From: Dyella telluris
GTDB taxonomy: Bacteria > Pseudomonadota > Gammaproteobacteria > Xanthomonadales > Rhodanobacteraceae
Reading direction: 5' to 3'
Assembly (NCBI RefSeq): GCF_014297575.1
Contig: NZ_CP060412.1
Coordinates: forward strand, 1,798,001-1,862,000
DNA: 64,000 bases
The notes under the pieces were generated by a model, which worked only from the letters and a program-made list of their open reading frames with translations, was not told where the DNA came from and searched no databases. Positions 1 to 64,000 of the stretch are shown here, piece by piece. Each line of letters opens with the position of its first letter. Positions within the stretch are counted from its first letter, which is position 1. The position numbers and the translations under genes were made by a program.

Positions 1-25
1 ATCGTCAACATGCGTTTCATGGCGA

Positions 26-223
26 TCATTCCTTGTGAGTGAAACCGTGGCGTAGCAGCAGCCAGCCCCACGCCAGAAGCAGTGCCAGCAGGGCCAGGCC
101 CACCAGCACGGCGAGCGTGCTGGCGGCCGAGATCAGCTCCGGCCCGATGACAGCGACGTACAACACCAGGCAGGACACGTACGGCCACCGCCGTCGTGCC
201 AGCCAGTCGACCAGCGTCTTCAT
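26..223 (-). CDS. small inner-membrane protein, unknown function
   Basis: A 65-residue protein starting MKTLVDWLARRRW. It has two hydrophobic stretches (about residues 15-32 and 35-57) separated by a short polar turn, so it is probably a two-helix inner-membrane protein with a basic amino terminus. The ATG at 223 was chosen because the upstream extension to 283 is polar and hydrophilic and lacks a good ribosome site. I do not recognise a family. Its transcription runs off the left edge, away from the BlaI-type operon, so its partners, if any, lie outside the window. Confidence 0.6.
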   Translation of the reverse strand: MKTLVDWLARRRWPYVSCLVLYVAVIGPELISAASTLAVLVGLALLALLLAWGWLLLRHGFTHKE

Positions 224-526
224 GGTTTTTCCCCGTGAGTGGTCAAGCGTTCGGCAAGTGCCGTATGGACGTCCATTCGGCATCGACCGCCCGCGGCACG
301 ACCCGCGTGCCGTGACTGCGATGCGAAAGGAACGAAAGGGGTGGCTAACCCGTGGGCGGGAGGCGTCGCCGTGCGAGGCGTGACGGGTCAGCGGGACAGT
401 GCGTATAGGCCTTCATATAAGCGCACTCCAGGCGCGCCGTTGGATGAGGACGGGGCGCACTCTACTCCGAATTTTGTGCGTTGCAACAAGTCAGCGCTGA
501 CGCAAATCTGGCCCGATCGGCCTATT
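224..526. other. intergenic region, nothing evident before the BlaI operators
   Basis: Between the small membrane gene and the BlaI operators I see no open frame with coding character, no RNA gene and no convincing terminator. It presumably holds the promoters of the two divergent transcription units. Confidence 0.4.
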
Positions 527-570
527 GACTACAGCTGTAGTCACGGCGTACGTTGACTACAGTTGTAGTC
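527..570. promoter_or_regulatory. two tandem BlaI/MecI-type operators
   Basis: Two almost identical 16-bp palindromes, GACTACAGCTGTAGTC (527-542) and GACTACAGTTGTAGTC (555-570), lie just upstream of the BlaI-like gene. Their starts are 28 bp apart and each is preceded by TT and followed by AC. Both contain the TACA...TGTA core known from BlaI/MecI operators. The TTGACT in each could serve as a -35 element, so a bound repressor would cover the promoter. They very probably autoregulate the downstream blaI-M56 operon. Confidence 0.85.
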
Positions 571-584
571 ACCAGGATCGGGAT

Positions 585-971
585 ATGGGCAAGCCAAGCA
601 TTGGCGACCAGGAGCTGGCGCTCCTGCAGTACCTCGCCGAACACGGCAACGCATCGGTGGGCGAAGTGGCGGCCGGTTTCGGCGAGCCGCGCGGGCTTGC
701 CCGCTCCACCGTGCTGACCATGATGGAGCGGCTGCGCGGCAAGTCGTACCTGCGCCGCAAGCAGGTGGACGGCGTGTATCGCTACAGCCCCGCCACCGGG
801 CCGGCCGAGGTGATGCGCAGCGCGGTCGGCCAGTTCGTGGAAAAGACACTCAGCGGTTCGGTGTCACCCTTCGTGGCGTGGATGTCCGAACGCAGCGAGG
901 TGAGCGACCGCGAACTCGCCGAACTCGAAGCGCTGGTGCAACAGCTGCAGTCGCGACGCAAGGAGAGCTGA
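585..971 (+). CDS. BlaI/MecI/CopY-family transcriptional repressor
   Basis: A 128-residue winged-helix repressor of normal length for the family. The recognition region resembles BlaI (TVLTMMERLRGKSYLRRK, then a basic wing) and the carboxyl end is an acidic/amphipathic dimerisation helix. The ATG at 585 has an AGGATCGGG-like ribosome site; the longer frame from 525 would read through the operators and is rejected. The next gene starts one base after the stop codon. By analogy with BlaI/BlaR1 the repressor should be inactivated through the M56 protein, but the inducing signal here is unknown. Confidence 0.88.
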   Translation: MGKPSIGDQELALLQYLAEHGNASVGEVAAGFGEPRGLARSTVLTMMERLRGKSYLRRKQVDGVYRYSPATGPAEVMRSAVGQFVEKTLSGSVSPFVAWMSERSEVSDRELAELEALVQQLQSRRKES

Positions 972-972
972 C

Positions 973-3051
<2,079 letters not shown>

Positions 3052-3115
3052 GCAGGCGCGGTGACGCGGATCGCCCGCGTCACCGCCATCGAATCACCCG
3101 CATGCAATGACGAAC

Positions 3116-3140
3116 CGTCCCGGCCCGAGCCGGGATGACG
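3116..3140. repeat. short REP-like palindrome
   Basis: An imperfect dyad (GTCCCGGCC...GCCGGGATGAC) in the 138-base gap after the M56 gene. It has the GCCGGGATGAC end shared by the REP-like elements elsewhere in this window (27625, 43388). It may also act as a weak terminator separating the M56 operon from the permease genes. Confidence 0.5.
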
Positions 3141-3189
3141 GGAGCGGCTTGCCTGTGCACACCCGGCAGGACGCGCCACAGGAGACGAC

Positions 3190-4491
3190 ATGATCGGCTA
3201 CTACGCTGCCACCGCCATCAGCAGCCTGCGTCGCAGCAAGACGCTGGCGGCCCTGATGATCCTGGTGATCGGGCTCGGCATTGGCGCGAGCATGACCATG
3301 ATCACCATCTTCCACGTGCTGTCAGAGGATCCGCTGCCCGGGCGCAGCGACCAGCTCTTCGCACCGGTGATCGATCCGCGCCCGCTCGCGCGCGATCGCA
3401 GCGAGCCCGGTGAACCCGACGGCAACTTCACCTGGCCCGATGCCATGAACCTGCTGCACGCCGCGCGCGCCGACCGTCAGGCCGCGATGGCCGGTGGCGC
3501 CGTGCCGGTACGCCCGGCGCAGGGCGGTGGACTGCCGTTCTATGAAACCGGTCATTACGTGACAGCCGATTTCTTCGCCATGTTCAGCGTGCCCTTCGCC
3601 GCGGGGAGTGGCTGGCGCAAAGAAGATGACCAAGCGCATGCGCGCGTCGTGGTGCTCAACAGCGACCTCAGTCGCAAGCTGTTCGGCAGCGAGCCTGCGA
3701 TGGGCCGCACGGTGCGCCTGAAGAACATCGATTTCCGCGTTATCGGCGTGGTCGATCACTGGAACCCGCAGCCGCAGTTCTATGCGCAGATCAATGGTCG
3801 CGTGTACGGCAAGCCCGATCAGTTCTTCCTGCCGCTGCAGACCGCGCAGGATCTGGCCCTGGACTTCAACGGCCGCTTCTCCTGCTGGGACGGCGGCGGC
3901 GATGCCCGCACCAGCGACCATTGCGTGTGGCTGCAGTTCTGGGTGCAGCTGGATACGGCGGCGAAAGCCAACACGTACCGCAGCTATCTGGCCAGCTACT
4001 GGCACGACCAGCAGGCGCACGGCCGCATGCAGCGGCCAGTGCGGGCGGAGCTCTATGGCCTGGTCGACTGGCTCGCGCGCCAGCACGCCATTCCCGATGA
4101 CCTGCGCCTGCAGTTGTCGCTGTCGCTAGGCTTCCTCGCCGTATGCATGCTCAACGTGGTGGGCCTGCTGCTCGCCACCTTCCTGCGTCGCGGCGGCGAG
4201 ATCAGCGTGCGCCGTGCGCTTGGCGCGCGACGCTGGGACATCTTCCTGCAGCTGGGCGTGGAGGCGTCCGTCATCGGACTGGCCGGCGGGTTGCTCGGCC
4301 TGGGCATCGCCTTCGTCGGCTTGTGGAGCGTGCGCCAGCGACCGGATGGCTACGCCCAGCTCGCGCAGATGGACGCCCGCATGCTGCTTGGCACGATCGC
4401 CCTGGCGCTCGTGGCCAGCGTCGTCGCCGGCCTGCTGCCCGCATGGCGCGCCTGCCGCATTCCACCCGCCCTGCAACTGAAGACGCAATAA
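3190..4491 (+). CDS. ABC transporter permease, MacB/FtsX type (first of a tandem pair)
   Basis: A 433-residue permease: an amino-terminal membrane helix (MILVIGLGIGASMTMITIF), a periplasmic MacB-like domain (about 45-290), then three carboxyl-terminal helices ending in the FtsX-type motif VRRALGARRWDI and the tail LLPAWRACRIPPALQLK. This is the four-helix layout of MacB permeases that export peptides or act in envelope stress. The ribosome site is CAGGAGAC. The second permease starts 8 bases downstream. No ATP-binding subunit is encoded nearby, so the pair must borrow one or is incomplete in this neighbourhood. Substrate unknown. Confidence 0.85.
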   Translation: MIGYYAATAISSLRRSKTLAALMILVIGLGIGASMTMITIFHVLSEDPLPGRSDQLFAPVIDPRPLARDRSEPGEPDGNFTWPDAMNLLHAARADRQAAMAGGAVPVRPAQGGGLPFYETGHYVTADFFAMFSVPFAAGSGWRKEDDQAHARVVVLNSDLSRKLFGSEPAMGRTVRLKNIDFRVIGVVDHWNPQPQFYAQINGRVYGKPDQFFLPLQTAQDLALDFNGRFSCWDGGGDARTSDHCVWLQFWVQLDTAAKANTYRSYLASYWHDQQAHGRMQRPVRAELYGLVDWLARQHAIPDDLRLQLSLSLGFLAVCMLNVVGLLLATFLRRGGEISVRRALGARRWDIFLQLGVEASVIGLAGGLLGLGIAFVGLWSVRQRPDGYAQLAQMDARMLLGTIALALVASVVAGLLPAWRACRIPPALQLKTQ

Positions 4492-4499
4492 GGACCGCC

Positions 4500-5711
4500 A
4501 TGTCGCACTCCCCGTTGATCGCCAGCCTGATGCGCCACAAGCTCACCGTCGGCCTGTTGGTGACGCAGGTGGCACTGACCTGCGCCATCGTCTGCAACGT
4601 CGCCTCCATCATTGGCCATCGCCTCGCACAGATGCAGCTGCCCAGTGGCGTGGCGGAGAACGAACTGGTGTTGATCGAGAGCATCAGCGTGGACGAATCC
4701 ACCAACGCGCTCGCCAGGCACGATGTCGACCTGGCCGCACTTCGAAACATCCCTGGTGTGGTGTCGGCGGCGGCCGTGGATTCGGTTCCGTTCAGCGGCA
4801 ACAACTGGAGCAACGGCGTATCGCTGCTGCCCAACGGTCCGGCGCTGACCACGGCCACGGCCTACAGCGGCACACAGGATGAGATGCGCACACTGGGCAT
4901 GCACCTGGTCGCCGGCCGCCCGTTCCTGCCGGAGGAATACATTCCGCTGGATGCAAAGCACGACTGGGCCGGCATCAATCACGTGCCTTCGACCATCATC
5001 ACGCAGTCTCTGGCAGCGAAGCTGTTTCCCGGCGGCAACGCGCTGGGCAACGTGATCTATCCTGGTGATGGCCCCATCCGCATCGTCGGCGTGGTGGATC
5101 ACCTGCTGCGTCCCACGCTGGATGAATCGGAAGCCAGCGGCTACGCCACGCTGTTTCCCATGCTGCCCGACACCGCCAACATCACCTACGTGATGCGCAC
5201 GGCGCCGCGTGAGCGCGAACGCGTGCTCGCCGACGCGCAGCGTGTGCTCGCTCAACTCGACGGCAACCGCGTGCTGCGCAAGCCACAGACGTTCACTCAG
5301 CTACGCGATGACTACTTCCGCCGTGATCGCACCATGATCTCCTTGCTGCTGGCCGCGGCGCTGGGGCTGTTGCTGGTCACCGCAGCCGGCATTACCGGCC
5401 TCGCGAGTTTCTGGGTGCAGCAGAGGCGACGCTCCATCGGCATTCGTCGCGCCGTGGGCGCGACGCGGCGAGACATCCTGCGCTATTTCCAGACGGAGAA
5501 CTTCGTGATCGTCGGCGCTGGCGTGATGCTGGGTGTGGTGCTGGCGTATGGGCTCAATGTGTTCTTGATGGAGCACTACGCGCTGCAACGGCTGCCCTGG
5601 TTTTACGTGCCCGTGGGGGCGGTGGCCTTGTGGATGCTGGGGCAGGGAGCCGTGTTGGGGCCGGCGCTGAGGGCAAGCGGGGTGCCACCGGTGGTGGCGA
5701 CGAGGGGGTGA
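4500..5711 (+). CDS. ABC transporter permease, MacB/FtsX type (second of a tandem pair)
   Basis: A 403-residue permease of the same architecture as its upstream partner: amino-terminal helix (LLVTQVALTCAIVCNVASII), a periplasmic domain, then carboxyl-terminal helices with the FtsX-like motif GIRRAVGATRRDILRYF. The ATG at 4500 lies 8 bases after the stop of the first permease, so the two are translationally linked and probably form a heterodimer (inference). The longer frame from 4143 overlaps the upstream gene and is not credible. A strong hairpin follows the stop at 5765. Confidence 0.85.
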   Translation: MSHSPLIASLMRHKLTVGLLVTQVALTCAIVCNVASIIGHRLAQMQLPSGVAENELVLIESISVDESTNALARHDVDLAALRNIPGVVSAAAVDSVPFSGNNWSNGVSLLPNGPALTTATAYSGTQDEMRTLGMHLVAGRPFLPEEYIPLDAKHDWAGINHVPSTIITQSLAAKLFPGGNALGNVIYPGDGPIRIVGVVDHLLRPTLDESEASGYATLFPMLPDTANITYVMRTAPRERERVLADAQRVLAQLDGNRVLRKPQTFTQLRDDYFRRDRTMISLLLAAALGLLLVTAAGITGLASFWVQQRRRSIGIRRAVGATRRDILRYFQTENFVIVGAGVMLGVVLAYGLNVFLMEHYALQRLPWFYVPVGAVALWMLGQGAVLGPALRASGVPPVVATRG

Positions 5712-5764
5712 GAAGAAAGGTTGCGGAAGCGAGAGGCGGTCAGCACGCCTTGCGGCTTTCCCAC

Positions 5765-5793
5765 GCACCCTCTCCCCGACGGGGAGAGGGTGC
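5765..5793. terminator. hairpin between convergent genes
   Basis: A perfect 13-bp stem (GCACCCTCTCCCC / GGGGAGAGGGTGC) with a 3-base loop, located between the convergent permease and S9 peptidase genes. There is no T tract, so it could be a factor-assisted terminator or a member of the CCCTCTCCCC hairpin family seen at 8377, 23404, 40814 and 61771. Confidence 0.6.
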
Positions 5794-5834
5794 AAAGTGC
5801 CGGGATGGCGCCGAAACAGCGGTGCCCTACCCCA

Positions 5835-8171
5835 TCAATCCTTCGGTGGCTTCATCTCATACTCCCGCGGCGGGACATCGCCCGCGAGATTGCGCACGAA
5901 GTAATCCCACCGCTTGCGCATCATGTAATTGCTGGCCGCACCGTAGCCGTGGCGTGCGTTGGGAATCAGCAGCAGGTCGAAATCCTTGTTCGCCTTGATC
6001 AATGCATCCACCACCAGCAAGGTTTCGTAGGGCGGCACGTTGTCGTCCATGGTGCCGTGCGCCAGCAGCAGGTGGCCCTTGAGGCCGGCGGCATGGTTCT
6101 GGTTGGCCTGGTCGTCGTAGTTGCTCTTGCCGTCCTTGCCGGCCACCAGCAGGCCCTGCCACTTCTCCGCCCAGTCGTCTTCGTAGTTGCGGTTGTCGTG
6201 GTTGCCGCTTTCGGCAATGCCCACCTTGAACAGATCGGCGTCACGGAACATCGCGGTCACGGTGGCGTTGCCGCCGCCGGAATGACCCCAGATGCCGACG
6301 CGATCCATGTCGATCCACGAATAACGCTTGCCCAGTTCCTTCAGGCCGATGACCTGGTCCGGCAACGTGTTGTCGCCGATGTTGGCGAAGTACGCGTCAT
6401 GGAAGGCCTTGGAGCGCCATGGCGTGCCCATGCCGTCGATGGCCACCACGATGAAGCCCAGTTCGGCCAGCGCCTGATGGTCCACGCGTGCCGGGGCAAA
6501 ACTGCGCGATCCCACCGAGCCGGTCTGCGGGCCGGGGTAGATGTAGTCGATAACCGGGTACTTCTTCGACGGGTCGAAATGCGTCGGCTTGAACATCAGG
6601 CCGTACAGGTCGGTCTTGCCGTCGCGTCCCTTCACCGTGAACGGCTCGGGGGCTTTCCAGCCGGTGGCAAGCAGGCGCGAGATATCGGCCTTCGCGATGG
6701 TGCTCACCACGTGACCGTCCTGCATGCTGCGCAGCACGGTGACCGACGGCGTGGTCGGCGTGGACCAGGCATCGGCAAACAGACGTCCATCCGGCGATAG
6801 GGTCACCGTATGGTCGGCCGGCTCCGGCGCCAGCAACGTCGGTGCGCCGCCATCCAGGCTCACCTTGTAGAACTGCTGGTAGTACGGATCCACGCCGTGC
6901 TCGCGACCCACGCCGCGGAACCACAGCGTGCGCGAGGTTGCATCCACCTTGAGCACTTCGGTGACATTGCCTTCGCCGGTGGTGATGGCGTGCTTGAGCT
7001 TGCCGCTGTCCAGGTCGTACAGGTACAGGTTGCCCCAGTTGTTGCGCTCGCTGAACCACACCACTTCATGGCTGGCCGGCAGGTACTGCCAGTTCACCTT
7101 GCCGTTGCCGCTTTCGTAATAGGTCGGCACGCTTTCGTCGAATACCGTGCGCACCTCGCCGGTATGGATGTCCGCCACGCGGAACCATGCCTGCTTGTGA
7201 TCGCGCGACGACGACACGAAGGCCAGCGAGCTCGCATCCGGCGCCCACTGCACGTCATCCCAGCCACCGTCGCGGCCGCAGCTCACGTCGTCGCACAGGG
7301 TGGAGCGGTGCTGGTCCGGCTCCATCTTCAGGCGCAACACCTTGCGGGCGTCCACGTCGACGATGACGCGTTCAATCATCGTCACGTCCTTGTCGCCGAC
7401 CAGCGGATACTTCCACTTCTCCACCTTCGGATGCCCGACGTTGGTGCCGACCAGCACCATGTCACCGGTCTTGCGCTGGTCCTGCTGGAACGTGGCGATG
7501 CGCTTCGAATCCGGCGACCACACCAGGATGGCCTTGTTGGTGTGCTTCCAGCCTGCGTTGTCGGTGGCGTAGCCGTAATTCTCCACGCCATCAAGAGTGA
7601 GCTGAGTCTCCTTGCCGGTGGCGACATCGCGCACCCACAGGTTCCAGTCGCGCACGAAGGCCTCGCTGCGCTTGTCCGGCGAAAGCACCACCGGCTCCTT
7701 GCCGACGCCATCCGCATTCTCGTCGCGGCCGGCGGTGCAGGCAGCCTTGCCCTTGGTGTCGCACAGGTAATGCTTGCCCTTCAGGCTGACATCGAGGCGG
7801 CCATCGGCCGCGGTCGTGAAGGTAGTGATACCCAGCTTGGTCGCGCTGACCGGCTTGTCCAGCGCCTTGCTGAGCGCGGCAGCGAGCTTCGCGTGGTCAA
7901 ACGCCGGCTCGGCCTTGCCCGTCGCGGTATCGAAACGCAGGTAGTGATCACCGGTGGCGTCGTGGTCGCGATACCAGAAGTGCGTGTCGTCCTGCCAGGT
8001 CACGGTCTGCACCGCGTGATCCACCAGCGGCGTCACGTTGTAACCCACGTAGCGCTCTGCCCGCGCGTAATCATCGTTGGTCAGGGTACGCCCCTGCGCC
8101 GCCGCACCCATCGAAAGCGCGCCAAGCGCCAACGCGCCAGCCAGGCGCGCGCTGCGTGTGTTCAAGGTCAT
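5835..8171 (-). CDS. dipeptidyl-peptidase IV-like serine peptidase (S9B), exported
   Basis: A 778-residue protein with a clear signal peptide (first ~26 residues, ending AAAQG), a long beta-propeller region (about 60-500) and an S9 alpha/beta-hydrolase domain at the end. The catalytic triad is visible: Ser631 in GIWGHSGGG, Asp at 709/710 in HGTMDDNV, and His741 in NARHGYG; the spacing equals that of DPP-IV. It should act in the periplasm or outside, removing dipeptides from peptides with Pro or Ala in position two. The ribosome site is GGGGAG. It is a single-gene unit. Confidence 0.92.
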   Translation of the reverse strand: MTLNTRSARLAGALALGALSMGAAAQGRTLTNDDYARAERYVGYNVTPLVDHAVQTVTWQDDTHFWYRDHDATGDHYLRFDTATGKAEPAFDHAKLAAALSKALDKPVSATKLGITTFTTAADGRLDVSLKGKHYLCDTKGKAACTAGRDENADGVGKEPVVLSPDKRSEAFVRDWNLWVRDVATGKETQLTLDGVENYGYATDNAGWKHTNKAILVWSPDSKRIATFQQDQRKTGDMVLVGTNVGHPKVEKWKYPLVGDKDVTMIERVIVDVDARKVLRLKMEPDQHRSTLCDDVSCGRDGGWDDVQWAPDASSLAFVSSSRDHKQAWFRVADIHTGEVRTVFDESVPTYYESGNGKVNWQYLPASHEVVWFSERNNWGNLYLYDLDSGKLKHAITTGEGNVTEVLKVDATSRTLWFRGVGREHGVDPYYQQFYKVSLDGGAPTLLAPEPADHTVTLSPDGRLFADAWSTPTTPSVTVLRSMQDGHVVSTIAKADISRLLATGWKAPEPFTVKGRDGKTDLYGLMFKPTHFDPSKKYPVIDYIYPGPQTGSVGSRSFAPARVDHQALAELGFIVVAIDGMGTPWRSKAFHDAYFANIGDNTLPDQVIGLKELGKRYSWIDMDRVGIWGHSGGGNATVTAMFRDADLFKVGIAESGNHDNRNYEDDWAEKWQGLLVAGKDGKSNYDDQANQNHAAGLKGHLLLAHGTMDDNVPPYETLLVVDALIKANKDFDLLLIPNARHGYGAASNYMMRKRWDYFVRNLAGDVPPREYEMKPPKD

Positions 8172-8376
8172 GCCTACTCCCCAGTCAATCGCGGTGTTGC
8201 GGCGCGCACGAGTTCCGGCGCCGAATCTTTCATCCTAGTGTCATACGGGATGGGGGACCCCTGCCATTGGTACTGAGGGGAAGGCGTGGTGCGTCGGTCC
8301 GGGGGGTTCTCAGGCAAGTCTGGGGTGGTGAATGAGCAATAGCGGGTGGTGAGGCAAGATTGACCCCTCACCCCGG
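8172..8376. other. promoter region of the S9 peptidase gene, nothing else evident
   Basis: The first ~200 bases upstream of the peptidase gene contain no open frame of coding quality. A promoter for the minus-strand peptidase gene must lie here, but I cannot point to convincing -35 and -10 boxes. Confidence 0.35.
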
Positions 8377-8755
8377 CCCTCTCCCCGGAGGGGAGAGGGA
8401 GAAGTGGTGTGCATCGCACATCCATCTGATCGCAATGAAGGAGCGCAGCGACGTTCCGCTTTAAGTCCTCAGCGCATCGGCGCGTTGCGAAGCGCTTCGA
8501 GGTACCCGCTTGGTAGAGGCGGAGGTCGCCACGCAGCAACGTTCCTCAGCCGTTCGGGCTTCTCCCGAGGGAATGCTGCCAGCCTTTAAGGCCATTTCTT
8601 TGGGTTACTTTTCTTTGGGCCAGCAAAGAAAAGTGACTCGGCCTCCGGCAGGAGGTCGAAACGCCCCCGCTGCGTAAGCGGCAAGCTGGCGGAATCACCG
8701 CATACCGAAGGCCAGAGCCAAGGCACTGGATCCCAGCTTCCGCTGGGATGACGGT
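8377..8755 (+). repeat. composite multi-hairpin intergenic repeat, copy A
   Basis: This copy begins with the hairpin CCCTCTCCCC-GGA-GGGGAGAGGG (8377-8399), continues through a conserved core (about 8450-8600), a 32-base hairpin (8605-8636, arms TTACTTTTCTTTG / CAAAGAAAAGTGA), a small hairpin CCTCC-GGCA-GGAGG, a hairpin around CCGCTGCGTAAGCGG, and ends with a REP-like palindrome near 8730-8755. The same order occurs at 23.4 kb and, inverted, at 40.4 kb. This copy lacks the flanking GTAGGAGCGCAC pair. Open frames across it are not genes. Confidence 0.88.
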
Positions 8756-8895
8756 CAAAAGAATGAAGCGTCGGGGCAATAGCCGATCACTGTCGAGACT
8801 GGATCCCGGCCCTTGCCTCTTTTACGAAGTGCGCAGGGATGACGAGATCGAAGCGGCAAGGCGAACACACGCATCCAACCCAGGCGAAGCTCGAC

Positions 8896-9228
8896 CTAAG
8901 CAAACTTCAACAACCCCACCCCCAGCATGATCAACCCCAACCCCACCCAGCCCGAAACCCGCAACCGCTCCCCGAACAACGTCATCCCCAACACCGTCGT
9001 CGCCACCAGCCCCACCCCGCCCCAGATACCGTAGGCCACGGAAAGCTGTATGCCGCGAATGGCGTAACTCAGCGCCGTGAATGCCGCCAGCGCGCACACA
9101 ATCGCCGCCACCGCCGGACGCTTGTAGGCGAACCCGTGGGACTGCTTCATCAGCACGTTCGCGCCGATCTCCAGCACGATGGCGATGGAGAGATAGAGCA
9201 GGTGGATCGGCTCGAAATCAGGAAGCAC
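8896..9228 (-). CDS. mdtI: small multidrug resistance transporter, MdtI-type spermidine exporter subunit
   Basis: A 110-residue four-helix SMR protein. It aligns closely from memory with E. coli MdtI (AIVLEI.ANV near the start, GI.LSVAY..WGG in the middle, GW.GL at the end). The essential membrane Glu is E20. Its start overlaps the end of the mdtJ-like gene by 11 bases, so the two are co-translated and probably form the heterodimer that exports spermidine in E. coli. Substrate here is inferred from the family. Confidence 0.85.
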   Translation of the reverse strand: MLPDFEPIHLLYLSIAIVLEIGANVLMKQSHGFAYKRPAVAAIVCALAAFTALSYAIRGIQLSVAYGIWGGVGLVATTVLGMTLFGERLRVSGWVGLGLIMLGVGLLKFA

Positions 9229-9571
9229 GGCCGTCCTCCTTCGGTGCCTCGTCAGTGCCGCGCTCCAGCAACACGATGCCCGCGATGATCAGCGCGATGG
9301 CCACCAGCTTCACCGGCGACAGCACTTCGGCGAACAACCACGCGCTGCATACGGTGATCAGCACCAGGCCCAGGCTCTCCCATGCACCATAGGCCACCGC
9401 CAGCGGAATGCGCTTCACCGCCAGCGCAAGGCTGGTGTACGACAGCACCAGCATCACGTACATCACCGCCAGGCCCTGCGCGTGCGAGCCGTGGTGCGTG
9501 CCGTACTTCATCGCCAATGTGCCGGCCACTTCGGTGACAATAGCGACCGCCATGAATAACCAGTAGCGCAT
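9218..9571 (-). CDS. mdtJ: small multidrug resistance transporter, MdtJ-type spermidine exporter subunit
   Basis: A 117-residue four-helix SMR protein, starting MRYWLFMAVAIVTEVAGTL, with the conserved membrane Glu (E14) and the LAVAYGAWE motif matching E. coli MdtJ. The ATG at 9571 has a perfect AAGGAG site, so the much longer frame reaching 10057 is an artefact over the thioesterase gene. First gene of the mdtJI pair; no regulator is adjacent. Confidence 0.85.
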   Translation of the reverse strand: MRYWLFMAVAIVTEVAGTLAMKYGTHHGSHAQGLAVMYVMLVLSYTSLALAVKRIPLAVAYGAWESLGLVLITVCSAWLFAEVLSPVKLVAIALIIAGIVLLERGTDEAPKEDGRAS

Positions 9572-9631
9572 GTGGGTCTCCTTGCCCCGCGATTGCGACG
9601 CCATCCTACCCTCGCCCTCCCCGGTACCGCC

Positions 9632-10048
9632 ATGAATCCACCCAATCCCGCCCCTGTCGCCACCTCGTTGCCGGAAGCACGCCTGCTCGAGATGGTGTTT
9701 CCCGACCACACCAATCACCTCGGTACGCTGTTCGGTGGCCAGGCGCTGGCCTGGATGGACAAGGCGGCCTTCATCGTGGCCTCGCGCCATGCCCGTCGCA
9801 CGGTGGTCACCGCGCGCTCGGAGGAAGTGAATTTCCGCGTGCCCGTGCGCAAGGGCCAGCTGGCCGAACTGGTCGCGCGCATCGTGCACGTGGGCCACAG
9901 CTCGATGACGGTGGAAGTGGAACTGACCGCCGAAGATCCGCTGACCGGCGATCGCCGCGTGTGCACCACCGGCCGTTTCGTGATGGTCGCGCTCGATTCC
10001 AACGGCACGCCCGCCACGGTGCCGGCGCTGCCCACCGTCATCGGCTAA
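9632..10048 (+). CDS. acyl-CoA thioesterase, YciA/hotdog family
   Basis: A 138-residue single hotdog-fold protein. The family signature of acyl-CoA hydrolases, HTNHLGTLFGGQALAWMD, is present near residue 31-48, including the catalytic Asp. It hydrolyses acyl-CoA to free acid and CoA in the cytosol. The ATG at 9632 was chosen over the frame start at 9572 because the homologous region begins shortly after it. The glutathione transferase gene follows 62 bases downstream on the same strand. Confidence 0.87.
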   Translation: MNPPNPAPVATSLPEARLLEMVFPDHTNHLGTLFGGQALAWMDKAAFIVASRHARRTVVTARSEEVNFRVPVRKGQLAELVARIVHVGHSSMTVEVELTAEDPLTGDRRVCTTGRFVMVALDSNGTPATVPALPTVIG

Positions 10049-10110
10049 GGTGGTCATCCGCTGCGGCGCACCCAGGCGTCGCAGCGATTCTCCGGCCAGA
10101 GGGTTACGCC

Positions 10111-10863
10111 ATGTCGCCTCGTTTCACCATCGTCGGCAATTACATCTCGCCCTATGTACGCAAGGTGCTGGCGTGCATGGAACTGAAAGGGCTGGCGTAC
10201 GACATCGACCCGATCACGCCCTTCGTCGGCGACGACCGCTTCAGCGAGCTGAGCCCGCTGCGACGTATTCCGGTGCTGATCGAAGGCGAGCTGGTGCTCA
10301 ACGACTCATCGGTGATCTGCCAGTACCTGGAAGATCGCTTTCCCGCGCCGTCGCTCTATCCCGCCGACGTCGCGCAACGCGCGAAGGCACGCTGGCTGGA
10401 GGAATACTGCGATACCCACCTGGCAAACGTGCTGGTGTGGAAGCTGTTCTACCAGAAGGCCATCCTGCGCCGCGTGTTCCACGAGGAGACCGACGAGGCC
10501 GTGGTGGAGCGCGCGCGCAACGTGGAAATTCCCGCCGCCATCGATTACCTGGAAAGCCAGTTGCCCGCTGAGGGTTTCGCGTTCGGCGAGCTTTCCATCG
10601 CGGACATCAGCATCGCCTCGTACTTCCGCACGGCATCCTTCGTGCGCTACACCATCGATGCCGAACGCTGGCCGCGTACGGCGCAGCTGGTGGACCGCAC
10701 GCAATCGCTGCCGGTGTTCCAGCAACTGGGCCATTGGGAAGAAACGGCGCTGCGCCTGCCGGTTACCGAGCAGCGCGCCGCGCTGCAGGCCGCCGGGGCA
10801 CCGCTGACCTCATGGACCATGGGTTCACACACGCCGCGCAAAGGCCTCGCGCGCATGGAGTAG
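10111..10863 (+). CDS. glutathione S-transferase family protein
   Basis: A 250-residue protein with a thioredoxin-like amino-terminal domain (IVGNYISPYVRKV; S13 is the likely glutathione-activating residue, followed by the cis-Pro in RIPVL and the glutathione-binding NDSSVICQYLE) and an all-helical carboxyl-terminal domain. Its role is probably detoxification by conjugation; the substrate cannot be read from sequence. The ATG at 10111 has an AGAGGG ribosome site. Slightly longer at the end than typical 200-230 residue members. Confidence 0.85.
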   Translation: MSPRFTIVGNYISPYVRKVLACMELKGLAYDIDPITPFVGDDRFSELSPLRRIPVLIEGELVLNDSSVICQYLEDRFPAPSLYPADVAQRAKARWLEEYCDTHLANVLVWKLFYQKAILRRVFHEETDEAVVERARNVEIPAAIDYLESQLPAEGFAFGELSIADISIASYFRTASFVRYTIDAERWPRTAQLVDRTQSLPVFQQLGHWEETALRLPVTEQRAALQAAGAPLTSWTMGSHTPRKGLARME

Positions 10864-10884
10864 GCGCTCGCGGAGGGTGTCGCC

Positions 10885-11253
10885 TCAGCGCAGGTGCAGC
10901 CAGTGCAGGTGCACGCCGTTCTCGCGGTCTTCCGCGCGGAAGCCCTCGCGGCCTTCGGCCACGATGCCCCACACCGTGCGCAGGGTTTCGCCCTGCGGCT
11001 CATCCACGCGCACGTGCTCTCCGAGCGGAATGGCGAAGCGGGTTTCCAGCATCATCACCTGGTCCCGTTCCCACACCAGCACGGCCTGGCGTGCCGAGGT
11101 GGCGCCCCAGCCGAGGTGGATCTGCACTTCCTTGGGGGCGTAACTGCCGCGGTTGTCGAGCTTCCAGTTCTCCGACCGACGCAGCAGCGCCTGCAGGCGC
11201 GGGTCGTTCCAATCCACGCGATTGCCCTTCACGAGTGGCTTGTGTGCGGTCAT
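10885..11253 (-). CDS. conserved hypothetical protein, 122 residues
   Basis: The protein starts MTAHKPLVKGNRVDWNDPRL and has no signal peptide or membrane helix. It is rich in Trp, Arg and Glu and looks like a small globular cytosolic protein. I do not recognise the family. The start is uncertain, as no strong ribosome site precedes it. It is convergent with the glutathione transferase gene and divergent from the amidohydrolase gene. The 849-residue frame it belongs to extends antisense through that amidohydrolase and only this last part is credible. Confidence 0.6.
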   Translation of the reverse strand: MTAHKPLVKGNRVDWNDPRLQALLRRSENWKLDNRGSYAPKEVQIHLGWGATSARQAVLVWERDQVMMLETRFAIPLGEHVRVDEPQGETLRTVWGIVAEGREGFRAEDRENGVHLHWLHLR

Positions 11254-11484
11254 GTGGAAACTGATCTCATCCGGCAGTACGACAGCACCGCGGCGCAAGC
11301 CGCCACGGCAGGGGTATACGCCGCCACGTCGGCGCCGTATGGCTCGGTTATCGGCATGGCTTACGCCAACTTGAGGAACTTGCCCGGCAAGCGGGTCTAG
11401 TCCGTCCGACACCCCACCGTCGGCACTATGGCGGGCGCCGAACCGCGGCCATACTCCGCCGCGAACCCACCCGGAGGCTTTCCC

Positions 11485-13527
11485 ATGCGTGCCCCGCTCG
11501 TCGCGTTCGCCCTCTGCCTGGCCCTGCCCTGTTTCGCAGACACTCCCGCTTCCACCGATGCGCTGGCGACACCGCCGGCCAACGCCCAGCGCTTCAGCAT
11601 TCTCTCCCCCGCCGGCAAGCACGGCACCTCGGCACGATGGGTGACCGCCGATGGCACGCACATGGGCCGCGACAGCCTGTTGCTGCGCGGCATGGTCACC
11701 GAAGTGGACAGCAGCGCCACGCTGGGCAGCGACGGCATGCTGCAGCACGTGGTGGTGCGCGGCCACACGCCCAACGGTGACGCCGGCGAAACCTTCCATG
11801 TGAAGGATGGCACCGCCAGCTGGAAAAGCCCGGTCGATTCGGGCTCGGCGCCTTATGCAGCCCCTGCCGAGTACGTCGCCTTCGGCGGCCCGTTCGACCT
11901 CAACGCCGACATGGTGGAGAAGCTGCTCGCCACGCCGGACAAGACACTCACCCTGCTGCCGGGCGGCAAGGCCCACGCCGAGAAACTCACCACGGCCACT
12001 GTTGGCGATGGCGCGAAGAAACAAGTGGTCACTGCCTACGCGGTCAGCGGGCTCAGCAACACGCCGGTGCCGGTCTGGGTGGACGCGAAGGGCCATTTCT
12101 TCGGCTTCATCTACGGCCTGTCGTGGTTGCCGGAAGGTTACGAGTCCGCGCTGCCCATGCTGGAGAAGATCCAGACCGAGGCACTGGCGCAACACGCCAG
12201 GGCCATCGTGCCCAAGCTGGAGAAGACACCGGCCGGGCCGGTGGCATTCACCCACGTGCGCGCCTTCCTCGACGGCAACCGCTTTGCCGACAACCAGACC
12301 ATCGTGGTCGACAAGGGCGTGATCACCGCCGTCGGCGACGCCGCCACGGTGCAGGTACCGAAGAACGCGCAGGTGATCGACGGCAACGGCAAGACGCTGG
12401 TGCCCGGCCTGTGGGACGCACACCAGCACGTGCCCGACGATGCCAGCGGCCCGATGCTGTTGTCGCTCGGCATTACCTCGGTGCGTGATCCGGGCAATGA
12501 CAACGCGCAGACCCTTTCCCGTGCGCAACGTCGCGCCAGGGGTGAGTTGCTGGGCCCGCACGTGTATCCGTCCATGCTGATCGACGGCAAGGGCCCGAAC
12601 ACGGCGCAGGTCGCCACGGTGGCCACCTCGCAGGACGAAGCCATCAAGCTGACCGACAAGGCGAAGGCCGACGGCTTCGGCGCCATCAAGCTCTACGGCA
12701 CGTTCAATCCGGACTGGGTGAAGGCCACCGCGGCCGAAGCGCACAAGCAGGGCCTGCACGTGCACGGCCACCTGCCGGCAGGCATGCGCCCGAAGGAAGC
12801 CATCGACGATGGCTACGACGAGATCACGCATATCTACTTCGTGATGATGCAGGCCATGCCCGATGACGTGGTGAAGGTATCCAACGGCATGGCGCGCTTC
12901 GAGGGGCCGGGGCGTTACGCGCGCAACGTCGACCTCGACAAGGAGCCGATGAAATCGCTGATCGCCACCATGGCGCAGCATCAGATCACTTCGGATCCCA
13001 CGCTGGTGATCGCCGAAAGCCTGTATGTGCCGGAGAACGGCGATCTCTCGCCGTCCTACGCGCCGTTCGTCGGCACGCTGCCGCCCGCCGTGGAACGCGG
13101 CTTCCGCCAGGGCGGCTTCACCGTACCCAAGGATCTGACGCGCGCCGATTACCGCGCCAGCTTCGCCAAGCTGCAGGCGCTGGTCGGCGCGATGCACAAG
13201 GCCGGCGTGCCCATCGTGGCCGGTACCGACGGCACCGGCATGGAGCTGGTGCGCGAACTGGAGCTTTACGTGCAGGCCGGCTTTACCAACGCCGAGGCGC
13301 TCGCCAGCGCCACCATCGGCACCGCGCACCTGGTCGGTGTCGATGCGCGTACCGGCAGCATCCAGACCGGAAAGGCGGCGGACCTGGTGCTGGTGGAGGG
13401 CAACCCTGCGGTGAACATCGGCGACCTGCGCCACACCGAGGTGGTGATGATGGACGGAAAGCTGATGGATGCCACCGCGCTGCGCAGCGAGGGCGGCATC
13501 AGCAAGCGGCCGGCGTGGGAAGAGTGA
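11485..13527 (+). CDS. exported amidohydrolase family protein
   Basis: A 680-residue protein with a signal peptide (about 18 residues, LCLALPCFADT). An unusual ~260-residue amino-terminal domain precedes an imidazolonepropionase-like amidohydrolase domain. Metal ligands are visible in the motifs LWDAHQHVP, LHVHGHLP, EITHIYF and AGTDGTG. It probably hydrolyses a cyclic amide or a dipeptide in the periplasm. The ribosome site CCGGAGG supports the ATG at 11485. A shorter relative without the extra amino-terminal domain lies at 38822. Confidence 0.85.
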   Translation: MRAPLVAFALCLALPCFADTPASTDALATPPANAQRFSILSPAGKHGTSARWVTADGTHMGRDSLLLRGMVTEVDSSATLGSDGMLQHVVVRGHTPNGDAGETFHVKDGTASWKSPVDSGSAPYAAPAEYVAFGGPFDLNADMVEKLLATPDKTLTLLPGGKAHAEKLTTATVGDGAKKQVVTAYAVSGLSNTPVPVWVDAKGHFFGFIYGLSWLPEGYESALPMLEKIQTEALAQHARAIVPKLEKTPAGPVAFTHVRAFLDGNRFADNQTIVVDKGVITAVGDAATVQVPKNAQVIDGNGKTLVPGLWDAHQHVPDDASGPMLLSLGITSVRDPGNDNAQTLSRAQRRARGELLGPHVYPSMLIDGKGPNTAQVATVATSQDEAIKLTDKAKADGFGAIKLYGTFNPDWVKATAAEAHKQGLHVHGHLPAGMRPKEAIDDGYDEITHIYFVMMQAMPDDVVKVSNGMARFEGPGRYARNVDLDKEPMKSLIATMAQHQITSDPTLVIAESLYVPENGDLSPSYAPFVGTLPPAVERGFRQGGFTVPKDLTRADYRASFAKLQALVGAMHKAGVPIVAGTDGTGMELVRELELYVQAGFTNAEALASATIGTAHLVGVDARTGSIQTGKAADLVLVEGNPAVNIGDLRHTEVVMMDGKLMDATALRSEGGISKRPAWEE

Positions 13528-13552
13528 TGAAGGCGCGCCTTGCCGGCGAGGT

Positions 13553-14452
13553 TCAGTGCAGGGCGCCCATCACTTCGACCATCCAGTCGATGAACACACG
13601 CAGTCGCAGCGGCAGTTGCCGCTGCGACGGGTACAGCACGCTGATCGGGAAGGAAGGCGGCGGCATGGAGGGCAGCAGTTCGATCAGCGCGCCGCACTTC
13701 AGTTCGCTCTCCACGCGGTAACGCGGAAACTGCGCAATGCCCAGGCCCGCCTCGCAACAGGCGAGATAGGCCTCCGTGCCGCTGATGGTGATCGGCGCCG
13801 GCAGGTTCACTTCGCGCATGCGCCTGCCCACCATGAACTCCAGCGGCGTGGTGCGCCGCGTGGTGGGCGAGGCCCAGTTCACCGCCACGTGTCCGTCCTG
13901 CAGGTCGGCCAGCGTCTGCGGCAGGCCATGCCGTTTCACGTAAGCGGGGCTGGCCACCGTGGCCTGCGACAGGTTCGCCACGCGACGACCCACCATGGTG
14001 GAATCGGGCAGGTCACCGGCACGCAGCACGCAATCCACGCCTTCCTGGACAAGGTCGATGAAGCGATCGCTGGTGCCGATATCCAGCTCGATCTGCGGGT
14101 AGCGCGCCACGAAGGCCGGCAGCGCGGGGATCAGCACGGTGCGCGCCAGCGACGACGCCAGGTCGATGCGCAGCCGCCCCTTGGGCACCATGGCCGCCTC
14201 GCGGAAGTCGGCTTCCACCGCGTCCAGGTCCGTCAGCAGGCGAACACAGTGGTTGTAGTACACCTCGCCATCCCGGGTGGGTCGCACGCGCCGGGTGGTG
14301 CGCTGGAGCAGATGGGCACCCAGCCGCTCCTCCAGCCGCTTGATGGTGTGGGTCAGCGTGGCGCGCGGCAGGCTGAGGTCATCGGCGGCCCGGGTGAAGC
14401 TGCCCAGCTCGACGATGCGCGTGAACACCCGCATGGCTTGCAGACGATCCAT
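13553..14452 (-). CDS. LysR-family transcriptional regulator
   Basis: A 299-residue protein: amino-terminal winged helix ([21 protein letters not shown], then [18 protein letters not shown]) followed by the effector-binding domain typical of LysR proteins (about 90-295). It is divergent from the aldo/keto reductase gene with a 125-base shared promoter region, the classic arrangement in which the regulator controls the divergent gene. The effector is unknown. Confidence 0.9.
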
Positions 14453-14495
14453 GGAACAGGCACCCCGATTGTTGGCGATTCCATCAACAGAGATG

Positions 14496-14517
14496 GCGAT
14501 TATTGAGCATTTATCGC
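14496..14517. promoter_or_regulatory. candidate LysR operator between divergent genes
   Basis: An imperfect 22-bp dyad with perfect 5-bp outer arms, GCGAT-N12-ATCGC, lies 43 bases upstream of the LysR start and about 60 bases upstream of the reductase. This fits the T-N11/12-A shape of LysR sites. The octamer TGGCGATT occurs twice, at 14473 and 14494, exactly 21 bp apart (two helical turns), as expected for a recognition and an activation subsite. Confidence 0.55.
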
Positions 14518-14577
14518 AAGCCTGTCATGACGAAGAATTCTCGGCCTGACTTCTCCCACCCCGTCCAAGGAATTCCC

Positions 14578-15573
14578 ATGCACATGCGACAGCTCGGCAA
14601 GAATGGTCCCTCCGTCTCCGCCCTCGGCCTCGGCTGCATGGGCATGAGCGACTTCTACGGAAGCGACCGCGACGAAGCCGAATCCATCGCCACCATCCAC
14701 CACGCGCTGGAGCGCGGCTTCAACTTCCTCGACACCGCCGATGTGTACGGCCCGCATACCAACGAAGTGCTGGTGGGCAAGGCCATCCAGGGCCGCCGTG
14801 AGCAGGCCTTCATCGCCACCAAATTCGGCATCGTGCGCGACCCGAACGACCCGTCGAAGCGCGGCGTGAACGGTCGCCCCGAATATGTGCGCGCCTCGGT
14901 GGACGCCAGCCTCAAGCGCCTGGGTACCGACCATATCGACCTGTACTACCAGCACCGCGTGGACACCAGCGTGCCCATCGAGGAGACCGTGGGCGCCATG
15001 GCCGACCTGGTGAAGGCCGGCAAGGTGCGCTACCTGGGCCTGTCCGAAGCCTCCGGCGCCACGCTGGAACGCGCGGCCAAGGTGCATCCCATCGCGGCAC
15101 TGCAGGTGGAGTTCTCGCTGTGGACGCGTGACCCGCAGGAAAACGGCATGGTGGAATCCTGCGCACAGACCGGCACCAGCATCGTGGCGTACTCGCCGCT
15201 GGGCCGCGGCTTCCTCACCGGCGCGTTCCGCACGCCGGACGACTTCGAGGCCGACGACTACCGCCGCTCGAGCCCGCGCTTCCAGGGTGACAACTTCTTC
15301 CGCAACCTGGCGTTGGTGGACAAGGTGAAGGCCATCGCCGCCGACAAGGGCTGCACGCCCGCGCAACTGGCACTGGCCTGGGTGCTGGCACAGGGCAAGG
15401 ACGTGTTCGCCATACCGGGCACGCGCCGCCGCGCACGCCTGGATGAAAACCTGGGCGCCATGGATGTGACCTTGACCACCGGCGAGCTCGAAGCCATCGA
15501 CGCGATCTTCCCGCCGGATGCCGCCGCCGGCGCGCGTTACGCCGGACCGATGATGCAGATGGTGAACAAGTAA
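14578..15573 (+). CDS. aldo/keto reductase
   Basis: A 331-residue NADPH-dependent reductase of the AKR superfamily, similar to the YajO/perakine-reductase type. The catalytic tetrad is present: D52 and Y57 in [12 protein letters not shown]82 in ATKFG, and His in LYYQHRVD. The cofactor-binding region [14 protein letters not shown] is near the end. The ATG at 14578 has an AAGGA site; the frame start at 14503 lies within the shared promoter. It probably reduces reactive aldehydes and is likely controlled by the divergent LysR protein. Confidence 0.9.
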
Positions 15574-15652
15574 ATGCACCTCACCGAATGCGCCTGACAA
15601 GCGCCACTCTGCTTTCTTACTGCTCGAGTAGGTTTTCGCTTACATCGTTTTT

Positions 15653-15767
15653 TTTGACGGCGAGGCAATCTACTCAGGCCGGCGGTTTCCACGAACCCCG
15701 GCACCCCAGGGATCGGTCGCCCCCCTAGAGCCGATCCATGAGGCCCCCGAAAGGGGGCCTTTTTTTT
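15653..15767 (+). ncRNA. candidate C-rich trans-acting small RNA, sX13-like
   Basis: This intergenic stretch folds into three hairpins. The first (15678-15702) has stem GCCGG(C)GGTT / AACCCCGGC. The second (15710-15737) has stem GGATCGG / CCGATCC and a 14-base loop carrying six consecutive C. The third is an intrinsic terminator with T8. A single-stranded ACCCCA lies between the first two. Weak promoter boxes TTACTG (15617) and TACATC (15641), 18 bp apart, would give an RNA of about 115 bases. Exposed C-rich motifs and this length are those I recall for the Xanthomonas regulator sX13; the homology is inference. The 5' end is approximate. Confidence 0.65.
15741..15767 (+). terminator. strong intrinsic terminator of the small RNA
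   Basis: AGGCCCCC-GAAA-GGGGGCCT, a perfect 8-bp stem closed by a GAAA tetraloop and followed directly by eight T residues. It is oriented for the plus strand and ends the small RNA candidate, and possibly read-through from the aldo/keto reductase gene. Confidence 0.92.
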
Positions 15768-15836
15768 GTGCCCTTGATCCCGCCACGGACCGCGCGGCCA
15801 GCGTCCACATCACGAATCCATCAACGCGGACGTCTA

Positions 15837-16919
15837 TCAGGTCGATGCGGCCTGCCATGCCTGGCGTTCGGCCGCATCGAGCAGCAACTCCTGTGCCTGC
15901 CCGCTGCTTGCCGACGCCATGGCCGCCTCGATCACGGCCATCACGGTGATCGCCTGCGCGGGCGTCACCGGATTGGCGGAGCGCCCCAGCACCGCGTCGC
16001 GGAACATCGCGTAGTAGCGACGCTGGTCACCCTGGGGCGCGGGGACCTGCGTGACCTTGCCGTGGCCGTCGTGCAGCACCAGCGGATCGGGATCGACACC
16101 CCAGCCTTCCTGCCCCGGCCGCAGGCCGCCAATCAGCTGGGTCTCCTGCGGGTCGATCCTCGCCTTGACGAGGCTGCCCTGCGTGCCGTGCACGATGAAG
16201 CGCGGGCTGCCCCCGGCCACCAGCATGGACGCATGCAGGATCACGCGCCGGGCGCCGTACTCCAGCACCACGTGAGCCCAGTCGGTGGATTCACCGCCTT
16301 CGCGCTGGATCGCCAGGCTTGCCCACACACGGTCCGGCAGGCCGAACAGGCACAGCGCCTGATCCACCAGGTGCGGGCCAAGGTCGTACCACAGGCCGCT
16401 GCCGGCACCGGCCTGCTCGCGCCAGCGGGCACGCACCTGGGGACGGTAGCGGTCGATATGCGATTCAAAATGCGTAACCTCGCCCAGCACACCTTGCGCC
16501 ATGGCCTGGCGCACGCCGAGGAAGTCGGTATCCCAGCGCCGGTTCTGGAACACCGACAACACGCGCTGCTGCCGGTCCGCGATGGCAGCCAGCTCTCGCG
16601 CCTGCATCAGGTCGAGGGCGAAGGGCTTGTCCACCACCACATGCTTGCCCGCCTCCATCGCTGCACGCGCCAGCGGCGCGTGGGTGTCGTTGGGTGAGGC
16701 GATCACCACGATATCCAGCGCGGGGTCGGCCAGCGCGGCCTGCACATCGGCCACCACCTCGACATCGGGCAGGTCCGCATGCACCTTGCCGGCATCGCGC
16801 GACACCACCGTGGTCAGCGCCAACCCCGGCACGCTGCGGATCAACGGCGCGTGGAAAGTCTTGCCGGCAAAACCATAGCCGACCAGCGCAACGCGCAAGG
16901 GTGCGGTGGAATCGTTCAT
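15837..16919 (-). CDS. Gfo/Idh/MocA-family oxidoreductase
   Basis: A 360-residue NAD(P)-dependent dehydrogenase. The Rossmann motif VALVGYGFAGKTFH is at the start and the family motif GKHVVVDKPFAL (usually EKP) follows near residue 95-105. The carboxyl half is the typical beta-sheet substrate domain. It resembles YdgJ-type proteins acting on sugars or polyols. The ATG at 16919 begins just before the Rossmann fold; an in-frame ATG at 16952 is possible. Single gene, divergent from the cupin gene. Confidence 0.88.
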   Translation of the reverse strand: MNDSTAPLRVALVGYGFAGKTFHAPLIRSVPGLALTTVVSRDAGKVHADLPDVEVVADVQAALADPALDIVVIASPNDTHAPLARAAMEAGKHVVVDKPFALDLMQARELAAIADRQQRVLSVFQNRRWDTDFLGVRQAMAQGVLGEVTHFESHIDRYRPQVRARWREQAGAGSGLWYDLGPHLVDQALCLFGLPDRVWASLAIQREGGESTDWAHVVLEYGARRVILHASMLVAGGSPRFIVHGTQGSLVKARIDPQETQLIGGLRPGQEGWGVDPDPLVLHDGHGKVTQVPAPQGDQRRYYAMFRDAVLGRSANPVTPAQAITVMAVIEAAMASASSGQAQELLLDAAERQAWQAAST

Positions 16920-17053
16920 GACAACATCCGGATTCAGGCGGGGAACCGTCATGATAGGCCATGCCCGCCGGCACGCCGTCCGCAGCGGCTTCGCGCGCCC
17001 ATGACGCCATCGCGCGCACCATCGCAGGCCTCGCCTGTGTCAGGAGTGCTGCC

Positions 17054-17464
17054 ATGTCGATTCGTCTGCTGGTGTTTCTCGCCTTGCTTGCAGGCACACC
17101 CCTGGCGCATGCACAGAACACGCCGGCCGCGGCGCCTGCGCAGGTCAAGCGGACCATCATCGACCAGCACGAGCAGAGTGGCGTACCGGGCACGTCGATC
17201 GTGCTGGGCACGGCGGAGATCCCTGCCGGTGGCGCTTCCGGCTGGCACAAGCATGACGGCGATGAATCGGGCTATGTGCTCAAGGGCAACCTGGTGCTGA
17301 AGACGCGCGACAAGCCCGATCTGGTGCTGAAAGCGGGCGACCACTTCTTCAATCCGCGCGGCGCCGTGCACAACCTGGTCGCCGCCCCCGACAGCGATGG
17401 CGGCCTGGCGCTGTCCACCTGGATCGTCGACAAGGGCAAGCCGCTGGCCGAGCCGGTGAAATAA
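17054..17464 (+). CDS. exported cupin-domain protein
   Basis: A 136-residue protein with a signal peptide (FLALLAGTPLAHA, about 20 residues) and one cupin barrel. Metal-ligand motifs are visible: GWHKHDGDESGYVLKG (first motif with two His and a Glu) and FNPRGAVHNL (second motif). The ATG at 17054 has an AGGAG site, whereas the longer frame from 16961 runs into the promoter region. Function of the bound metal is unknown; related proteins are small periplasmic metal-binding cupins or dioxygenase-like proteins. Confidence 0.82.
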   Translation: MSIRLLVFLALLAGTPLAHAQNTPAAAPAQVKRTIIDQHEQSGVPGTSIVLGTAEIPAGGASGWHKHDGDESGYVLKGNLVLKTRDKPDLVLKAGDHFFNPRGAVHNLVAAPDSDGGLALSTWIVDKGKPLAEPVK

Positions 17465-17576
17465 CGCCACCTCCCCCGTTGGGTCGCGATGGATACGCCA
17501 CTCCCTCTCGCGACCAGGGATTGGCGTGGGGCAAGAAGGCCGGCGGCAGACCCAAGCCCCCTTTTCCACGGCTCGC

Positions 17577-17623
17577 CTTAGCATCGTCTTAGAAGGCGCA
17601 GGGCTGTCTAAGACCCCGCTAAG
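17577..17623. promoter_or_regulatory. mirror-symmetric double PmrA-box-like operator
   Basis: CTTAG occurs at 17577 and 17588 and its complement CTAAG at 17608 and 17619. Each pair has an 11-bp period and the whole array is symmetric about position 17600. Read as hexamers it is CTTAGC-N5-CTTAGA on both strands, the geometry of PmrA/QseB-type boxes bound by OmpR-family regulators. It is about 95-140 bases upstream of the TonB-receptor operon, which encodes such a regulator. A lone PhoB-like half-site CTGTCAAAT lies at 17660. Confidence 0.7.
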
Positions 17624-17715
17624 CAATCCGCAAGCGCGCATCACCGCCATGAAACAGAACTGTCAAATGGCGAACCCAGGCTAGTGCGCTGACTCCAGCC
17701 ACTGCCTATCCAACC

Positions 17716-20025
17716 ATGTCCATTGCCTCCAGCCGGCGCATCCAGGCGTCGCACCCCGTTTTGCGTCCTCTTTCCGGCGCCATTGCCTTCGCGCTGGTCG
17801 CCGGCCTGGCGCTCGCCATGCCGGCCTACGCCGGCGACAACGATGCCACTGCCACCAGCTCACCGGCAGACGCCTCGGCGTCCCGGGCCAACGCCAACGC
17901 GCTGAAGGCGCCCAAGCAGCTGGAAGAAGTCGAAGTGCAGGGCACCGCCGCCCAGTCCGCCATCACCCAGGCGCCGACGCAGGCCGACCTCAACATCACC
18001 CAGCCGCAGTCGGTGATCGGCCTGGACTGGATCAGCAACCACGTGGCGCCCACCGCCGACTACGCCACCATCGCCGCGATTGCGCCGGGCGTGACGAACG
18101 TGAGCACGGCTGGCCCGGGCCTGGGCGAATCCAAGCAGATGACGCTGCGCGGCTTCAACGACAACCAGTACAACGTCACCTATGACGGCATCCCGTTCGG
18201 TGACACCAACGACTTCAGCCACCACACCAGCAGCTATTTCCCGGCCAAGATGCTCGGCCAGGTGCTGATCGATCGCGGCCCGGGCAACGCCAGCACCATC
18301 GGCGAGGCGACCTTTGGCGGCACCGTGGCGCTGAGCTCGAAGGACCCGACCGACAGCTTCTCGTTCATCCCCACGCAGAGCTTTGGCAGCTACGACACCT
18401 CGCTGACCCACCTGGAAGTGAACTCGGGCAAGCTCGATGACCTCGGTGGCGGCAAGTTCATCGCCAGCGGGCAGTACATCAGCACCGACACCGCCAAGAC
18501 CGACGGCGACATGTCGCGCAAGACCGGCTACATCAAGTACGTGCAGCCGATCGGCAGCAGCACCGAGATCACCTTCCTCAGCAACTACAACACCATCCGC
18601 TTCAACAACCCGAACCTGAGTTCGCTGACGCTGCAGCAGATCGACCAGCTGGGCCGCAATTTCGGCCTGAACGACGACCGCACCAGCACCAACTGCGCCT
18701 GCTACAACTACCAGACCAAGCAGACCGACCTGGAATACCTGGGCGTGCACAGCCTGCTGTCGGAGACCTGGTCGCTGGACAACAAGGTCTACACGTACGC
18801 CTACGACAACACCAGCCACGAGAGCCCGTACGTGGGTACCAAGGCGTCGCCTACCAACATGGGCGGCTACGTGAAGATCAACAACTACCGCGCCTGGGGC
18901 GACACGTTCCAGCTGGTGCACGCGGATGACCACGGCGAGTTCCGCACTGGCGGCTGGTACGAATACACCGATAACAACCGCAGCAGCATCGCCATCGACT
19001 ACGGTCGCGGCGGCGCCGTCGACGTGAAGCCGGGTGCATCCACCTTCGGTACGTTCAACAGCAAGGGCGTGTACAGCGGCCCGTACAAGTACACGATGAC
19101 GGACCAGCTGCACACCGGCCAGCTGTACGCCGAGTACCAGTGGTACGCCTATGACGGCCTGAGCATCACCCCGGGCGTGAAGTACTTCGACGTCAGCCGC
19201 GACATCCAGGCGCCGATCAACCAGACCACCAAGACCCCGCTTTACTACAAGCAGAGCTGGGACAAGACGCTGGGTTACCTCACTGCCAACTACATGCTGC
19301 GCGACGACTGGAGCATCTATGCCCAGGCCGCGCAGGGCTTCCTCACGCCGAACCTCAACCAGTTCTACGTGCCCGATCCCACGGCGAACAACACGCATCC
19401 CACGCAGACGATGAACTACCAGTTCGGCACGGTCTACAAGACCGAACGCTTCAATGCGGATGCCGACGTGTATTTCATCAACTACAAGAACTACCAGTTC
19501 TCCACCAACGTGCCGGGCACCACCGATCCGGTGTACTACCTGGCCAAGGGCGCGTACATCAAGGGCATCGAAGGCGAGGCGACCTACTACGTGGCCGCCG
19601 GCACCAGCGTGTTCGCCAACGCATCGTTCCAGGATGCCTATTTCAAGGGCTCCAGCCTCGACATGCCGAACGTGCCCGACCGCACTGCCGCGCTCGGCGT
19701 GATGTACGAGAACGAAGGTTTCTTCGCGTCGCTTTACGACAAGTACTCGGGCAGCCAGAAGGCCTACAACTCCAGCTTCAACCCGGATGTGGCCTCCTCG
19801 GTGACCTCCACCATCAGCACCGGCGGTTACTGGCAGGCGGCCATGAGCGTGGGCTACGGCCAGAACCTCACCGGCTCGGTGATCAAGAGCTACAAGGTGC
19901 GCCTGCAGGTGGACAACCTGTTCGACGCGCACAACCTGGTGATCAACTCGGTAAGCGGCAACGTGGGTTCGTACTACGTGCTGCCGGGCCGCAGCTGGTT
20001 CGCCTCGCTGTCGCTGGCACTCTGA
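17716..20025 (+). CDS. TonB-dependent outer-membrane receptor
   Basis: A 769-residue receptor. The signal peptide spans about 40 residues (ending MPAYAG). A TonB-box-like EEVEVQG follows near residue 73. The plug domain includes PQSVIG, TLRGFNDNQ, VTYDGIPFGDT and the GGTVALSS segment. The 22-strand barrel ends in Leu. It imports an unknown ligand in a TonB-dependent manner. The phosphatase gene follows after 19 bases, which suggests a phosphate ester or phosphorylated compound as substrate (inference). Related to the truncated receptor at 61885. Confidence 0.9.
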   Translation: MSIASSRRIQASHPVLRPLSGAIAFALVAGLALAMPAYAGDNDATATSSPADASASRANANALKAPKQLEEVEVQGTAAQSAITQAPTQADLNITQPQSVIGLDWISNHVAPTADYATIAAIAPGVTNVSTAGPGLGESKQMTLRGFNDNQYNVTYDGIPFGDTNDFSHHTSSYFPAKMLGQVLIDRGPGNASTIGEATFGGTVALSSKDPTDSFSFIPTQSFGSYDTSLTHLEVNSGKLDDLGGGKFIASGQYISTDTAKTDGDMSRKTGYIKYVQPIGSSTEITFLSNYNTIRFNNPNLSSLTLQQIDQLGRNFGLNDDRTSTNCACYNYQTKQTDLEYLGVHSLLSETWSLDNKVYTYAYDNTSHESPYVGTKASPTNMGGYVKINNYRAWGDTFQLVHADDHGEFRTGGWYEYTDNNRSSIAIDYGRGGAVDVKPGASTFGTFNSKGVYSGPYKYTMTDQLHTGQLYAEYQWYAYDGLSITPGVKYFDVSRDIQAPINQTTKTPLYYKQSWDKTLGYLTANYMLRDDWSIYAQAAQGFLTPNLNQFYVPDPTANNTHPTQTMNYQFGTVYKTERFNADADVYFINYKNYQFSTNVPGTTDPVYYLAKGAYIKGIEGEATYYVAAGTSVFANASFQDAYFKGSSLDMPNVPDRTAALGVMYENEGFFASLYDKYSGSQKAYNSSFNPDVASSVTSTISTGGYWQAAMSVGYGQNLTGSVIKSYKVRLQVDNLFDAHNLVINSVSGNVGSYYVLPGRSWFASLSLAL

Positions 20026-20044
20026 GGCGAGGGAACCTACGTTG

Positions 20045-20761
20045 ATGTTCAGGCATGCGTTCCTCACCCTGCTGTTGATCGTCCCGTCGCTGGCTGTGGC
20101 CAGCGACAAGCACGCCGCCGGCACCTACCTGAGCGATGCACAGGTCAGCGCCGTCATGGCCGCCCTGCCCGCGCCCAGTGCGCCGGGCAGCGCGGAAGAC
20201 AAGGCCGACTACGCCGCCACGGACCGCGCCTTTGCGGACCGTTCGGCGGCTGACTTCGACCAGGCCAGGCGGGAAGAAAAATTCAACGCGTTCGACTTTG
20301 CCCCGGTGATCGGCAAGGGCTTCCAGGCGGACAAGCTTCCGCACGTGGCCGCCCTGTTCAAGGAAGCCGAGCAGGAAACCAAGGACGCGGTGGACCGCTC
20401 CAAGAACCACTGGAAGCGTCCCCGACCCTGCCCGCCGGCCTCCGATTGCGCCAGCAACCCGGAAAAGGCAGCGAAGAAAAGCTTCGGCTACCCGAGCGGC
20501 CACTCCAGCCGCGCCACGGTGGACGCCGTGCTGCTGACCCAGCTGTTCCCGCAGGACGCCGACGCGCTGATGCAGCACGCCCGCGATATCGGTTGGCGCC
20601 GTGTGGTGAAGGGCGTGCATACCCTGCAGGACATCTATGCGGGACGCCAATTCGGACAGGCCCTGGCCACCGACATGCTCGCCTCGCCCGCCATGCAACA
20701 CGACCTGGCGGCGGCCCGCGATGAACTGCGCGCTGCCGGTTTGGCTCCGAAGACGCCGTAA
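20045..20761 (+). CDS. exported class A non-specific acid phosphatase (PAP2 superfamily)
   Basis: A 238-residue protein with a signal peptide (first ~20 residues, LAVAS). The PhoN/PAP2 active-site motifs are present in order: KNHWKRPRP, then GYPSGHSSR, then a divergent third motif WRRVVKGVHTLQDI carrying the catalytic His. It releases phosphate from organic esters in the periplasm. The start could also be the TTG at 20042; ATG at 20045 is preferred, with GAGGGA upstream. It is co-transcribed with the receptor, and the two-component genes follow. Confidence 0.86.
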   Translation: MFRHAFLTLLLIVPSLAVASDKHAAGTYLSDAQVSAVMAALPAPSAPGSAEDKADYAATDRAFADRSAADFDQARREEKFNAFDFAPVIGKGFQADKLPHVAALFKEAEQETKDAVDRSKNHWKRPRPCPPASDCASNPEKAAKKSFGYPSGHSSRATVDAVLLTQLFPQDADALMQHARDIGWRRVVKGVHTLQDIYAGRQFGQALATDMLASPAMQHDLAAARDELRAAGLAPKTP

Positions 20762-20813
20762 GCCCCCGGGGGTCACCCGGCCCCCGATCCCTCTTGCGTC
20801 TTGCCTGGAGCAC

Positions 20814-20835
20814 GCCCACGGATGGGCCTCTTTTT
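20814..20835 (+). terminator. weak terminator or attenuator before the response-regulator gene
   Basis: GCCCA-CGGA-TGGGC followed by CTCTTTTT. The stem is only five base pairs, so it probably attenuates rather than fully blocks transcription from the receptor-phosphatase genes into the two-component genes. Confidence 0.45.
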
Positions 20836-20920
20836 CCCCGGACGGTAACAAAACGGAAAGACAATGGACGGTGGGCCCGGGCCTTCCGCGGCATGCCGTT
20901 CGCGTACTGAGGGGAGCAAG

Positions 20921-21586
20921 GTGCACATCATCCTGGTGGAAGACGATCTGGAGCTGGGCGCGGCCATCCAGCGTGTGCTGCAGCGGCTGTCGTACACGGT
21001 GACGTGGCTCACCGACGGCAGCCAGGCCATCGCCACCATGCAGGCCACGGCGGCAGATCTGGTGCTGCTCGACCTTGGCCTTCCGGGCAAGGACGGGCTG
21101 GACATCCTCACCGAAGCGCGCAGCGAAAACATCCGCACGCCGGTGCTCATCCTCACCGCGCGCGATGCGGTACAGGCGCGCGTGCACGGACTGGACGCCG
21201 GCGCCGACGATTACCTCACCAAGCCGTTCCACCTCGACGAACTGGGCGCGCGCATCCGCTCGCTCACCCGTCGCATGCAGGGGCTGGCCGCCAACCGCAT
21301 CGAGGCCGGCGCACTGTGCCTGGACCTGGGTTCGCTCGAAGTCACCTTCCGTGGCAACAGGGTGGACCTCACCCGGCGCGAGCTCTCCTTGCTGCAGGCG
21401 CTGATGGAACGCGCCGGCCGCGTCGTACGCCGCGATACGCTGGAAAGTTCGCTGTACGGTGGCGAGAAGGTGGTGACCGGCGGCGCCATCGACGTGCTGG
21501 TGCACTCACTGCGCCGCAAGCTGAGTTTCGACACCATCCAGAACGTACGCGCGTTCGGCTACATGATTCCGCGGGACGCCCGGTGA
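20921..21586 (+). CDS. OmpR-family response regulator, PmrA/QseB subgroup
   Basis: A 221-residue regulator. The receiver domain has the acidic pocket (VEDDLELG), phosphoacceptor D51 in VLLDLGLPG, and TARDA and DYLTKPF motifs; a winged-helix effector domain follows (RRELSLLQAL, then GGAIDVLVHSLRRKL). The sequence pattern is that of the PmrA/QseB/TctD subgroup. The start is the GTG at 20921, preceded by GAGGGGAG; the upstream ATG frame is not supported. It overlaps the kinase gene by four bases. Likely binds the CTTAGC-N5-CTTAGA array at 17577. Confidence 0.9.
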   Translation: MHIILVEDDLELGAAIQRVLQRLSYTVTWLTDGSQAIATMQATAADLVLLDLGLPGKDGLDILTEARSENIRTPVLILTARDAVQARVHGLDAGADDYLTKPFHLDELGARIRSLTRRMQGLAANRIEAGALCLDLGSLEVTFRGNRVDLTRRELSLLQALMERAGRVVRRDTLESSLYGGEKVVTGGAIDVLVHSLRRKLSFDTIQNVRAFGYMIPRDAR

Positions 21587-22974
21587 AACCCACCAGCCTG
21601 CGCGGGCGCCTGCGCTGGATGATCATCGCGCTACTGCTGCTGTTCCTGCTGCCACTCGCGTTCTACAGCTTCTACCGCACCAGCGACGAGATGGCGGTGC
21701 TCTCCGATGCGCGCCTCGCCGAAGCAGCGCACACCGTGGCCGCGCTGATCCGCCAGTCCGGCCTGCAGGCCTTTGCCAACCACGATGGCGTGATCGTGCC
21801 GGTACAGAAGAAAAGCGTGCTGGCCGCCATGGGCGAAGTCGCCACGCACGAGTCGGAGGTGGGTTTCCAGGTGTTCGACCGGGACGGCAAGCTGGTGCTC
21901 GGCACCGTGAACCTGATGACCCTGCCGGCGACGCCAGACGACCGCTCCGCCTACCACGACCTGAAGAAGCAGCACCACGTGTGGCGCGTCTTCAACTACG
22001 TGGACCCGCAGAGCCAGTACGTCATCCGCACGGCCGACCGCTACGACAGCCGCGAGAACATCGTGTACACGCTGTGGGTGGACCACGGCGTGCCCTTCCT
22101 GCTCGGCCTGCCCGTGCTCGCGCTGCTGGTGGGCTGGGCGGTGGGTCGCGGATTGCGCCCGCTGGCCAGCCTGACCACGGCCTTGTCCGCACGCGAACCC
22201 GGCAGCCGTGAGCGTATCGAGCTGCCCCACGCGCCGCGCGAACTTCGCCCCGTGCTCGGCGCGCTCAACGAACAGCTGGTGCGCCAGGAAGACGCACTGG
22301 AACGCGAGCGACGCTTCAGTGCCGATGTCGCGCACGAACTCCGCACGCCGCTGGCCTCCATCCTGCTCAACCTCGAAAGCGCCATGGAAACCGTCGACCC
22401 CGACGAGATCCAGGACAGCCTGGCCGGTGCACACCACAGCGTCGCCACGCTGAGCCGGCGCGTGGAGCAGTTGCTCACCCTGGCCAGGATGGAAGCCGGC
22501 GCGGCGTCCACCCGCTTCGAAGCTGTCGACCTCATGGACGTGGCAGGCGGCGTGGTGAAGGAACTGACTCCCGTCATCCAGCGTCGCGGCGTCGAACTCG
22601 GCTTCGCGCAGCAGGACGGCCAGGTACTGGTGCAGGGCTATGCACCGGCGCTCATCGCACTGCTGCGCAACCTGCTGGAAAACTCGCTGCGCTACGTACC
22701 CGCCGGCGGCCGCATCCAGCTCGCCATCGCACAGGGCCGACAGGACGCCACGCTGGAAGTGATCGACGACGGCCCGGGCATTCCGACCGAACGCCGACAT
22801 GCCGTGTTCGCCCGTTTCCATCGGGAAGCCGGCAGCCGCGGCGAAGGCTATGGCCTGGGCCTTTCCATCGTCGCGCGTGCTGCCACCTTGCACCGCGCTT
22901 CCATCGAGCTGCTTGATTCGCCGCTGGGGCGGGGGCTTAGGGTGCGGGTGTCGATTCCCTTGTTGTGTCCTTAG
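21583..22974 (+). CDS. sensor histidine kinase of the PmrB/QseC type
   Basis: A 463-residue kinase with a GTG start overlapping the regulator stop (GTGA), indicating coupled translation. It has two membrane helices (about 13-28 and 170-190) flanking a ~140-residue periplasmic sensor, a short HAMP-like linker, an H-box with His251 (SADVAHELRTPLAS), the N-box LLRNLLENSLRY, and G boxes IDDGPGIP and GYGLGLSIV. The ligand is unknown; its cognate regulator is immediately upstream. Related PmrB/QseC kinases sense metal ions, pH or signalling amines. Confidence 0.9.
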   Translation: MKPTSLRGRLRWMIIALLLLFLLPLAFYSFYRTSDEMAVLSDARLAEAAHTVAALIRQSGLQAFANHDGVIVPVQKKSVLAAMGEVATHESEVGFQVFDRDGKLVLGTVNLMTLPATPDDRSAYHDLKKQHHVWRVFNYVDPQSQYVIRTADRYDSRENIVYTLWVDHGVPFLLGLPVLALLVGWAVGRGLRPLASLTTALSAREPGSRERIELPHAPRELRPVLGALNEQLVRQEDALERERRFSADVAHELRTPLASILLNLESAMETVDPDEIQDSLAGAHHSVATLSRRVEQLLTLARMEAGAASTRFEAVDLMDVAGGVVKELTPVIQRRGVELGFAQQDGQVLVQGYAPALIALLRNLLENSLRYVPAGGRIQLAIAQGRQDATLEVIDDGPGIPTERRHAVFARFHREAGSRGEGYGLGLSIVARAATLHRASIELLDSPLGRGLRVRVSIPLLCP

Positions 22975-23020
22975 CTGCGTCGCGATCCGTCTCGATGGCA
23001 AGGGGGTGAGAAGTACGACA

Positions 23021-23096
23021 CGTCATTCCGGCGCGCCCCACTAAAGGGAGCGAGGGCTGGAGGTCCTCTTCAACGGCCGAAGGCACGGTCATCCAG
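23021..23096. repeat. REP-like element of the GTCATTCC...GGTCATCCAG family
   Basis: It runs from CGTCATTCCGGCGC to GGTCATCCAG with TCAACGGCCGAAGG between. Related copies occur at 37217 and 43300. It belongs to the 874-base gap after the kinase gene, which otherwise holds composite repeat copy B and no credible gene. Confidence 0.6.
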
Positions 23097-23263
23097 ACTG
23101 TCGATTCTCAGATCTGGCGATACCTCAATCTAGCCGCCTGCGGCGGGCTTCCGAACCGCTGCCGCGGTCCGGGTCACTTTTCGGCGTCGAGCTGAAGGCT
23201 CGTGCAGCTGCGCTGCACATCGCGTCACGCCGCAATGGCATATCGCTTGCCGGCGTGGCTTGT

Positions 23264-23797
23264 CTGTAGGAGCGCACCCTGTGCGCGACAGCCTGACAGA
23301 GCGGTATCGACACGACGCTGCGGTCGCGCACAAGGTGCGCTCCTACAGGGGGGGATCGCACCGTGTGAAGCCCGTTTCTTTCTCGCCTCAGTGCTCACCC
23401 CAGTCCTCTCCCGAACGGGAGAGGACGAGCGACAGGGGATGTTCAACGTGAACACCCGAGTGGCAAGGAAGGATGTGCCGCGCAGCGGCACGACGCTCCG
23501 CGTTAAGTCCTCTTCGCATCGGCGCGTTGCGAAGCGCTTGGAAGTACCCGCTGTGTAGAGGCGAAGGTTGCAAAGCAACAACGTTCCTCAGCCGTTCGGG
23601 CTTATCCCACCGGCATGCTGCCAGCCTTTAAGGCCATTTCTTTGGGTTACTTTTCTTTGGGCCAGCAAAGAAAAGTGACTCGGCCTTCGGCAGAAGGTCG
23701 AAACGCCTCCGCGGCGTAAGCGGCCCGCTCGCGGAAACGCCCGAGACCAAAGGCCCAGAGCAAAGTCACTAGATCCCGGTCTTCGCCGTAATCACGA
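23264..23797 (+). repeat. composite multi-hairpin intergenic repeat, copy B, with flanking REP pair
   Basis: The module opens with an inverted REP pair, CTGTAGGAGCGCACCCTG (23264) and its complement ending at 23348. A 55-base linker follows, then the hairpin CCTCTCCC...GGGAGAGG (23404-23425), a conserved core containing a GTTGC-AAA-GCAAC hairpin, the GCCTTTAAGGC element, the 32-base hairpin at 23647-23678, CCTTC-GGCA-GAAGG, the CGTAAGCGG element, and a degenerate REP end. The order and spacing match copy C (inverted). Short frames across it are not proteins. Confidence 0.88.
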
Positions 23798-23848
23798 CCT
23801 CGCCCCGCGCAAGCTTGGGCTCTACTGACCCAGGCCAGGACCACCCAC

Positions 23849-25168
23849 TCACGCCAACGTAATCACCGCCTGCAAACCACCACCCTCGCGATTCTCCAGC
23901 TTCAGCTGCCCACCAATCGACGCGATCAGCTGCGCGCCAATGGCCAGCCCCAAGCCAGCACCGCCGGTGTCGCGGTTGCGCGAGGATTCAAGCCGATAGA
24001 ACGGTTGCAGCACCTGCTCAAGCTCGCCCTCGGGAATGCCGGGGCCACGGTCGGCGACGATGATGCGCAGTGCATTCGCATCGCCGCGCTGAAGCGCCAC
24101 TTCCGCCGAACCGCCGTACTTGATGGCGTTATCGATAAGGTTCACGAGTACACGCCGCAGGGCCTGCGGGCGCAAGGTGGCGGTGATATCGGCCTTGCCG
24201 GTCATGCTCACCGGCTGGCCAACGTCCTGGTAATCGAATACCAGGCTTTCCAGGAACGCTCCCACGTCCATCTTCACCGGCTTCTCGGCATCGCCGTGGG
24301 CGCTGCGCGCATAGGCCACGCCTTCCTTCACCAGGTGTTGCAGTTCCTTCAGGTCGTCCAGGATGCGTTGCTGTTCGGGCGATTCATCCAGCGCTTCGAC
24401 GCGCAGGCGCATGCGGGTGATCGGCGTCTGCAGGTCGTGAGAGATGGCGGCCAGAATATGCAGGCGCTCCTTCAGATGGCGGGCGATGCGGTCCTGCATG
24501 GTGTTGAAGGCCTTCGCCGCACGCGCTACTTCGGTGGGGCCATCCTGCGCCACGCGCGGGCCGTTCGCGGTGGGCGTCATCGCGTCCGCGGCTTCGGCAA
24601 GCGTGGTGAGCGGCCGCGTGGCCAGCCTCACCGCCAGCCAGGTGCACACCAGCAGCAGGATCACCTGCAGGGTGAACACGAAGGGCAGCCAGGCGGCCAG
24701 CGGCTTCATGTGCGGCGTGATCTGCAGCGTCAGCGGGGAGCCATCGTGCAGGGTGAAGTGCACCTGATAACGCTCGGGCGACGTGGAAATGGTGTTGCCG
24801 TAGACGCGATAGTCCGGCCCCACTTCCTTGGCGATCAGGGCCAGCACGTCGCGCGAGCGCTGCGTGGCCAGCTGGTTGCCGGGCTCGCCGGGGCCAAGGA
24901 TGTAGAAGTAGTTGTCGCGCTCCAGCCGGTTCAGCCAGCGCGAACGCTCCGCGGCAGGCAGGCGGTCGATCACCGACACCGACGTGCCCACGTCGTGTTC
25001 CAGCGTGTTGAACATCACCGCCGTGGCGGACTGCGTGCGCTCCATGTAGAGCAGCGCGAACGACAGGCCCTGCGCCAGCATCAGCCCGGCAAAGATGATC
25101 AGGTACAGCCGCGACGCCATGCTGCGCGGCAGCCAGCGACTGGCGGTGACCGGGGCGATGGCACTCAT
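23849..25168 (-). CDS. sensor histidine kinase, EnvZ/RstB-like
   Basis: A 439-residue kinase: membrane helices at about 20-42 and 158-178 flank a ~115-residue periplasmic domain, then a HAMP domain, an H-box with His244 (AAISHDLQTPITRMRLR), the N-box VLVNLIDNAIKYGG, and G boxes ADRGPGIPEGE and GAGLGLAIG. It overlaps the regulator gene by four bases (ATGA). The signal is unknown, but co-transcription with a periplasmic redoxin hints at redox or thiol stress (inference). Confidence 0.9.
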   Translation of the reverse strand: MSAIAPVTASRWLPRSMASRLYLIIFAGLMLAQGLSFALLYMERTQSATAVMFNTLEHDVGTSVSVIDRLPAAERSRWLNRLERDNYFYILGPGEPGNQLATQRSRDVLALIAKEVGPDYRVYGNTISTSPERYQVHFTLHDGSPLTLQITPHMKPLAAWLPFVFTLQVILLLVCTWLAVRLATRPLTTLAEAADAMTPTANGPRVAQDGPTEVARAAKAFNTMQDRIARHLKERLHILAAISHDLQTPITRMRLRVEALDESPEQQRILDDLKELQHLVKEGVAYARSAHGDAEKPVKMDVGAFLESLVFDYQDVGQPVSMTGKADITATLRPQALRRVLVNLIDNAIKYGGSAEVALQRGDANALRIIVADRGPGIPEGELEQVLQPFYRLESSRNRDTGGAGLGLAIGAQLIASIGGQLKLENREGGGLQAVITLA

Positions 25169-25905
25169 GGCTGGTCGCCGTTGAGGATCACCGGCATGGA
25201 GAACACGTAGCCTTCGCTGCGCACCGTCTTGATGTAGGTCTGCTCGCGTGCACCGTCCTGCAGGCGCTGGCGCAGGCGACTGACCATCAGGTCGATGGAG
25301 CGATCGAACAGTTCGGCGTCGCGTCCCTGCGTGAGGTTGAGCAGCTGGTCGCGCGACAGTACGCGCTGGGGATGATCGAGGAACACGCGCAGCAGGCGGA
25401 ACTCCGCGCCGCTGAGCGACACCACCGTGCCATCGTCGTCGAGCAGGTGGCGCGCTGTGGTATCCAGCCGCCAGCGGCCAAACGCAATGACATCACTGGT
25501 TTCGGTGACGCGCAGGTTCGGCGGCAACATGCGCGTGCGGCGGATCACCGCCTTGATGCGCGCCAGCAGCTCGCGCGGCGAGAACGGCTTGGTGACGTAG
25601 TCGTCCGCGCCCATCTCCAGGCCGATGATGCGGTCGGTCTCGTCATCGCGCGCGGTGAGCAGCACTACCGGCACGTGCTTGTGCTTGCCGGCGCGCAGCG
25701 TGCGGCACAGTACCAGCCCGTCGTCGCCCGGCATCATGATGTCCAGCACCACCAGGTCGAACGCCGAGGTGTCGAGCTGCGCGAACATCTCGCGACCCTC
25801 GGCGGCGCCGCTGGCGCGCAGGCCATTCTTGCGCAGGTAATCCACGATGCCGGTGCGGATGCCGTGGTCGTCATCCACGACCAGGATATGGTCGACGTGT
25901 TCCAT
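25165..25905 (-). CDS. OmpR-family response regulator
   Basis: A 246-residue regulator: receiver domain with VVDDDHG, phosphoacceptor D55 in VVLDIMMPGDDG, LLTARDDE and DYVTKPFSPRE, then a winged-helix domain (SGAEFRLLRVFLDHP, then RSIDLMVSRLRQRL). The start at 25905 has a GGAGAAAG site; an alternative ATG at 25947 overlaps the redoxin stop (ATGA) and adds 14 residues with no domain content. Its kinase follows with a four-base overlap. The repeats at 26581-26650 upstream of the operon are its best candidate binding sites. Confidence 0.9.
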   Translation of the reverse strand: MEHVDHILVVDDDHGIRTGIVDYLRKNGLRASGAAEGREMFAQLDTSAFDLVVLDIMMPGDDGLVLCRTLRAGKHKHVPVVLLTARDDETDRIIGLEMGADDYVTKPFSPRELLARIKAVIRRTRMLPPNLRVTETSDVIAFGRWRLDTTARHLLDDDGTVVSLSGAEFRLLRVFLDHPQRVLSRDQLLNLTQGRDAELFDRSIDLMVSRLRQRLQDGAREQTYIKTVRSEGYVFSMPVILNGDQP

Positions 25906-25943
25906 GCTTTCTCCAGTGGTGGTACCGGCCGTGGTCAACGCTG

Positions 25944-26486
25944 TCATGCCTTGCCTAGCAGCTCGCGGACCTTTGCTTCCGTCTGATCGTAGTCTCCCTC
26001 GCCGACATGGCGATAGACCACGTGACCCTCGCGATCGATCAGGTAGATGGCAGGCCAGAAGCGGTTGCCCCAGGCGTTCCAGATCCGGTTGTCGTTATCC
26101 ATGGCTACCGGATAACGGATGCCCAGCGTGCTGATGGCCTGCTTCAGGCTGGTCACGTCGCGTTCTTCGTCGTACTCGGGCGTGTGCACGCCCACCACCA
26201 CCAGCCCGTCGTTGGCATAGCGGTCGTACAGCGCCTTGGTGTGGGGCAGCACGTGCAGGCAGTTGATGCATTCGCGCGTCCAGAACTCCACCAGCACCAC
26301 CTTGCCACGCAGCTGCTGCGTGGACAGCGGCGAGGAGTTGAGCCAGCGCGTGGCGCCCTCGAAATCGGGCGCCGGCGTGTCGGACCGCGGGGTCTGGGCA
26401 TGGGCGTCGAGCCAGCCGCCGGGCCAGGCGGCAAACAGGGCGGCCGTGAAGGTCGCGGTGGCGGCAACGAGTTTCAGGAATTTCAT
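25944..26486 (-). CDS. exported thioredoxin-like (redoxin/TlpA-type) protein
   Basis: A 180-residue protein with a signal peptide of about 30 residues (ATFTAALFAAWPGGWLDAHAQ). The thioredoxin fold carries a CxxC pair, C73 and C76 in FWTRECINCLHV, with Glu where Trp normally precedes the first Cys, and a partner motif FWPAIYLIDREG with the cis-Pro position. It is a periplasmic thiol reductant, oxidant sensor or cytochrome-maturation-like protein. First gene of a redoxin-regulator-kinase operon; ribosome site CTGGAG. Confidence 0.86.
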   Translation of the reverse strand: MKFLKLVAATATFTAALFAAWPGGWLDAHAQTPRSDTPAPDFEGATRWLNSSPLSTQQLRGKVVLVEFWTRECINCLHVLPHTKALYDRYANDGLVVVGVHTPEYDEERDVTSLKQAISTLGIRYPVAMDNDNRIWNAWGNRFWPAIYLIDREGHVVYRHVGEGDYDQTEAKVRELLGKA

Positions 26487-26580
26487 GGCGGATTCTCCAG
26501 GCATGGGCGGCACGGGCGCCACCGACAGATGCATTGGAGCAAGGTGTCTTGTACCGGGCGTGTCCTCGCCCCCGGCTTTT

Positions 26581-26650
26581 TGTATCGCTTTGTATCCGTG
26601 CGCCGGGCCCGGAAGGGACGACGGTAGCCCGGAATGTATCCGAATGTATC
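26581..26650. promoter_or_regulatory. two pairs of TGTATC direct repeats in a divergent promoter region
   Basis: TGTATC occurs at 26581 and 26591 and again at 26635 and 26645. Each pair is TGTATC-N4-TGTATC with a 10-bp period, the spacing used by OmpR-type dimers; the pairs are 54 bp apart. The region lies between the redoxin-regulator-kinase operon (minus) and the ohr gene (plus), 95-165 bases from the former start and 131-200 from the latter. The regulator encoded downstream is the obvious candidate ligand. Confidence 0.68.
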
Positions 26651-26780
26651 CACCCGTCCGGGTGACACGTTTCGATGCCATCGGGCAGCGGACTCGACAC
26701 ATCACCGATACGCGGCGGGCGTCTCCTAGGCACACCGGCTGATCCACGGCCATGACCACCCCACTTCAGGAGACTGCACC

Positions 26781-27215
26781 ATGTCCGCTACCAACAACAC
26801 CGTGTCCGCTTCGAACATCCTCTACACCGGCTACACCACCACCGCCGGCGGCCGCGAAGGCCGTGCCGTCAGCGACGACGGCCAGCTCGACGTCAAGCTC
26901 TCCACCCCCGGTTCCAACCTGCCGGGCACGAACCCGGAGCAGCTGTTCGGCGCCGGCTGGTCCGCCTGTTTCACCGGCGCCATGCGCCATGCCGCCCGCG
27001 CCGCCAGGATCGACTTTCCCCTCGCCACGGCCGTGAGCGCGGAGATCGACCTGGGCCTGGATGCCGACGGTTACTTCCTGCAGGCCCGCCTGCTGGTGTC
27101 GCTGCCTGGCCTGGATCGCGCCACCGCCCAGCAGCTGATCGACGCTGCCCACCAGACCTGCCCTTACTCCAAGGCGACGCGCGGGAACATCAACGTCACC
27201 ATCACGCTCGCCTGA
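26781..27215 (+). CDS. ohr: organic hydroperoxide resistance protein, Ohr/OsmC family
   Basis: A 144-residue cytosolic thiol peroxidase that reduces organic hydroperoxides. Both catalytic cysteines are in place: C63 in WSACFTGAM and C127 in TCPYSKATRGNI. The amino-terminal segment ILYTGYTTTAGGREG matches the Ohr subgroup rather than OsmC. The ribosome site CAGGAG precedes the ATG. No ohrR gene is adjacent, which is unusual for ohr; the TGTATC repeats upstream may provide alternative control. Confidence 0.93.
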   Translation: MSATNNTVSASNILYTGYTTTAGGREGRAVSDDGQLDVKLSTPGSNLPGTNPEQLFGAGWSACFTGAMRHAARAARIDFPLATAVSAEIDLGLDADGYFLQARLLVSLPGLDRATAQQLIDAAHQTCPYSKATRGNINVTITLA

Positions 27216-27249
27216 CCGGCGAGCGCGACACCGCATCGAGGTACTGTCC

Positions 27250-27540
27250 ATGAAACGCACCCGCACCATCTTCGTTGCCGCCTTCGCCCTGGGCCTTGTC
27301 GCCGCGGCCAACGCCGGTAACGCCGCCGACCTTCGTTCGCCCGAGCCGCAAGCGCGAACCACCGAACACGATGGCTCCCTGCCGACATTGGCCAGTGAGG
27401 TGCTGCCCATGGAGGGTGCGCGACGTGCGCGGCCATGGCAGACCTCGGTGCTGCCGCGCATCACCGACCACCGGCCCACCGGCCGGCCCGACTGGGACAT
27501 CGACTATCCGTCGCAACTCGCTCCGCAGGAGCAGCGTTGA
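27250..27540 (+). CDS. small exported protein, unknown function
   Basis: A 96-residue protein starting MKRTRTIFVAAFALGLVAAANA, a clear signal peptide, then a polar Pro/Arg-rich mature part of about 73 residues without cysteines. It starts 34 bases after ohr and is probably co-transcribed. No family recognised. A REP-like hairpin follows at 27625. Confidence 0.65.
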   Translation: MKRTRTIFVAAFALGLVAAANAGNAADLRSPEPQARTTEHDGSLPTLASEVLPMEGARRARPWQTSVLPRITDHRPTGRPDWDIDYPSQLAPQEQR

Positions 27541-27624
27541 GTCGTTCGCCTGATTGACGTGAAGCCCTGGATTCCGGGCGGGTGACGTCATGCGGTACCT
27601 GGGGCGGCTAAACGTGCGCTTGAC

Positions 27625-27652
27625 CGTCATCCCCGCGAAGGCGGGGATGACG
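27625..27652. repeat. REP-like perfect palindrome
   Basis: CGTCATCCCCGC-GAAG-GCGGGGATGACG, a perfect 12-bp stem with a 4-base loop, between two convergent genes. It is the clearest single example of the GTCATCCC REP-like family in the window and may also terminate both flanking transcripts. Confidence 0.75.
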
Positions 27653-27686
27653 AATGGGAAGCGAACGGTAGTTGTGTCAGCCGCGC

Positions 27687-29336
27687 CTACTCCGCCACGC
27701 GCGGCGCGCGATGGTCGGTGTTGTTCTGGTGGATCACCAACGCATTGACCTTGCCTTGTGCATCGCGCTCGAAGTCGACCTTCGCATCCACCACGCGCAG
27801 GAAGAACTTGTCGCGCGCACTGGCATAGATGGGAAACTCCGGCTGGCCAGTGAGCTGGATGAAGGCCTGCCCATCTCTCGCTGCGATTGTCACCACCGCC
27901 TTGGGCGACAGCTGGTAGTGGCCGGCGTAGCTAGACAGAGTGGTGGCATCGAGCTCCACGGTTTTTCCCTCGGACGTGGGAAGCGATCCGCTGGCGAGTC
28001 GAGGTGCCGGATAGTCGCCATGCTGATGCAGCACCATGCCACTAACCTTGCCATGGTCATCGCGCGTGAAGCTCAGGCTGATGTCGGACGAGTTAGCGAA
28101 GAACTCATCCTTCGCCTCGGGAAACACGGGAAATGCGCTCTGCCCAGTTGCCTGCGCCATCAACTGGTCGTCCTTGCGGAACACAGTAAGAACAAAGCCG
28201 GGATGAAGCACGTAGCCGCCCGCGTACTCGTCCAGCTGCTTAGTAGACATCGCCACCTGTTTGTGCGGCGGCGTGAGTGGCGCTTCAGGCTGCAGCACGG
28301 CTTGGCCCAGCTCGCCGACCTCCAGGGCGCGGTTCGTGAGCACTACCACCCCATGTCTGCGATCGGCAGTAAAACCCACATAGCTGGCGAAACCGCCGGT
28401 CATGCCGCCGTGCTCGATCAGGTCACCGCCATTGATGTGATGAATCATCCAGACCAGACCCAGACGTGCGCTAGCTTTAGGTCCGGCGGCTGCCGGCTTC
28501 TGCGCCAGTTCCATGGCGGGATACAAGGGAGTCTTCACCACGCCCATGTTGGCCTTGAGGTAACGCAGCATGTCGTCGGCGGTGCTGACGATGGCGCCTG
28601 CGCCGCCCAGCACGCCGATATGCCAGTTCGGCGTGGTCTGGCCTGCACTGTCGTGGCCGCGCGCAAGACCGGCGCGGATGGCGGCATCGAGGTCGGCCGT
28701 GCTGTGCGTCATGCCCAGCGGCTTGAGCAGTTGCTCCTGCAGCAGCTTGGCGTAATCGGTGCCCGCATGCACGCCGAGCGCATAACCGAGCAGGCCCACC
28801 CCAAGGTTGGAGTACTCGTAGCTGGCACCGGGATCGCGCGGCAGCGTGTAGGAAGCCAGGAAGGCCTTCAGCTTGTCGGCATCGTAGTCCGCATACGGAT
28901 CCTTGCCGCCAGCGACACGAAGGTTGCCGGGCAAGCGCGGCAGCCCGGAGTTCTGGGACGCCAGGTTGCCCAGCGTGATCTGCTTGCCATCACGCGATGG
29001 AATGGTGAACCCAGGCAGCAGCGAAGCGACCGGCGTATCCAGCTGCAGCTTCCCTTCCGTCACTTGCTGCGCCAGCAAGGTCGCCGTGAAGGTCTTGGTG
29101 ATCGAGCCGATCTCGAAGGCCGTGTCCCCCGCAGGCTTCTGGCCATTGTCCAGCTTGCCGTACGCATAGACCGCGCTGCGATCGCCATCGACCACACCGA
29201 TGACGAGCACGGGGTATTCGCCGGCCTGGATGTATTGCCGTGCGGCTTCATCAACGCGCTGCGGCAGCAGCGATGCATCGGCAGCCGCGCATGCGGTGGC
29301 AAACGACAGGCCCAAAGCAAGCCACATCCTTTTCAT
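27687..29336 (-). CDS. exported serine hydrolase of the beta-lactamase class C family (S12)
   Basis: A 549-residue protein with a signal peptide (about 19 residues, FATACAAA). The S12 active site is visible: S78-x-x-K81 (EIGSITKTF), the YSN motif (SYEYSNLGVG) and HGG (EHGGMTGG). About 190 residues after the catalytic domain form two related beta-rich repeats. Such proteins include D-aminopeptidases, esterases and EstB; true beta-lactamase activity is not implied. The ATG at 29336 has AAGGAG upstream; the frame beyond it is not supported. Confidence 0.88.
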   Translation of the reverse strand: MKRMWLALGLSFATACAAADASLLPQRVDEAARQYIQAGEYPVLVIGVVDGDRSAVYAYGKLDNGQKPAGDTAFEIGSITKTFTATLLAQQVTEGKLQLDTPVASLLPGFTIPSRDGKQITLGNLASQNSGLPRLPGNLRVAGGKDPYADYDADKLKAFLASYTLPRDPGASYEYSNLGVGLLGYALGVHAGTDYAKLLQEQLLKPLGMTHSTADLDAAIRAGLARGHDSAGQTTPNWHIGVLGGAGAIVSTADDMLRYLKANMGVVKTPLYPAMELAQKPAAAGPKASARLGLVWMIHHINGGDLIEHGGMTGGFASYVGFTADRRHGVVVLTNRALEVGELGQAVLQPEAPLTPPHKQVAMSTKQLDEYAGGYVLHPGFVLTVFRKDDQLMAQATGQSAFPVFPEAKDEFFANSSDISLSFTRDDHGKVSGMVLHQHGDYPAPRLASGSLPTSEGKTVELDATTLSSYAGHYQLSPKAVVTIAARDGQAFIQLTGQPEFPIYASARDKFFLRVVDAKVDFERDAQGKVNALVIHQNNTDHRAPRVAE

Positions 29337-29455
29337 CGGAACTCCTTCGCGCGACGGATCGACCAGCGGATGAATGGAACACTCAAGCGTGACGAACCGC
29401 GCGAGTGTACACACAACCCTACGTCATCCTGTCGATCACGCGTCGATACGCAAAT

Positions 29456-30262
29456 TCATGCGAAGCCCGTGGCGCGCGCGATCATCAGCAGGCCGGCCAC
29501 CATGGCGGTCGCGCCAATGGCCCGCACCATCGGCAGGGGTGACGACGCCCATCGCTCGGCGGTGATGGCGATGGTGACCAGCACCATTGCGCGCACATCC
29601 ATCATTCCCCACGCCAGCAGGATCAGCGTGAGTCCAGCGCAACAGCGTACGCAGTGCAGGCCGTGACGAAGCCCGTGACGCCACGCATGCCGAAGTCCAC
29701 CAGGCGCATCCATCATGCATGTCCGGCAGCAGGCGAGGCTGCGCTGCTTCCATGCGGTGAACTGAAGCAGACCGGCCAGAAGCGCAACGATGCCGATGGC
29801 GAGTGGGACGGCGCGCGACAGTGGCGGCATGGCCATCGCGAGCCAGGCCAGCGCCAGACCCACCGGCACCACCAACAGGCCAAGGGTTATCCAGACCGCG
29901 AAGTACGCGGCGCCCACCAGTGCGGTGCTTCGCCAGGGATGGCTGTGTGCCCGGTCAATCTCGGTCCGGTAGTGGCGCCACAGCGTGGGTGTCAATGACG
30001 GCAGCATCATCGCGGCCGTCATGACGCTCCACATGCCGAGCAGCGGCGCGGTCACGCCAGCCCAGGTCTGCCCGGGCATGCGCATCCATGCCATCGCCAG
30101 CGTCCATCCACCGCGCATCGGCAGCCCCTCCATGTCTGCCATGGAGGAGCACCACGCCAACGTCACTATGGCACTCGCCGCGAACAGCAATGCGATGACA
30201 ACGATGAAGCCCTTCGGCAGGGTCCGTTCGATTCCGATGATTCGAGATGTTCGTGTGTGCAT
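29456..30262 (-). CDS. DUF2182-type membrane protein, putative metal-binding
   Basis: A 268-residue membrane protein with about six helices. The family's cysteine-rich signature is present: CCRTCM in the middle and HCVRCCAG before WGMMD, and the MM motif follows AAMMLPS. Members are predicted to bind metal. The ATG at 30262 is chosen because GAGGTG lies 5' of it and the upstream ATG overlaps that site. It follows the DUF899 gene by 42 bases; the two families often occur together. Confidence 0.8.
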   Translation of the reverse strand: MHTRTSRIIGIERTLPKGFIVVIALLFAASAIVTLAWCSSMADMEGLPMRGGWTLAMAWMRMPGQTWAGVTAPLLGMWSVMTAAMMLPSLTPTLWRHYRTEIDRAHSHPWRSTALVGAAYFAVWITLGLLVVPVGLALAWLAMAMPPLSRAVPLAIGIVALLAGLLQFTAWKQRSLACCRTCMMDAPGGLRHAWRHGLRHGLHCVRCCAGLTLILLAWGMMDVRAMVLVTIAITAERWASSPLPMVRAIGATAMVAGLLMIARATGFA

Positions 30263-30304
30263 GGTGCACCTCATTCGGTCAGGCCGTCGCTGCCGCAGTG
30301 CTTC

Positions 30305-31069
30305 TCAACCGCGGTCATATTCGTCATGACGACGCCACCAGATGCCGCTTTCGTTGCGCCCCAGCGGCGCGCGATCCAGCCACTGGTACATGCCCCACAC
30401 GCCATCCACCCCACGCGCGTAGCTGGAATAGGTGTGATAGACCACGCCATCGTTGAGCACGAAGGCACTCAGGCCCGGGCGATCGCGTGCATAGGTTGGC
30501 GCGTCGGTGCCGCACGAGGCGGCGAAGTACGCTACGGGTTCGGGCGTGGGCGTGGCATCCATGGCGTGCCCGCCGCGTTCGAAGTTGTACTGGATCTCGC
30601 CGTTGCGCTGCTGCTCTTCGGTAAAGGACACGTTGAAGTCGAAGTTGAACTCGCCCTCCACCGACGACGCCCACGGGAAACTCCAGCCCATGCGGCGACG
30701 ATAGGCCTGCAGCTTGGCGAGCGGTGCGCGCGACACGGCCCAGAACGCCACGTCGTGATGCTCCAGGTGCGCGACGTTGCCATTGAACCCGTCGGCCACC
30801 GCCGAGCACGACGGGCAACCGGCCTTGTAGTCGGGACCGAACATGAAGTGGTACACGAGCAGCTGCGAACGACCCCGGAACAGGTCTTCCAGCGTGGCCG
30901 TGCCTTGCTCGGTGTCGAAGCGATAGCTCTTGTCCACCCGTACCCATGGCAGGGCCTGCCGTTGCAGCGCCAGCGCATCGCCACGCCGGGTGTGTTCCTT
31001 CTCGGCCTTCAGCAGCGCCATGCGCGCCTTCAGCCAGTCCTCGCGGGTACCCGTGGTATGTGCAGTCAT
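30305..31069 (-). CDS. DUF899-family thioredoxin-like protein
   Basis: A 254-residue cytosolic protein matching the DUF899 family: TLEDLFRGRSQLLVYHFMFG, then GCPSCSAVADGFNG, then FNFDFNVSF and YHTYSSYARG. The GCPSC pair is the probable redox centre of a thioredoxin-like fold. Physiological substrate unknown. The ribosome site is GAAGGAG. It is divergent from the regulator gene at 31192 and precedes the DUF2182 gene. Confidence 0.87.
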   Translation of the reverse strand: MTAHTTGTREDWLKARMALLKAEKEHTRRGDALALQRQALPWVRVDKSYRFDTEQGTATLEDLFRGRSQLLVYHFMFGPDYKAGCPSCSAVADGFNGNVAHLEHHDVAFWAVSRAPLAKLQAYRRRMGWSFPWASSVEGEFNFDFNVSFTEEQQRNGEIQYNFERGGHAMDATPTPEPVAYFAASCGTDAPTYARDRPGLSAFVLNDGVVYHTYSSYARGVDGVWGMYQWLDRAPLGRNESGIWWRRHDEYDRG

Positions 31070-31191
31070 GGTCGTTCTCCTTCGTCAGTGTCATGCGCGC
31101 TGCAGGCGATGCGACGCGCCGGTGATGAACCGTGAGCTAGACTGCGGCGGTTCGACCTGACGAGGGGAGTGACAAGTGTGGCGGGATTCCG

Positions 31192-32412
31192 ATGGACTCG
31201 TTGATCACGGCCGCCGCCCGCGCACTCGCCGCCGGTGATCCGCTGGGCGCACTGAACCGCGTCGCCTTGCGCGACGACGCGCCCGCGCTTGCCCTGCGCG
31301 GCATCGCCATGGCGCAACTGGGCGACCTGGAGCGCTCACGCTCGCTGCTGCGCAGCGCGGCACGCGCGTTCGGCCCGCGCGAGGCCGTGGCCCGCGCACG
31401 CTGCGTGGTCGCCGAAGCCGAGGTGGCGCTAGTGTCGCGCGACCTTCGCTGGCCCACCAAGGCACTGGAAATCGCCCAGGCCACGTTGCAATCGCATGGC
31501 GACCGCCTGAACGCTGCACATGCACGCTACCTCGCCATACGTCGCCTGCTGTTGATCGGACGTCTGGATGAAGCCGAGCGCGGGCTGGCCACGTTCGATC
31601 CCGCGCCATTGCCTGCCGCGCTGCGAACCATCCACGCACTGGCGCTGGCCGGTATCGCGATGCGTCGCCTTCGCGCCGGCGCGGCGCGCGCAGCACTCGC
31701 CCAGGCCGCGCGTGACGCGCAGCAGGCCGGCATACCGGCCTTGATCGCCGAAGTGGAGAACGCGTCGCACGCGCTCGATGCACCGGCGGCGCGCCTGATC
31801 TCGCGCGGCGTTTCGCGCCTGCTGCGGCTGGAGGAAGTGGAAGCGCTGTCTGCTTCGGGCAAGCTGATGGTCGATGCCTGTCGCCACACCGTGCATGACG
31901 GCAACCTCACCGTTCCGCTGGCGCGACGTCCCGTGCTGTTTGCGCTGGCCAGCGCGCTGGCCGAAGCGTGGCCGGCCGACGTATCGCGCAACGAGCTGGC
32001 CACGCGCGCATTCCGTACCCGGCATATTGACGAGACGCATCGCGCGCGACTGCGCGTGGAAATCGGCCGGCTTCGCTCGGAGCTCAAGGAGCTTGCCGGC
32101 GTGCGCGCGACCACGCGCGGCTTCGTGCTGGAGCCACTTCACGCATCGGACGTTGCACTGCTGGCGCAGCCAGTGGACGAAAAATATGCTGCCTTGCTTG
32201 CCCTGCTCGCCGATGGCGAATCCTGGTCGAGTTCCGGCCTGGCGCTGGCGCTGGGCAGCAGCCAGCGCACGGTGCAGCGCACGCTGGATGCACTGGCGGA
32301 GGCTGGCAAGGTGCAGGCGCTGGGGCGTGGGCGATCGCGCCGCTGGATGACGCCGCCGGTGCCGGGTTTCACGACGGCTTTGTTACTCCCCTCGCCACTG
32401 CCCGGGAACTAG
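31192..32412 (+). CDS. putative transcriptional regulator with TPR-like and winged-helix domains
   Basis: A 406-residue, Ala/Arg-rich protein. Residues ~1-200 are consecutive amphipathic helices resembling degenerate TPR repeats. A middle section (about 225-320) resembles a transcriptional-activator DNA-binding domain, and the end (about 330-390) is a winged helix (SSSGLALALGSSQRTVQRTLDALAEAGKVQALG). It lacks a signal peptide. It faces the DUF899 gene across 122 bases and is followed after 9 bases by the beta-propeller gene, so it may control both. The start is uncertain. Confidence 0.7.
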   Translation: MDSLITAAARALAAGDPLGALNRVALRDDAPALALRGIAMAQLGDLERSRSLLRSAARAFGPREAVARARCVVAEAEVALVSRDLRWPTKALEIAQATLQSHGDRLNAAHARYLAIRRLLLIGRLDEAERGLATFDPAPLPAALRTIHALALAGIAMRRLRAGAARAALAQAARDAQQAGIPALIAEVENASHALDAPAARLISRGVSRLLRLEEVEALSASGKLMVDACRHTVHDGNLTVPLARRPVLFALASALAEAWPADVSRNELATRAFRTRHIDETHRARLRVEIGRLRSELKELAGVRATTRGFVLEPLHASDVALLAQPVDEKYAALLALLADGESWSSSGLALALGSSQRTVQRTLDALAEAGKVQALGRGRSRRWMTPPVPGFTTALLLPSPLPGN

Positions 32413-32421
32413 GATGCAGGC

Positions 32422-33054
32422 ATGAAACGATCAGCCGCCCACATCATCCGCGAGTACGGTCCCTTCACCGGCGTCGGGCAGGTGCACGGCGTCACCTATG
32501 ACGGGCAGCAGGTCTGGTTTGCTTCCGGCGACCATCTGCATGCGTTCGATCCATCCGACGGCACACCCGGACGCACGATGGATATTGCTGCGCACGCAGG
32601 CACGGCGTTCGACGGCGAGCATCTCTACCAGATCGCCGAGAAGCGCATCCAGAAGATCGACCCGCAGTCCGGACGCGTCATCGGCAGCATTCCGGCGCCC
32701 GGCAACGGCGGCGATTCCGGCCTGGCCTGGGCCGAGGGCGCGCTGTGGGTGGGCGAGTATCGCGAGCGCAAGATCCACCAGGTCGATCCGGCGACGGGCG
32801 CGGTCCTGCGCACCATTGAATCCAACCGTTTCGTCACTGGCGTCACCTGGGTCGATGGTGAGTTGTGGCACGCCACCTGGGAAGGCAATGAGAGCGAACT
32901 GCGGCACATCGATGCCAGCACCGGCGACGTGCTGGAGAAGCTGGAGATGCCGCCGGACATGGTGGTCTCCGGCCTCGAATCCGATGGCGTCGACACCTTC
33001 TTCTGCGGCGGCGGCCAGAGCGGAAAAGTACGGGCCGTACGACGCCCGCGCTAG
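32422..33054 (+). CDS. beta-propeller protein, glutamine-cyclotransferase/YncE-like
   Basis: A 210-residue protein without a signal peptide. It consists of repeated blades of about 40 residues with motifs such as VHGVTYDGQQVWFA, LAWAEGALWVGEY and VTGVTWVDGELWHATWEG. The blade pattern matches glutamine-cyclotransferase/Vgb/YncE-like propellers, though only about five blades are present. It binds or modifies an unknown substrate. It starts 9 bases after the regulator gene and is surely co-transcribed. Confidence 0.75.
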   Translation: MKRSAAHIIREYGPFTGVGQVHGVTYDGQQVWFASGDHLHAFDPSDGTPGRTMDIAAHAGTAFDGEHLYQIAEKRIQKIDPQSGRVIGSIPAPGNGGDSGLAWAEGALWVGEYRERKIHQVDPATGAVLRTIESNRFVTGVTWVDGELWHATWEGNESELRHIDASTGDVLEKLEMPPDMVVSGLESDGVDTFFCGGGQSGKVRAVRRPR

Positions 33055-33252
33055 GCCGCAACCACCGCGCAGCCACACCCTGCCCGTACCGGCCTGCACA
33101 TCCGCACCTCGGCCTTGGTGTATGGTCGCCAGCGGACCGTCGGAGGATGGCCGTCTAAGTGCCTGCACCTCCTCCCCCGGCTCGCGCGACGTGCGGGCGG
33201 ATGCCGATGTTGCCGCCCGCGAGGATCATCCGGCCCCTGCGGGAGCGACCCC

Positions 33253-33810
33253 ATGAAGATCGAGTCCGTGGCGATCGTGCTGTTTGCCCTTTGGTTCATT
33301 TCCGAACCGCTGCTGCTGCGCACTGCGCGTGATCGTGGCGGCTCGGACGTGGATGCCCGTTCGCTGATGCTGCTGGCCACCAGCAACCTGGTGCTGCCGT
33401 GGCTTTCCATCGCGCTGTATTTCCTGGGCGTCGGCAGGCTGCCTTTCTCACCATGGCTCAAGCTGGCCGGCGTGGTGATCATGGTGGCGGGCTTCTGCAT
33501 CCGCTGGTCGGGGATGTGGACGCTGCGGAAGTTCTTCTCCGCGAACGTGGCGGTGCAGAGCGATCACCGGCTGGTGATCGCCGGCCCGTACCGCTTCGTG
33601 CGCCACCCGGGCTACTTCGGCGGCTGGCTGGGATTTGTGGGCCTGGGGCTGGCGTTGGGCAACGGCATCGCCATCGTGCTGCTGACGCTGTTGACGCTGC
33701 CGGCCTTTCTCTATCGCATCCGCGTGGAAGAGAACGCGCTGGCCGGCGCGTTCCCCGATTACCTGCACTACGCGTCGAAGGTGAAGCGCTTCGTTCCCTT
33801 CGTCTGGTAG
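33253..33810 (+). CDS. isoprenylcysteine carboxyl methyltransferase (ICMT)-family membrane protein
   Basis: A 185-residue membrane protein with about five helices. The carboxyl-terminal ICMT/PEMT signature is present: GPYRFVRHPGYFGGWLGF and, later, RIRVEENALAGAFPDYLHY. It is presumably a SAM-dependent methyltransferase; the bacterial substrate is unknown. The ATG at 33253 is the first that leads directly into the first helix; the longer frame from 33115 is non-hydrophobic. Confidence 0.85.
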   Translation: MKIESVAIVLFALWFISEPLLLRTARDRGGSDVDARSLMLLATSNLVLPWLSIALYFLGVGRLPFSPWLKLAGVVIMVAGFCIRWSGMWTLRKFFSANVAVQSDHRLVIAGPYRFVRHPGYFGGWLGFVGLGLALGNGIAIVLLTLLTLPAFLYRIRVEENALAGAFPDYLHYASKVKRFVPFVW

Positions 33811-33820
33811 CGCGACGCCT

Positions 33821-34810
33821 TCAGTGGATTGCCTCAGGCAGCATGCCGAGGTTGCTCATCCACGCCTCGGCCAGGCTGGTCCAGCGGGTGATCGGCTTGT
33901 CCGTGGGCCTGACACCGAAGGCATGGCCACCCTTGGCGTACAGGTGCATTTCCACCGGCACACCGGCCTGCTGTAGCGCCACGTAGTAAGTCACCGATTC
34001 GCGCACGTCATCCACCGGATCGTCGCCGGCCTGCGCAATGAAGGTAGGCGGCGCATGCGGATCGATGGTCAGGTTGCGCTCCAGCGTGATGCCCGGCCCT
34101 TTCCACAGATGGCCCGGATAAAGCGCCATCGCGAAATCCGGCCGCACGCTCTGCTTGTCTGCGTCGTCCACCGGTTTGTAGCTCAGCTTCGCGTGATTGC
34201 TCACGTCGGCCACCATGCGTCCGCCCGCGGAGAAACCGACCACGCCGATCCTGTGCGGATCCACGCCCAGGCTGGCGGCACGCTGGCGCAGCAGTGCGAT
34301 GGCGCGCTGCGCATCCTGCAGGGCCATGGGCACGGCGGGGTCTTTCCGGCAGTTGCACTCATCGTTCCAGTACGGCCCGGACCCGGGCACGCGGTATTTC
34401 AGCACCACGCAGGTGATGCCGCGCGAGGTGAGCCAGTCGCAGATGTCGGTGCCTTCCAGGTCGATCGCCAGCACGCGATAGCCACCACCGGGAAACACCA
34501 CGACCGCTGTGCCGGTGTTCTTGCCCTTGGGCGGATAGATGGTCATGGTCGGGCGCGAGACATGCTCGACCACCGTGACCGGCAGGCCGGCCAGATTCTG
34601 CGTGCTGTTGCCGAAAGCCTCGTCGCCCGGCATGGACGGCGGGGCGATCTTCAGGCCCGCGGGCCAAAGCGGCTCCTGCACGGCAGGCGGTGCCGGTTGC
34701 CAGGGTTGCGTCTTCAGGTTCACCAGATCAGGTAAGCCCGTGGTGGCCAACGCGGTGCCCGCGACCAGCCACAGCGTGGCCATCAGGCCTTTCCATGCGT
34801 GCTTGAACAT
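33821..34810 (-). CDS. exported alpha/beta hydrolase, acetyl-esterase/BD-FAE type
   Basis: A 329-residue protein with a signal peptide (about 22 residues, LVAGTALAT). Oxyanion-hole motif VVVFPGGGYR, nucleophile in GVVGFSAGGR, acid in QAGDDPVDD and His in KGGHAFG, spaced as in carbohydrate esterases that deacylate polysaccharides. The ATG at 34810 has a GGTGGGGG site. It is divergent from the MFS gene. Confidence 0.87.
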   Translation of the reverse strand: MFKHAWKGLMATLWLVAGTALATTGLPDLVNLKTQPWQPAPPAVQEPLWPAGLKIAPPSMPGDEAFGNSTQNLAGLPVTVVEHVSRPTMTIYPPKGKNTGTAVVVFPGGGYRVLAIDLEGTDICDWLTSRGITCVVLKYRVPGSGPYWNDECNCRKDPAVPMALQDAQRAIALLRQRAASLGVDPHRIGVVGFSAGGRMVADVSNHAKLSYKPVDDADKQSVRPDFAMALYPGHLWKGPGITLERNLTIDPHAPPTFIAQAGDDPVDDVRESVTYYVALQQAGVPVEMHLYAKGGHAFGVRPTDKPITRWTSLAEAWMSNLGMLPEAIH

Positions 34811-35022
34811 CGTGCCCCCACCTTTCGGTCCGTGTGTCGTGGAAGGAATACATGCGCTTTGCGCGCCCCGAAGGCGCATCGTGCGCACGGGGTAAGGCCT
34901 CTTTCTCGCGCAGTTCTGGCGATTTGGCGATAAGTGCGGCTGGCTACGCCGCGCCCCAGGCGCTATGCTTCGCGTTGCTGCATCGCACCAATGCGCCTTT
35001 CCCCCAGGCCTGAGCATCCCCC

Positions 35023-36249
35023 ATGTCCGCTTCCGCACCCGCTCTCGATCCGGGCACGCCGCCCGTTCGCGCTCCCCATGTCGGGCTCGTCATCCTCGCG
35101 CTTGCCGTGGGTGGCTTCGCCATCGGCACCACCGAATTCGCGACCATGAGCATGCTGCCGCTGTTCGCGCAGGGCCTGGGCATCGATGCGCCGACGGCCG
35201 GCCACGCGATCAGCGCATACGCGCTGGGCGTGGTGGTGGGCGCACCGGTGATCACCGTGCTGGGTGCGCGCCTGCCGCGTCGCGCCCTGCTGCTGATGCT
35301 GATGGCCATGTTCACGGTGTTCAACGGACTCACCGGCCTCTCGCCCAGTTATCACTGGATGCTGGTGTTCCGTTTCCTGAGCGGCCTGCCGCATGGCGCG
35401 TATTTCGGCGTTGGCGCACTGGTGGCCAGTTCGCTGGTGCCGGCCAACCGGCGCACGCGCGCGGTGGGACAGATGTTCCTGGGCCTCACCTGCGCCACCA
35501 TTGTCGGTGTGCCGCTGGCCAGCTGGCTGGGTCAGTCGGTGGGCTGGCGCTGGAGCTTCGCGCTGGTCGCCCTGCTGGGCGTGGCGACGATGAGTGCGGT
35601 GTACGCCTTCGCCCCCAATACGCCGGCCGACCGCAACGCCAGCCCGCTGCGCGAACTGGGTGCGCTGAAGCGCCCGCAGGTGTGGATGACGCTGGGTATC
35701 GGCGCGATCGGCTTCGGTGGGCTGTTCGCCGTCTACACCTATCTGGCCGACATCCTGCTCAAGGTGACGCATATGTCGCTGGACGCGGTGCCGTGGGTGA
35801 TGGGCGTGTTCGGCATCGGCATGACGCTGGGCAACCTGATCGTGCCGCACTTCGCCGATCGCGCGCTGATGCGCACGGCCGGTGTGCTGCTGTCCTGGAG
35901 CATGGTGATCCTGGCCATCTTCCCGTTCACCGCGGGCAATGTGTGGACGCTGGGCGCCACGGTGTTCCTGATCGGCATAGGCGGCGCGCTGGGCACGGTG
36001 CTGCAGACGCGCCTGATGGATGTGGCGGGCGATGCACAGGGCCTCGCCGCCTCGCTCAACCATTCCGCCTTCAATGCCGCCAATGCGCTTGGCCCCTTCC
36101 TTGGCGGCCTGGCCATTGCGCACGGCTACGGCTGGACCTCCCCCGGCTGGGTAGGCAGCGGGCTCGCGCTGGGCGGCCTGCTGCTGTGGTTCGTGTCGAT
36201 GGCGATGGATCGCCGCGGCGATGAAGTGACCGCCTGCGAATCCTGCTGA
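35023..36249 (+). CDS. MFS transporter, AraJ/DHA1 type
   Basis: A 408-residue protein with 12 predicted helices. The start region AVGGFAIGTTEFATMSMLPL and the segment RFLSGLPHGAYFGVGALVA are typical of AraJ/PbuE/YdhP-like DHA1 efflux proteins. The A-motif-like LGARLPRRALL sits after helix 2. Substrate unknown, possibly arabinose-like sugars, purines or drugs. It ends 4 bases before the convergent zinc-finger gene. Confidence 0.9.
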   Translation: MSASAPALDPGTPPVRAPHVGLVILALAVGGFAIGTTEFATMSMLPLFAQGLGIDAPTAGHAISAYALGVVVGAPVITVLGARLPRRALLLMLMAMFTVFNGLTGLSPSYHWMLVFRFLSGLPHGAYFGVGALVASSLVPANRRTRAVGQMFLGLTCATIVGVPLASWLGQSVGWRWSFALVALLGVATMSAVYAFAPNTPADRNASPLRELGALKRPQVWMTLGIGAIGFGGLFAVYTYLADILLKVTHMSLDAVPWVMGVFGIGMTLGNLIVPHFADRALMRTAGVLLSWSMVILAIFPFTAGNVWTLGATVFLIGIGGALGTVLQTRLMDVAGDAQGLAASLNHSAFNAANALGPFLGGLAIAHGYGWTSPGWVGSGLALGGLLLWFVSMAMDRRGDEVTACESC

Positions 36250-36253
36250 GCGC

Positions 36254-36604
36254 TCAGTTCAGCAGGTCTTCCCAGTTCTTCGGCACCTTGCCCTTCGGGC
36301 CCGGTGCGGGCTGGTCCAGCGGATGGAACAGCGGCGGACGCAGCGCCGGGGCGTCGTAATCGCGTCCGGTGCGGTAGTCGTAGATCCAGCGGTCGTCGGG
36401 TTCGAAGTTGGCCACCACGGGATGGCCGGTTTCATGGAAATGCTTCGTCGCGTGCTGGTTCGGCGAGCTGTCGCAGCAACCGATGTGACCGCACTCGGTG
36501 CACCGGCGCAGGTGAAACCACCAGCCGCCATCGCGCAGGCATTCGACACAGCCGGTGCCGCTGGGTTCGGCATCGAGATTGATGCCCGAGTCGTCTCTGC
36601 TCAT
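36254..36604 (-). CDS. UBP-type zinc-finger protein
   Basis: A 116-residue cytosolic protein with a UBP-type zinc finger: C19, C22, C35, C38, C43 or C44, then H51, H55, H57 and H61 in NQHATKHFHETGHPV. In eukaryotes this fold binds the ubiquitin tail; bacterial copies are small stand-alone proteins of unknown role. The ATG at 36604 has a GAGGGA site. The remaining ~40 residues are polar and Pro-rich. Confidence 0.85.
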   Translation of the reverse strand: MSRDDSGINLDAEPSGTGCVECLRDGGWWFHLRRCTECGHIGCCDSSPNQHATKHFHETGHPVVANFEPDDRWIYDYRTGRDYDAPALRPPLFHPLDQPAPGPKGKVPKNWEDLLN

Positions 36605-36678
36605 ATCCCTCAATTCCTCGTGAACGATGCGCGCATCGTGGCGGCTGGCTCGTGCAGATTCCGTCAGCAGCGATGCCG

Positions 36679-37146
36679 TCAGAAGCCCAGCTCGCTCAGG
36701 CCCGGGTGATCGTCCGGGCGACGCCCCAACGGCCAGTGGTACTTGCGCTCGGATTCGGCGATATGCAGGTCGTTGATCGAGGCATGTCGATGCGTCATCA
36801 GGCCGTTCTCGTCGAACTGCCAGTTCTCGTTGCCGTAGCTGCGGTACCACTGGCCCGAGTCGTCATGCCATTCATAGGCGAAGCGCACGGCGATGCGGTT
36901 GCCGGCAAAGGTCCACAGCTCCTTGATCAGCCGGTAATCGAGTTCGCGGATCCATTTGCGCTCAAGAAACGCCTGCGCTTCCGCGCGACCGTGGATGAAC
37001 TCGGCGCGGTTGCGCCAATAGGTATCGGGCGAATAGGCCAGCGCCACACGGGCAGGGTCGCGGCTGTTCCAGCCGTCCTCGGCCAGGCGCACTTTCTGTG
37101 CGGCCGTTTCGGGGGTGAACGGGGGAAGCGGGGGACGGGTTTCCAT
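36679..37146 (-). CDS. NTF2-like (SnoaL/DUF1348) protein
   Basis: A 155-residue protein of the NTF2-like fold. The DUF1348 pattern is visible: [47 protein letters not shown] and [13 protein letters not shown]. Function unknown; members are small cavity-bearing proteins, some acting as isomerases or dehydratases. The ATG at 37146 is preceded by GAGGCAA, so the alternative at 37158 is less likely. Same strand as the zinc-finger gene, 74 bases upstream of it. Confidence 0.84.
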
Positions 37147-37216
37147 GGCTTGCCTCATGGAGTGAATTGAAGAACGTTGAGGTTAGCGCGGTTGGCTCAC
37201 CGCAGTGTTTCCAGAT

Positions 37217-37402
37217 CGTCATTCCGGCGCACCCCGAAAAGGGGCAAGGGCCGGAGGAGCTTTTCAACAGCCCCATAGCTGGTCATCCGGTGGCAGTCAG
37301 GTTTGGCTTTTGCCGCGATGCATCGTGCTATTCAAGCGGGTGACGTTTCGCGAAAACCGGGTACCGAAGTCACTGGATTCCGGCCTGGGCCGGCATGACG
37401 AT
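37217..37402. repeat. REP-like composite in a 307-base gap
   Basis: The gap between the NTF2-like gene and the Lrp gene holds a copy of the GTCATTCC...GGTCATCC element (37217-37290, including TTTTCAACAGCC) and a REP-like palindrome (GGATTCCGGCCTGGGCCGGCATGACG, near 37374-37399). No gene or other signal is visible in the gap. Confidence 0.6.
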
Positions 37403-37453
37403 GAGGGAGACCATCAGTCTACGTATACCGACACGGCGCGCTGCCTGTCGGTA

Positions 37454-37918
37454 TTACAACGGCAACGCATACGTCCGCTTGACTACCTGGCTGGGCATGT
37501 CCGTCTTGACGTTCTGGATGCCGTTGGCGCGGGTGAGATGGGTGGACTGGAAGTGGCGATACTCGTCCAGGTCCGCCACCGCCACGCGCAGCAGCGCGTC
37601 GCTGTCACCGAGCATGATGTAGCACTCCATTACCTGCGGCAGCCGCTGCATGGCGCGGATGAACTGGTCGATGGTGTCGGCGTCCTGCGCGGTAAGCCAC
37701 ACGCGGGTGAACAGCGTGAGACCCGCGCCGACCTTGGCCGGATCGAGCACGGCGACGTAGCGGTCGATCACGCCGGCGTCTTCCAACAGCTTCACTCGCC
37801 GCAGGCAGGGCGACGGTGACAGGCCCACCTCATGGGCGAGCTCCGTGTTCGGCAGCCGCGCGTTCTCCTGCAGGGTGCGCAGGATGCGTTTGTCGGTCTC
37901 GTCCAGCCTCATTGGCAT
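37454..37918 (-). CDS. Lrp/AsnC-family transcriptional regulator
   Basis: A 154-residue regulator: amino-terminal helix-turn-helix (DETDKRILRTLQENARL, then SPSPCLRRVKLLEDAGVI) and the RAM effector domain (about 65-150, with MECYIMLGDSDALLRV). The ATG at 37918 sits inside the first of two operators, implying tight autorepression. It is divergent from a LysE-type exporter, the standard arrangement in which an Lrp protein senses an amino acid and induces its export. Confidence 0.92.
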   Translation of the reverse strand: MPMRLDETDKRILRTLQENARLPNTELAHEVGLSPSPCLRRVKLLEDAGVIDRYVAVLDPAKVGAGLTLFTRVWLTAQDADTIDQFIRAMQRLPQVMECYIMLGDSDALLRVAVADLDEYRHFQSTHLTRANGIQNVKTDMPSQVVKRTYALPL

Positions 37919-37960
37919 GACATGTCACCCATGGATCGTTCATTGGCATGATATGCCAAT
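37911..37960. promoter_or_regulatory. two Lrp-type operators between regulator and exporter
   Basis: The downstream site is a perfect dyad, ATTGGCAT-GAT-ATGCCAAT (37942-37960). A second copy with a degraded right arm, ATTGGCATGACATGTCA (37911-37927), begins exactly 31 bp away (three helical turns) and overlaps the regulator start codon. In-phase repeats of a 15-19 bp dyad are typical for Lrp/AsnC octamers. Confidence 0.8.
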
Positions 37961-38022
37961 ATCGGTGGAATCCGTGCGATATCCGGCACCCTGTGCCACG
38001 CCATGCGCCGTAGCCTGTGGCC

Positions 38023-38634
38023 ATGGATACCCACACCCTGCTGCTATTCGCCGCCACCGTGCTCCCGCTGATCGCCGTGCCGGGACCGGACATGCTCTAC
38101 ATCGCCTCGCAGGCCGTCGCCAGCAACGCACGCGCCGGCCTGCTCGCCACCGCCGGCGTGTGCACCGGCTACGTGCTGCATTCCCTACTGGTGGCGTTCG
38201 GGCTGGCGGCGGTGATCGCCGCCTCACCGGTGTTGTTCAACGCCTTGCGCTGGGCCGGTGTGCTCTACCTGGTCTGGCTGGCGGCGAAACTGCTGCGCTC
38301 CGCGTTGCGTCCCGGTCGGATGGAAGTCCCGACAGTGAAAGTCCCATCGCCGCTGCGTCGCGGCTTTCTCACGGCGGCACTCAATCCCAAGGGCATGATG
38401 ATCTACTTCGCGATCCTGCCGCAGTTCATGCACCCGGGACATGCGATCGCACTGCAGGCGATGCTGTTGTCGGCCATCTTCATCACATTGTGCGCGCTGG
38501 TGTACAGCGGGCTCAGCGTCGCGCTGGCAACCACGGGCAAGGCCGGCGGATGGAGCGACGGCCGGCGACGCTGCGTGGAGGGCGTGTCCGGCGGCTTGCT
38601 GATCGCCGCCGCCGCGCGGCTCGCCAGCACCTGA
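38023..38634 (+). CDS. LysE/RhtB-family amino-acid exporter
   Basis: A 203-residue membrane protein with about six helices. The family signature is present: VPGPDMLYIASQAVASNARAG near the start and the RGFLTAALNPKGMMIYFAILPQF segment in the middle (split here as RGFLTAALNPKG and MMIYFAILPQF). It exports amino acids or derivatives by proton exchange. The start could be the GTG two codons upstream. Control by the divergent Lrp protein is very likely. Confidence 0.9.
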   Translation: MDTHTLLLFAATVLPLIAVPGPDMLYIASQAVASNARAGLLATAGVCTGYVLHSLLVAFGLAAVIAASPVLFNALRWAGVLYLVWLAAKLLRSALRPGRMEVPTVKVPSPLRRGFLTAALNPKGMMIYFAILPQFMHPGHAIALQAMLLSAIFITLCALVYSGLSVALATTGKAGGWSDGRRRCVEGVSGGLLIAAAARLAST

Positions 38635-38663
38635 CGCAGCCAGCTGACCGTTGCCCGAAGACC

Positions 38664-38805
38664 GTAGCCCGGATGAAGCGCAGCGGGAATCCGGGATGGT
38701 CGTGCGACAGAGCCAAGGTTGTCGCGAAAACCCGTTCGCATGTCGCATCACCGGTGGACTGATGCGGCGTGTTCCCGGATTCCCGCTGCGCTTCATCCGG
38801 GCTAC
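38664..38805. repeat. long perfect inverted repeat (REP pair)
   Basis: Two 32-base arms, beginning GTAGCCCGGATGAAGCGCAG at 38664 and its exact complement ending at 38805, flank 78 bases. This is the GTAGCCCGGATG...CCGGG element that I recall as widespread in gammaproteobacterial intergenic regions. It lies between convergent genes and could also terminate transcription in both directions. Confidence 0.85.
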
Positions 38806-38821
38806 AAAGTCACGAGGCAAC

Positions 38822-40144
38822 TCAGCGCTTGATGTCGTTCCTGTCGACGTCGCCGCCCTTCATCACGAAGGCCACGTGCTCAAGCTGCGACACGTCCTTG
38901 AGCGGGTCGCCGTTCACCGCCACCAGATCGGCGTAATAACCCGGCGCCACCTGCCCCACCTTGCCCGTCATGCCGAGCAGGTCGGCCGCATTCACGGTGG
39001 CGGCCTGGATGGCCTGCATCGGCGTCATGCCCCACTTGCTCATGATCGCGAACTGCTTGGCGTTCCAGCCATGCGGATAAACGCCGGCGTCGGTGCCGAA
39101 CGCCATCTTTTCGCCGGCCTTTACCGCGCGCTGGAAGTTCTCGCGCTGCAGGCGGCCGACCAGCTTTTCCTTGTCGATGGTGCTGGCCGGGAAACCCTTC
39201 TTGGCATACTCGCTGAGGATGTAGTCATCGTTGTAGACGTCGAAATCCAGGTACGTGCCGTGCTGCTTGGCGAGCTTCAGGCCTTCGTCGTCGATCAGGC
39301 TGCTGTGCTCGATCGAATCGGTACCCGCGCGGATGGCCATCTTGATGGCCTCGGCGCCGTGCGCATGGGCAGCCACCTTCTTGCCCCAGCGATGCGCCTC
39401 GTCGACGATCGCGTTCATCTCTTCCTGGGAGTACTGCGGCGCACCGACCGATGCCTCCGCGCTCAGTACGCCCGCGCTGGCCATGTACTTGATCACGTCC
39501 GCACCGTGCTTGACGTTCTCGCGCACGCGATGGCGGATGGCGTCGACGCCATCGGCCACACCATCGATGCCGTGGAATTCGATCCACGGCGAGAAGCCCG
39601 TTGTGCCATCGGCGTGGCCACCCGTCGCGCCCAGCGGCGGACCGGATACGAGCATGCGCGGGCCCGGTATGTCGCCGCGATTGATCGCATCGCGCAGGGC
39701 GACGTCCACGTAGTCGCCGGCACCGAGGTTACGCACCGTGGTGAAACCCGCATCCAGCGTGCGCTTGGCATACGTGGGCGAAAGAATCGCCGAGTCGATG
39801 GAGCTGCGCTTGAGCACGGCCTCGTAGTAATCGCCCTTCACCTCGTTCGGGTCGCCGGTGAGGTGCACGTGGCAGTCGATCAGCCCCGGCAACAGCGTCG
39901 CGCTGCCCAGATCGATCACCTTCACGCCCGCCGGCACCTGTCCGTCGTAGCGCACCTCGGTGATGTGGTCCCCTTCGATGATCACCACCGGGTTGTCGCG
40001 CACCGTACCGGCCTTGGTGTCGACCAGGTGGGCGGCACGCACGGCCACGCGCGTTGGTGCGGGGGCTGGTGCGTCGTCGGCGACGACAACAGCGGTCGAA
40101 CCAAGGCCGACGGCGATGGCGGTGAACAGGGGCAGCAAACGCAT
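38822..40144 (-). CDS. exported amidohydrolase, Xaa-Pro dipeptidase/imidazolonepropionase-like
   Basis: A 440-residue protein with a signal peptide (about 21 residues, GSTAVVVADD). Binuclear-metal motifs in order: LIDCHVHLTG (HxH), VIKYMASAG (possible carboxylated Lys), KKVAAHAHGAEA, SIEHSSL and AFGTDAGV. This pattern is that of periplasmic imidazolonepropionase-like enzymes, some of which cleave Xaa-Pro dipeptides. The ATG at 40144 follows a GGAGTG site; the 32 residues upstream in frame are not conserved-looking. A larger relative lies at 11485. Confidence 0.88.
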   Translation of the reverse strand: MRLLPLFTAIAVGLGSTAVVVADDAPAPAPTRVAVRAAHLVDTKAGTVRDNPVVIIEGDHITEVRYDGQVPAGVKVIDLGSATLLPGLIDCHVHLTGDPNEVKGDYYEAVLKRSSIDSAILSPTYAKRTLDAGFTTVRNLGAGDYVDVALRDAINRGDIPGPRMLVSGPPLGATGGHADGTTGFSPWIEFHGIDGVADGVDAIRHRVRENVKHGADVIKYMASAGVLSAEASVGAPQYSQEEMNAIVDEAHRWGKKVAAHAHGAEAIKMAIRAGTDSIEHSSLIDDEGLKLAKQHGTYLDFDVYNDDYILSEYAKKGFPASTIDKEKLVGRLQRENFQRAVKAGEKMAFGTDAGVYPHGWNAKQFAIMSKWGMTPMQAIQAATVNAADLLGMTGKVGQVAPGYYADLVAVNGDPLKDVSQLEHVAFVMKGGDVDRNDIKR

Positions 40145-40436
40145 GGAAGCACTCCGTGGGCAATGGCAATGGGCAACGGGCGGACAGCCCGACGCCGCGC
40201 TCTTTGCGCCACGGTCATGCGACATCCTCCCCGCGTGCACCTTACCGTAAAACGGTGGCGGGGCATGCGTGACGGATGACGCATAGGGGAGGGGCGACTC
40301 TTCGCCATCTGCGAGCAGGCATGCGATGGCTTGGGGGCGCCTTCACTGTTCTATTGGGGCCGTCTTCGCAACGAAAGTGGGAGATCCTTTTCAACAGGTG
40401 AGGGGTGGGTCATCTGGGCTCGCCGTCTCGTCGAAA
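40145..40436. other. promoter region of the amidohydrolase gene, little evident
   Basis: This stretch starts the 904-base gap between the amidohydrolase and acylase genes. I see a degenerate GGTCATC element around 40398-40420 and no gene. The promoter of the minus-strand amidohydrolase gene must lie here. Confidence 0.35.
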
Positions 40437-40972
40437 CCGTCATCCCAGCGAAGGCTGGGGTCCAATGCCTTTGCTCTCTGCCTTCGGTAGTCACGCAGGC
40501 GCCAGGTTGCCGCTTACGCAGCGGGGGCGTTTCGACCTCCTGCCGGAGGCCGAGTCACTTTTCTTTTGCTGGCCCAAAAGAAAAGTAACCCAAAGAAAAT
40601 GGCCTTAAAGGCTGGCAGCATGCCGATGGGATAAGCCCGAACGGCTGAGGAACGGTGTTGCTTGGCAACCTCCGCCTCTACACAGCGGGTACAACAAAGC
40701 GCTTCGCAACGCGCCGAAGCGAAGAGGACTTAACGCGGAGCGTCGTGCCGCTGCGCGGCACATCCTTCATTGCCCTTAGGTGGTTCACGTTGAACATCCC
40801 CTGTCGCTCGTCCTCTCCCGTTCGGGAGAGGACTGGGGTGAGCACTGAGGCGAGAGCTGTTTGAGCCTCGCACGGTGCGAAACACCCCCTGTAGGAGCGC
40901 ACTTGTGCGCGACCGCAGCGTCATGTCGATTCCACTCCGTCAGGTGGTCGCGCACAAGGTGCGCTCCTACAG
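40437..40972 (-). repeat. composite multi-hairpin intergenic repeat, copy C, with flanking REP pair
   Basis: The same module as copy B in reverse orientation. Reading the minus strand: REP pair (40972-40889), linker, hairpin CCTCTCCC...GGGAGAGG (near 40830-40812), core with a GTTGC-CAA-GCAAC hairpin, GCCTTTAAGGC, the long hairpin at 40588-40555, CCTCC-GGCA-GGAGG, CCGCTGCGTAAGCGG, and a REP-like end (40460-40437). The long hairpin has one extra base pair relative to copies A and B, with a T and an A inserted in opposite arms. Confidence 0.88.
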
Positions 40973-41048
40973 ACAAGCCCGCATGCGTCACTTGTGCAAG
41001 CCAGCTCACCCAAATGACGCGCTTCGGTACATGGCGAACCGAACGCTG

Positions 41049-43241
41049 TTACATCCCGGGGTGGTAGGTGCGCTCCACGTGACCGCGCAGATCTTCCGGC
41101 CAGAAGTACACGGCGCGCAGGTTGCCGGTGGTGTAGCGCTCGGCCTCGTCGTTGAAGTGCGGTGAATCGGGATGGCCGCTTTCACCGCCGGCGGTGATGG
41201 CGCGCGCGCGCACCTTGTCACCGAACTCCACTGCCGCCACGAAACTGTTGCCGCTGGTGCCGTAGTAACGGCGTGTTCCCGGCCACCGATGCGCGCCGAA
41301 GGAGGCGAGCGAACCCCAGCGTGACGACGTGAACGGCACCGGGATGCTCGGCTTGCCGTCATCGAAGGGCTGCTGCAGGTCGCCGTTGAGGCGCTGGTAG
41401 CGGTTCACCTCGCCCCACGGCACGCCCCAGCTGCCGAAATCCTTTTCCAGACGGTCGGCGGCTTCCGCCAGCGCGCCAAGGCGCGCCTTCGGGCCCGCGC
41501 GCTCGGCCATGATGTCGTACACGGAGAGCCCTTCGGACACGTCGGACTTGTCCACCTTGTCCCACAGCGTGTCGCCCCAGAACACCGCCAGCGAGGTCGG
41601 CATGGAGGCGATGCCCCAGCGATAGTCCCAGCCGCGCAGCAGCGCGATCGGCCCGGCCAGTTTCGCCTTCAGTGGATCGTTCGACGGCAGCGCGTCGTAA
41701 TCCTTCACCAGGATAGGAACCTGTCGCGCGAAGGCCGGCAGGTACGAGTCGAACGCGGCCGTGATGAGGGACGGCAGGGTGAAATCGTGCCTGCCGCTCA
41801 ACACCATGGTGGCGTGAATGCCGCGCGGGTTCTCGCCGACGCTGTCCATGTAGCGCGGATAGTCTTCGCGCTTCGGGCTGTCCGGACCGGCTGCGGAATA
41901 CGGCCAGTCATTGGTGTTCATGATCCAGCCGTTGGCGGGATTGAGCAGGTGCGGCGCGGCATCCAGCGGCAGCAGGCCCTGCCAGTCGGTGGCCGGATCG
42001 CTGCCGTCGACGGGCTTCGTATAGTCGAAGCGGTTGTCGCGTTTTGGGATGAACTGCGGATGCAGATAGGCGATCTCGCCCTTGTCATCCGCGAAGATGG
42101 TGTTGTTCGACGAGTTGGCCTTGAGCTCGGCGATCTTCATGAAGCTCTTGAAGTCGGTGGCCTTGGTGCGCAGCCAGCTCTGCTCCAGCGCTTCCAGTGG
42201 CTTGTTCATCAGCGCAGTGGCGATCCACTTGCCGCCCTCCTCGCGCACCACCGGTCCGTGATGCGTGGCGTAGGTGTTGAACGTGCGTTCGCCCATCGCC
42301 CCATCCGCCTTGCGGTAACTGATGGTGATGGCCCGCGTGCTCACCGGGCGCACGTCCTTGCCGTAGCGATAACCAAGCTTGTCGCCGTCATGCACGATGG
42401 TTTCGGCAAACTCGTCCACCACGTCCGCCGTGGTCGAGGTATGCATGAAGCCGATGTGCGGGTTGAAACCCTGGTAGATGAAGAACTGGCCCCAGGTCAC
42501 CGCGCCGTACACGTTCAGGCCCGCATCGCTGGACATCTGCAGCTCGGAGCGGAAGAAGAACGAGGTGTGCGGATTGATCAGCAACAGCGCGTGGCCATCC
42601 GCGGTGAGTTTCGGCGCGATGGCGATGCCGTTGGAACCGGTGGGCTCCACCCAGCTGGACGGCGTATCGACGAAGGCCACCGTCTCGGTGGGCTTGCCGT
42701 AGAACGCCTGCAGCTCTTTCAGGGAGACACGTTCGATGTCGCCACCGATGCTGCCTTCGCTGAAGCTCAGCGCCATCCACGGCTCGAAGTGCGTGATGAC
42801 GCGCGGGTGTACGTCGGGATGCGTGGCGAGGTAGAAGTTCAGGCCATCGGCCCAGGCATCCATCAACTCGCGCAGCCACGAAGGGCTTTTGGCGTAGAGA
42901 CGCTTGAGCTCGGCGGGATCGATCCACAACTGCTGGCGAAGATCGGACCATATCGCCTTCTCGCCCTCGGCCTTGGCCAGCCAGCCCAGCGAGTTGAGGT
43001 AGTTGGTTTCGACGCGGTTGAAGTCGTCCTCGGCCTGCGTGTACGCCATGCCGAACACGGCGTTGGCGTCCGTCTTGCCGTGCACGTGGGCGATGCCCCA
43101 GTCGTCACGGGTAACGGTGACGGCGGCGGACTCGGCTTTCCAGCGGGCGTCGTCGGTGCTGGCGGCGTGGGCCGCAGAGGCGACAGATAGGCCGCCCATC
43201 ACGGCGAGAGAAAGGATCTGCCTGGTGAAGTATCTGGTCAT
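41049..43241 (-). CDS. exported penicillin-acylase-family Ntn hydrolase
   Basis: A 730-residue pre-protein: signal peptide (about 33 residues, SVASAAHA), alpha chain, then the autocatalytic Ser203 in EPTGSNGIAIAPK, which becomes the N-terminal nucleophile of the beta chain. Beta-chain motifs such as LLINPHTSFF, TYATHHGPV and NTIFADDKGEIAY fit the family, which includes penicillin, aculeacin and acyl-homoserine-lactone acylases. The substrate cannot be assigned; quorum-signal or lipopeptide deacylation is possible. The Ser is followed by Asn-Gly rather than Asn-Asn or Asn-Met. Confidence 0.9.
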   Translation of the reverse strand: MTRYFTRQILSLAVMGGLSVASAAHAASTDDARWKAESAAVTVTRDDWGIAHVHGKTDANAVFGMAYTQAEDDFNRVETNYLNSLGWLAKAEGEKAIWSDLRQQLWIDPAELKRLYAKSPSWLRELMDAWADGLNFYLATHPDVHPRVITHFEPWMALSFSEGSIGGDIERVSLKELQAFYGKPTETVAFVDTPSSWVEPTGSNGIAIAPKLTADGHALLLINPHTSFFFRSELQMSSDAGLNVYGAVTWGQFFIYQGFNPHIGFMHTSTTADVVDEFAETIVHDGDKLGYRYGKDVRPVSTRAITISYRKADGAMGERTFNTYATHHGPVVREEGGKWIATALMNKPLEALEQSWLRTKATDFKSFMKIAELKANSSNNTIFADDKGEIAYLHPQFIPKRDNRFDYTKPVDGSDPATDWQGLLPLDAAPHLLNPANGWIMNTNDWPYSAAGPDSPKREDYPRYMDSVGENPRGIHATMVLSGRHDFTLPSLITAAFDSYLPAFARQVPILVKDYDALPSNDPLKAKLAGPIALLRGWDYRWGIASMPTSLAVFWGDTLWDKVDKSDVSEGLSVYDIMAERAGPKARLGALAEAADRLEKDFGSWGVPWGEVNRYQRLNGDLQQPFDDGKPSIPVPFTSSRWGSLASFGAHRWPGTRRYYGTSGNSFVAAVEFGDKVRARAITAGGESGHPDSPHFNDEAERYTTGNLRAVYFWPEDLRGHVERTYHPGM

Positions 43242-43299
43242 TTTGACTCTCTCGTGGCACGTCATTCGTGCCCATGGGCTGACTCACGACTCCCTACAT

Positions 43300-43414
43300 C
43301 GTCATTCCTGCGAAGGCAGGAAGCGCCTTTCAACAGCCGAAGGGCTGGTCATCCAGCGCCTTGGCTTTCGCCGCCCCCAAAGGCGCTGGATCCCGGCTTT
43401 CGCCGGGATGACGG
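43300..43414. repeat. REP-like composite upstream of the acylase gene
   Basis: It contains CGTCATTCCTGCGAAGGCAGGAA, the segment CAACAGCCGAAGGGCTGGTCATCCAG (43331-43356, itself partly self-complementary) and the REP palindrome GGATCCCGGC-TTTC-GCCGGGATGACGG near 43388-43414. It fills most of the 207-base gap between two minus-strand genes and may act as a transcription barrier or mRNA stabiliser. Confidence 0.65.
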
Positions 43415-43448
43415 TGAGGAATATGCATACCGCGCCTGGGTCGCGCCC

Positions 43449-45416
43449 TCAGGGCATCGCGAAACTATTATTCGCCCGATCCGCATCCGGCAACTTATGC
43501 TCCGGATCCAGCGTCAGCGTCTTGATGCGCTTGCCCGTGTGCAACGCCAGCTTCGGCGTCGCGCTCTGGCGCCAGGTTTCCACCGGCACGCGCACGTCCT
43601 CGTGGCTGCCATCGGCATAGTCGACGCGCAGGGTGGCCGGCATCACCAGCTTCTGCCGGCTCACCAGCGACACGGTGACGCCCTTGGCGGGGTCGTTGTC
43701 CACATAGCTGGCGCCGGTGAGCCCCATGTCGAGCTGCCAGTTGTTGAGATACCAGCCGCGCCACCACCACGACAGATCCTCGCCCGCTTCGCTGCTCATG
43801 AAACGGAAGAAATCGGACGGGGTGGGATGGTGGTACGCCCAGGTGGCGATGTATTTGCGGAAGGCCGGATCGAAACGCTCTGGCCCCAGGATCTGCTCAC
43901 GCAACAGCACCAGGCCCAGCGCACCCTTGAAGTAGCTCACCGAGTGGCGGTACTTCTCCGACACGGAATCGGCCGGCGCCATCAGCGTGGGCGCATTGGC
44001 ATCGGCCAGCACCGGCAGGATCTCGTCTACGGGGTTGCCGCCCTTGGGCGCGTACTCGCTGTCGCGCTTGGGGGCGAACTCGCCCTTGTTGAAAGCATCC
44101 GAAGCGTACACGTCGATGAAGGTGTTGAAGCCCTCGTCCATGAACGCATGGCGGCGCTCGTTCGAACCCACGATCATCGGGAACCAGCCGTGGCCCAGTT
44201 CGTGCGCGGTGATCCAGAACAGCATCGGACCCTTGTCTTCGTAGCCGTCGAACACGATGCCCGGGTATTCCATGCCCGCGCCGTGCCCGCCGAGGTTCAC
44301 GGCCGCCGGCCACGGATAGGCAAACCACTTGGCCGAGAAGTGCTCGATGGCGCCCTTCACGTATTCGGTGGAGCGATTCCACGCGTCCTTGCCCACGCCT
44401 TCCACCGGGTATACCGACATGGCCAGCGAATGCTTGCCATCGGGCAGGTTGATGCGGGCAGCGTCCCACACGAACGCGGGCGAGGCGGCAAAGGCCACGT
44501 CGCGGGTGTGCTCCATATGGAAACGCCAGGTCTGCGTGCCGCTCTGCTTCGGATGGCTGGAGGCGTCGTTCACTTCCTGCGGCGAGCGGATCATCACCGT
44601 GCTGTCGCTCTGCGCCGCCTGCGCCAGGCGCTTCTGCTGCGTGGAGGTAAGTACCTCACTGCTGTTGGTAAGCGCGCCGGAACCAGCCACGATGTAGTTC
44701 CACGGCACGGTGACGGCATAGTCGATGTCACCGTATTCCAGGTAGAACTCCGAGCCGAGATAAGGCTGCGTATCCCATCCGCGCAGGTCATCGTAGACGG
44801 CCATGCGCGGGAACCATTGGGCAATCTCGTAGATGTCGCCGTTCTTGGTCGGCGTCACCGCCGTGCGTCCGCCCCAGGTGCCGGGCACCGTGTAGTGGTA
44901 GCGGATGCGCAGCTTCGCCTGCTTGCCGTTGGCGCCCAGTGCGGTGGCCAGGTCCACGCGCATGCGCGTGTCGTCCACGAGGAAATGCACGGGCTTGCCG
45001 TCCACTTCCACCACGTCGATCTGGTAGCCGTCGGTGAAGTCGTTGCGCGGACGTGGCGAGCTGAGCGAACCGCGCGAATCGCGGCGGTAGATGTTCTGGT
45101 CCAGCTGCACCCACAGCACGTCCAGCGCGTCGGGGCTGTGGTTGGTGTAGCTGATGGTTTCATCGCCGCGCAGTTCGTGCTTCGCGGGGTCGATGCTCGC
45201 CTGGATGGCGTAGTCCACGCGGTTCTGCCAGAACTGCGGCCCCTGCTTGCCGGCGCCATCGCGGAAGGCATTGGGCGCATCCGGCAGCGAGAGCGGCGCA
45301 AACAGCGCCTGGGGGTCGAAAGCGGCGTCCGTGCCGTCGGCGAAGGCCGGAGCGCAGACCGCGCCAGCCGCAAGCAGGCCCGCCGCAACGGCGCAGGCCA
45401 GGACGAGTTTCTTCAT
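43449..45416 (-). CDS. exported M1-family metallopeptidase
   Basis: A 655-residue protein with a signal peptide (about 26 residues, ending APAFAD). The gluzincin site is H405-E-L-G-H409 with E428 nineteen residues after the second His, the exact M1 spacing; the GAMEN-like exopeptidase motif appears as GHGAGMEYPG. The amino-terminal beta-domain (about 60-240) is typical. It should cleave amino-terminal residues from peptides in the periplasm. Divergent from queF. Confidence 0.92.
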   Translation of the reverse strand: MKKLVLACAVAAGLLAAGAVCAPAFADGTDAAFDPQALFAPLSLPDAPNAFRDGAGKQGPQFWQNRVDYAIQASIDPAKHELRGDETISYTNHSPDALDVLWVQLDQNIYRRDSRGSLSSPRPRNDFTDGYQIDVVEVDGKPVHFLVDDTRMRVDLATALGANGKQAKLRIRYHYTVPGTWGGRTAVTPTKNGDIYEIAQWFPRMAVYDDLRGWDTQPYLGSEFYLEYGDIDYAVTVPWNYIVAGSGALTNSSEVLTSTQQKRLAQAAQSDSTVMIRSPQEVNDASSHPKQSGTQTWRFHMEHTRDVAFAASPAFVWDAARINLPDGKHSLAMSVYPVEGVGKDAWNRSTEYVKGAIEHFSAKWFAYPWPAAVNLGGHGAGMEYPGIVFDGYEDKGPMLFWITAHELGHGWFPMIVGSNERRHAFMDEGFNTFIDVYASDAFNKGEFAPKRDSEYAPKGGNPVDEILPVLADANAPTLMAPADSVSEKYRHSVSYFKGALGLVLLREQILGPERFDPAFRKYIATWAYHHPTPSDFFRFMSSEAGEDLSWWWRGWYLNNWQLDMGLTGASYVDNDPAKGVTVSLVSRQKLVMPATLRVDYADGSHEDVRVPVETWRQSATPKLALHTGKRIKTLTLDPEHKLPDADRANNSFAMP

Positions 45417-45564
45417 CAGGCGTATTCCTCAAGGCTCCCCGGTACAGAACCCGACACTATAGGCAGGCGCCCCCCGAAGGAACCGGGCCAGTGGTCATGG
45501 GCGGCCCCGCAGCTTCGTGCGATTCCCGGCCGGGGTCGTGCCGCCGAGGCGGTACAATGGCCGC

Positions 45565-46389
45565 ATGAGCACCCCCGAACACTCCCCGCTCGGCAAGACC
45601 ACGGTCTACGCCGACCGCTACGACCCCTCCCTGCTGTTTCCCATCCCGCGCCAGGCCAAGCGCGACGAGATCGGCGTGTCCGCGCCGCTGCCGTTCCATG
45701 GCGAGGACATCTGGAACGCCTATGAGCTGTCCTGGCTGGATACGCGCGGCAAGCCGGTGGTGGCGCTGGCGGAATTCCGCGTGCCGGCCACGTCGCCGAA
45801 CATTATCGAATCGAAGTCGTTCAAGCTGTATCTCAACGGCTTTTCGCAGGAGCGCGTGGCCGACCGGGGCAACCTGATCGCCACCCTGGTGCGCGATCTC
45901 TCCGCTGCCGCCGGAGCGCCGGTGGAGGTCGCCCTGACCGATGCGCAGGCGCAGGGCCATGCGGTGACCGACCTGGACGGCATGCTGGTCGACGACCTGC
46001 CGGTGGACATCGACGATTACGGCCCGCCGCGCGCGGACTATCTGACCGCCGACAAGGCCCAGCCCGAGGTCGAGCAGACGCTGGTGTCGAACCTGCTGCG
46101 CTCGAACTGCCCGGTGACCGGCCAGCCGGACTGGGGCAGCGTGCAGATCCGCTATCGCGGCGCACCGATCGACCCGGCCGGCCTGCTGCGCTATCTCGTC
46201 TCCTTCCGCAACCACAATGAATTCCACGAGCAGTGCGTGGAGCGCATCTTCGTGGACGTGATGGCGCGATGCCGTCCGCAGCAGCTCAGCGTGTATGCGC
46301 GCTACACGCGGCGCGGCGGGCTGGATATCAATCCGTATCGCAGCACGGGCACGGAACACCCGGGCAATCCACGCGGCGCACGCCAGTAA
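45565..46389 (+). CDS. queF: NADPH-dependent 7-cyano-7-deazaguanine (preQ0) reductase
   Basis: A 274-residue type II QueF that reduces preQ0 to preQ1 for queuosine synthesis in the cytosol. The nucleophile C182 and D189 are in [12 protein letters not shown], and the QueF motif [12 protein letters not shown] is present in the first half, as expected for the long E. coli-like form (282 residues). The ATG at 45565 was preferred over the frame start at 45517. No other queuosine genes and no preQ1 riboswitch are visible nearby. Confidence 0.95.
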
Positions 46390-46537
46390 CGTGCGCGCGT
46401 CGTTAAGAGGACGTCCACGCAACGGCGCGCAGTAACCGCAGCTTCATATCGACCGGGCTAGCCTCCTTCGAACGAGGTGCCCGGCACTGCGAAAGCGTCG
46501 GTCGGGTGTGCATCCGCCACCAGCCACGGGGTCAGTC

Positions 46538-47119
46538 ATGAATATCCAGGCTCGTAAAACGGCTTTGTACTGCGCGACCCTTGCCGGACTGCTTGTACTC
46601 AGCGCGTGCGGCAAGAACCAGGAATCACCCGGCACACCATCGGCAGCACCGGGGAGCAGCGCTCCCGCACCCGCTGCTCCCGCGCCCACCACCACCGCTC
46701 CGCCGACACCGGCGCCCACCAGCACGGCACCCGCACCGGAGCAGACCACGGGCAAGGCTGCCAGCGTGAAGAGCGGCGGCGAGATCAAGGTGGCCGCCGT
46801 CACCATCGGCAGCCAGGTCGATGCCGGCCATGCGATCAGCAGGGAACAGCGCCAGTTTGCACCGGAAGACAAATCCATCTACGCCAGCGTCGCCACCACC
46901 GGCACCAGCGACAACGCCACGCTCAATGCGAAGTGGAGCTACATCGAAGGGCAGGACGAGACCTTCAGCAGCACCACCGAGTCCATTGCCACCGATGGCC
47001 CCGCCGTGACCACATTCAAGGTGCAGAATCCCAACGCGTGGCCCAAGGGCAAGTACAAGGTGATCATTTCGCTCAACGGCAAGCAGGTGGCCTCGGAAGG
47101 CTTCGAGGTACGCGGCTGA
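46538..47119 (+). CDS. lipoprotein, unknown function
   Basis: A 193-residue protein with a lipobox (LAGLLVLSAC, Cys at about 24). A ~50-residue Pro/Ala/Thr/Ser linker follows, then a beta-rich globular domain (about 80-193, WSYIEGQDETF, PNAWPKGKYKVIISLNGKQV) that looks immunoglobulin-like. The domain resembles those predicted to bind at the cell surface, but I do not recognise a family. Ends with a strong bidirectional terminator. Confidence 0.8.
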   Translation: MNIQARKTALYCATLAGLLVLSACGKNQESPGTPSAAPGSSAPAPAAPAPTTTAPPTPAPTSTAPAPEQTTGKAASVKSGGEIKVAAVTIGSQVDAGHAISREQRQFAPEDKSIYASVATTGTSDNATLNAKWSYIEGQDETFSSTTESIATDGPAVTTFKVQNPNAWPKGKYKVIISLNGKQVASEGFEVRG

Positions 47120-47140
47120 TCGTTCCCGCGACAGCGAATG

Positions 47141-47166
47141 AAAAAGGCGCCCGCAGGCGCCTTTTT
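47141..47166. terminator. bidirectional intrinsic terminator
   Basis: AAAAA-GGCGCC-CGCA-GGCGCC-TTTTT. It serves both the lipoprotein gene (plus) and the HdeD-like gene (minus). Confidence 0.9.
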
Positions 47167-47200
47167 CATTTCAGGGCGATGCACCGCCCGGGTGCGCCTG

Positions 47201-47752
47201 TTACAGCGCCCGCTTGAAGCGATGCATGCGCACGCCGGCAATGACCTGCAGGATGCCGTAGACCAGCGCGGCTACGCCGATCCAGATCGCCACGGTCAGC
47301 AGGCCCGCCACCGGGTAGGCCACCAGCAGCCCGCCGAGCACAATGGCGAGCACGCCGCTCAAGGCGATCATCCATTCGCCCTGGATTTCCTTGCGCACCC
47401 GGAAGGCGAACACGATGCGGTAAACGCCGGCCACGATCAGCCATGCGGCGAGGAAGATCAGCAACACGTTGACCACCGCCAGCGGATGCCAGAGGGCCAG
47501 CAGGCCGAACACGATGGAGGCGAGCGCATACAGCACCAGCCAGCCGCGCGACACCGCCACGTGACGGTTGAACAGGGCGAACAGGCTGATGACGCCCTCG
47601 GCCAGCGCCATGATGCCGAACGCCCAGGTCAGTGCCACTACCGTGCTTCCCGGCCACAGGATCGCGCTGATGCCGAACAGGATGGAGATGACGCCGTAGA
47701 TCACCAGCAGCCAGCCGGTGCGGCTGACGCCACGCTGCAGGAGGGAACTCAT
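47201..47752 (-). CDS. HdeD-family membrane protein
   Basis: A 183-residue membrane protein with six hydrophobic helices in three similar pairs, the arrangement of the HdeD family (acid resistance in E. coli). Characteristic motifs are GWLLVIYGVISILFGISAI and LSGVLAIVLGGLLV. The ATG at 47752 has an AAGGAG site. It is divergent from the CsbD-like gene, so both stress-related genes share a control region. Confidence 0.87.
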   Translation of the reverse strand: MSSLLQRGVSRTGWLLVIYGVISILFGISAILWPGSTVVALTWAFGIMALAEGVISLFALFNRHVAVSRGWLVLYALASIVFGLLALWHPLAVVNVLLIFLAAWLIVAGVYRIVFAFRVRKEIQGEWMIALSGVLAIVLGGLLVAYPVAGLLTVAIWIGVAALVYGILQVIAGVRMHRFKRAL

Positions 47753-48008
47753 GGTCGCGATACTCCTTGGATGTTGATAGACGAACCGGTGCGGCTCGCA
47801 GCCTCGCGAGTAGACACCATTGGCTCGAACCGGCCACTGGGCTGGCTCCCCTTCGTCGCGCGCGGCGCCGAGACGCCATCGACGCATCTTCCATGTCGAC
47901 GCGGCGCGAAAGTGGTCTCAGTCAAGGACATACAGGCATGAACCCACCCGACCTGCCGCAACACCCAGGGCACGCGTGCTTAACCTACAGGCTGATCGAA
48001 TCGCTCCC

Positions 48009-48024
48009 TGCAATGCGCATTGCA
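48009..48024. promoter_or_regulatory. perfect 16-bp palindrome upstream of the CsbD-like gene
   Basis: TGCAATGCGCATTGCA, perfectly self-complementary, ends 28 bases before the ATG. It could be an operator or a hairpin in the 5' leader. It is unique in the window, unlike the REP-like elements. The rest of the 300-base gap between the HdeD-like and CsbD-like genes shows nothing else. Confidence 0.55.
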
Positions 48025-48052
48025 TCCACCCGACACCCAATGAGGATCAGTC

Positions 48053-48259
48053 ATGAATCAAGACACCATCCAGGGGAATTGGAAGCAACTCAGCGGCCAG
48101 ATCAAACAGCACTGGGGCAAGCTCACCGATGACGACCTCAAGGTCGCCGAGGGCAACGCCGAGTACCTGTCAGGCAAGCTGCAGGAGCGTTATGGCATTG
48201 CGCGCGACGAGGCCATGAAGCAGGTCAAGGCCTTCGAGAAAGAGATCCGCCACCACTGA
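48053..48259 (+). CDS. CsbD-family stress protein
   Basis: A 68-residue hydrophilic protein matching the CsbD family: [19 protein letters not shown] at the start and [14 protein letters not shown] in the middle. These proteins accumulate in general stress and stationary phase; their molecular role is unresolved. The AGGATC site precedes the ATG, and a strong hairpin follows the stop. Confidence 0.93.
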
Positions 48260-48275
48260 TCGACCCATGACCATG

Positions 48276-48306
48276 GCGCGCCCGTTCCACCGGACGGGCG
48301 CGCTTT
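48276..48306. terminator. terminator after the CsbD-like gene
   Basis: GCGCGCCCGT ... ACGGGCGCGC with an 8-base loop, followed by TTT on the plus strand. The 10-bp GC-rich stem is strong; the T tract is short. Confidence 0.75.
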
Positions 48307-48326
48307 CGATACCTGCGCCGGGCCCA

Positions 48327-48662
48327 TCACTCTTGCGCGCAATAGAGTTCGAACAGTCGCTGCATCAGGGCATGCACGCGATCGTCGCTGATCGCGTAGT
48401 AGATCGACTGTCCCTCGCGGCGCCCGGACACCAGCCCGTCGCGACGAAGCAGTGACAGGTGCTGCGACACCACGCTCTGCGCCAGCCCCAGCGCCTCGGC
48501 CAGGCCGCCGACCGAACGTTCGCCATCGAGCAATTGGCACACCAGCATCAACCGGTTGCTGCTGCCCAGCGCCTTGAGCACGCTCACGGCTTCGTCGGCA
48601 TGGCGTTGCATGGCTTCCAGGCTGACCGCGGTTTTGCCGGATGTTCTGCGTCGCGTCGCCAT
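48327..48662 (-). CDS. bigR: BigR-type ArsR-family repressor, persulfide-responsive
   Basis: A 111-residue ArsR-family repressor. The two sensor cysteines of Xylella BigR (C42 and C108 there) are at identical positions: C42 in LMLVCQLLDGE and C108 in ELYCAQE; the ends of the two proteins are alike. Formation of a tri/disulfide link between these cysteines releases DNA. It lies at the end of a four-gene operon and its start overlaps the dioxygenase gene stop by one base. The operator is at 50401. Confidence 0.92.
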   Translation of the reverse strand: MATRRRTSGKTAVSLEAMQRHADEAVSVLKALGSSNRLMLVCQLLDGERSVGGLAEALGLAQSVVSQHLSLLRRDGLVSGRREGQSIYYAISDDRVHALMQRLFELYCAQE

Positions 48663-49528
48663 TACATGGTGTCGAGCGGGATCTTGAGGTACGCCGTGCC
48701 GTTGTCTTCCGCCGGAGGGAACCTGCCTCCGCGCATGTTCACCTGCACGGACGGCAGCAGCAGGCGCGGCATGGACAGCGTGGCGTCGCGGGTGTTGCGC
48801 ATCTGCACGAAATCCTCCTCGCCCTTGCCTTCACCCACATGGATGTTGGAACGCCGCTCGTCGCCCACCGTGGTTTCGTGGGTGAACTGGTCACGGCCCG
48901 GCGCCTTGTAATCGTGGCACAGGAACACGCGCGTCTCGTCCGGCAAGGCAAAGATGCGCTGGATGGAGCGATACAGCGTGCGCGCATCGCCACCGGGGAA
49001 ATCGCAGCGCGCCGTGCCGTAGTCGGGCATGAACAAGGTATCGCCGACAAAGGCCGCATCGCCGATGAAATGCGTCATGCAGGCCGGCGTATGCCCAGGG
49101 GTATGCATGGCCACGGCGTCGATGCTGCCCAGTCGATAGCGCTCGCCATCCTGGAACAGGTGATCGAACTGGCTGCCGTCGCGCCGGAACTCGCTGCCCG
49201 CGTTGAAGACCTCGCCGAAGGTCTCCTGCACTTCGCGGATGTGCTCACCGATGGCGAGCTTGCCGCCCAGCACCGACTGCACGTAGGGAGCGGCAGACAG
49301 GTGATCGGCGTGCACATGCGTGTCGATCACCCATTCCACGTCCAGTCCCTGTGCCTTCACGAAGTCGATCAGCGCGTTGGCCGAATCGCGCCGCGTGCGG
49401 CCCGACACCGGATCGAAGTCGAGCACGCTGTCGATCACCGCCGCCTTGCGCGTGGCCGGATCCCATGCGACGTAACTGAAGGTATTGGTGGCCTCGTCGA
49501 AGAAGGCCTTTACGTCAGGTCGTTGCAC
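48662..49528 (-). CDS. blh: persulfide dioxygenase (Blh/ETHE1-like metallo-beta-lactamase fold)
   Basis: A 288-residue protein of the metallo-beta-lactamase superfamily. The metal motif THVHADH, TPGHTPACM, GDTLFMPDYG and CHDYKAP match persulfide dioxygenases that oxidise glutathione persulfide to sulfite. In Xylella and related bacteria the same gene (blh) is in the bigR operon for sulfide detoxification. It overlaps the upstream transporter gene by 14 bases and the bigR gene by one. Confidence 0.92.
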   Translation of the reverse strand: MQRPDVKAFFDEATNTFSYVAWDPATRKAAVIDSVLDFDPVSGRTRRDSANALIDFVKAQGLDVEWVIDTHVHADHLSAAPYVQSVLGGKLAIGEHIREVQETFGEVFNAGSEFRRDGSQFDHLFQDGERYRLGSIDAVAMHTPGHTPACMTHFIGDAAFVGDTLFMPDYGTARCDFPGGDARTLYRSIQRIFALPDETRVFLCHDYKAPGRDQFTHETTVGDERRSNIHVGEGKGEEDFVQMRNTRDATLSMPRLLLPSVQVNMRGGRFPPAEDNGTAYLKIPLDTM

Positions 49529-49970
49529 GGTGGCTGCCTCGCGTCGAAGAACCCTGATTGGAACGCATCGGCCAGCGCGATGCCAGCCACCAGCCCAGCA
49601 CCATCATGGCGACCAGCAGCCAGACGGAAGCCACGCCACCGGCGAGCGAGGCCAGTGCAGGCCCCGGGCAGTAGCCGGCAATGCCCCAGCCGATGCCGAA
49701 CAGCGCTGCGCCTATCAACAGGCGCGCGTCGATGTGTTGCAGCGTTGGCACATCGAACGATGCCTCGTAGCGTGGCTTGCGCGCGCGCCACACCAGGCGG
49801 TAACCGATGGCGGTAACGGGCACCGCGCCCGCCATGACGAACAGCAGGCGCGGATCCCACGCGCCGCCCACGTCGAGGAAGCCAAGCACCACGGCCGGAT
49901 GCGTCATCCCGGCGATGCCCAGTCCGACACCAAACAACAGCCCAGCGATCAAGGCCATCAGCGCTTTCAT
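49515..49970 (-). CDS. YeeE/YedE-type (PmpB-like) membrane transporter half
   Basis: A 151-residue membrane protein with four or five helices. The YeeE/YedE signature with a conserved Cys is present in GIGWGIAGYCPGPALASL. Such proteins transport thiosulfate or sulfur compounds; the full-length form has two such halves, here encoded as two adjacent genes. The ATG at 49970 overlaps the other half by four bases. A frame extending to 50162 is antisense-like and rejected. Confidence 0.9.
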   Translation of the reverse strand: MKALMALIAGLLFGVGLGIAGMTHPAVVLGFLDVGGAWDPRLLFVMAGAVPVTAIGYRLVWRARKPRYEASFDVPTLQHIDARLLIGAALFGIGWGIAGYCPGPALASLAGGVASVWLLVAMMVLGWWLASRWPMRSNQGSSTRGSHRATT

Positions 49971-50392
49971 GCCGGCAACCCTCCCAGCCAGTGGCGAACC
50001 ACGGCTACCGTCAGCATGCCCAGCACCATGAAAACGGCGGTCGCAGCGATGGAGCGCGACGACAGGCGCGCGATGCCGCACACGCCATGACCGCTGGTGC
50101 AACCGCTGCCCAGCCGCGTACCGAAACCCACCAGCAGACCGGCCAGTGCCATCCACGGCCACGCCACCTGCGGCGCGCCCAGACCGTTGTCACCGCGCAC
50201 AAGCCACAGGCACAGCGGCGACATCACCAACCCGGCGACGAACGCAGCACGCCATGGCCAGTCACCCGCGCCTCGCAGCAGGCTGCTGGCAATGCCGCTG
50301 ATGCCGGCGATGCGGCCGAGCATCGCCATCAGCCACACCGCGGCCAGGCCGATCAGGATTCCGCCGAGCAGCGAAAGCAGCCAGGGATGCAT
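49967..50392 (-). CDS. YeeE/YedE-type (PmpA-like) membrane transporter half
   Basis: A 141-residue membrane protein; the second YeeE/YedE half has the two-cysteine signature GSGCTSGHGVCGIARLS. It is the first gene of the bigR operon. The ATG at 50392 has AGGTGC upstream, directly next to the AT-rich operator. With its partner it probably moves sulfide-related species across the inner membrane (family-based). Confidence 0.9.
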   Translation of the reverse strand: MHPWLLSLLGGILIGLAAVWLMAMLGRIAGISGIASSLLRGAGDWPWRAAFVAGLVMSPLCLWLVRGDNGLGAPQVAWPWMALAGLLVGFGTRLGSGCTSGHGVCGIARLSSRSIAATAVFMVLGMLTVAVVRHWLGGLPA

Positions 50393-50400
50393 AAAGCACC

Positions 50401-50435
50401 TATATATTCATATATTCGATATTGCTAATATATTG
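50401..50435. promoter_or_regulatory. AT-rich BigR operator
   Basis: A 35-base AT-rich island in otherwise GC-rich DNA, just before the ribosome site of the operon. It contains an inverted repeat ATATATT-N10-AATATAT (50410-50433) plus an adjoining TATATATTCATATATT. BigR boxes of Xylella are TA-rich palindromes in the same position, so binding by the BigR protein encoded here is expected. It likely overlaps the -10 region. Confidence 0.82.
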
Positions 50436-50524
50436 CCCGCCGTGGCCTCACGCAAGGCAGGGACCGTCGCAGGAATGGCCATTCCACTCTACCCGGGCCC
50501 AGGACGACGCGCCGTCAAGAACGG

Positions 50525-52231
50525 CTAGAACGATTGCCTCAGGGTGAACCAGGTCTGCGGCGAACTGCCCGGCTCACGGCGGCCGGTGGGCACGGCATAA
50601 CTCAGCCGCGCGCTGAAACCTCTGCGCTGCCAGCCCAGGCCGACGCCCGCACCCTGCAGCTCCATGCGGGTTGCGGTGGCCTCGCCCTTGGCGCGCAGCT
50701 GGCCCTTGCCGACGTCATAGAACGCCTCCATGGAGAAACCCGGCAGGCCGCGCGGCAAGTACGACATGCCCAGTGACGCCACGCCGCCGCTGTCCACCGA
50801 AGGCGCATTCTGGTTATAGGCCCGCACCGCGCCGGGGCCGCCGAGCGACATGCGCTCCGAGCCGTCCAGCGCCCGGCTGGCCCACTGGCCTTGCAGCTGT
50901 GCGGTGGCCACGAGCCGTGCACCCAGCCATTTCGACGCGCCGCCCGATGCCTCGAGCTTGGCGAAGTCCTGTGCGTGGGTTTCCTTCGCGGTGTAGCCCA
51001 TGGAACGGTCGATGTCGTCGGCGTCCATGCGTCCGGCGCCTACGCCCAGGTTGTAGTTCAGCGCCATGTTGAGCTTCGAGAGTGCGCGCGAGGCATCGCC
51101 GCTCACGCGCGCCGAGACCACATCGCCCTCGCGCCGGCTTTCCAGCAGATCGCCGAAGCGCAGGTCATCCAGCTGCTTGTGCTCGACCGACAGCGACAGA
51201 TCCATGTCGGCGCCCGGCTTGCGCAGCAGCGGCCGCGACGCGTAGACGCTGGTAACGCGGGCATGGCCCTTGCCCAGGCCATCGAAAATGCCGCCGAGCC
51301 GGTAACCCACTTCCGAGTACGCGGCACCCACGCGCAGGCCGTTGCCACCCACGGCGCTGTCGTACGACAGGCGACCCACGCGCGTCTCACCGCCCTGTTG
51401 ATCGCGGGGCTGCAGGAAGGTTGGCGTGCCGATGGCAAGCAGTTCCAGCCGGTCGCCATGGCCGAACACGTTGTTGATGCCGGCCTGCACACCGATGCGC
51501 TGCACACCGGAATTCTGCGAGCCCGCGTTATCCGCCATGACCAAGGCGTCCATGCCCGCGCCGCGCACCACATGCACCGTGACCAGGCTTCCGCCCTCCT
51601 CCTCGCCTTCGGAAAGCGAGGCATGCACCGCGCCCACCCCGGGCAGCTTGCGCACCAGCGCCATGCCCTGCTCGATATCCGGCAGGGAGCGGCTGTGACG
51701 GGCGAAGATGCGGTCCAGCAGGCTGTCGCTGATCGGCGACGCGTTGTCGATGCGCACGCGCTCGATGCGGCCACGCAGCAGCGTGAAGCGCACCACGCCA
51801 TCGGCGACTTCCTGTGGCGGCAGCGACACACTCACCGGATTGCCGCTGAGCCGGTACAGCGCAAGGCTGATGACGCCGCGCAAGGCCTTGAGCTGCGACA
51901 GCGTGACCTCGGTTCCGCGCAGGGGCGCCACCAGGGCTTCGGTCTGCGCGCGCTCCGCGGGAGACAACTCGCCCTCGATCTGGATGTCCTTGATGGGGAA
52001 CGCCAGCTCTTGGGTTGCCGCCACCGCCGGCGCGGGTGCCTGGAACGGATCATCCGCACTCGCGGCACGGTTCTGCGGTGCCACGGGCTGGGTGAGTTCC
52101 GGGTTCTGGCGCAGCAGGCTGCCCGAGGTGGTGAATTCGTCGGCGCGTGCATGGCCGGACAAGGCCAGCAACACCGAAGCATAGAGATAACCGGAGCGAT
52201 GACGTCCGGTGGGAATACGGCAGATGAACAT
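50525..52231 (-). CDS. two-partner secretion outer-membrane transporter (TpsB, ShlB/FhaC family)
   Basis: A 568-residue protein from the ATG at 52231. A signal peptide (about 30 residues, VLLALSGHARAD) leads to two POTRA domains (about 70-215, with FPIKDIQIEGE and VRFTLLRGRIERVRI) and a 16-strand barrel with the conserved VRAYNQN motif of loop L6. It exports the partner encoded immediately upstream. The start is uncertain, with no clear ribosome site, and an ATG at 52330 is possible. Confidence 0.85.
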   Translation of the reverse strand: MFICRIPTGRHRSGYLYASVLLALSGHARADEFTTSGSLLRQNPELTQPVAPQNRAASADDPFQAPAPAVAATQELAFPIKDIQIEGELSPAERAQTEALVAPLRGTEVTLSQLKALRGVISLALYRLSGNPVSVSLPPQEVADGVVRFTLLRGRIERVRIDNASPISDSLLDRIFARHSRSLPDIEQGMALVRKLPGVGAVHASLSEGEEEGGSLVTVHVVRGAGMDALVMADNAGSQNSGVQRIGVQAGINNVFGHGDRLELLAIGTPTFLQPRDQQGGETRVGRLSYDSAVGGNGLRVGAAYSEVGYRLGGIFDGLGKGHARVTSVYASRPLLRKPGADMDLSLSVEHKQLDDLRFGDLLESRREGDVVSARVSGDASRALSKLNMALNYNLGVGAGRMDADDIDRSMGYTAKETHAQDFAKLEASGGASKWLGARLVATAQLQGQWASRALDGSERMSLGGPGAVRAYNQNAPSVDSGGVASLGMSYLPRGLPGFSMEAFYDVGKGQLRAKGEATATRMELQGAGVGLGWQRRGFSARLSYAVPTGRREPGSSPQTWFTLRQSF

Positions 52232-52475
52232 GGAGGTGAACCATCGGGCGCGCCCTGGGCGCGCGTCTGCAAACGTGCAGCGCGACGACGTGGAGCGGGC
52301 GATCACACAGCCAGCGCTTCCGTGATGCATCGTCCACGCGCGTGAACGAAGCGCCTGTCATGAAAAAGCGTTGCGGAGGCACTGGTCCCCCGCAACGCCA
52401 CAAGGCAAGGCCGCCACTTGCCGGTCAACCCGATGCGCTTGCGCGCAACGTTGCCGGCCGGTGGGGCCCGCTCGA

Positions 52476-54485
52476 TCAACCGCGGTAGTACGGCGGGTAG
52501 TCACCGGTCCAACGACCGTCACGCTGCAGGTACAGCATCATGCCGTGGTCGTCGATGGTGAACACATAGCCGTCCGGCGTGGTGTAGGTCGGCTTGCCCT
52601 GCGTGCTGGCCTGCGCATCGGCCTTGGCGCGAGCCTCGGCGTCGGCACGGGCCTGGGCATCCGCCTGGGCGCGAGCCTGGGCGTCGGCCTGGGCACGGGC
52701 ATCGGCCTCTGCCTGCGCGCGGGCCTGCGCTTCCGCCTGGGCACGTGCCTGCGCTTCGGCCTGCGCGCGAGCGTCGGCGTCGGACTGGCTGTCGGTGGTG
52801 CCGCCGATGATGTGCTTCTCCACCTGCGGCGCGCTCAGCGTGCCGCCCACCGTGACAGAGCGACCGGCGATGTCGATGCGCTGACCGGCCTTCACGTTGC
52901 CCACTGTCACGGCGTCATTGGCGCTGATGGCGGCCATGCCGGCTGCGGTGGTGTTGGACGACGCGGCCTGCGTCACCCGCGAACCGGAAACGAAGGCGTT
53001 GCCCCGGGTGCTGGTGATGTCGCCGTTCTGGGTAACGATGGAGTCCTGCGATTTCCCGCTGCAACCGTAGCCGTTGTTCGAGCAGACGTAGTCGGTGTGC
53101 TGGATGCCGCTGACCCGCACGTCACCCTCGGCCTCGAGCTTGCCGTTGAGCTGGAGGTTCTCGGCGGCCACGTCGACGGAACGACCCTTGACGTTGGCAA
53201 TCGTGCTCACCGGGCTGGCCGTGTTGTAGACGGCGCCTTCGTTGACGTACTTCGACTCGCGCTCGGCGCGGATGGTCACCTGCTGGTCGGCGCTGGTAGT
53301 CACGCCCTTGGCCTGGTTGATCGCACCGGCCACCAGCGTGGCATTGCCGTACTTGCTGGTGACGTCGGCCGTCTGGTTCAGCTGCCCGGCGTTGACGAAG
53401 AGATCGCCGCTGGCCACCACGGGGGCGTTCACGCTGACATGGTTGCCGCGAACGGAGGCCGCGCGCTCCGCGGTGATGCCGCCCTTCAGGGCAACGTCGC
53501 CGGCATCGGCATCCACCATCACCTGGCCGGTACTCGCCTTCAGCTGCGCGCCGTTCTCCACGGTGACGTTGCCGCCCTTGGCGGCGCTGCCCGGCATGAC
53601 GCGTGCGGTGGACAGGTTGATATCGCCATTGGAGGTCAGCTTGCCGCCCGCGCTGACGCTGCCGTCTTGCGTGGCGCCGAGCACGATGGTGGCCTGCGGG
53701 CCCCAGTTGGCCTGGTTGGCTTCGATGGTGCCGGTGTTGCGCACCACGGTGTTCAGCGCATTGCCGGTGGCGGCGGCAGTGAGCGACACGGTGCCGCCCT
53801 TGGACACGATCACGCCGCCGTTGTCGGCCAGCGCGTTCACCGCAGCCTTGTTCAGCGTGACGTTGACGTCGGAGTTGTCCATGGACAGCGACACGTTGTC
53901 CGCAGCGGCCAGCGCCACGCCGGTGGCGTTGATCTGGCCCTTGTTCACGGCCTGCGCGCCCACCAGGGCCACGCCGTTGCGGGCGTTGATGGTGCCGGCA
54001 TTGTTCACCGCGCCCTGCTTGCCATCACCCGACAGCTGCACGCGCTGGCCCGGACGGGCATTCATGAAATCCCCGTCGCTGATGTTGAGGGTGGAGGCCA
54101 CCAGGCTGTCCACGTTCACCTGCGCGCCGGAACCGAACATCACGCCGTTCGGGTTCACCACGAACACGCGGCCATTGGCGTTGAGGGCACCGTTGATCTG
54201 CGTGGCGGTAGCGGAACCGGTGACGCGGTTGAGGATGGCCGACTGCGCGTTAGGCTGCTGGATATCCACCGACTGGCCGCTGGCGATATCGAAGTTCTTC
54301 CAGTTGACGATCATCTTGTCGCTGTTCTGCGAGATGGTCGTCCTGGCGCCGCTGGTATTGATCGAGCCGTTGCCCGCGGCGATCTGGCCCGAATCGAGCG
54401 CCCATGCACTGCCGGCGCAGCCCATGGCCCATGCCAGCACGGCCGGCTTCATGGCACGAAGTGCCGCGGATCCCTTGTTGTTCAT
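52476..54485 (-). CDS. two-partner secretion exoprotein (TpsA, filamentous haemagglutinin-like)
   Basis: A 669-residue protein. A signal peptide ends at GSAWA (about residue 29). The TPS domain follows, with NGSINTSGARTTISQNSDKM, NPNGVMFGSGAQV and WKNFDI; a beta-helix of about 400 residues comes next. An Ala/Gln-rich octad repeat (569-626) and a short aromatic tail (GYVFTIDDHGMM, GDYPPYYRG) end the protein. It is short for a haemagglutinin and lacks a toxin domain. Transcribed before tpsB with a 244-base gap. Confidence 0.88.
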   Translation of the reverse strand: MNNKGSAALRAMKPAVLAWAMGCAGSAWALDSGQIAAGNGSINTSGARTTISQNSDKMIVNWKNFDIASGQSVDIQQPNAQSAILNRVTGSATATQINGALNANGRVFVVNPNGVMFGSGAQVNVDSLVASTLNISDGDFMNARPGQRVQLSGDGKQGAVNNAGTINARNGVALVGAQAVNKGQINATGVALAAADNVSLSMDNSDVNVTLNKAAVNALADNGGVIVSKGGTVSLTAAATGNALNTVVRNTGTIEANQANWGPQATIVLGATQDGSVSAGGKLTSNGDINLSTARVMPGSAAKGGNVTVENGAQLKASTGQVMVDADAGDVALKGGITAERAASVRGNHVSVNAPVVASGDLFVNAGQLNQTADVTSKYGNATLVAGAINQAKGVTTSADQQVTIRAERESKYVNEGAVYNTASPVSTIANVKGRSVDVAAENLQLNGKLEAEGDVRVSGIQHTDYVCSNNGYGCSGKSQDSIVTQNGDITSTRGNAFVSGSRVTQAASSNTTAAGMAAISANDAVTVGNVKAGQRIDIAGRSVTVGGTLSAPQVEKHIIGGTTDSQSDADARAQAEAQARAQAEAQARAQAEADARAQADAQARAQADAQARADAEARAKADAQASTQGKPTYTTPDGYVFTIDDHGMMLYLQRDGRWTGDYPPYYRG
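52608..52781 (-). repeat. 24-bp tandem repeat encoding Ala-rich octads in TpsA
   Basis: Residues 569-626 of the exoprotein repeat the octad ARAQAEAQ or ARAQADAQ seven times (one unit shortened to six). Near-exact copies on the DNA level make this a length-variable site. The segment should be alpha-helical or a coiled coil, unlike the beta-helix before it. Confidence 0.85.
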
Positions 54486-54852
54486 CTGCAATTGCTCCTG
54501 CTTCGACTGCTTCAACCGGGCGCTCGCGATGCGACGCCCAGCACCCATGCCGACCCGTGGAGAACTTCCGCAGGCCGGCAGAACGAAACGGTGGTGATGG
54601 GTTGCATGCGCCGCTGACGACAAGCGCAACCGGGCACGACCGCAAGAATGTGCGCGCACCTTCGTGGATCGGCACGGCATGGGTCGATGAGAAATTGCTG
54701 AGTGTTGGCGCTACCCGACGGGATTCAGAGACATCCCGGCAGCGATGTGCTTGGCCTTCACGATGCGGGAGCCCGGAGCACTTCAGGAGCGTGAGGATGC
54801 GCCGGCTGTACGCGTTGCGTACTCACGCGCCATGGCGCGAGCACTGCGCCAA
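54486..54852. other. upstream region of the two-partner secretion operon, nothing evident
   Basis: This stretch between the tpsA start and the tRNA terminator contains no credible gene on either strand. The promoter of the secretion operon must lie here, but I see no convincing boxes. The minus-strand reading frame that passes through it has no coding character. Confidence 0.4.
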
Positions 54853-54886
54853 AGAAAAAACCCTGCCGGGCAACCGACAGGGTTTC
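54853..54886 (-). terminator. intrinsic terminator of the tRNA gene
   Basis: On the minus strand: AACCCTGTCGG-TTGC-CCGGCAGGGTT followed by a T run. The 11-bp stem starts about 12 bases after the tRNA 3' end, so the tRNA is a single-gene unit. Confidence 0.9.
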
Positions 54887-54896
54887 ATCCAGAACA

Positions 54897-54973
54897 TGGC
54901 GCGCCCGGAGGGATTCGAACCCCCGACCAATGGCTTCGGAAGCCACTACTCTATCCGGCTGAGCTACGGGCGC
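54897..54973 (-). tRNA. tRNA-Arg (anticodon CCG)
   Basis: The 77-base cloverleaf begins GCGCCCGTAGCTCAGC and ends CGGGCGCGCCA with an encoded CCA. The anticodon arm GTGGC-TTCCGAA-GCCAT presents CCG, decoding CGG. The T arm is GGGGGTTCGAATCCCTC. The acceptor stem GCGCCCG/CGGGCGC is fully paired. There is no sign of an integrated element at its 3' end. Confidence 0.97.
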
Positions 54974-55102
54974 ATGAGCGATGCGCGTGGGCGGGACCGG
55001 GGTCCGGCACACGGCGGACGCGCAGTATAACGGAGTTGGCAGGCCCGCGCCGCCCCGGCTCGCGGCCCTGCCCCCGGTGGGAATAGGGCCGCAAACACAG
55101 GA

Positions 55103-57001
55103 TCAACGGGCCTTGAGCAGCTCGGCCAGGCGATCGGGCTTGCCGGCGATGCGCTCCAGGTGCGGGTACTTCAGGCCGTCGTGGTAGTCGATGCGCAGCG
55201 TCTTGTACTCGTCGAAGTTCTTCACCAGCAGCTCCACCGGCTGGTTCTTGTCCTTCGCCGCCGCCGTCACCGCGTCCTTGATGGCGTCGCCCGAATACTC
55301 CTTGCCGTTCACCGCAATCACCTTCATGCCCGGCGACAGGCCAGCCTTGAAGGCGGGGCCGTCCCACAGCACATCGGCGATGTCGCCACCCTTGCCCATG
55401 GCCAGGCCCAGCGAATAGGTCAGGTTGGCACCGCCCATGCGGGCTTCCACGGCCTTGGCCACGTCCGACGGCTTATCGGTGTAGACCAGCTTCCAGCCGT
55501 TTGCCTCGAAGCCGCCGATCAGCGGACCGTGGCCGTCCAGGCGCTCGCGCAGGTAGCTGGCCCAGTCGTACGGGGTGATGTCGTTGAGCGTCTTCACCAC
55601 GTCGTCGAAGGTGTAGGTGTTGACGTCCCACTCGCCGTTCTTCACGCCGAAGAAGGCCTTGGCGAAATCGTCGATTGAGCGCTTGTCACTGGTGAGGTCA
55701 CGCAGCTTGCCGTCCACGTCGAGCCAGATCATCTGGCCGCCGGAATAGTAATCCTCGCTCATCTGGTAGTTGCGATACGGCAGCGGGCGACGCATCGCGA
55801 TGATCGGGTCGTTGGTGGTGTCCTGGATATTGCGCCACTGCTGCAGGCCCGGGCGGCCGCGGTCATAGGTGGCGGCCACATTGGCCAGCATGTCCAGCGC
55901 CTGGTCCTGCTTCCACAGGCCCGAGCGGGCGGCCATCACGTAGCCCCAGAACTGGGTCTGGCCTTCGTACACCCACAGCAGGCTGTCCTGCATGGGCACG
56001 TTGAAGTTCGGCGTGGAGAGATCCGCGCCGCGACGGTACTTGCCGTCCCACGAATGGTTGAACTCGTGCGAGAGCAGGTCGCGCATGACCACGCTCTTGT
56101 CCCACTCGGTGAAATAGCCGGGGCTCACGCCGTTTTCGCTGGAGCGGTGATGTTCCAGGCCATTGCCGGACATCTTCTCGCTCAACGAGAACAGGAAGTC
56201 GTAGTGGTTGTAGTGGTGCGCGCCGTAGAGCTTGTACATCTGCTGCACGAGGTTCTGGTGCACCTTCAGCTGCTCGGGCTTGATCTCCAGGTACTTCGGA
56301 TCGTCCGCCACGATGTTGAGGAACACCGGCGTCTTCGCGCCCGGGTCCAGGTCAACGCGCTTGAAGTACTTGCCGGCGTAGATCGGCGAGTCGACCAGGT
56401 TTTCGTAGTCGATCGGCTTGAAGGTCACCGTGTCGCCGCTGCGCGAGGCCAGCTCCAGCGCGCTGCCGTACTGCCAGCCCGTCGGGAAGGTCACGCTGGT
56501 TTCCGCCTTGATCTGGCGCGCGAAGTAACCGGCCGGATACAGCGACACCGAGTTCCACTGCAGGTTGAGCATTTCCGGCGTCATCACCACGCGGCCCTGG
56601 CGGGTGTCCTGCGCGGAGAGGAACTGGAAGTCCACTTCCACTTCGCTCGCGCCCTGCGGCACGTCCACGTGGAAGGCGAACACGTTGAGCGGATCGCGCT
56701 TCCACGGAATCACCTTGCCGTTCGCCTTCACCACCAGGCCAGCCAGCTTGTCGATCGAGCCGGTCGGCGAATGGTTGCCCGGCAGCCACTGCGGATACAG
56801 CAGCGTCAGCGGTCCCGCCTGCGCCGGCACCGTTTCGTGCACGCGGAACACGCGGTGCGCGAGATCGGTCGCGTCCACGTTGATCTTCAGCGTGCCATTG
56901 AACGGAATGTCCTGCGGTGCAGGAACATCGGCGAGTGCCGCGAAGCTGCCAAGGCCGATGGCCGTGGCGAACATGGCGGAAGCGAGGCGCGTTACTTTCA
57001 A
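55103..57001 (-). CDS. exported M61-family (glycyl aminopeptidase-like) metallopeptidase with PDZ domain
   Basis: A 632-residue protein. The start is probably TTG at 57001 with GGGAG upstream; ATG at 56974 is the alternative. A signal peptide (SAMFATAIGLGSFAALAD) is followed by a beta-domain, the gluzincin site H312-E-F-N-H316 in LLSHEFNHSWDGKYRRG with a later Glu in LLWVYEGQTQFWGY, and a carboxyl-terminal PDZ domain (about 500-600, GLAMGKGGDIADV, GLSPGMKVIAVNG). M61 enzymes release amino-terminal Gly or Ala. Confidence 0.9.
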   Translation of the reverse strand: MKVTRLASAMFATAIGLGSFAALADVPAPQDIPFNGTLKINVDATDLAHRVFRVHETVPAQAGPLTLLYPQWLPGNHSPTGSIDKLAGLVVKANGKVIPWKRDPLNVFAFHVDVPQGASEVEVDFQFLSAQDTRQGRVVMTPEMLNLQWNSVSLYPAGYFARQIKAETSVTFPTGWQYGSALELASRSGDTVTFKPIDYENLVDSPIYAGKYFKRVDLDPGAKTPVFLNIVADDPKYLEIKPEQLKVHQNLVQQMYKLYGAHHYNHYDFLFSLSEKMSGNGLEHHRSSENGVSPGYFTEWDKSVVMRDLLSHEFNHSWDGKYRRGADLSTPNFNVPMQDSLLWVYEGQTQFWGYVMAARSGLWKQDQALDMLANVAATYDRGRPGLQQWRNIQDTTNDPIIAMRRPLPYRNYQMSEDYYSGGQMIWLDVDGKLRDLTSDKRSIDDFAKAFFGVKNGEWDVNTYTFDDVVKTLNDITPYDWASYLRERLDGHGPLIGGFEANGWKLVYTDKPSDVAKAVEARMGGANLTYSLGLAMGKGGDIADVLWDGPAFKAGLSPGMKVIAVNGKEYSGDAIKDAVTAAAKDKNQPVELLVKNFDEYKTLRIDYHDGLKYPHLERIAGKPDRLAELLKAR

Positions 57002-57260
57002 GAGGTTCTCCCAAGGAATCGGATTCGTGCATAGCCGCTTGCTGCACGAAACATGAACCTCTGATGCTAGTGTGCGTTGACATGCCGCACCCCCTGCCAT
57101 TGGTCATGGAAGTGCCTGAACTTCCCCTATCCGCAAAACGTGTCAAGGGTTTTACAGGCGTTAAAAACCCGTATCCTTTTCTTACCGCGATCCCCGCGCG
57201 GCCCCCGGCGACATTCCCCCTTGTTGTCGCTGCGGATCACAAAAATAGATGGAGCACTCC

Positions 57261-57845
57261 ATGAACAAGACTCTGCTTGCGGCCGCTTTGGCCGTCGTTG
57301 CTGCTGCGCCTTTCGCTGCCAAGGCTGACGAAAACAACCAGCTCAACAACTTCTTCGTGGCCGGCAACCTGGGCCAGAGCAACTACCGCATCGGTGGCAT
57401 CTCCGACAAGAGCGACGCTTTCTACAACCTGCGCTTCGGCTGGCGCTGGAACGGCATCGTCGGTGCCGAACTCGGCTACGCCGACCTTGGCAAGGCCAAG
57501 AACGACTACAACTTCGCCAGCACCTGGGCCAAGCCGCGCGTGGCGCAGCTGGGCGTGACGGCCAAGTACAACTTCTACAACAACTGGTACGTCACCGGTC
57601 ACGGCGGCTACCTGCGTTCGCGCACCACTGCCGGTGTCACCGTCGGCAACGTGTCCGCCTCCGAGAAGAGCTGGAACAACGGCTGGTACGCCGGTGCAGG
57701 CGTGGGCTACGACGTCACGCAGAACGTCAGCCTGGCGCTGAACTACGACAACTACCACGTGAAGTACGGCCGCGCTGGCGCCAGCGAGTCGCAGGCCAAC
57801 ACCAACATCGCCGCGTACTCCGCGTCGGTGGAATACCGCTTCTAA
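57261..57845 (+). CDS. small outer-membrane beta-barrel protein (OmpX/porin-like)
   Basis: A 194-residue protein: signal peptide of about 22 residues (VVAAAPFAAKAD), then alternating amphipathic beta-strands such as NFFVAGNLGQSNYRIG and WYAGAGVGYDV, ending in the outer-membrane signature SASVEYRF with a terminal Phe. Eight strands are likely. Function is unknown; similar barrels act in adhesion or resistance. ATG 57261 with GGAGC upstream is preferred over 57249. A perfect hairpin follows the stop. Confidence 0.85.
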   Translation: MNKTLLAAALAVVAAAPFAAKADENNQLNNFFVAGNLGQSNYRIGGISDKSDAFYNLRFGWRWNGIVGAELGYADLGKAKNDYNFASTWAKPRVAQLGVTAKYNFYNNWYVTGHGGYLRSRTTAGVTVGNVSASEKSWNNGWYAGAGVGYDVTQNVSLALNYDNYHVKYGRAGASESQANTNIAAYSASVEYRF

Positions 57846-57864
57846 GCAGCGGTTGGTGTGAGAT

Positions 57865-57897
57865 GAAGAACGGCCGCGCAAGCGGCCGTTCTTCTTT
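57865..57897 (+). terminator. terminator after the outer-membrane protein gene
   Basis: GAAGAACGGCCGC-GCAA-GCGGCCGTTCTTC, a perfect 13-bp stem followed by TTT. The 3' arm itself supplies CTTC and TTT, making a good plus-strand terminator. Confidence 0.85.
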
Positions 57898-57929
57898 GTG
57901 TGCGCAAGAGCTCGCCCATGTCGGCTCTT

Positions 57930-58012
57930 CTGTAGGAGCGCACTTGTGCGCGACCATCCAACGTAGCGGCATCGACATGGCTCCGCGGTCGCGCACAAGT
58001 GCGCTCCTACAG
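57930..58012. repeat. GTAGGAGCGCAC REP pair
   Basis: CTGTAGGAGCGCACTTGTGC at the left and its complement GCACAAGTGCGCTCCTACAG at the right, separated by about 35 bases. It is the same inverted REP pair as at 23264 and 40889, but here it stands alone without the composite core. It lies between two terminators of convergent genes. Confidence 0.88.
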
Positions 58013-58035
58013 TGCCTGCATGGGCAATTCGCCCA

Positions 58036-58065
58036 ACAAAAAGGCCGCTTTCGCGGCCTTTTTGT
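58036..58065. terminator. bidirectional intrinsic terminator
   Basis: ACAAAAAGGCCGC-TTTC-GCGGCCTTTTTGT, a perfect 13-bp stem with T/A tracts on both sides. It terminates the minus-strand permease gene, which ends 18 bases away. Confidence 0.92.
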
Positions 58066-58082
58066 TCGCAGCGGGCGATCGC

Positions 58083-59519
58083 TTACCCCTGCTTCTCCAG
58101 CTTGCTGTGATGCATGCCGTAGAGGAAATAGATCACCAGGCCAATGCTCACCCAGATCAGGAACACCTTCCAGGTGATCAGCGGCAGTTCGGCCAGCAGC
58201 CAGATGGAGAAGGCGATGCCGATCAGCGGCACCAGCGGCACCAGCGGCGTGCGGAAGGAGCGCTGCAGTTCCGGCTTGCGCTTACGCAGGATGATCACCG
58301 AGGTGCAGATCACGATGAAGGCCGAGAGCACGCCGATGTTCACCAGCTTGGCCACTTCCTCGATCGGCAGCAGGCCGGCCACCAGCGCGGTGAACACGCC
58401 CAGCACCAGCGTGGGGCGATGCGGCGTGCCGTAACGCGGATGCACATGGGCGAACCAGCCCGGCAGCAGGCCGTCACGCGACAGCGCGTACCAGATGCGC
58501 GTGGCGCCGAGCATGAAGGCGAACAGCACGCTGATCAGGCCGAACACCGCTGACACCGACACGGTGAGCGCCACCCACTCCAGGCCAAGACCCTTGAAGG
58601 CGTCAGCCACCGGGGCGCCGGTATTGAGCGTGCTGTAGTGGGCAATGCCGGTGAGTACCATCGACACGGCGAGGTACATGGTCATCGAAATGCCCAGCGA
58701 CAGCAGCACTGCGCGCGGCAGGTCGCGTTGCGGGTTCTTCGATTCTTCCGCCGCCGTGGTCAGCGTGTCGTAGCCGAACACCGCGAAGAACACCACCGCC
58801 GCCGCGGCAGCCACGCCCTGGAAGCCGAAGTGGCCGACACCGTCGGGGCCGATCACGTGCTCGGGAATGAAGGGCACCCAGTTGGACGGCTTCACGTAGA
58901 ACGCGCCGATGCCGATGACCAGCGCCACCGCGGCCACCTTGATCGCCACCACCAGCGTGTTGAAGCGCGCGCCCCACTCGGTGCGGAAGATCAGCAGCGC
59001 CGACACGCCCAGCGTCACCAGCGCGGCGACCACATTGAAGACATGGCCTTCGCCGGTACCGATGGCGCCCTGCGCCCACACCGGTATGTGGATGCCCATG
59101 CTGGTCAGCGCCGACTGCACGTAGCCCGACCAGCCGATGGCCACCACGGCGACGATCAGCGCGTATTCGAGCAGCAGGTCCCAGCCGATCAGCCAGGCCG
59201 CGAGCTCACCGAGCACGGCGTAACCGTAGGTATAGGCGCTGCCGGTCACGGGGATCATGCCGGCGAACTCGGCGTAGCACAGGGCCGCCGCCGCGCTGGC
59301 AATGCCTGCGATCAGGAAGGAGATGGCCACGGCCGGGCCGGCGTTGATGGCGGCCTGCTGGCCGGCCAGCACGAACACGCCCACGCCGATGATGCCGCCG
59401 ATACCGATGGCGGTGAGCTGCCAAAGACCCAGCACGCGGCGGAAATCGCCACGCTTGCCGGCCTCGGCCTGCAACGCCTCCACGGACTTGTGGCGCAACA
59501 ACTTGTCGAAGAAACCCAT
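58083..59519 (-). CDS. APC-superfamily amino-acid permease
   Basis: A 478-residue protein with 12 predicted helices. The APC signature QLTAIGIGGIIGVGVFVLAG is at the first helix, with AGMIPVTGSAYTYGYAVLGE and FFAVFGYDTLTTAAEESKNP further on, the pattern of YhdG/CAT-like amino-acid permeases. The substrate is probably a cationic or branched amino acid. Single-gene unit with its own terminator. Confidence 0.92.
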   Translation of the reverse strand: MGFFDKLLRHKSVEALQAEAGKRGDFRRVLGLWQLTAIGIGGIIGVGVFVLAGQQAAINAGPAVAISFLIAGIASAAAALCYAEFAGMIPVTGSAYTYGYAVLGELAAWLIGWDLLLEYALIVAVVAIGWSGYVQSALTSMGIHIPVWAQGAIGTGEGHVFNVVAALVTLGVSALLIFRTEWGARFNTLVVAIKVAAVALVIGIGAFYVKPSNWVPFIPEHVIGPDGVGHFGFQGVAAAAAVVFFAVFGYDTLTTAAEESKNPQRDLPRAVLLSLGISMTMYLAVSMVLTGIAHYSTLNTGAPVADAFKGLGLEWVALTVSVSAVFGLISVLFAFMLGATRIWYALSRDGLLPGWFAHVHPRYGTPHRPTLVLGVFTALVAGLLPIEEVAKLVNIGVLSAFIVICTSVIILRKRKPELQRSFRTPLVPLVPLIGIAFSIWLLAELPLITWKVFLIWVSIGLVIYFLYGMHHSKLEKQG

Positions 59520-59662
59520 CAGCTCATCCCCGGGAAAAAGAGTCTGCTCGATACCTTCCCGCGGCGCGGGCTACGGAAAGGTGTCGAACAGGCATGAGGC
59601 CCAGATCATAGCGAATGGCCCCGCCCCTGCCATGCTGCAGCTGCGCGGTAGTGCCATTGGTC

Positions 59663-60931
59663 CTAGCCGGGGATGGCCTTTTCGGAGCCTTCGCGGCCCG
59701 CCGAGGAAACGGCCAGCCAGCCCAGCGCCAAGGCACTGGCCAGCGCAACGGCCACCAGTGCCACCACCACGGGGCCGTCCAGATGCGGCACGCCGAACCA
59801 GCCGCCGCTGAGCAGAGGAATCGCCGCCGTCGCCAGCAGGCGCGCAAACTCCAGGCCCAGGCCGATGCGGCGCCCTTCGGTCAGCGCGCCCAGTGCCGTG
59901 AGGCTCAGCACGAGGAAAACGGCATAGCCCACCAGCTCCACGGCGGCCAGATGCTTGGCCAGATCCAGGAACTGCACCGCCATGCCCAGCAGCAGCGCGA
60001 ACTGCACGAGGCTGTAGAGGGTGAGGCCGCGCGAGAGCGGCGGCAGGTAGCGCGTGCGCCCAATGTCGAAGTCCGGCTTGGGAAACCGTTGCGCCACATC
60101 CGCGGGGCGCCAGCCCGGCGGCTTCAGCCATACCCGCAGCTTGTCGCCCCAGCGGCGCGCGTGCCACGCATCCTTTGCCGTGGCCCAGTACACCTCGGCG
60201 TTGGCCCACAGCGGATTCCAGCTGCGCAGCGGCGAGCGGGTGCCGTACACCGGTGGATCGGTGTCGTCTTCCTCGATGAAGGTACCGAACAGCCGGTCCC
60301 ACACGATCAGGATGCCGCCGTAGTTACGGTCCAGGTACTTGTCGTTCACCGCGTGGTGCGCGCGATGGTTGGACGGCGAACAGAACACGCGGTCGAACCA
60401 GCCCAGCCGCCCCACCAGTTCGGTATGCACCCAGAACTGGTACAGCAGGTCGATCAACGCCACCACCACGAACACTTCCAGCGGATAGCCCACGATGGCC
60501 ATCGGCAGATAGAACAGCCAGCCCAGCAGCACGCCGCTGCCGGTCTGGCGCAGCGCGGTGGAAAGGTTGTAATCCTCGCTCTGGTGGTGCACCACGTGCG
60601 CGGCCCAGAGGATGTTCACCTCATGCCCTGCGCGATGCAGCCAGTAGTAGCAGAAGTCATAGACCAACAAGGCCGAGACCCACACCCACACGCTGCTCGC
60701 CGGCAGCGCGAAGATGGCCAGGCGCTGCACGCACCATGCATAGATGCCCAGCGTGAGCAGCTTGCTGAAGACGGCGACGATCTGCGAGATCACGCCCAGC
60801 CCCAGGCTGTTGATCGCATCGCTGGAGTGATACACGCGGCGGCCGCGCAACTTCGCCACCAGCAGTTCCAGCGCAATCAGCGCGAAGAACACCGGCGTGG
60901 CCCAGGTAATGATGACTTCCTGCGTATTCAT
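59663..60931 (-). CDS. sterol desaturase/AGMO-like fatty-acid hydroxylase superfamily protein
   Basis: A 422-residue membrane protein. The eight-His di-iron motif is present as YWLHRAGHE, HVVHHQSED and SNHRAHHAVND, and the total layout (long carboxyl-terminal helical region, about 290-410) resembles alkylglycerol monooxygenase more than short desaturases. These enzymes hydroxylate lipid tails or cleave ether lipids. Its start lies 6 bases after the lysoplasmalogenase-like stop, so both are co-transcribed. Confidence 0.85.
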   Translation of the reverse strand: MNTQEVIITWATPVFFALIALELLVAKLRGRRVYHSSDAINSLGLGVISQIVAVFSKLLTLGIYAWCVQRLAIFALPASSVWVWVSALLVYDFCYYWLHRAGHEVNILWAAHVVHHQSEDYNLSTALRQTGSGVLLGWLFYLPMAIVGYPLEVFVVVALIDLLYQFWVHTELVGRLGWFDRVFCSPSNHRAHHAVNDKYLDRNYGGILIVWDRLFGTFIEEDDTDPPVYGTRSPLRSWNPLWANAEVYWATAKDAWHARRWGDKLRVWLKPPGWRPADVAQRFPKPDFDIGRTRYLPPLSRGLTLYSLVQFALLLGMAVQFLDLAKHLAAVELVGYAVFLVLSLTALGALTEGRRIGLGLEFARLLATAAIPLLSGGWFGVPHLDGPVVVALVAVALASALALGWLAVSSAGREGSEKAIPG

Positions 60932-60937
60932 CGCTGC

Positions 60938-61648
60938 TCATCGACTCCCGCGAACCGAACGCGCCAGGCACCACAACGCGGTGTAGTAGGTGGCCAGCAC
61001 CCACAACCCCGACATCGGAATGACGAAGCGGAAGCGGTCCCACGCCAGCAGTGTATCGCTGAGCATGAAGATCAGGGCGCCGGCCATGGACCACTGCGCC
61101 GAACCGGCCAGTTCGTCCATCGCGTGTCGCCGCGCGCGCACCACGGCCTGCCCGCCCATGGCTGCCAGCACCAGCACGTAGACCACCACCGGCACGTGCA
61201 GGGCTTCCGGCAGCGACGGCCACAACGCCCACAGGTTGAGCGCGCCATAGGCGACGCAGGCCAGCATGCCCAACGGACGCTCGGCAAACCGGCTGTCGCC
61301 CAGCAGGGCCACGATGAAACACAGGTGCGCGAGCAGGAACGAGACCAGCCCCGGCACGAAGGCATCCTGCGGCAACATCAGGAAGACATCGCCGACCAGT
61401 GACGCCATCATGCCCGCCGCCATCCAGCGACGGTACCGAAGCGACACGGCCGGCTCGGTGCGCAGCACTGTCCAAAGGATCAGCAGGGTCGCGAGTGGCT
61501 TGCAGATCCAGTGCAGCCAGCGCCAGCCATCGATCTCACCCTTGGATGCGAACGTGATGCCCACGATGGCCCCGATGGCCAGCAGCGCGATCGCGACGTC
61601 GGATCCGCGCGACGAGGCGGGCCTCATCGTTGCGTTTGAAACGGCCAT
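60938..61648 (-). CDS. YhhN/TMEM86-family membrane protein, putative lysoplasmalogenase
   Basis: A 236-residue protein with about eight helices. The family motifs are visible: KPLATLLILWTVLR, AGMMASLVGDVFLMLP and GALIFMLSDTLLAWDRF, with conserved Asp residues. TMEM86 proteins hydrolyse the vinyl-ether bond of lysoplasmalogens; bacterial members are thought to do likewise. The ATG at 61648 has GGGGAA upstream; ATG at 61627 is possible. First gene of a two-gene operon. Confidence 0.85.
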   Translation of the reverse strand: MAVSNATMRPASSRGSDVAIALLAIGAIVGITFASKGEIDGWRWLHWICKPLATLLILWTVLRTEPAVSLRYRRWMAAGMMASLVGDVFLMLPQDAFVPGLVSFLLAHLCFIVALLGDSRFAERPLGMLACVAYGALNLWALWPSLPEALHVPVVVYVLVLAAMGGQAVVRARRHAMDELAGSAQWSMAGALIFMLSDTLLAWDRFRFVIPMSGLWVLATYYTALWCLARSVRGSR

Positions 61649-61762
61649 GCGTGGATTCCCCGATCCCCCAGAATCCCGGGATGGTAGAACCAATGGCTTC
61701 CGAGGCCCTGTCGCACCGCAAAAAATTGCTCCGTCGGCTGGCGCACCCCGGAAGGCCCGGTC

Positions 61763-61796
61763 AAAAAAAACCCTCTCCGGGGAGCCCCGGAGAGGG
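61763..61796 (-). terminator. intrinsic terminator of the TonB-receptor gene
   Basis: On the minus strand, CCCTCTCCGGGG ... CCCCGGAGAGGG followed by eight T. The stem is about 12 bp. It terminates the TonB-receptor gene that ends at 61885. A second hairpin, ACCTTCCCC-AAGC-GGGGAAGGT (61841-61862), lies in between. Confidence 0.9.
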
Positions 61797-61884
61797 CTTG
61801 CAAGAAGCGGGTACGCCGGCGGGACGGCGTTTCCCTCTCCACCTTCCCCAAGCGGGGAAGGTCCTCCACATGCGTTCGGAGGGT

Positions 61885-64000
61885 TTAGAACTTGGCGTTG
61901 ATGTTGAAGAACACCTGGCGCGGTGCGCCGGCCATCAGCGTCTGGTTCCAGCCCTGCGGGTCCGAGGCCACGTAGCCGTTGGTGCCCGTGGTCGCGAAGT
62001 AGCGCTTGTTGAGCAGGTTGGTCACGTTGAGCCCCAGGCTCAGGTCCTTCACGAAGGACAGCGCGCCCACGTCATAGTTCACGCCCGCGTCGAACAGCCA
62101 GTACGACGGCACCTGCGAGTCGTTGATATACGTGATGTAGCGGCGGCCGGTGTACTTGCCGTCCAGCGTGGCGGTGAAGCCGCCGAAGCTGTAGCTCACG
62201 TTGCTGGAGAACATCCAGGTGGGGATGCCGACCACATACTTGCCATCGGTCGCCACCACACCGTTGTTCAGGTAGTCATCCTGGTACTTGGAGTTGTCGT
62301 AGGACAGCGAGTTGAGCCAGCGCAGGTGTTCCACCGGGCGCCAGATCACCGCCAGATCCACGCCGGTGCTCTTCACCGAACCCACGTTGTTGATGATGGC
62401 CGAGCACGTCTGCACGGCGCTGCACGGGGACACCGCCAGCAGGCGGTTGGTGAAGCGGGTGTAGTACGCATCGGCCGAGGCTTCGATGGTGTCGCCGTGC
62501 ACGCGATAGCCCATCTCGAAAGTCTGCGACTGTTCGGGGCTCAGCGAGCTCTTGCTGGCGTTGAACGCCGCCTGCGACTGGCTGAAGGGCAGGAAGCCAT
62601 AAGCGGCGATGTTCTTGCTGTAGGAGGCGTAGACCTCCTGCGCGCCGTCGATCTTGTAGTTCACGCCCGCCTGCGGCAGGAAGCCATCGCTGGCGCGGAT
62701 GCGACCGGCGGCCAGCGCGCTGCTCGCCACCAGCGAATCGGCCGTGTTGGTCACGCCCAGCGCCTTCGCACCGAAGTTCACCGTGAGGCGGTCGTCCATC
62801 AGGTGGATGGTGTCGGAGGCGTACGCCGTGCGCGTCTGCGTGTTGTAGTGCTGGAAGAAGCCACGCGCGAACGGCTCTTCATTCTCGTAGAAGTTGCTCA
62901 GGTAGTTGTACGCGCCGGTGAGGTAGAAGTAGTTGCGTTCCTGGTTGGTCTTGGCGTTCTCCGCCCAGAAGCCCACCTCGATATCGTTGTTGCCCAGCGA
63001 GAACAGCAGCGAGCCGGTGCCGCCGTAGCGGTCCAGGCCGTAATCCGTGGTACGCATGGCCAGCGGCACGGTGGGCGACGACGCCACGTACGGCGTGGCC
63101 CACTGACCTTCGCCGCGGTTGTCGTGGTAGTACGTGCCAAGGTTCAGCGTGGTGTGTTCGCTGAGGTTGAACGTGCCGCTCAGGCCGGCAAGGTTGTCGC
63201 GACGGATGCCACCACCGGCGTAATAGGTGGAGTCCACCAGGTCGTAGCCGGCCGGCAGCGGCGACAGCACCGACGGATAAGCGCCCTTGCCGTTGTATGC
63301 GTTGGCGATCTGCACCGCCGTGTTCCAGTCCGGCTGCAGATAGTCCCAGTTCCAACCCAGCGCCTTCTGGCTGGCCAGGGACAGGTCCATGTAGTCGTAC
63401 TCCTTGCGACGCGAGTTGTCGACGAACAGGCTGACGCTGCCGCTATCCCACTGGTACACCGACTTCAGGTTCACCTGGTCGGAACGCTGGTCGCCGTAAC
63501 CCTTCCACTTGTCGGTGGAGGCGTGGTCGTACGACACGAACATCGAGAAGCCGTGATAGTTGCCGGTATCCAGGCGCACGAAGGTACGCGTGGTGGAATC
63601 CGAACCGATCACCTGGTTGATGCGCGCGCCCGCCACTGCATCCGGGTCGGCGGTGTAGAACTGGATGGTGCCGCCAAGGTTGGTGTTCGATGCGGTGCCC
63701 AGTGCACCGGCGCCCTGCGCCAGCTCCACCGTGCTCAGGTTGTCGCTGCTGATTGCGCGCGATACCTGCAGGCCGGTGGTGGTGCCGTAGCTCATGTTGC
63801 CCAGCGGGATGCCATCCAGCGTGAAGCCGAGGCGGCTCTGGTCAAAGCCGTGCAGGGTGATCTGGGTGGACCACTCGTAATCGCCCCACGGATCGGCCGA
63901 CTGGAAGTTCACGCCCGGCAACTTGTCGATAGCCTTGAGCGGGCTGGTGCCCGGCGTGAGCTGCTGGAGGTCTTCGCTGGTGACCTTCTGCACCTGGCGC
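61885..64000 (-). CDS. TonB-dependent outer-membrane receptor, partial (5' end outside window)
   Basis: At least 705 residues; the gene continues past the right edge, so signal peptide and TonB box are missing here. The plug (TLHGFDQSRLGF, LDGIPLGNMSYG, ELAQGAGALGTASNTNLGG) and a barrel ending FFNINAKF, with the terminal Phe required for outer-membrane assembly, are clear. It belongs to the same receptor subfamily as the gene at 17716 (compare YDGIPFGDT). Ligand unknown. Confidence 0.92.
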   Translation of the reverse strand, partial: RQVQKVTSEDLQQLTPGTSPLKAIDKLPGVNFQSADPWGDYEWSTQITLHGFDQSRLGFTLDGIPLGNMSYGTTTGLQVSRAISSDNLSTVELAQGAGALGTASNTNLGGTIQFYTADPDAVAGARINQVIGSDSTTRTFVRLDTGNYHGFSMFVSYDHASTDKWKGYGDQRSDQVNLKSVYQWDSGSVSLFVDNSRRKEYDYMDLSLASQKALGWNWDYLQPDWNTAVQIANAYNGKGAYPSVLSPLPAGYDLVDSTYYAGGGIRRDNLAGLSGTFNLSEHTTLNLGTYYHDNRGEGQWATPYVASSPTVPLAMRTTDYGLDRYGGTGSLLFSLGNNDIEVGFWAENAKTNQERNYFYLTGAYNYLSNFYENEEPFARGFFQHYNTQTRTAYASDTIHLMDDRLTVNFGAKALGVTNTADSLVASSALAAGRIRASDGFLPQAGVNYKIDGAQEVYASYSKNIAAYGFLPFSQSQAAFNASKSSLSPEQSQTFEMGYRVHGDTIEASADAYYTRFTNRLLAVSPCSAVQTCSAIINNVGSVKSTGVDLAVIWRPVEHLRWLNSLSYDNSKYQDDYLNNGVVATDGKYVVGIPTWMFSSNVSYSFGGFTATLDGKYTGRRYITYINDSQVPSYWLFDAGVNYDVGALSFVKDLSLGLNVTNLLNKRYFATTGTNGYVASDPQGWNQTLMAGAPRQVFFNINAKF

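Follow-up and report, generated by a model that had tools for sequence, protein, structure and literature searches.

The window, by which we mean the whole 64-kb stretch of DNA analyzed, lies in a host genome of 4.99 Mb on a single contig and contains three copies (A, B and C) of a repeat built of several hairpins. One protein of the window has its nearest named relatives in six Dyella records, at 86-92% identity, and the host is therefore Dyella-like; Dyella belongs to the Xanthomonadales/Lysobacterales, so a preliminary description of the window came close in naming Xanthomonadales. All three copies were found where that description had placed them, with the parts it listed in common, and copy B matches the complement of copy C at 94% over 266 nt. 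The repeats are real elements but not the whole units they had been taken for: each is one half, the G arm, of a longer composite. The CCTCTCC hairpin assigned to every copy is alike in B and C (CCTCTCCCGAACGGGAGAGG), but copy A carries a different hairpin (CCCTCTCCCCGGAGGGGAGAGGG, 8377-8399) and lacks the stretch in between. In the following list, the TM_ECO pattern was CCCTCNCCC..GGGNGAGGG..GGGNGAGGG with one mismatch allowed, after the consensus given in PMC4666352.

8365..8399, minus strand: terminal C-rich/G-rich mirror hairpin of copy A, fitting the TM_ECO pattern on the minus strand
8442..8713, plus strand: G arm of copy A (core, GCCTTTAAGGC, mirror hairpin, GC hairpin, CGTAAGCGG), 272 nt, 88% to copy B 23484-23755
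8594..8637, plus strand: pyrimidine tract and mirror hairpin of copy A, ATTTCTTT-GGGTTAC-TTTTCTTTG-GGCCAG-CAAAGAAAA-GTGAC
8642..8655, plus strand: second hairpin of copy A, CCTCC-GGCA-GGAGG
8727..8754, plus strand: outer end of copy A, a CGTC-tagged REP-like palindrome (minus strand CCGTCATCCCAGC..GCTGGGATCCA), judged by eye against PMC3733652
23118..23182, minus strand: remnant of the T-arm outer end at copy B (element positions 186-253 at L179 770-834, 79%)
23265..23347, no single strand: inverted pair of GTAGGAGCGCAC REPs (REPIN) adjoining copy B, REP class named after PMC2817692
23403..23797, plus strand: G arm of copy B, including the CCTCTCCCGAACGGGAGAGG hairpin and outer end
23636..23679, plus strand: pyrimidine tract and mirror hairpin of copy B
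23684..23697, plus strand: second hairpin of copy B, CCTTC-GGCA-GAAGG, a compensatory form
40437..40834, minus strand: G arm of copy C
40554..40600, minus strand: pyrimidine tract and mirror hairpin of copy C, with three matching single-base insertions
40536..40549, minus strand: second hairpin of copy C, CCTCC-GGCA-GGAGG
40890..40971, no single strand: inverted pair of GTAGGAGCGCAC REPs adjoining copy C

Two compensatory changes had been pointed out among the copies. The difference between CCTCC/GGAGG in A and C and CCTTC/GAAGG in B is real. The paired T and A insertion in the long hairpin of copy C is real too, but a third base is inserted in the tract that precedes the hairpin (ATTTTCTTT in copy C versus ATTTCTTT), making the change three-stranded. 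Most safely, copies A-C can be described as dispersed arms of a mosaic element that have structure and are in part degraded. At 57931-58011 of the window a GTAG REP pair stands alone, with no element beside it. The sole Rfam match of the window at the gathering score was a tRNA.

The composite to which these arms belong is about 1.05 kb long and non-coding. A 19-mer of its hairpin gave 89 matches on both strands of the host genome at no more than two mismatches, compared to none for the same sequence read backwards; 62 of the matches had the G form (61 exact and one with a mismatch) and 27 the T form. At 28 of the 61 host loci two hairpins lay 618-746 bp apart, always minus then plus and thus facing outward, and 27 of these pairs were G-T and one G-G. 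The full form consists of an outward-facing G arm, a middle with a GTAG REPIN and other palindromes, and an outward-facing T arm opposite. We scored the sites by alignment to one full copy, L040, counting an arm as present at 80% or more. By this measure the G arm was present in 55 of 62 G sites (51 of them also with the middle GTAG REP pair) and both arms in 42 of 62, the T arm being in the expected place and orientation; in 16 of the 62 the T arm was almost absent at that place. The T-arm cover of copies A, B and C was 0, 0.22 and 0, respectively, and the T-arm GGA hairpin was present in 44 of the 61 host loci. Some pieces resemble known repeats. The GTAGGAGCGCAC pair in the middle is like the GTAG REPs and REPINs associated with RAYT proteins in PMC2817692, which are likewise intergenic and downstream of genes, and by eye a CGTC-type palindrome like the CGTC REPs of PMC3733652 stands at the outer ends. 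However, those REPs are units of 20-40 bp, whereas ours form parts of a 1-kb composite. The possibility of a coding element was rejected, with zero genes called within the 58 composites classified.

These 58 composites lay between convergent genes in 30 cases, tandem genes in 27 and divergent genes in one, a position downstream of genes; adjacent gene pairs of the window, as called by a simple codon-score gene caller, were 11 convergent, 24 tandem and 10 divergent (n=45). Such placement would suit a terminator or 3'-end processing element, in which hairpins at convergent gene ends would halt or shield transcripts and would need no particular ligand, and the same orientation bias has been published for REPs (PMC3733652). 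However, the one copy scanned (L040) contained one terminator-like site against a shuffled mean of 1.4, so that a GC hairpin followed by a T tract was not above chance. In addition, the T tract stands before the long hairpin, not after it, and 1 kb with two arms exceeds a terminator's needs. We consider this explanation very unlikely. A promoter-like site was looked for in the element and none was found. The GC skew of 20 samples places the origin at about 2.2 Mb and the terminus at about 4.6 Mb, and the 4.05-4.99 Mb of the host genome around this terminus contained no element copies. A replication-strand bias was among the rejected ideas: by hand count, the left replichore showed none, with 17 copies plus and 18 minus, and 20 of the 27 on the right were minus. 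The bin at 2.0-2.25 Mb, next to the presumed origin, contained nine copies.

We analyzed the long hairpin together with the pyrimidine tract before it, whose sequence mirrors the 5' stem strand. Run lengths, in the order tract, left stem, right stem, were 4,4,4 in 36 of the 61 host G-form hairpins, 3,3,3 in 23 and 4,3,3 in two, and the combination 3,4,4 did not occur. For 24 distinct tract-stem combinations of GGTTAC hairpins, drawn from 16 genomes including the host and counted beyond the first three positions, 100 of 107 positions matched as a mirror, compared to 53.4±5.7 after shuffling (none of 20000 shuffles as high); the mirror fitted better than a direct repeat in 19 combinations, tied in five and was worse in none. 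These loci had been selected by the hairpin pattern. A replicate that used hairpins adjoining loci picked by the TwoAYGGAY model only, with 16 of 30 loci usable, gave 81 of 87 matches against 64.9±3.0 (none of 10000 shuffles as high). The outer stem of the replicate loci also changes pairwise (CTTAC/GTGAG, CCTAC/GTAGG, GTTCC/GGAAC, AGTAC/GTACT). One group of genomes (G207, G312, G360, G384, G418), with just three or four T positions to match, is weak evidence.

Hoogsteen pairing requires a mirror and not a direct repeat, so the mirror covariation is compatible with a triplex, although it does not prove that one forms. The joint change of the tract and both stem strands would fit an intrastrand triple helix, in DNA or RNA. 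In four TwoAYGGAY loci (L361, L364, L375, L381) we saw by eye a purine mirror hairpin in the position of the pyrimidine one, which would be a better fit to a triplex of DNA than to one of RNA. One purine example reads GGGAGAG-TCCA-GAGAGGGG. The tract and hairpin also resemble the layout of the ENE/MALAT1 triple helix, in which a U-rich tract, a second U-rich strand and an A-rich strand have matching order and polarity. ENE/MALAT1 triple helices belong to eukaryotic and viral RNAs, and we claim no common descent. A third strand that mirrors the stem is equally the organization of the intrastrand triplex motifs TM_ECO and PIT (Holder et al. 2015, PMC4666352), and a C-rich/G-rich motif of the TM_ECO pattern was found near 35 of 62 sites compared to 4 of 108 control 2-kb pieces. 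The Dyella arm hairpin differs from these motifs in being A/T-rich and of pyrimidine type, and that paper, as far as consulted, does not describe it as a conserved family.

By homology, the T arm reads as a divergent TwoAYGGAY RNA (Rfam RF01731). Both have two adjacent hairpins with ANGGAN loops and covarying stems, in the same order and on the same strand, and RF01731 matches fall within elements of other genera. We built a covariance model (R1) from 33 aligned Dyella T-arm cores alone and searched it against 59 loci. It gave 50 matches at E<=1, the best, at TwoAYGGAY loci of other genera, reaching 4.3e-9, while the best E among 36 unrelated control loci was 0.37. In 17 of the 30 loci found by the RF01731 search, R1 overlapped the Rfam match on the same strand at E<=0.01, so that detection was reciprocal. 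R1 matched both strands in 18 sources, a count in which three places appear twice under two locus names; 17 of these faced outward and the exception was weak. A TTACTTT-type motif stood within 160 nt downstream in 13 of 30 TwoAYGGAY loci and upstream in none. The Dyella copies differ from the Rfam family in lying under its threshold: none of the host genome matched the Rfam model (6 of 277 candidates scored, the curated 43-bit score not being reached), and for the T arm of L040 no RF01731 match was listed up to E 10. The Rfam match moreover ends before the mirror and second hairpins, covering one arm and not the outward pair. A second Rfam family, Bp1_684 (RF02421), covers the hairpin arm in the genome of L212 and on a B. 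cenocepacia replicon (L328), but it is a Burkholderia sRNA candidate named from one genus and has no link to TwoAYGGAY in the Rfam output.

The two GGA-loop hairpins of the T arms have covarying stems, a TwoAYGGAY feature confined to these arms. In the T-arm alignment A1, 98.4% of the cells in stems were paired and eight pairs were changed on both sides, compared to 2.4±1.1 in shuffles, of which none of 500 was as high, and 0-2 in slid controls. Of five measures, four (paired cells, pairs and cells with changes on both sides, and covariation score) exceeded all 500 shuffles and every slid control, while 122 of 500 shuffles reached the fifth, further pair types; the copies are related, so these shuffle counts do not amount to a probability. 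GGA was present in both loops of all 56 arms, with varying letters on either side. At a single position of the hairpin, the pair was T-G in 44 of the 56 arms and T-A in 12, and never C-G or C-A. The preliminary description had suspected selection on structure, to be doubted if covariation did not rise above background. Covariation is present, in the mirror hairpin across genera and in the T-arm stems on four of five measures, and the earlier interpretation is partly supported in that it was right to suspect structure.

TwoAYGGAY was published in 2010 as an RNA of unknown function and rated as probably an RNA and probably not cis-regulatory (PMC2864571), contrary to its Rfam type, which is cis-regulatory. 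In 2014 its role was still a predicted one, that of binding CsrA (PMC4333381). The host genome contains a CsrA gene, and among 398 genomes of the phylum, 40 had the hairpin pattern, 34 had TwoAYGGAY (27 over the cut-off) and 20 had both, giving a p of 4e-14 with ancestry ignored. Five of 30 fetched pattern hits (L210, L211, L217, L224, L225) were unlike the arm, which affects two of the 20 genomes (G351, G364). CsrA was present in all 34 TwoAYGGAY-positive genomes compared to 220 of 398 overall, an association that is confounded by ancestry. Seven hairpin-pattern genomes (G246, G294, G398, G402, G438, G235, G452) lacked both CsrA and a TwoAYGGAY match; the hits in G235 and G452 looked like chance and the other five are arm hairpin genomes. 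Since 13 of the 33 hairpin-pattern genomes with CsrA also lacked TwoAYGGAY, the joint absence is suggestive only. Both T-arm GGA loops resemble the consensus of CsrA/RsmA sites.

Copies A-C are the G-arm halves of a dispersed, non-coding, non-autonomous composite, and our best guess, a tentative one, is that its T arm is an RsmA/CsrA-binding 3'-UTR RNA. The T arm would work as RNA, either after processing or as part of the 3' end of transcripts that read through, and its two ANGGA-loop hairpins would be putative RsmA/CsrA binders. The pyrimidine tract and hairpin may form a triple helix that caps or stabilizes the RNA, or may act as a DNA structure during spread. The G arm would offer the same cap without the GGA hairpins, so that A-C may be caps, or remnants that have lost the RsmA-binding part. 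The GGA arm was not found in copies A-C, the best R1 match of the window (14.6 bits, E 0.25) lying away from them, and the RNA idea therefore concerns the family and not necessarily A-C themselves. Most economically, the structure, GGA loops, placement and CsrA gene that we observed would be read as an RNA whose two GGA hairpins and structured cap lie at transcript 3' ends, a putative RsmA/CsrA ligand whose transcription, binding and effect we infer. The RsmA/CsrA-binding RNAs, such as CsrB, RsmY, RsmZ and RsmU, offer a parallel in their GGA hairpins, RsmU coming from a 3'-UTR (PMC7694677), whereas the Dyella composite, a putative RsmA binder, is a dispersed repeat. According to the same paper, Xanthomonas has no CsrB, RsmY or RsmZ homologue, and the 3'-UTR-derived RsmU binds RsmA there. 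RsmU with all its GGA motifs changed still bound RsmA in vitro (PMC7694677), which makes GGA alone a weak guide.

It would go further to propose that TwoAYGGAY RNAs do not stand alone but are arms of dispersed, outward-paired elements ending in a MALAT1/ENE-like triple helix, and that in Xanthomonadales they have spread across the genome as a 3'-UTR sponge of RsmA/CsrA in place of CsrB, RsmY and RsmZ, as the 44 host loci with a T-arm GGA hairpin would illustrate; we think this improbable as a whole. As far as PMC7694677 goes, only RsmU accounts for the relief of RsmA in Xanthomonas. Were T arms to bind RsmA, dozens of almost identical repeats between genes, which resemble REP debris, would amount to a layer of regulation. 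Should such binding not occur, the three-strand covariation would still point to a naturally selected triple helix common to distant bacteria, which has rarely been shown from sequence alone. The family link, together with hairpins that covary over three strands, makes a long-standing RNA puzzle testable. As far as we searched the literature, the link to TwoAYGGAY and the third strand are new: among the matches listed, no title or abstract treats either the composite or the GGTTAC hairpin as a family, in a search with subscription papers and preprints mostly outside its scope.

The proposal of the preliminary description that the repeat is a transcribed RNA gains, for the T arm, from its homology and the invariant GGA loops, but not from testing the stems for strand specificity. 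In the stems available to either strand, departures of the G-T and A-C types numbered 8 and 6 in the G arm and 8 and 5 in the T arm, with no RNA-type strand bias. An apparent G-T excess (72 versus 9) was rejected as an RNA signature; it arose because the fold had been picked on that strand, and it is gone in stems common to both. The structure could have been selected as DNA, in the form of palindromes and intrastrand triplexes that serve replication, recombination or nucleoid binding, with the RNA likeness inherited and unused here. This would explain the missing bias as well as T-arm folding that is equally unusual on both strands (z -7.6 and -7.9), and it gains from the mirror symmetry of pyrimidine and, by eye in the four loci, purine tracts. 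Purine-type triplexes are known for DNA. The empty region around the GC-skew terminus and the frequency near our sites of the TM_ECO pattern, a DNA triplex motif studied in PMC4666352, point the same way. However, selection as DNA leaves unexplained why GGA is kept in both loops of every arm and why the T-G pair is kept on one strand only, and Holder et al. found no support for stable TM_ECO triplexes in vivo, although transient ones were not excluded (PMC4666352). We regard selection as DNA as possible but rather doubtful, and retain the RsmA/CsrA-binding RNA as our preferred reading of the T arm.

We evaluated the earlier suggestion of a non-autonomous mobile unit from the occupancy of sites. 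The element was matched in 20 of 20 genomes of the genus. At the site of copy B, the homologous ends of two convergent kinase genes are separated by about 880 bp here, compared to 14-25 bp in three relatives and 382 bp in a fourth, and the element was absent from the stretch fetched from all 15 relatives. The corresponding stretch of a close relative (L180 1118-1500) contains palindromes of the CGTC type and a second, partial copy of the neighboring kinase gene's 3' end. At the site of copy C the element was absent from all 11 relatives compared, save a 38-bp edge match in L107, and the hairpin from all six scanned. Between the genes that flank copy C (window 40240-41049), four Dyella relatives (L100, L101, L123, L128) have 2.1-2.6 kb of other DNA, and L099 has 0.4 kb. 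At two other host sites, each compared in 15 of 19 relatives with a few stretches shortened by contig ends, the hairpin was present in seven and absent in eight (L040) or present in eight and absent in seven (L048). The suggestion remains plausible in that occupancy differs between species. However, we detected no duplication of the target site, and the arm hairpin was absent from all 15 Y1_Tnp loci of the genus.

A purely selfish mosaic, MITE- or BIME-like and copied in trans by a hairpin-recognizing Y1/HUH transposase, would owe its structure to the enzyme's need only. About 60 scattered copies and the element-free sites in relatives agree with such an origin, as do the GTAG REPIN inside the composite and the fact that the host's one Y1 gene is flanked by the same REP. 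The GTAGGAGCGCAC REP pair found beside this Y1 (RAYT) gene recurs at 23265, 40890 and 57931 of the window, a GTAG REPIN/RAYT feature that concerns the middle piece only. In some genomes, moreover, T arms resemble one another: the identity is 0.964 for two in G019, whose best match to host copies is 0.902, and 0.952 for two in G002, whose best is 0.913, the mean identity of the host T arms being 0.910. In G011 and G014, however, divergent arms coexist that are no more alike within a genome than between species, and one G011 arm is nearer a host copy (0.920) than its neighbors; some genomes show turnover or homogenization, with no clean rule. Further against a selfish origin, a Y1_Tnp match was obtained in only 11 of the 20 genomes although the element was matched in all 20, the Y1 loci are without the arm hairpin, and the GGA loops are unexplained. 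The terminal arms are inverted with fuzzy ends, and no target-site duplication was seen, although the one search pattern was too strict (both ends in 1 of 62 sites). We judge a purely selfish element unlikely. The sole Y1 transposase match of the host genome (G000:C1:1757001-1757249, L209) has GTAGGAGCGCAC REPs at three places around it.

The phage collection gave no matches to the full element; the plasmid collection gave short matches to the full element in five records, to copy A in two, and to two arms from other genomes in one and none. Pairs of this kind, facing outward, were also seen in other Gammaproteobacteria and on a plasmid from the Fusobacteriota. An autonomous version was among the rejected ideas: in two of the wider pairs (L248, L254), ORFs lie within the pair, as read from translations, L244 contains a masked stretch, and the Y1_Tnp loci of the genus are without the arm hairpin. 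The plasmid is the Ilyobacter polytropus megaplasmid pILYOP01 (NC_014633.1; L326, L331, L333-L352), where no TwoAYGGAY was found in the stretches scanned. It carries 21 GGTTAC hairpins, 12 of which form six minus-plus, outward-facing pairs 345-427 bp apart, with nine others. By eye, the hairpin of pILYOP01 is followed by an A/T-rich palindrome in place of the G/C-rich one.
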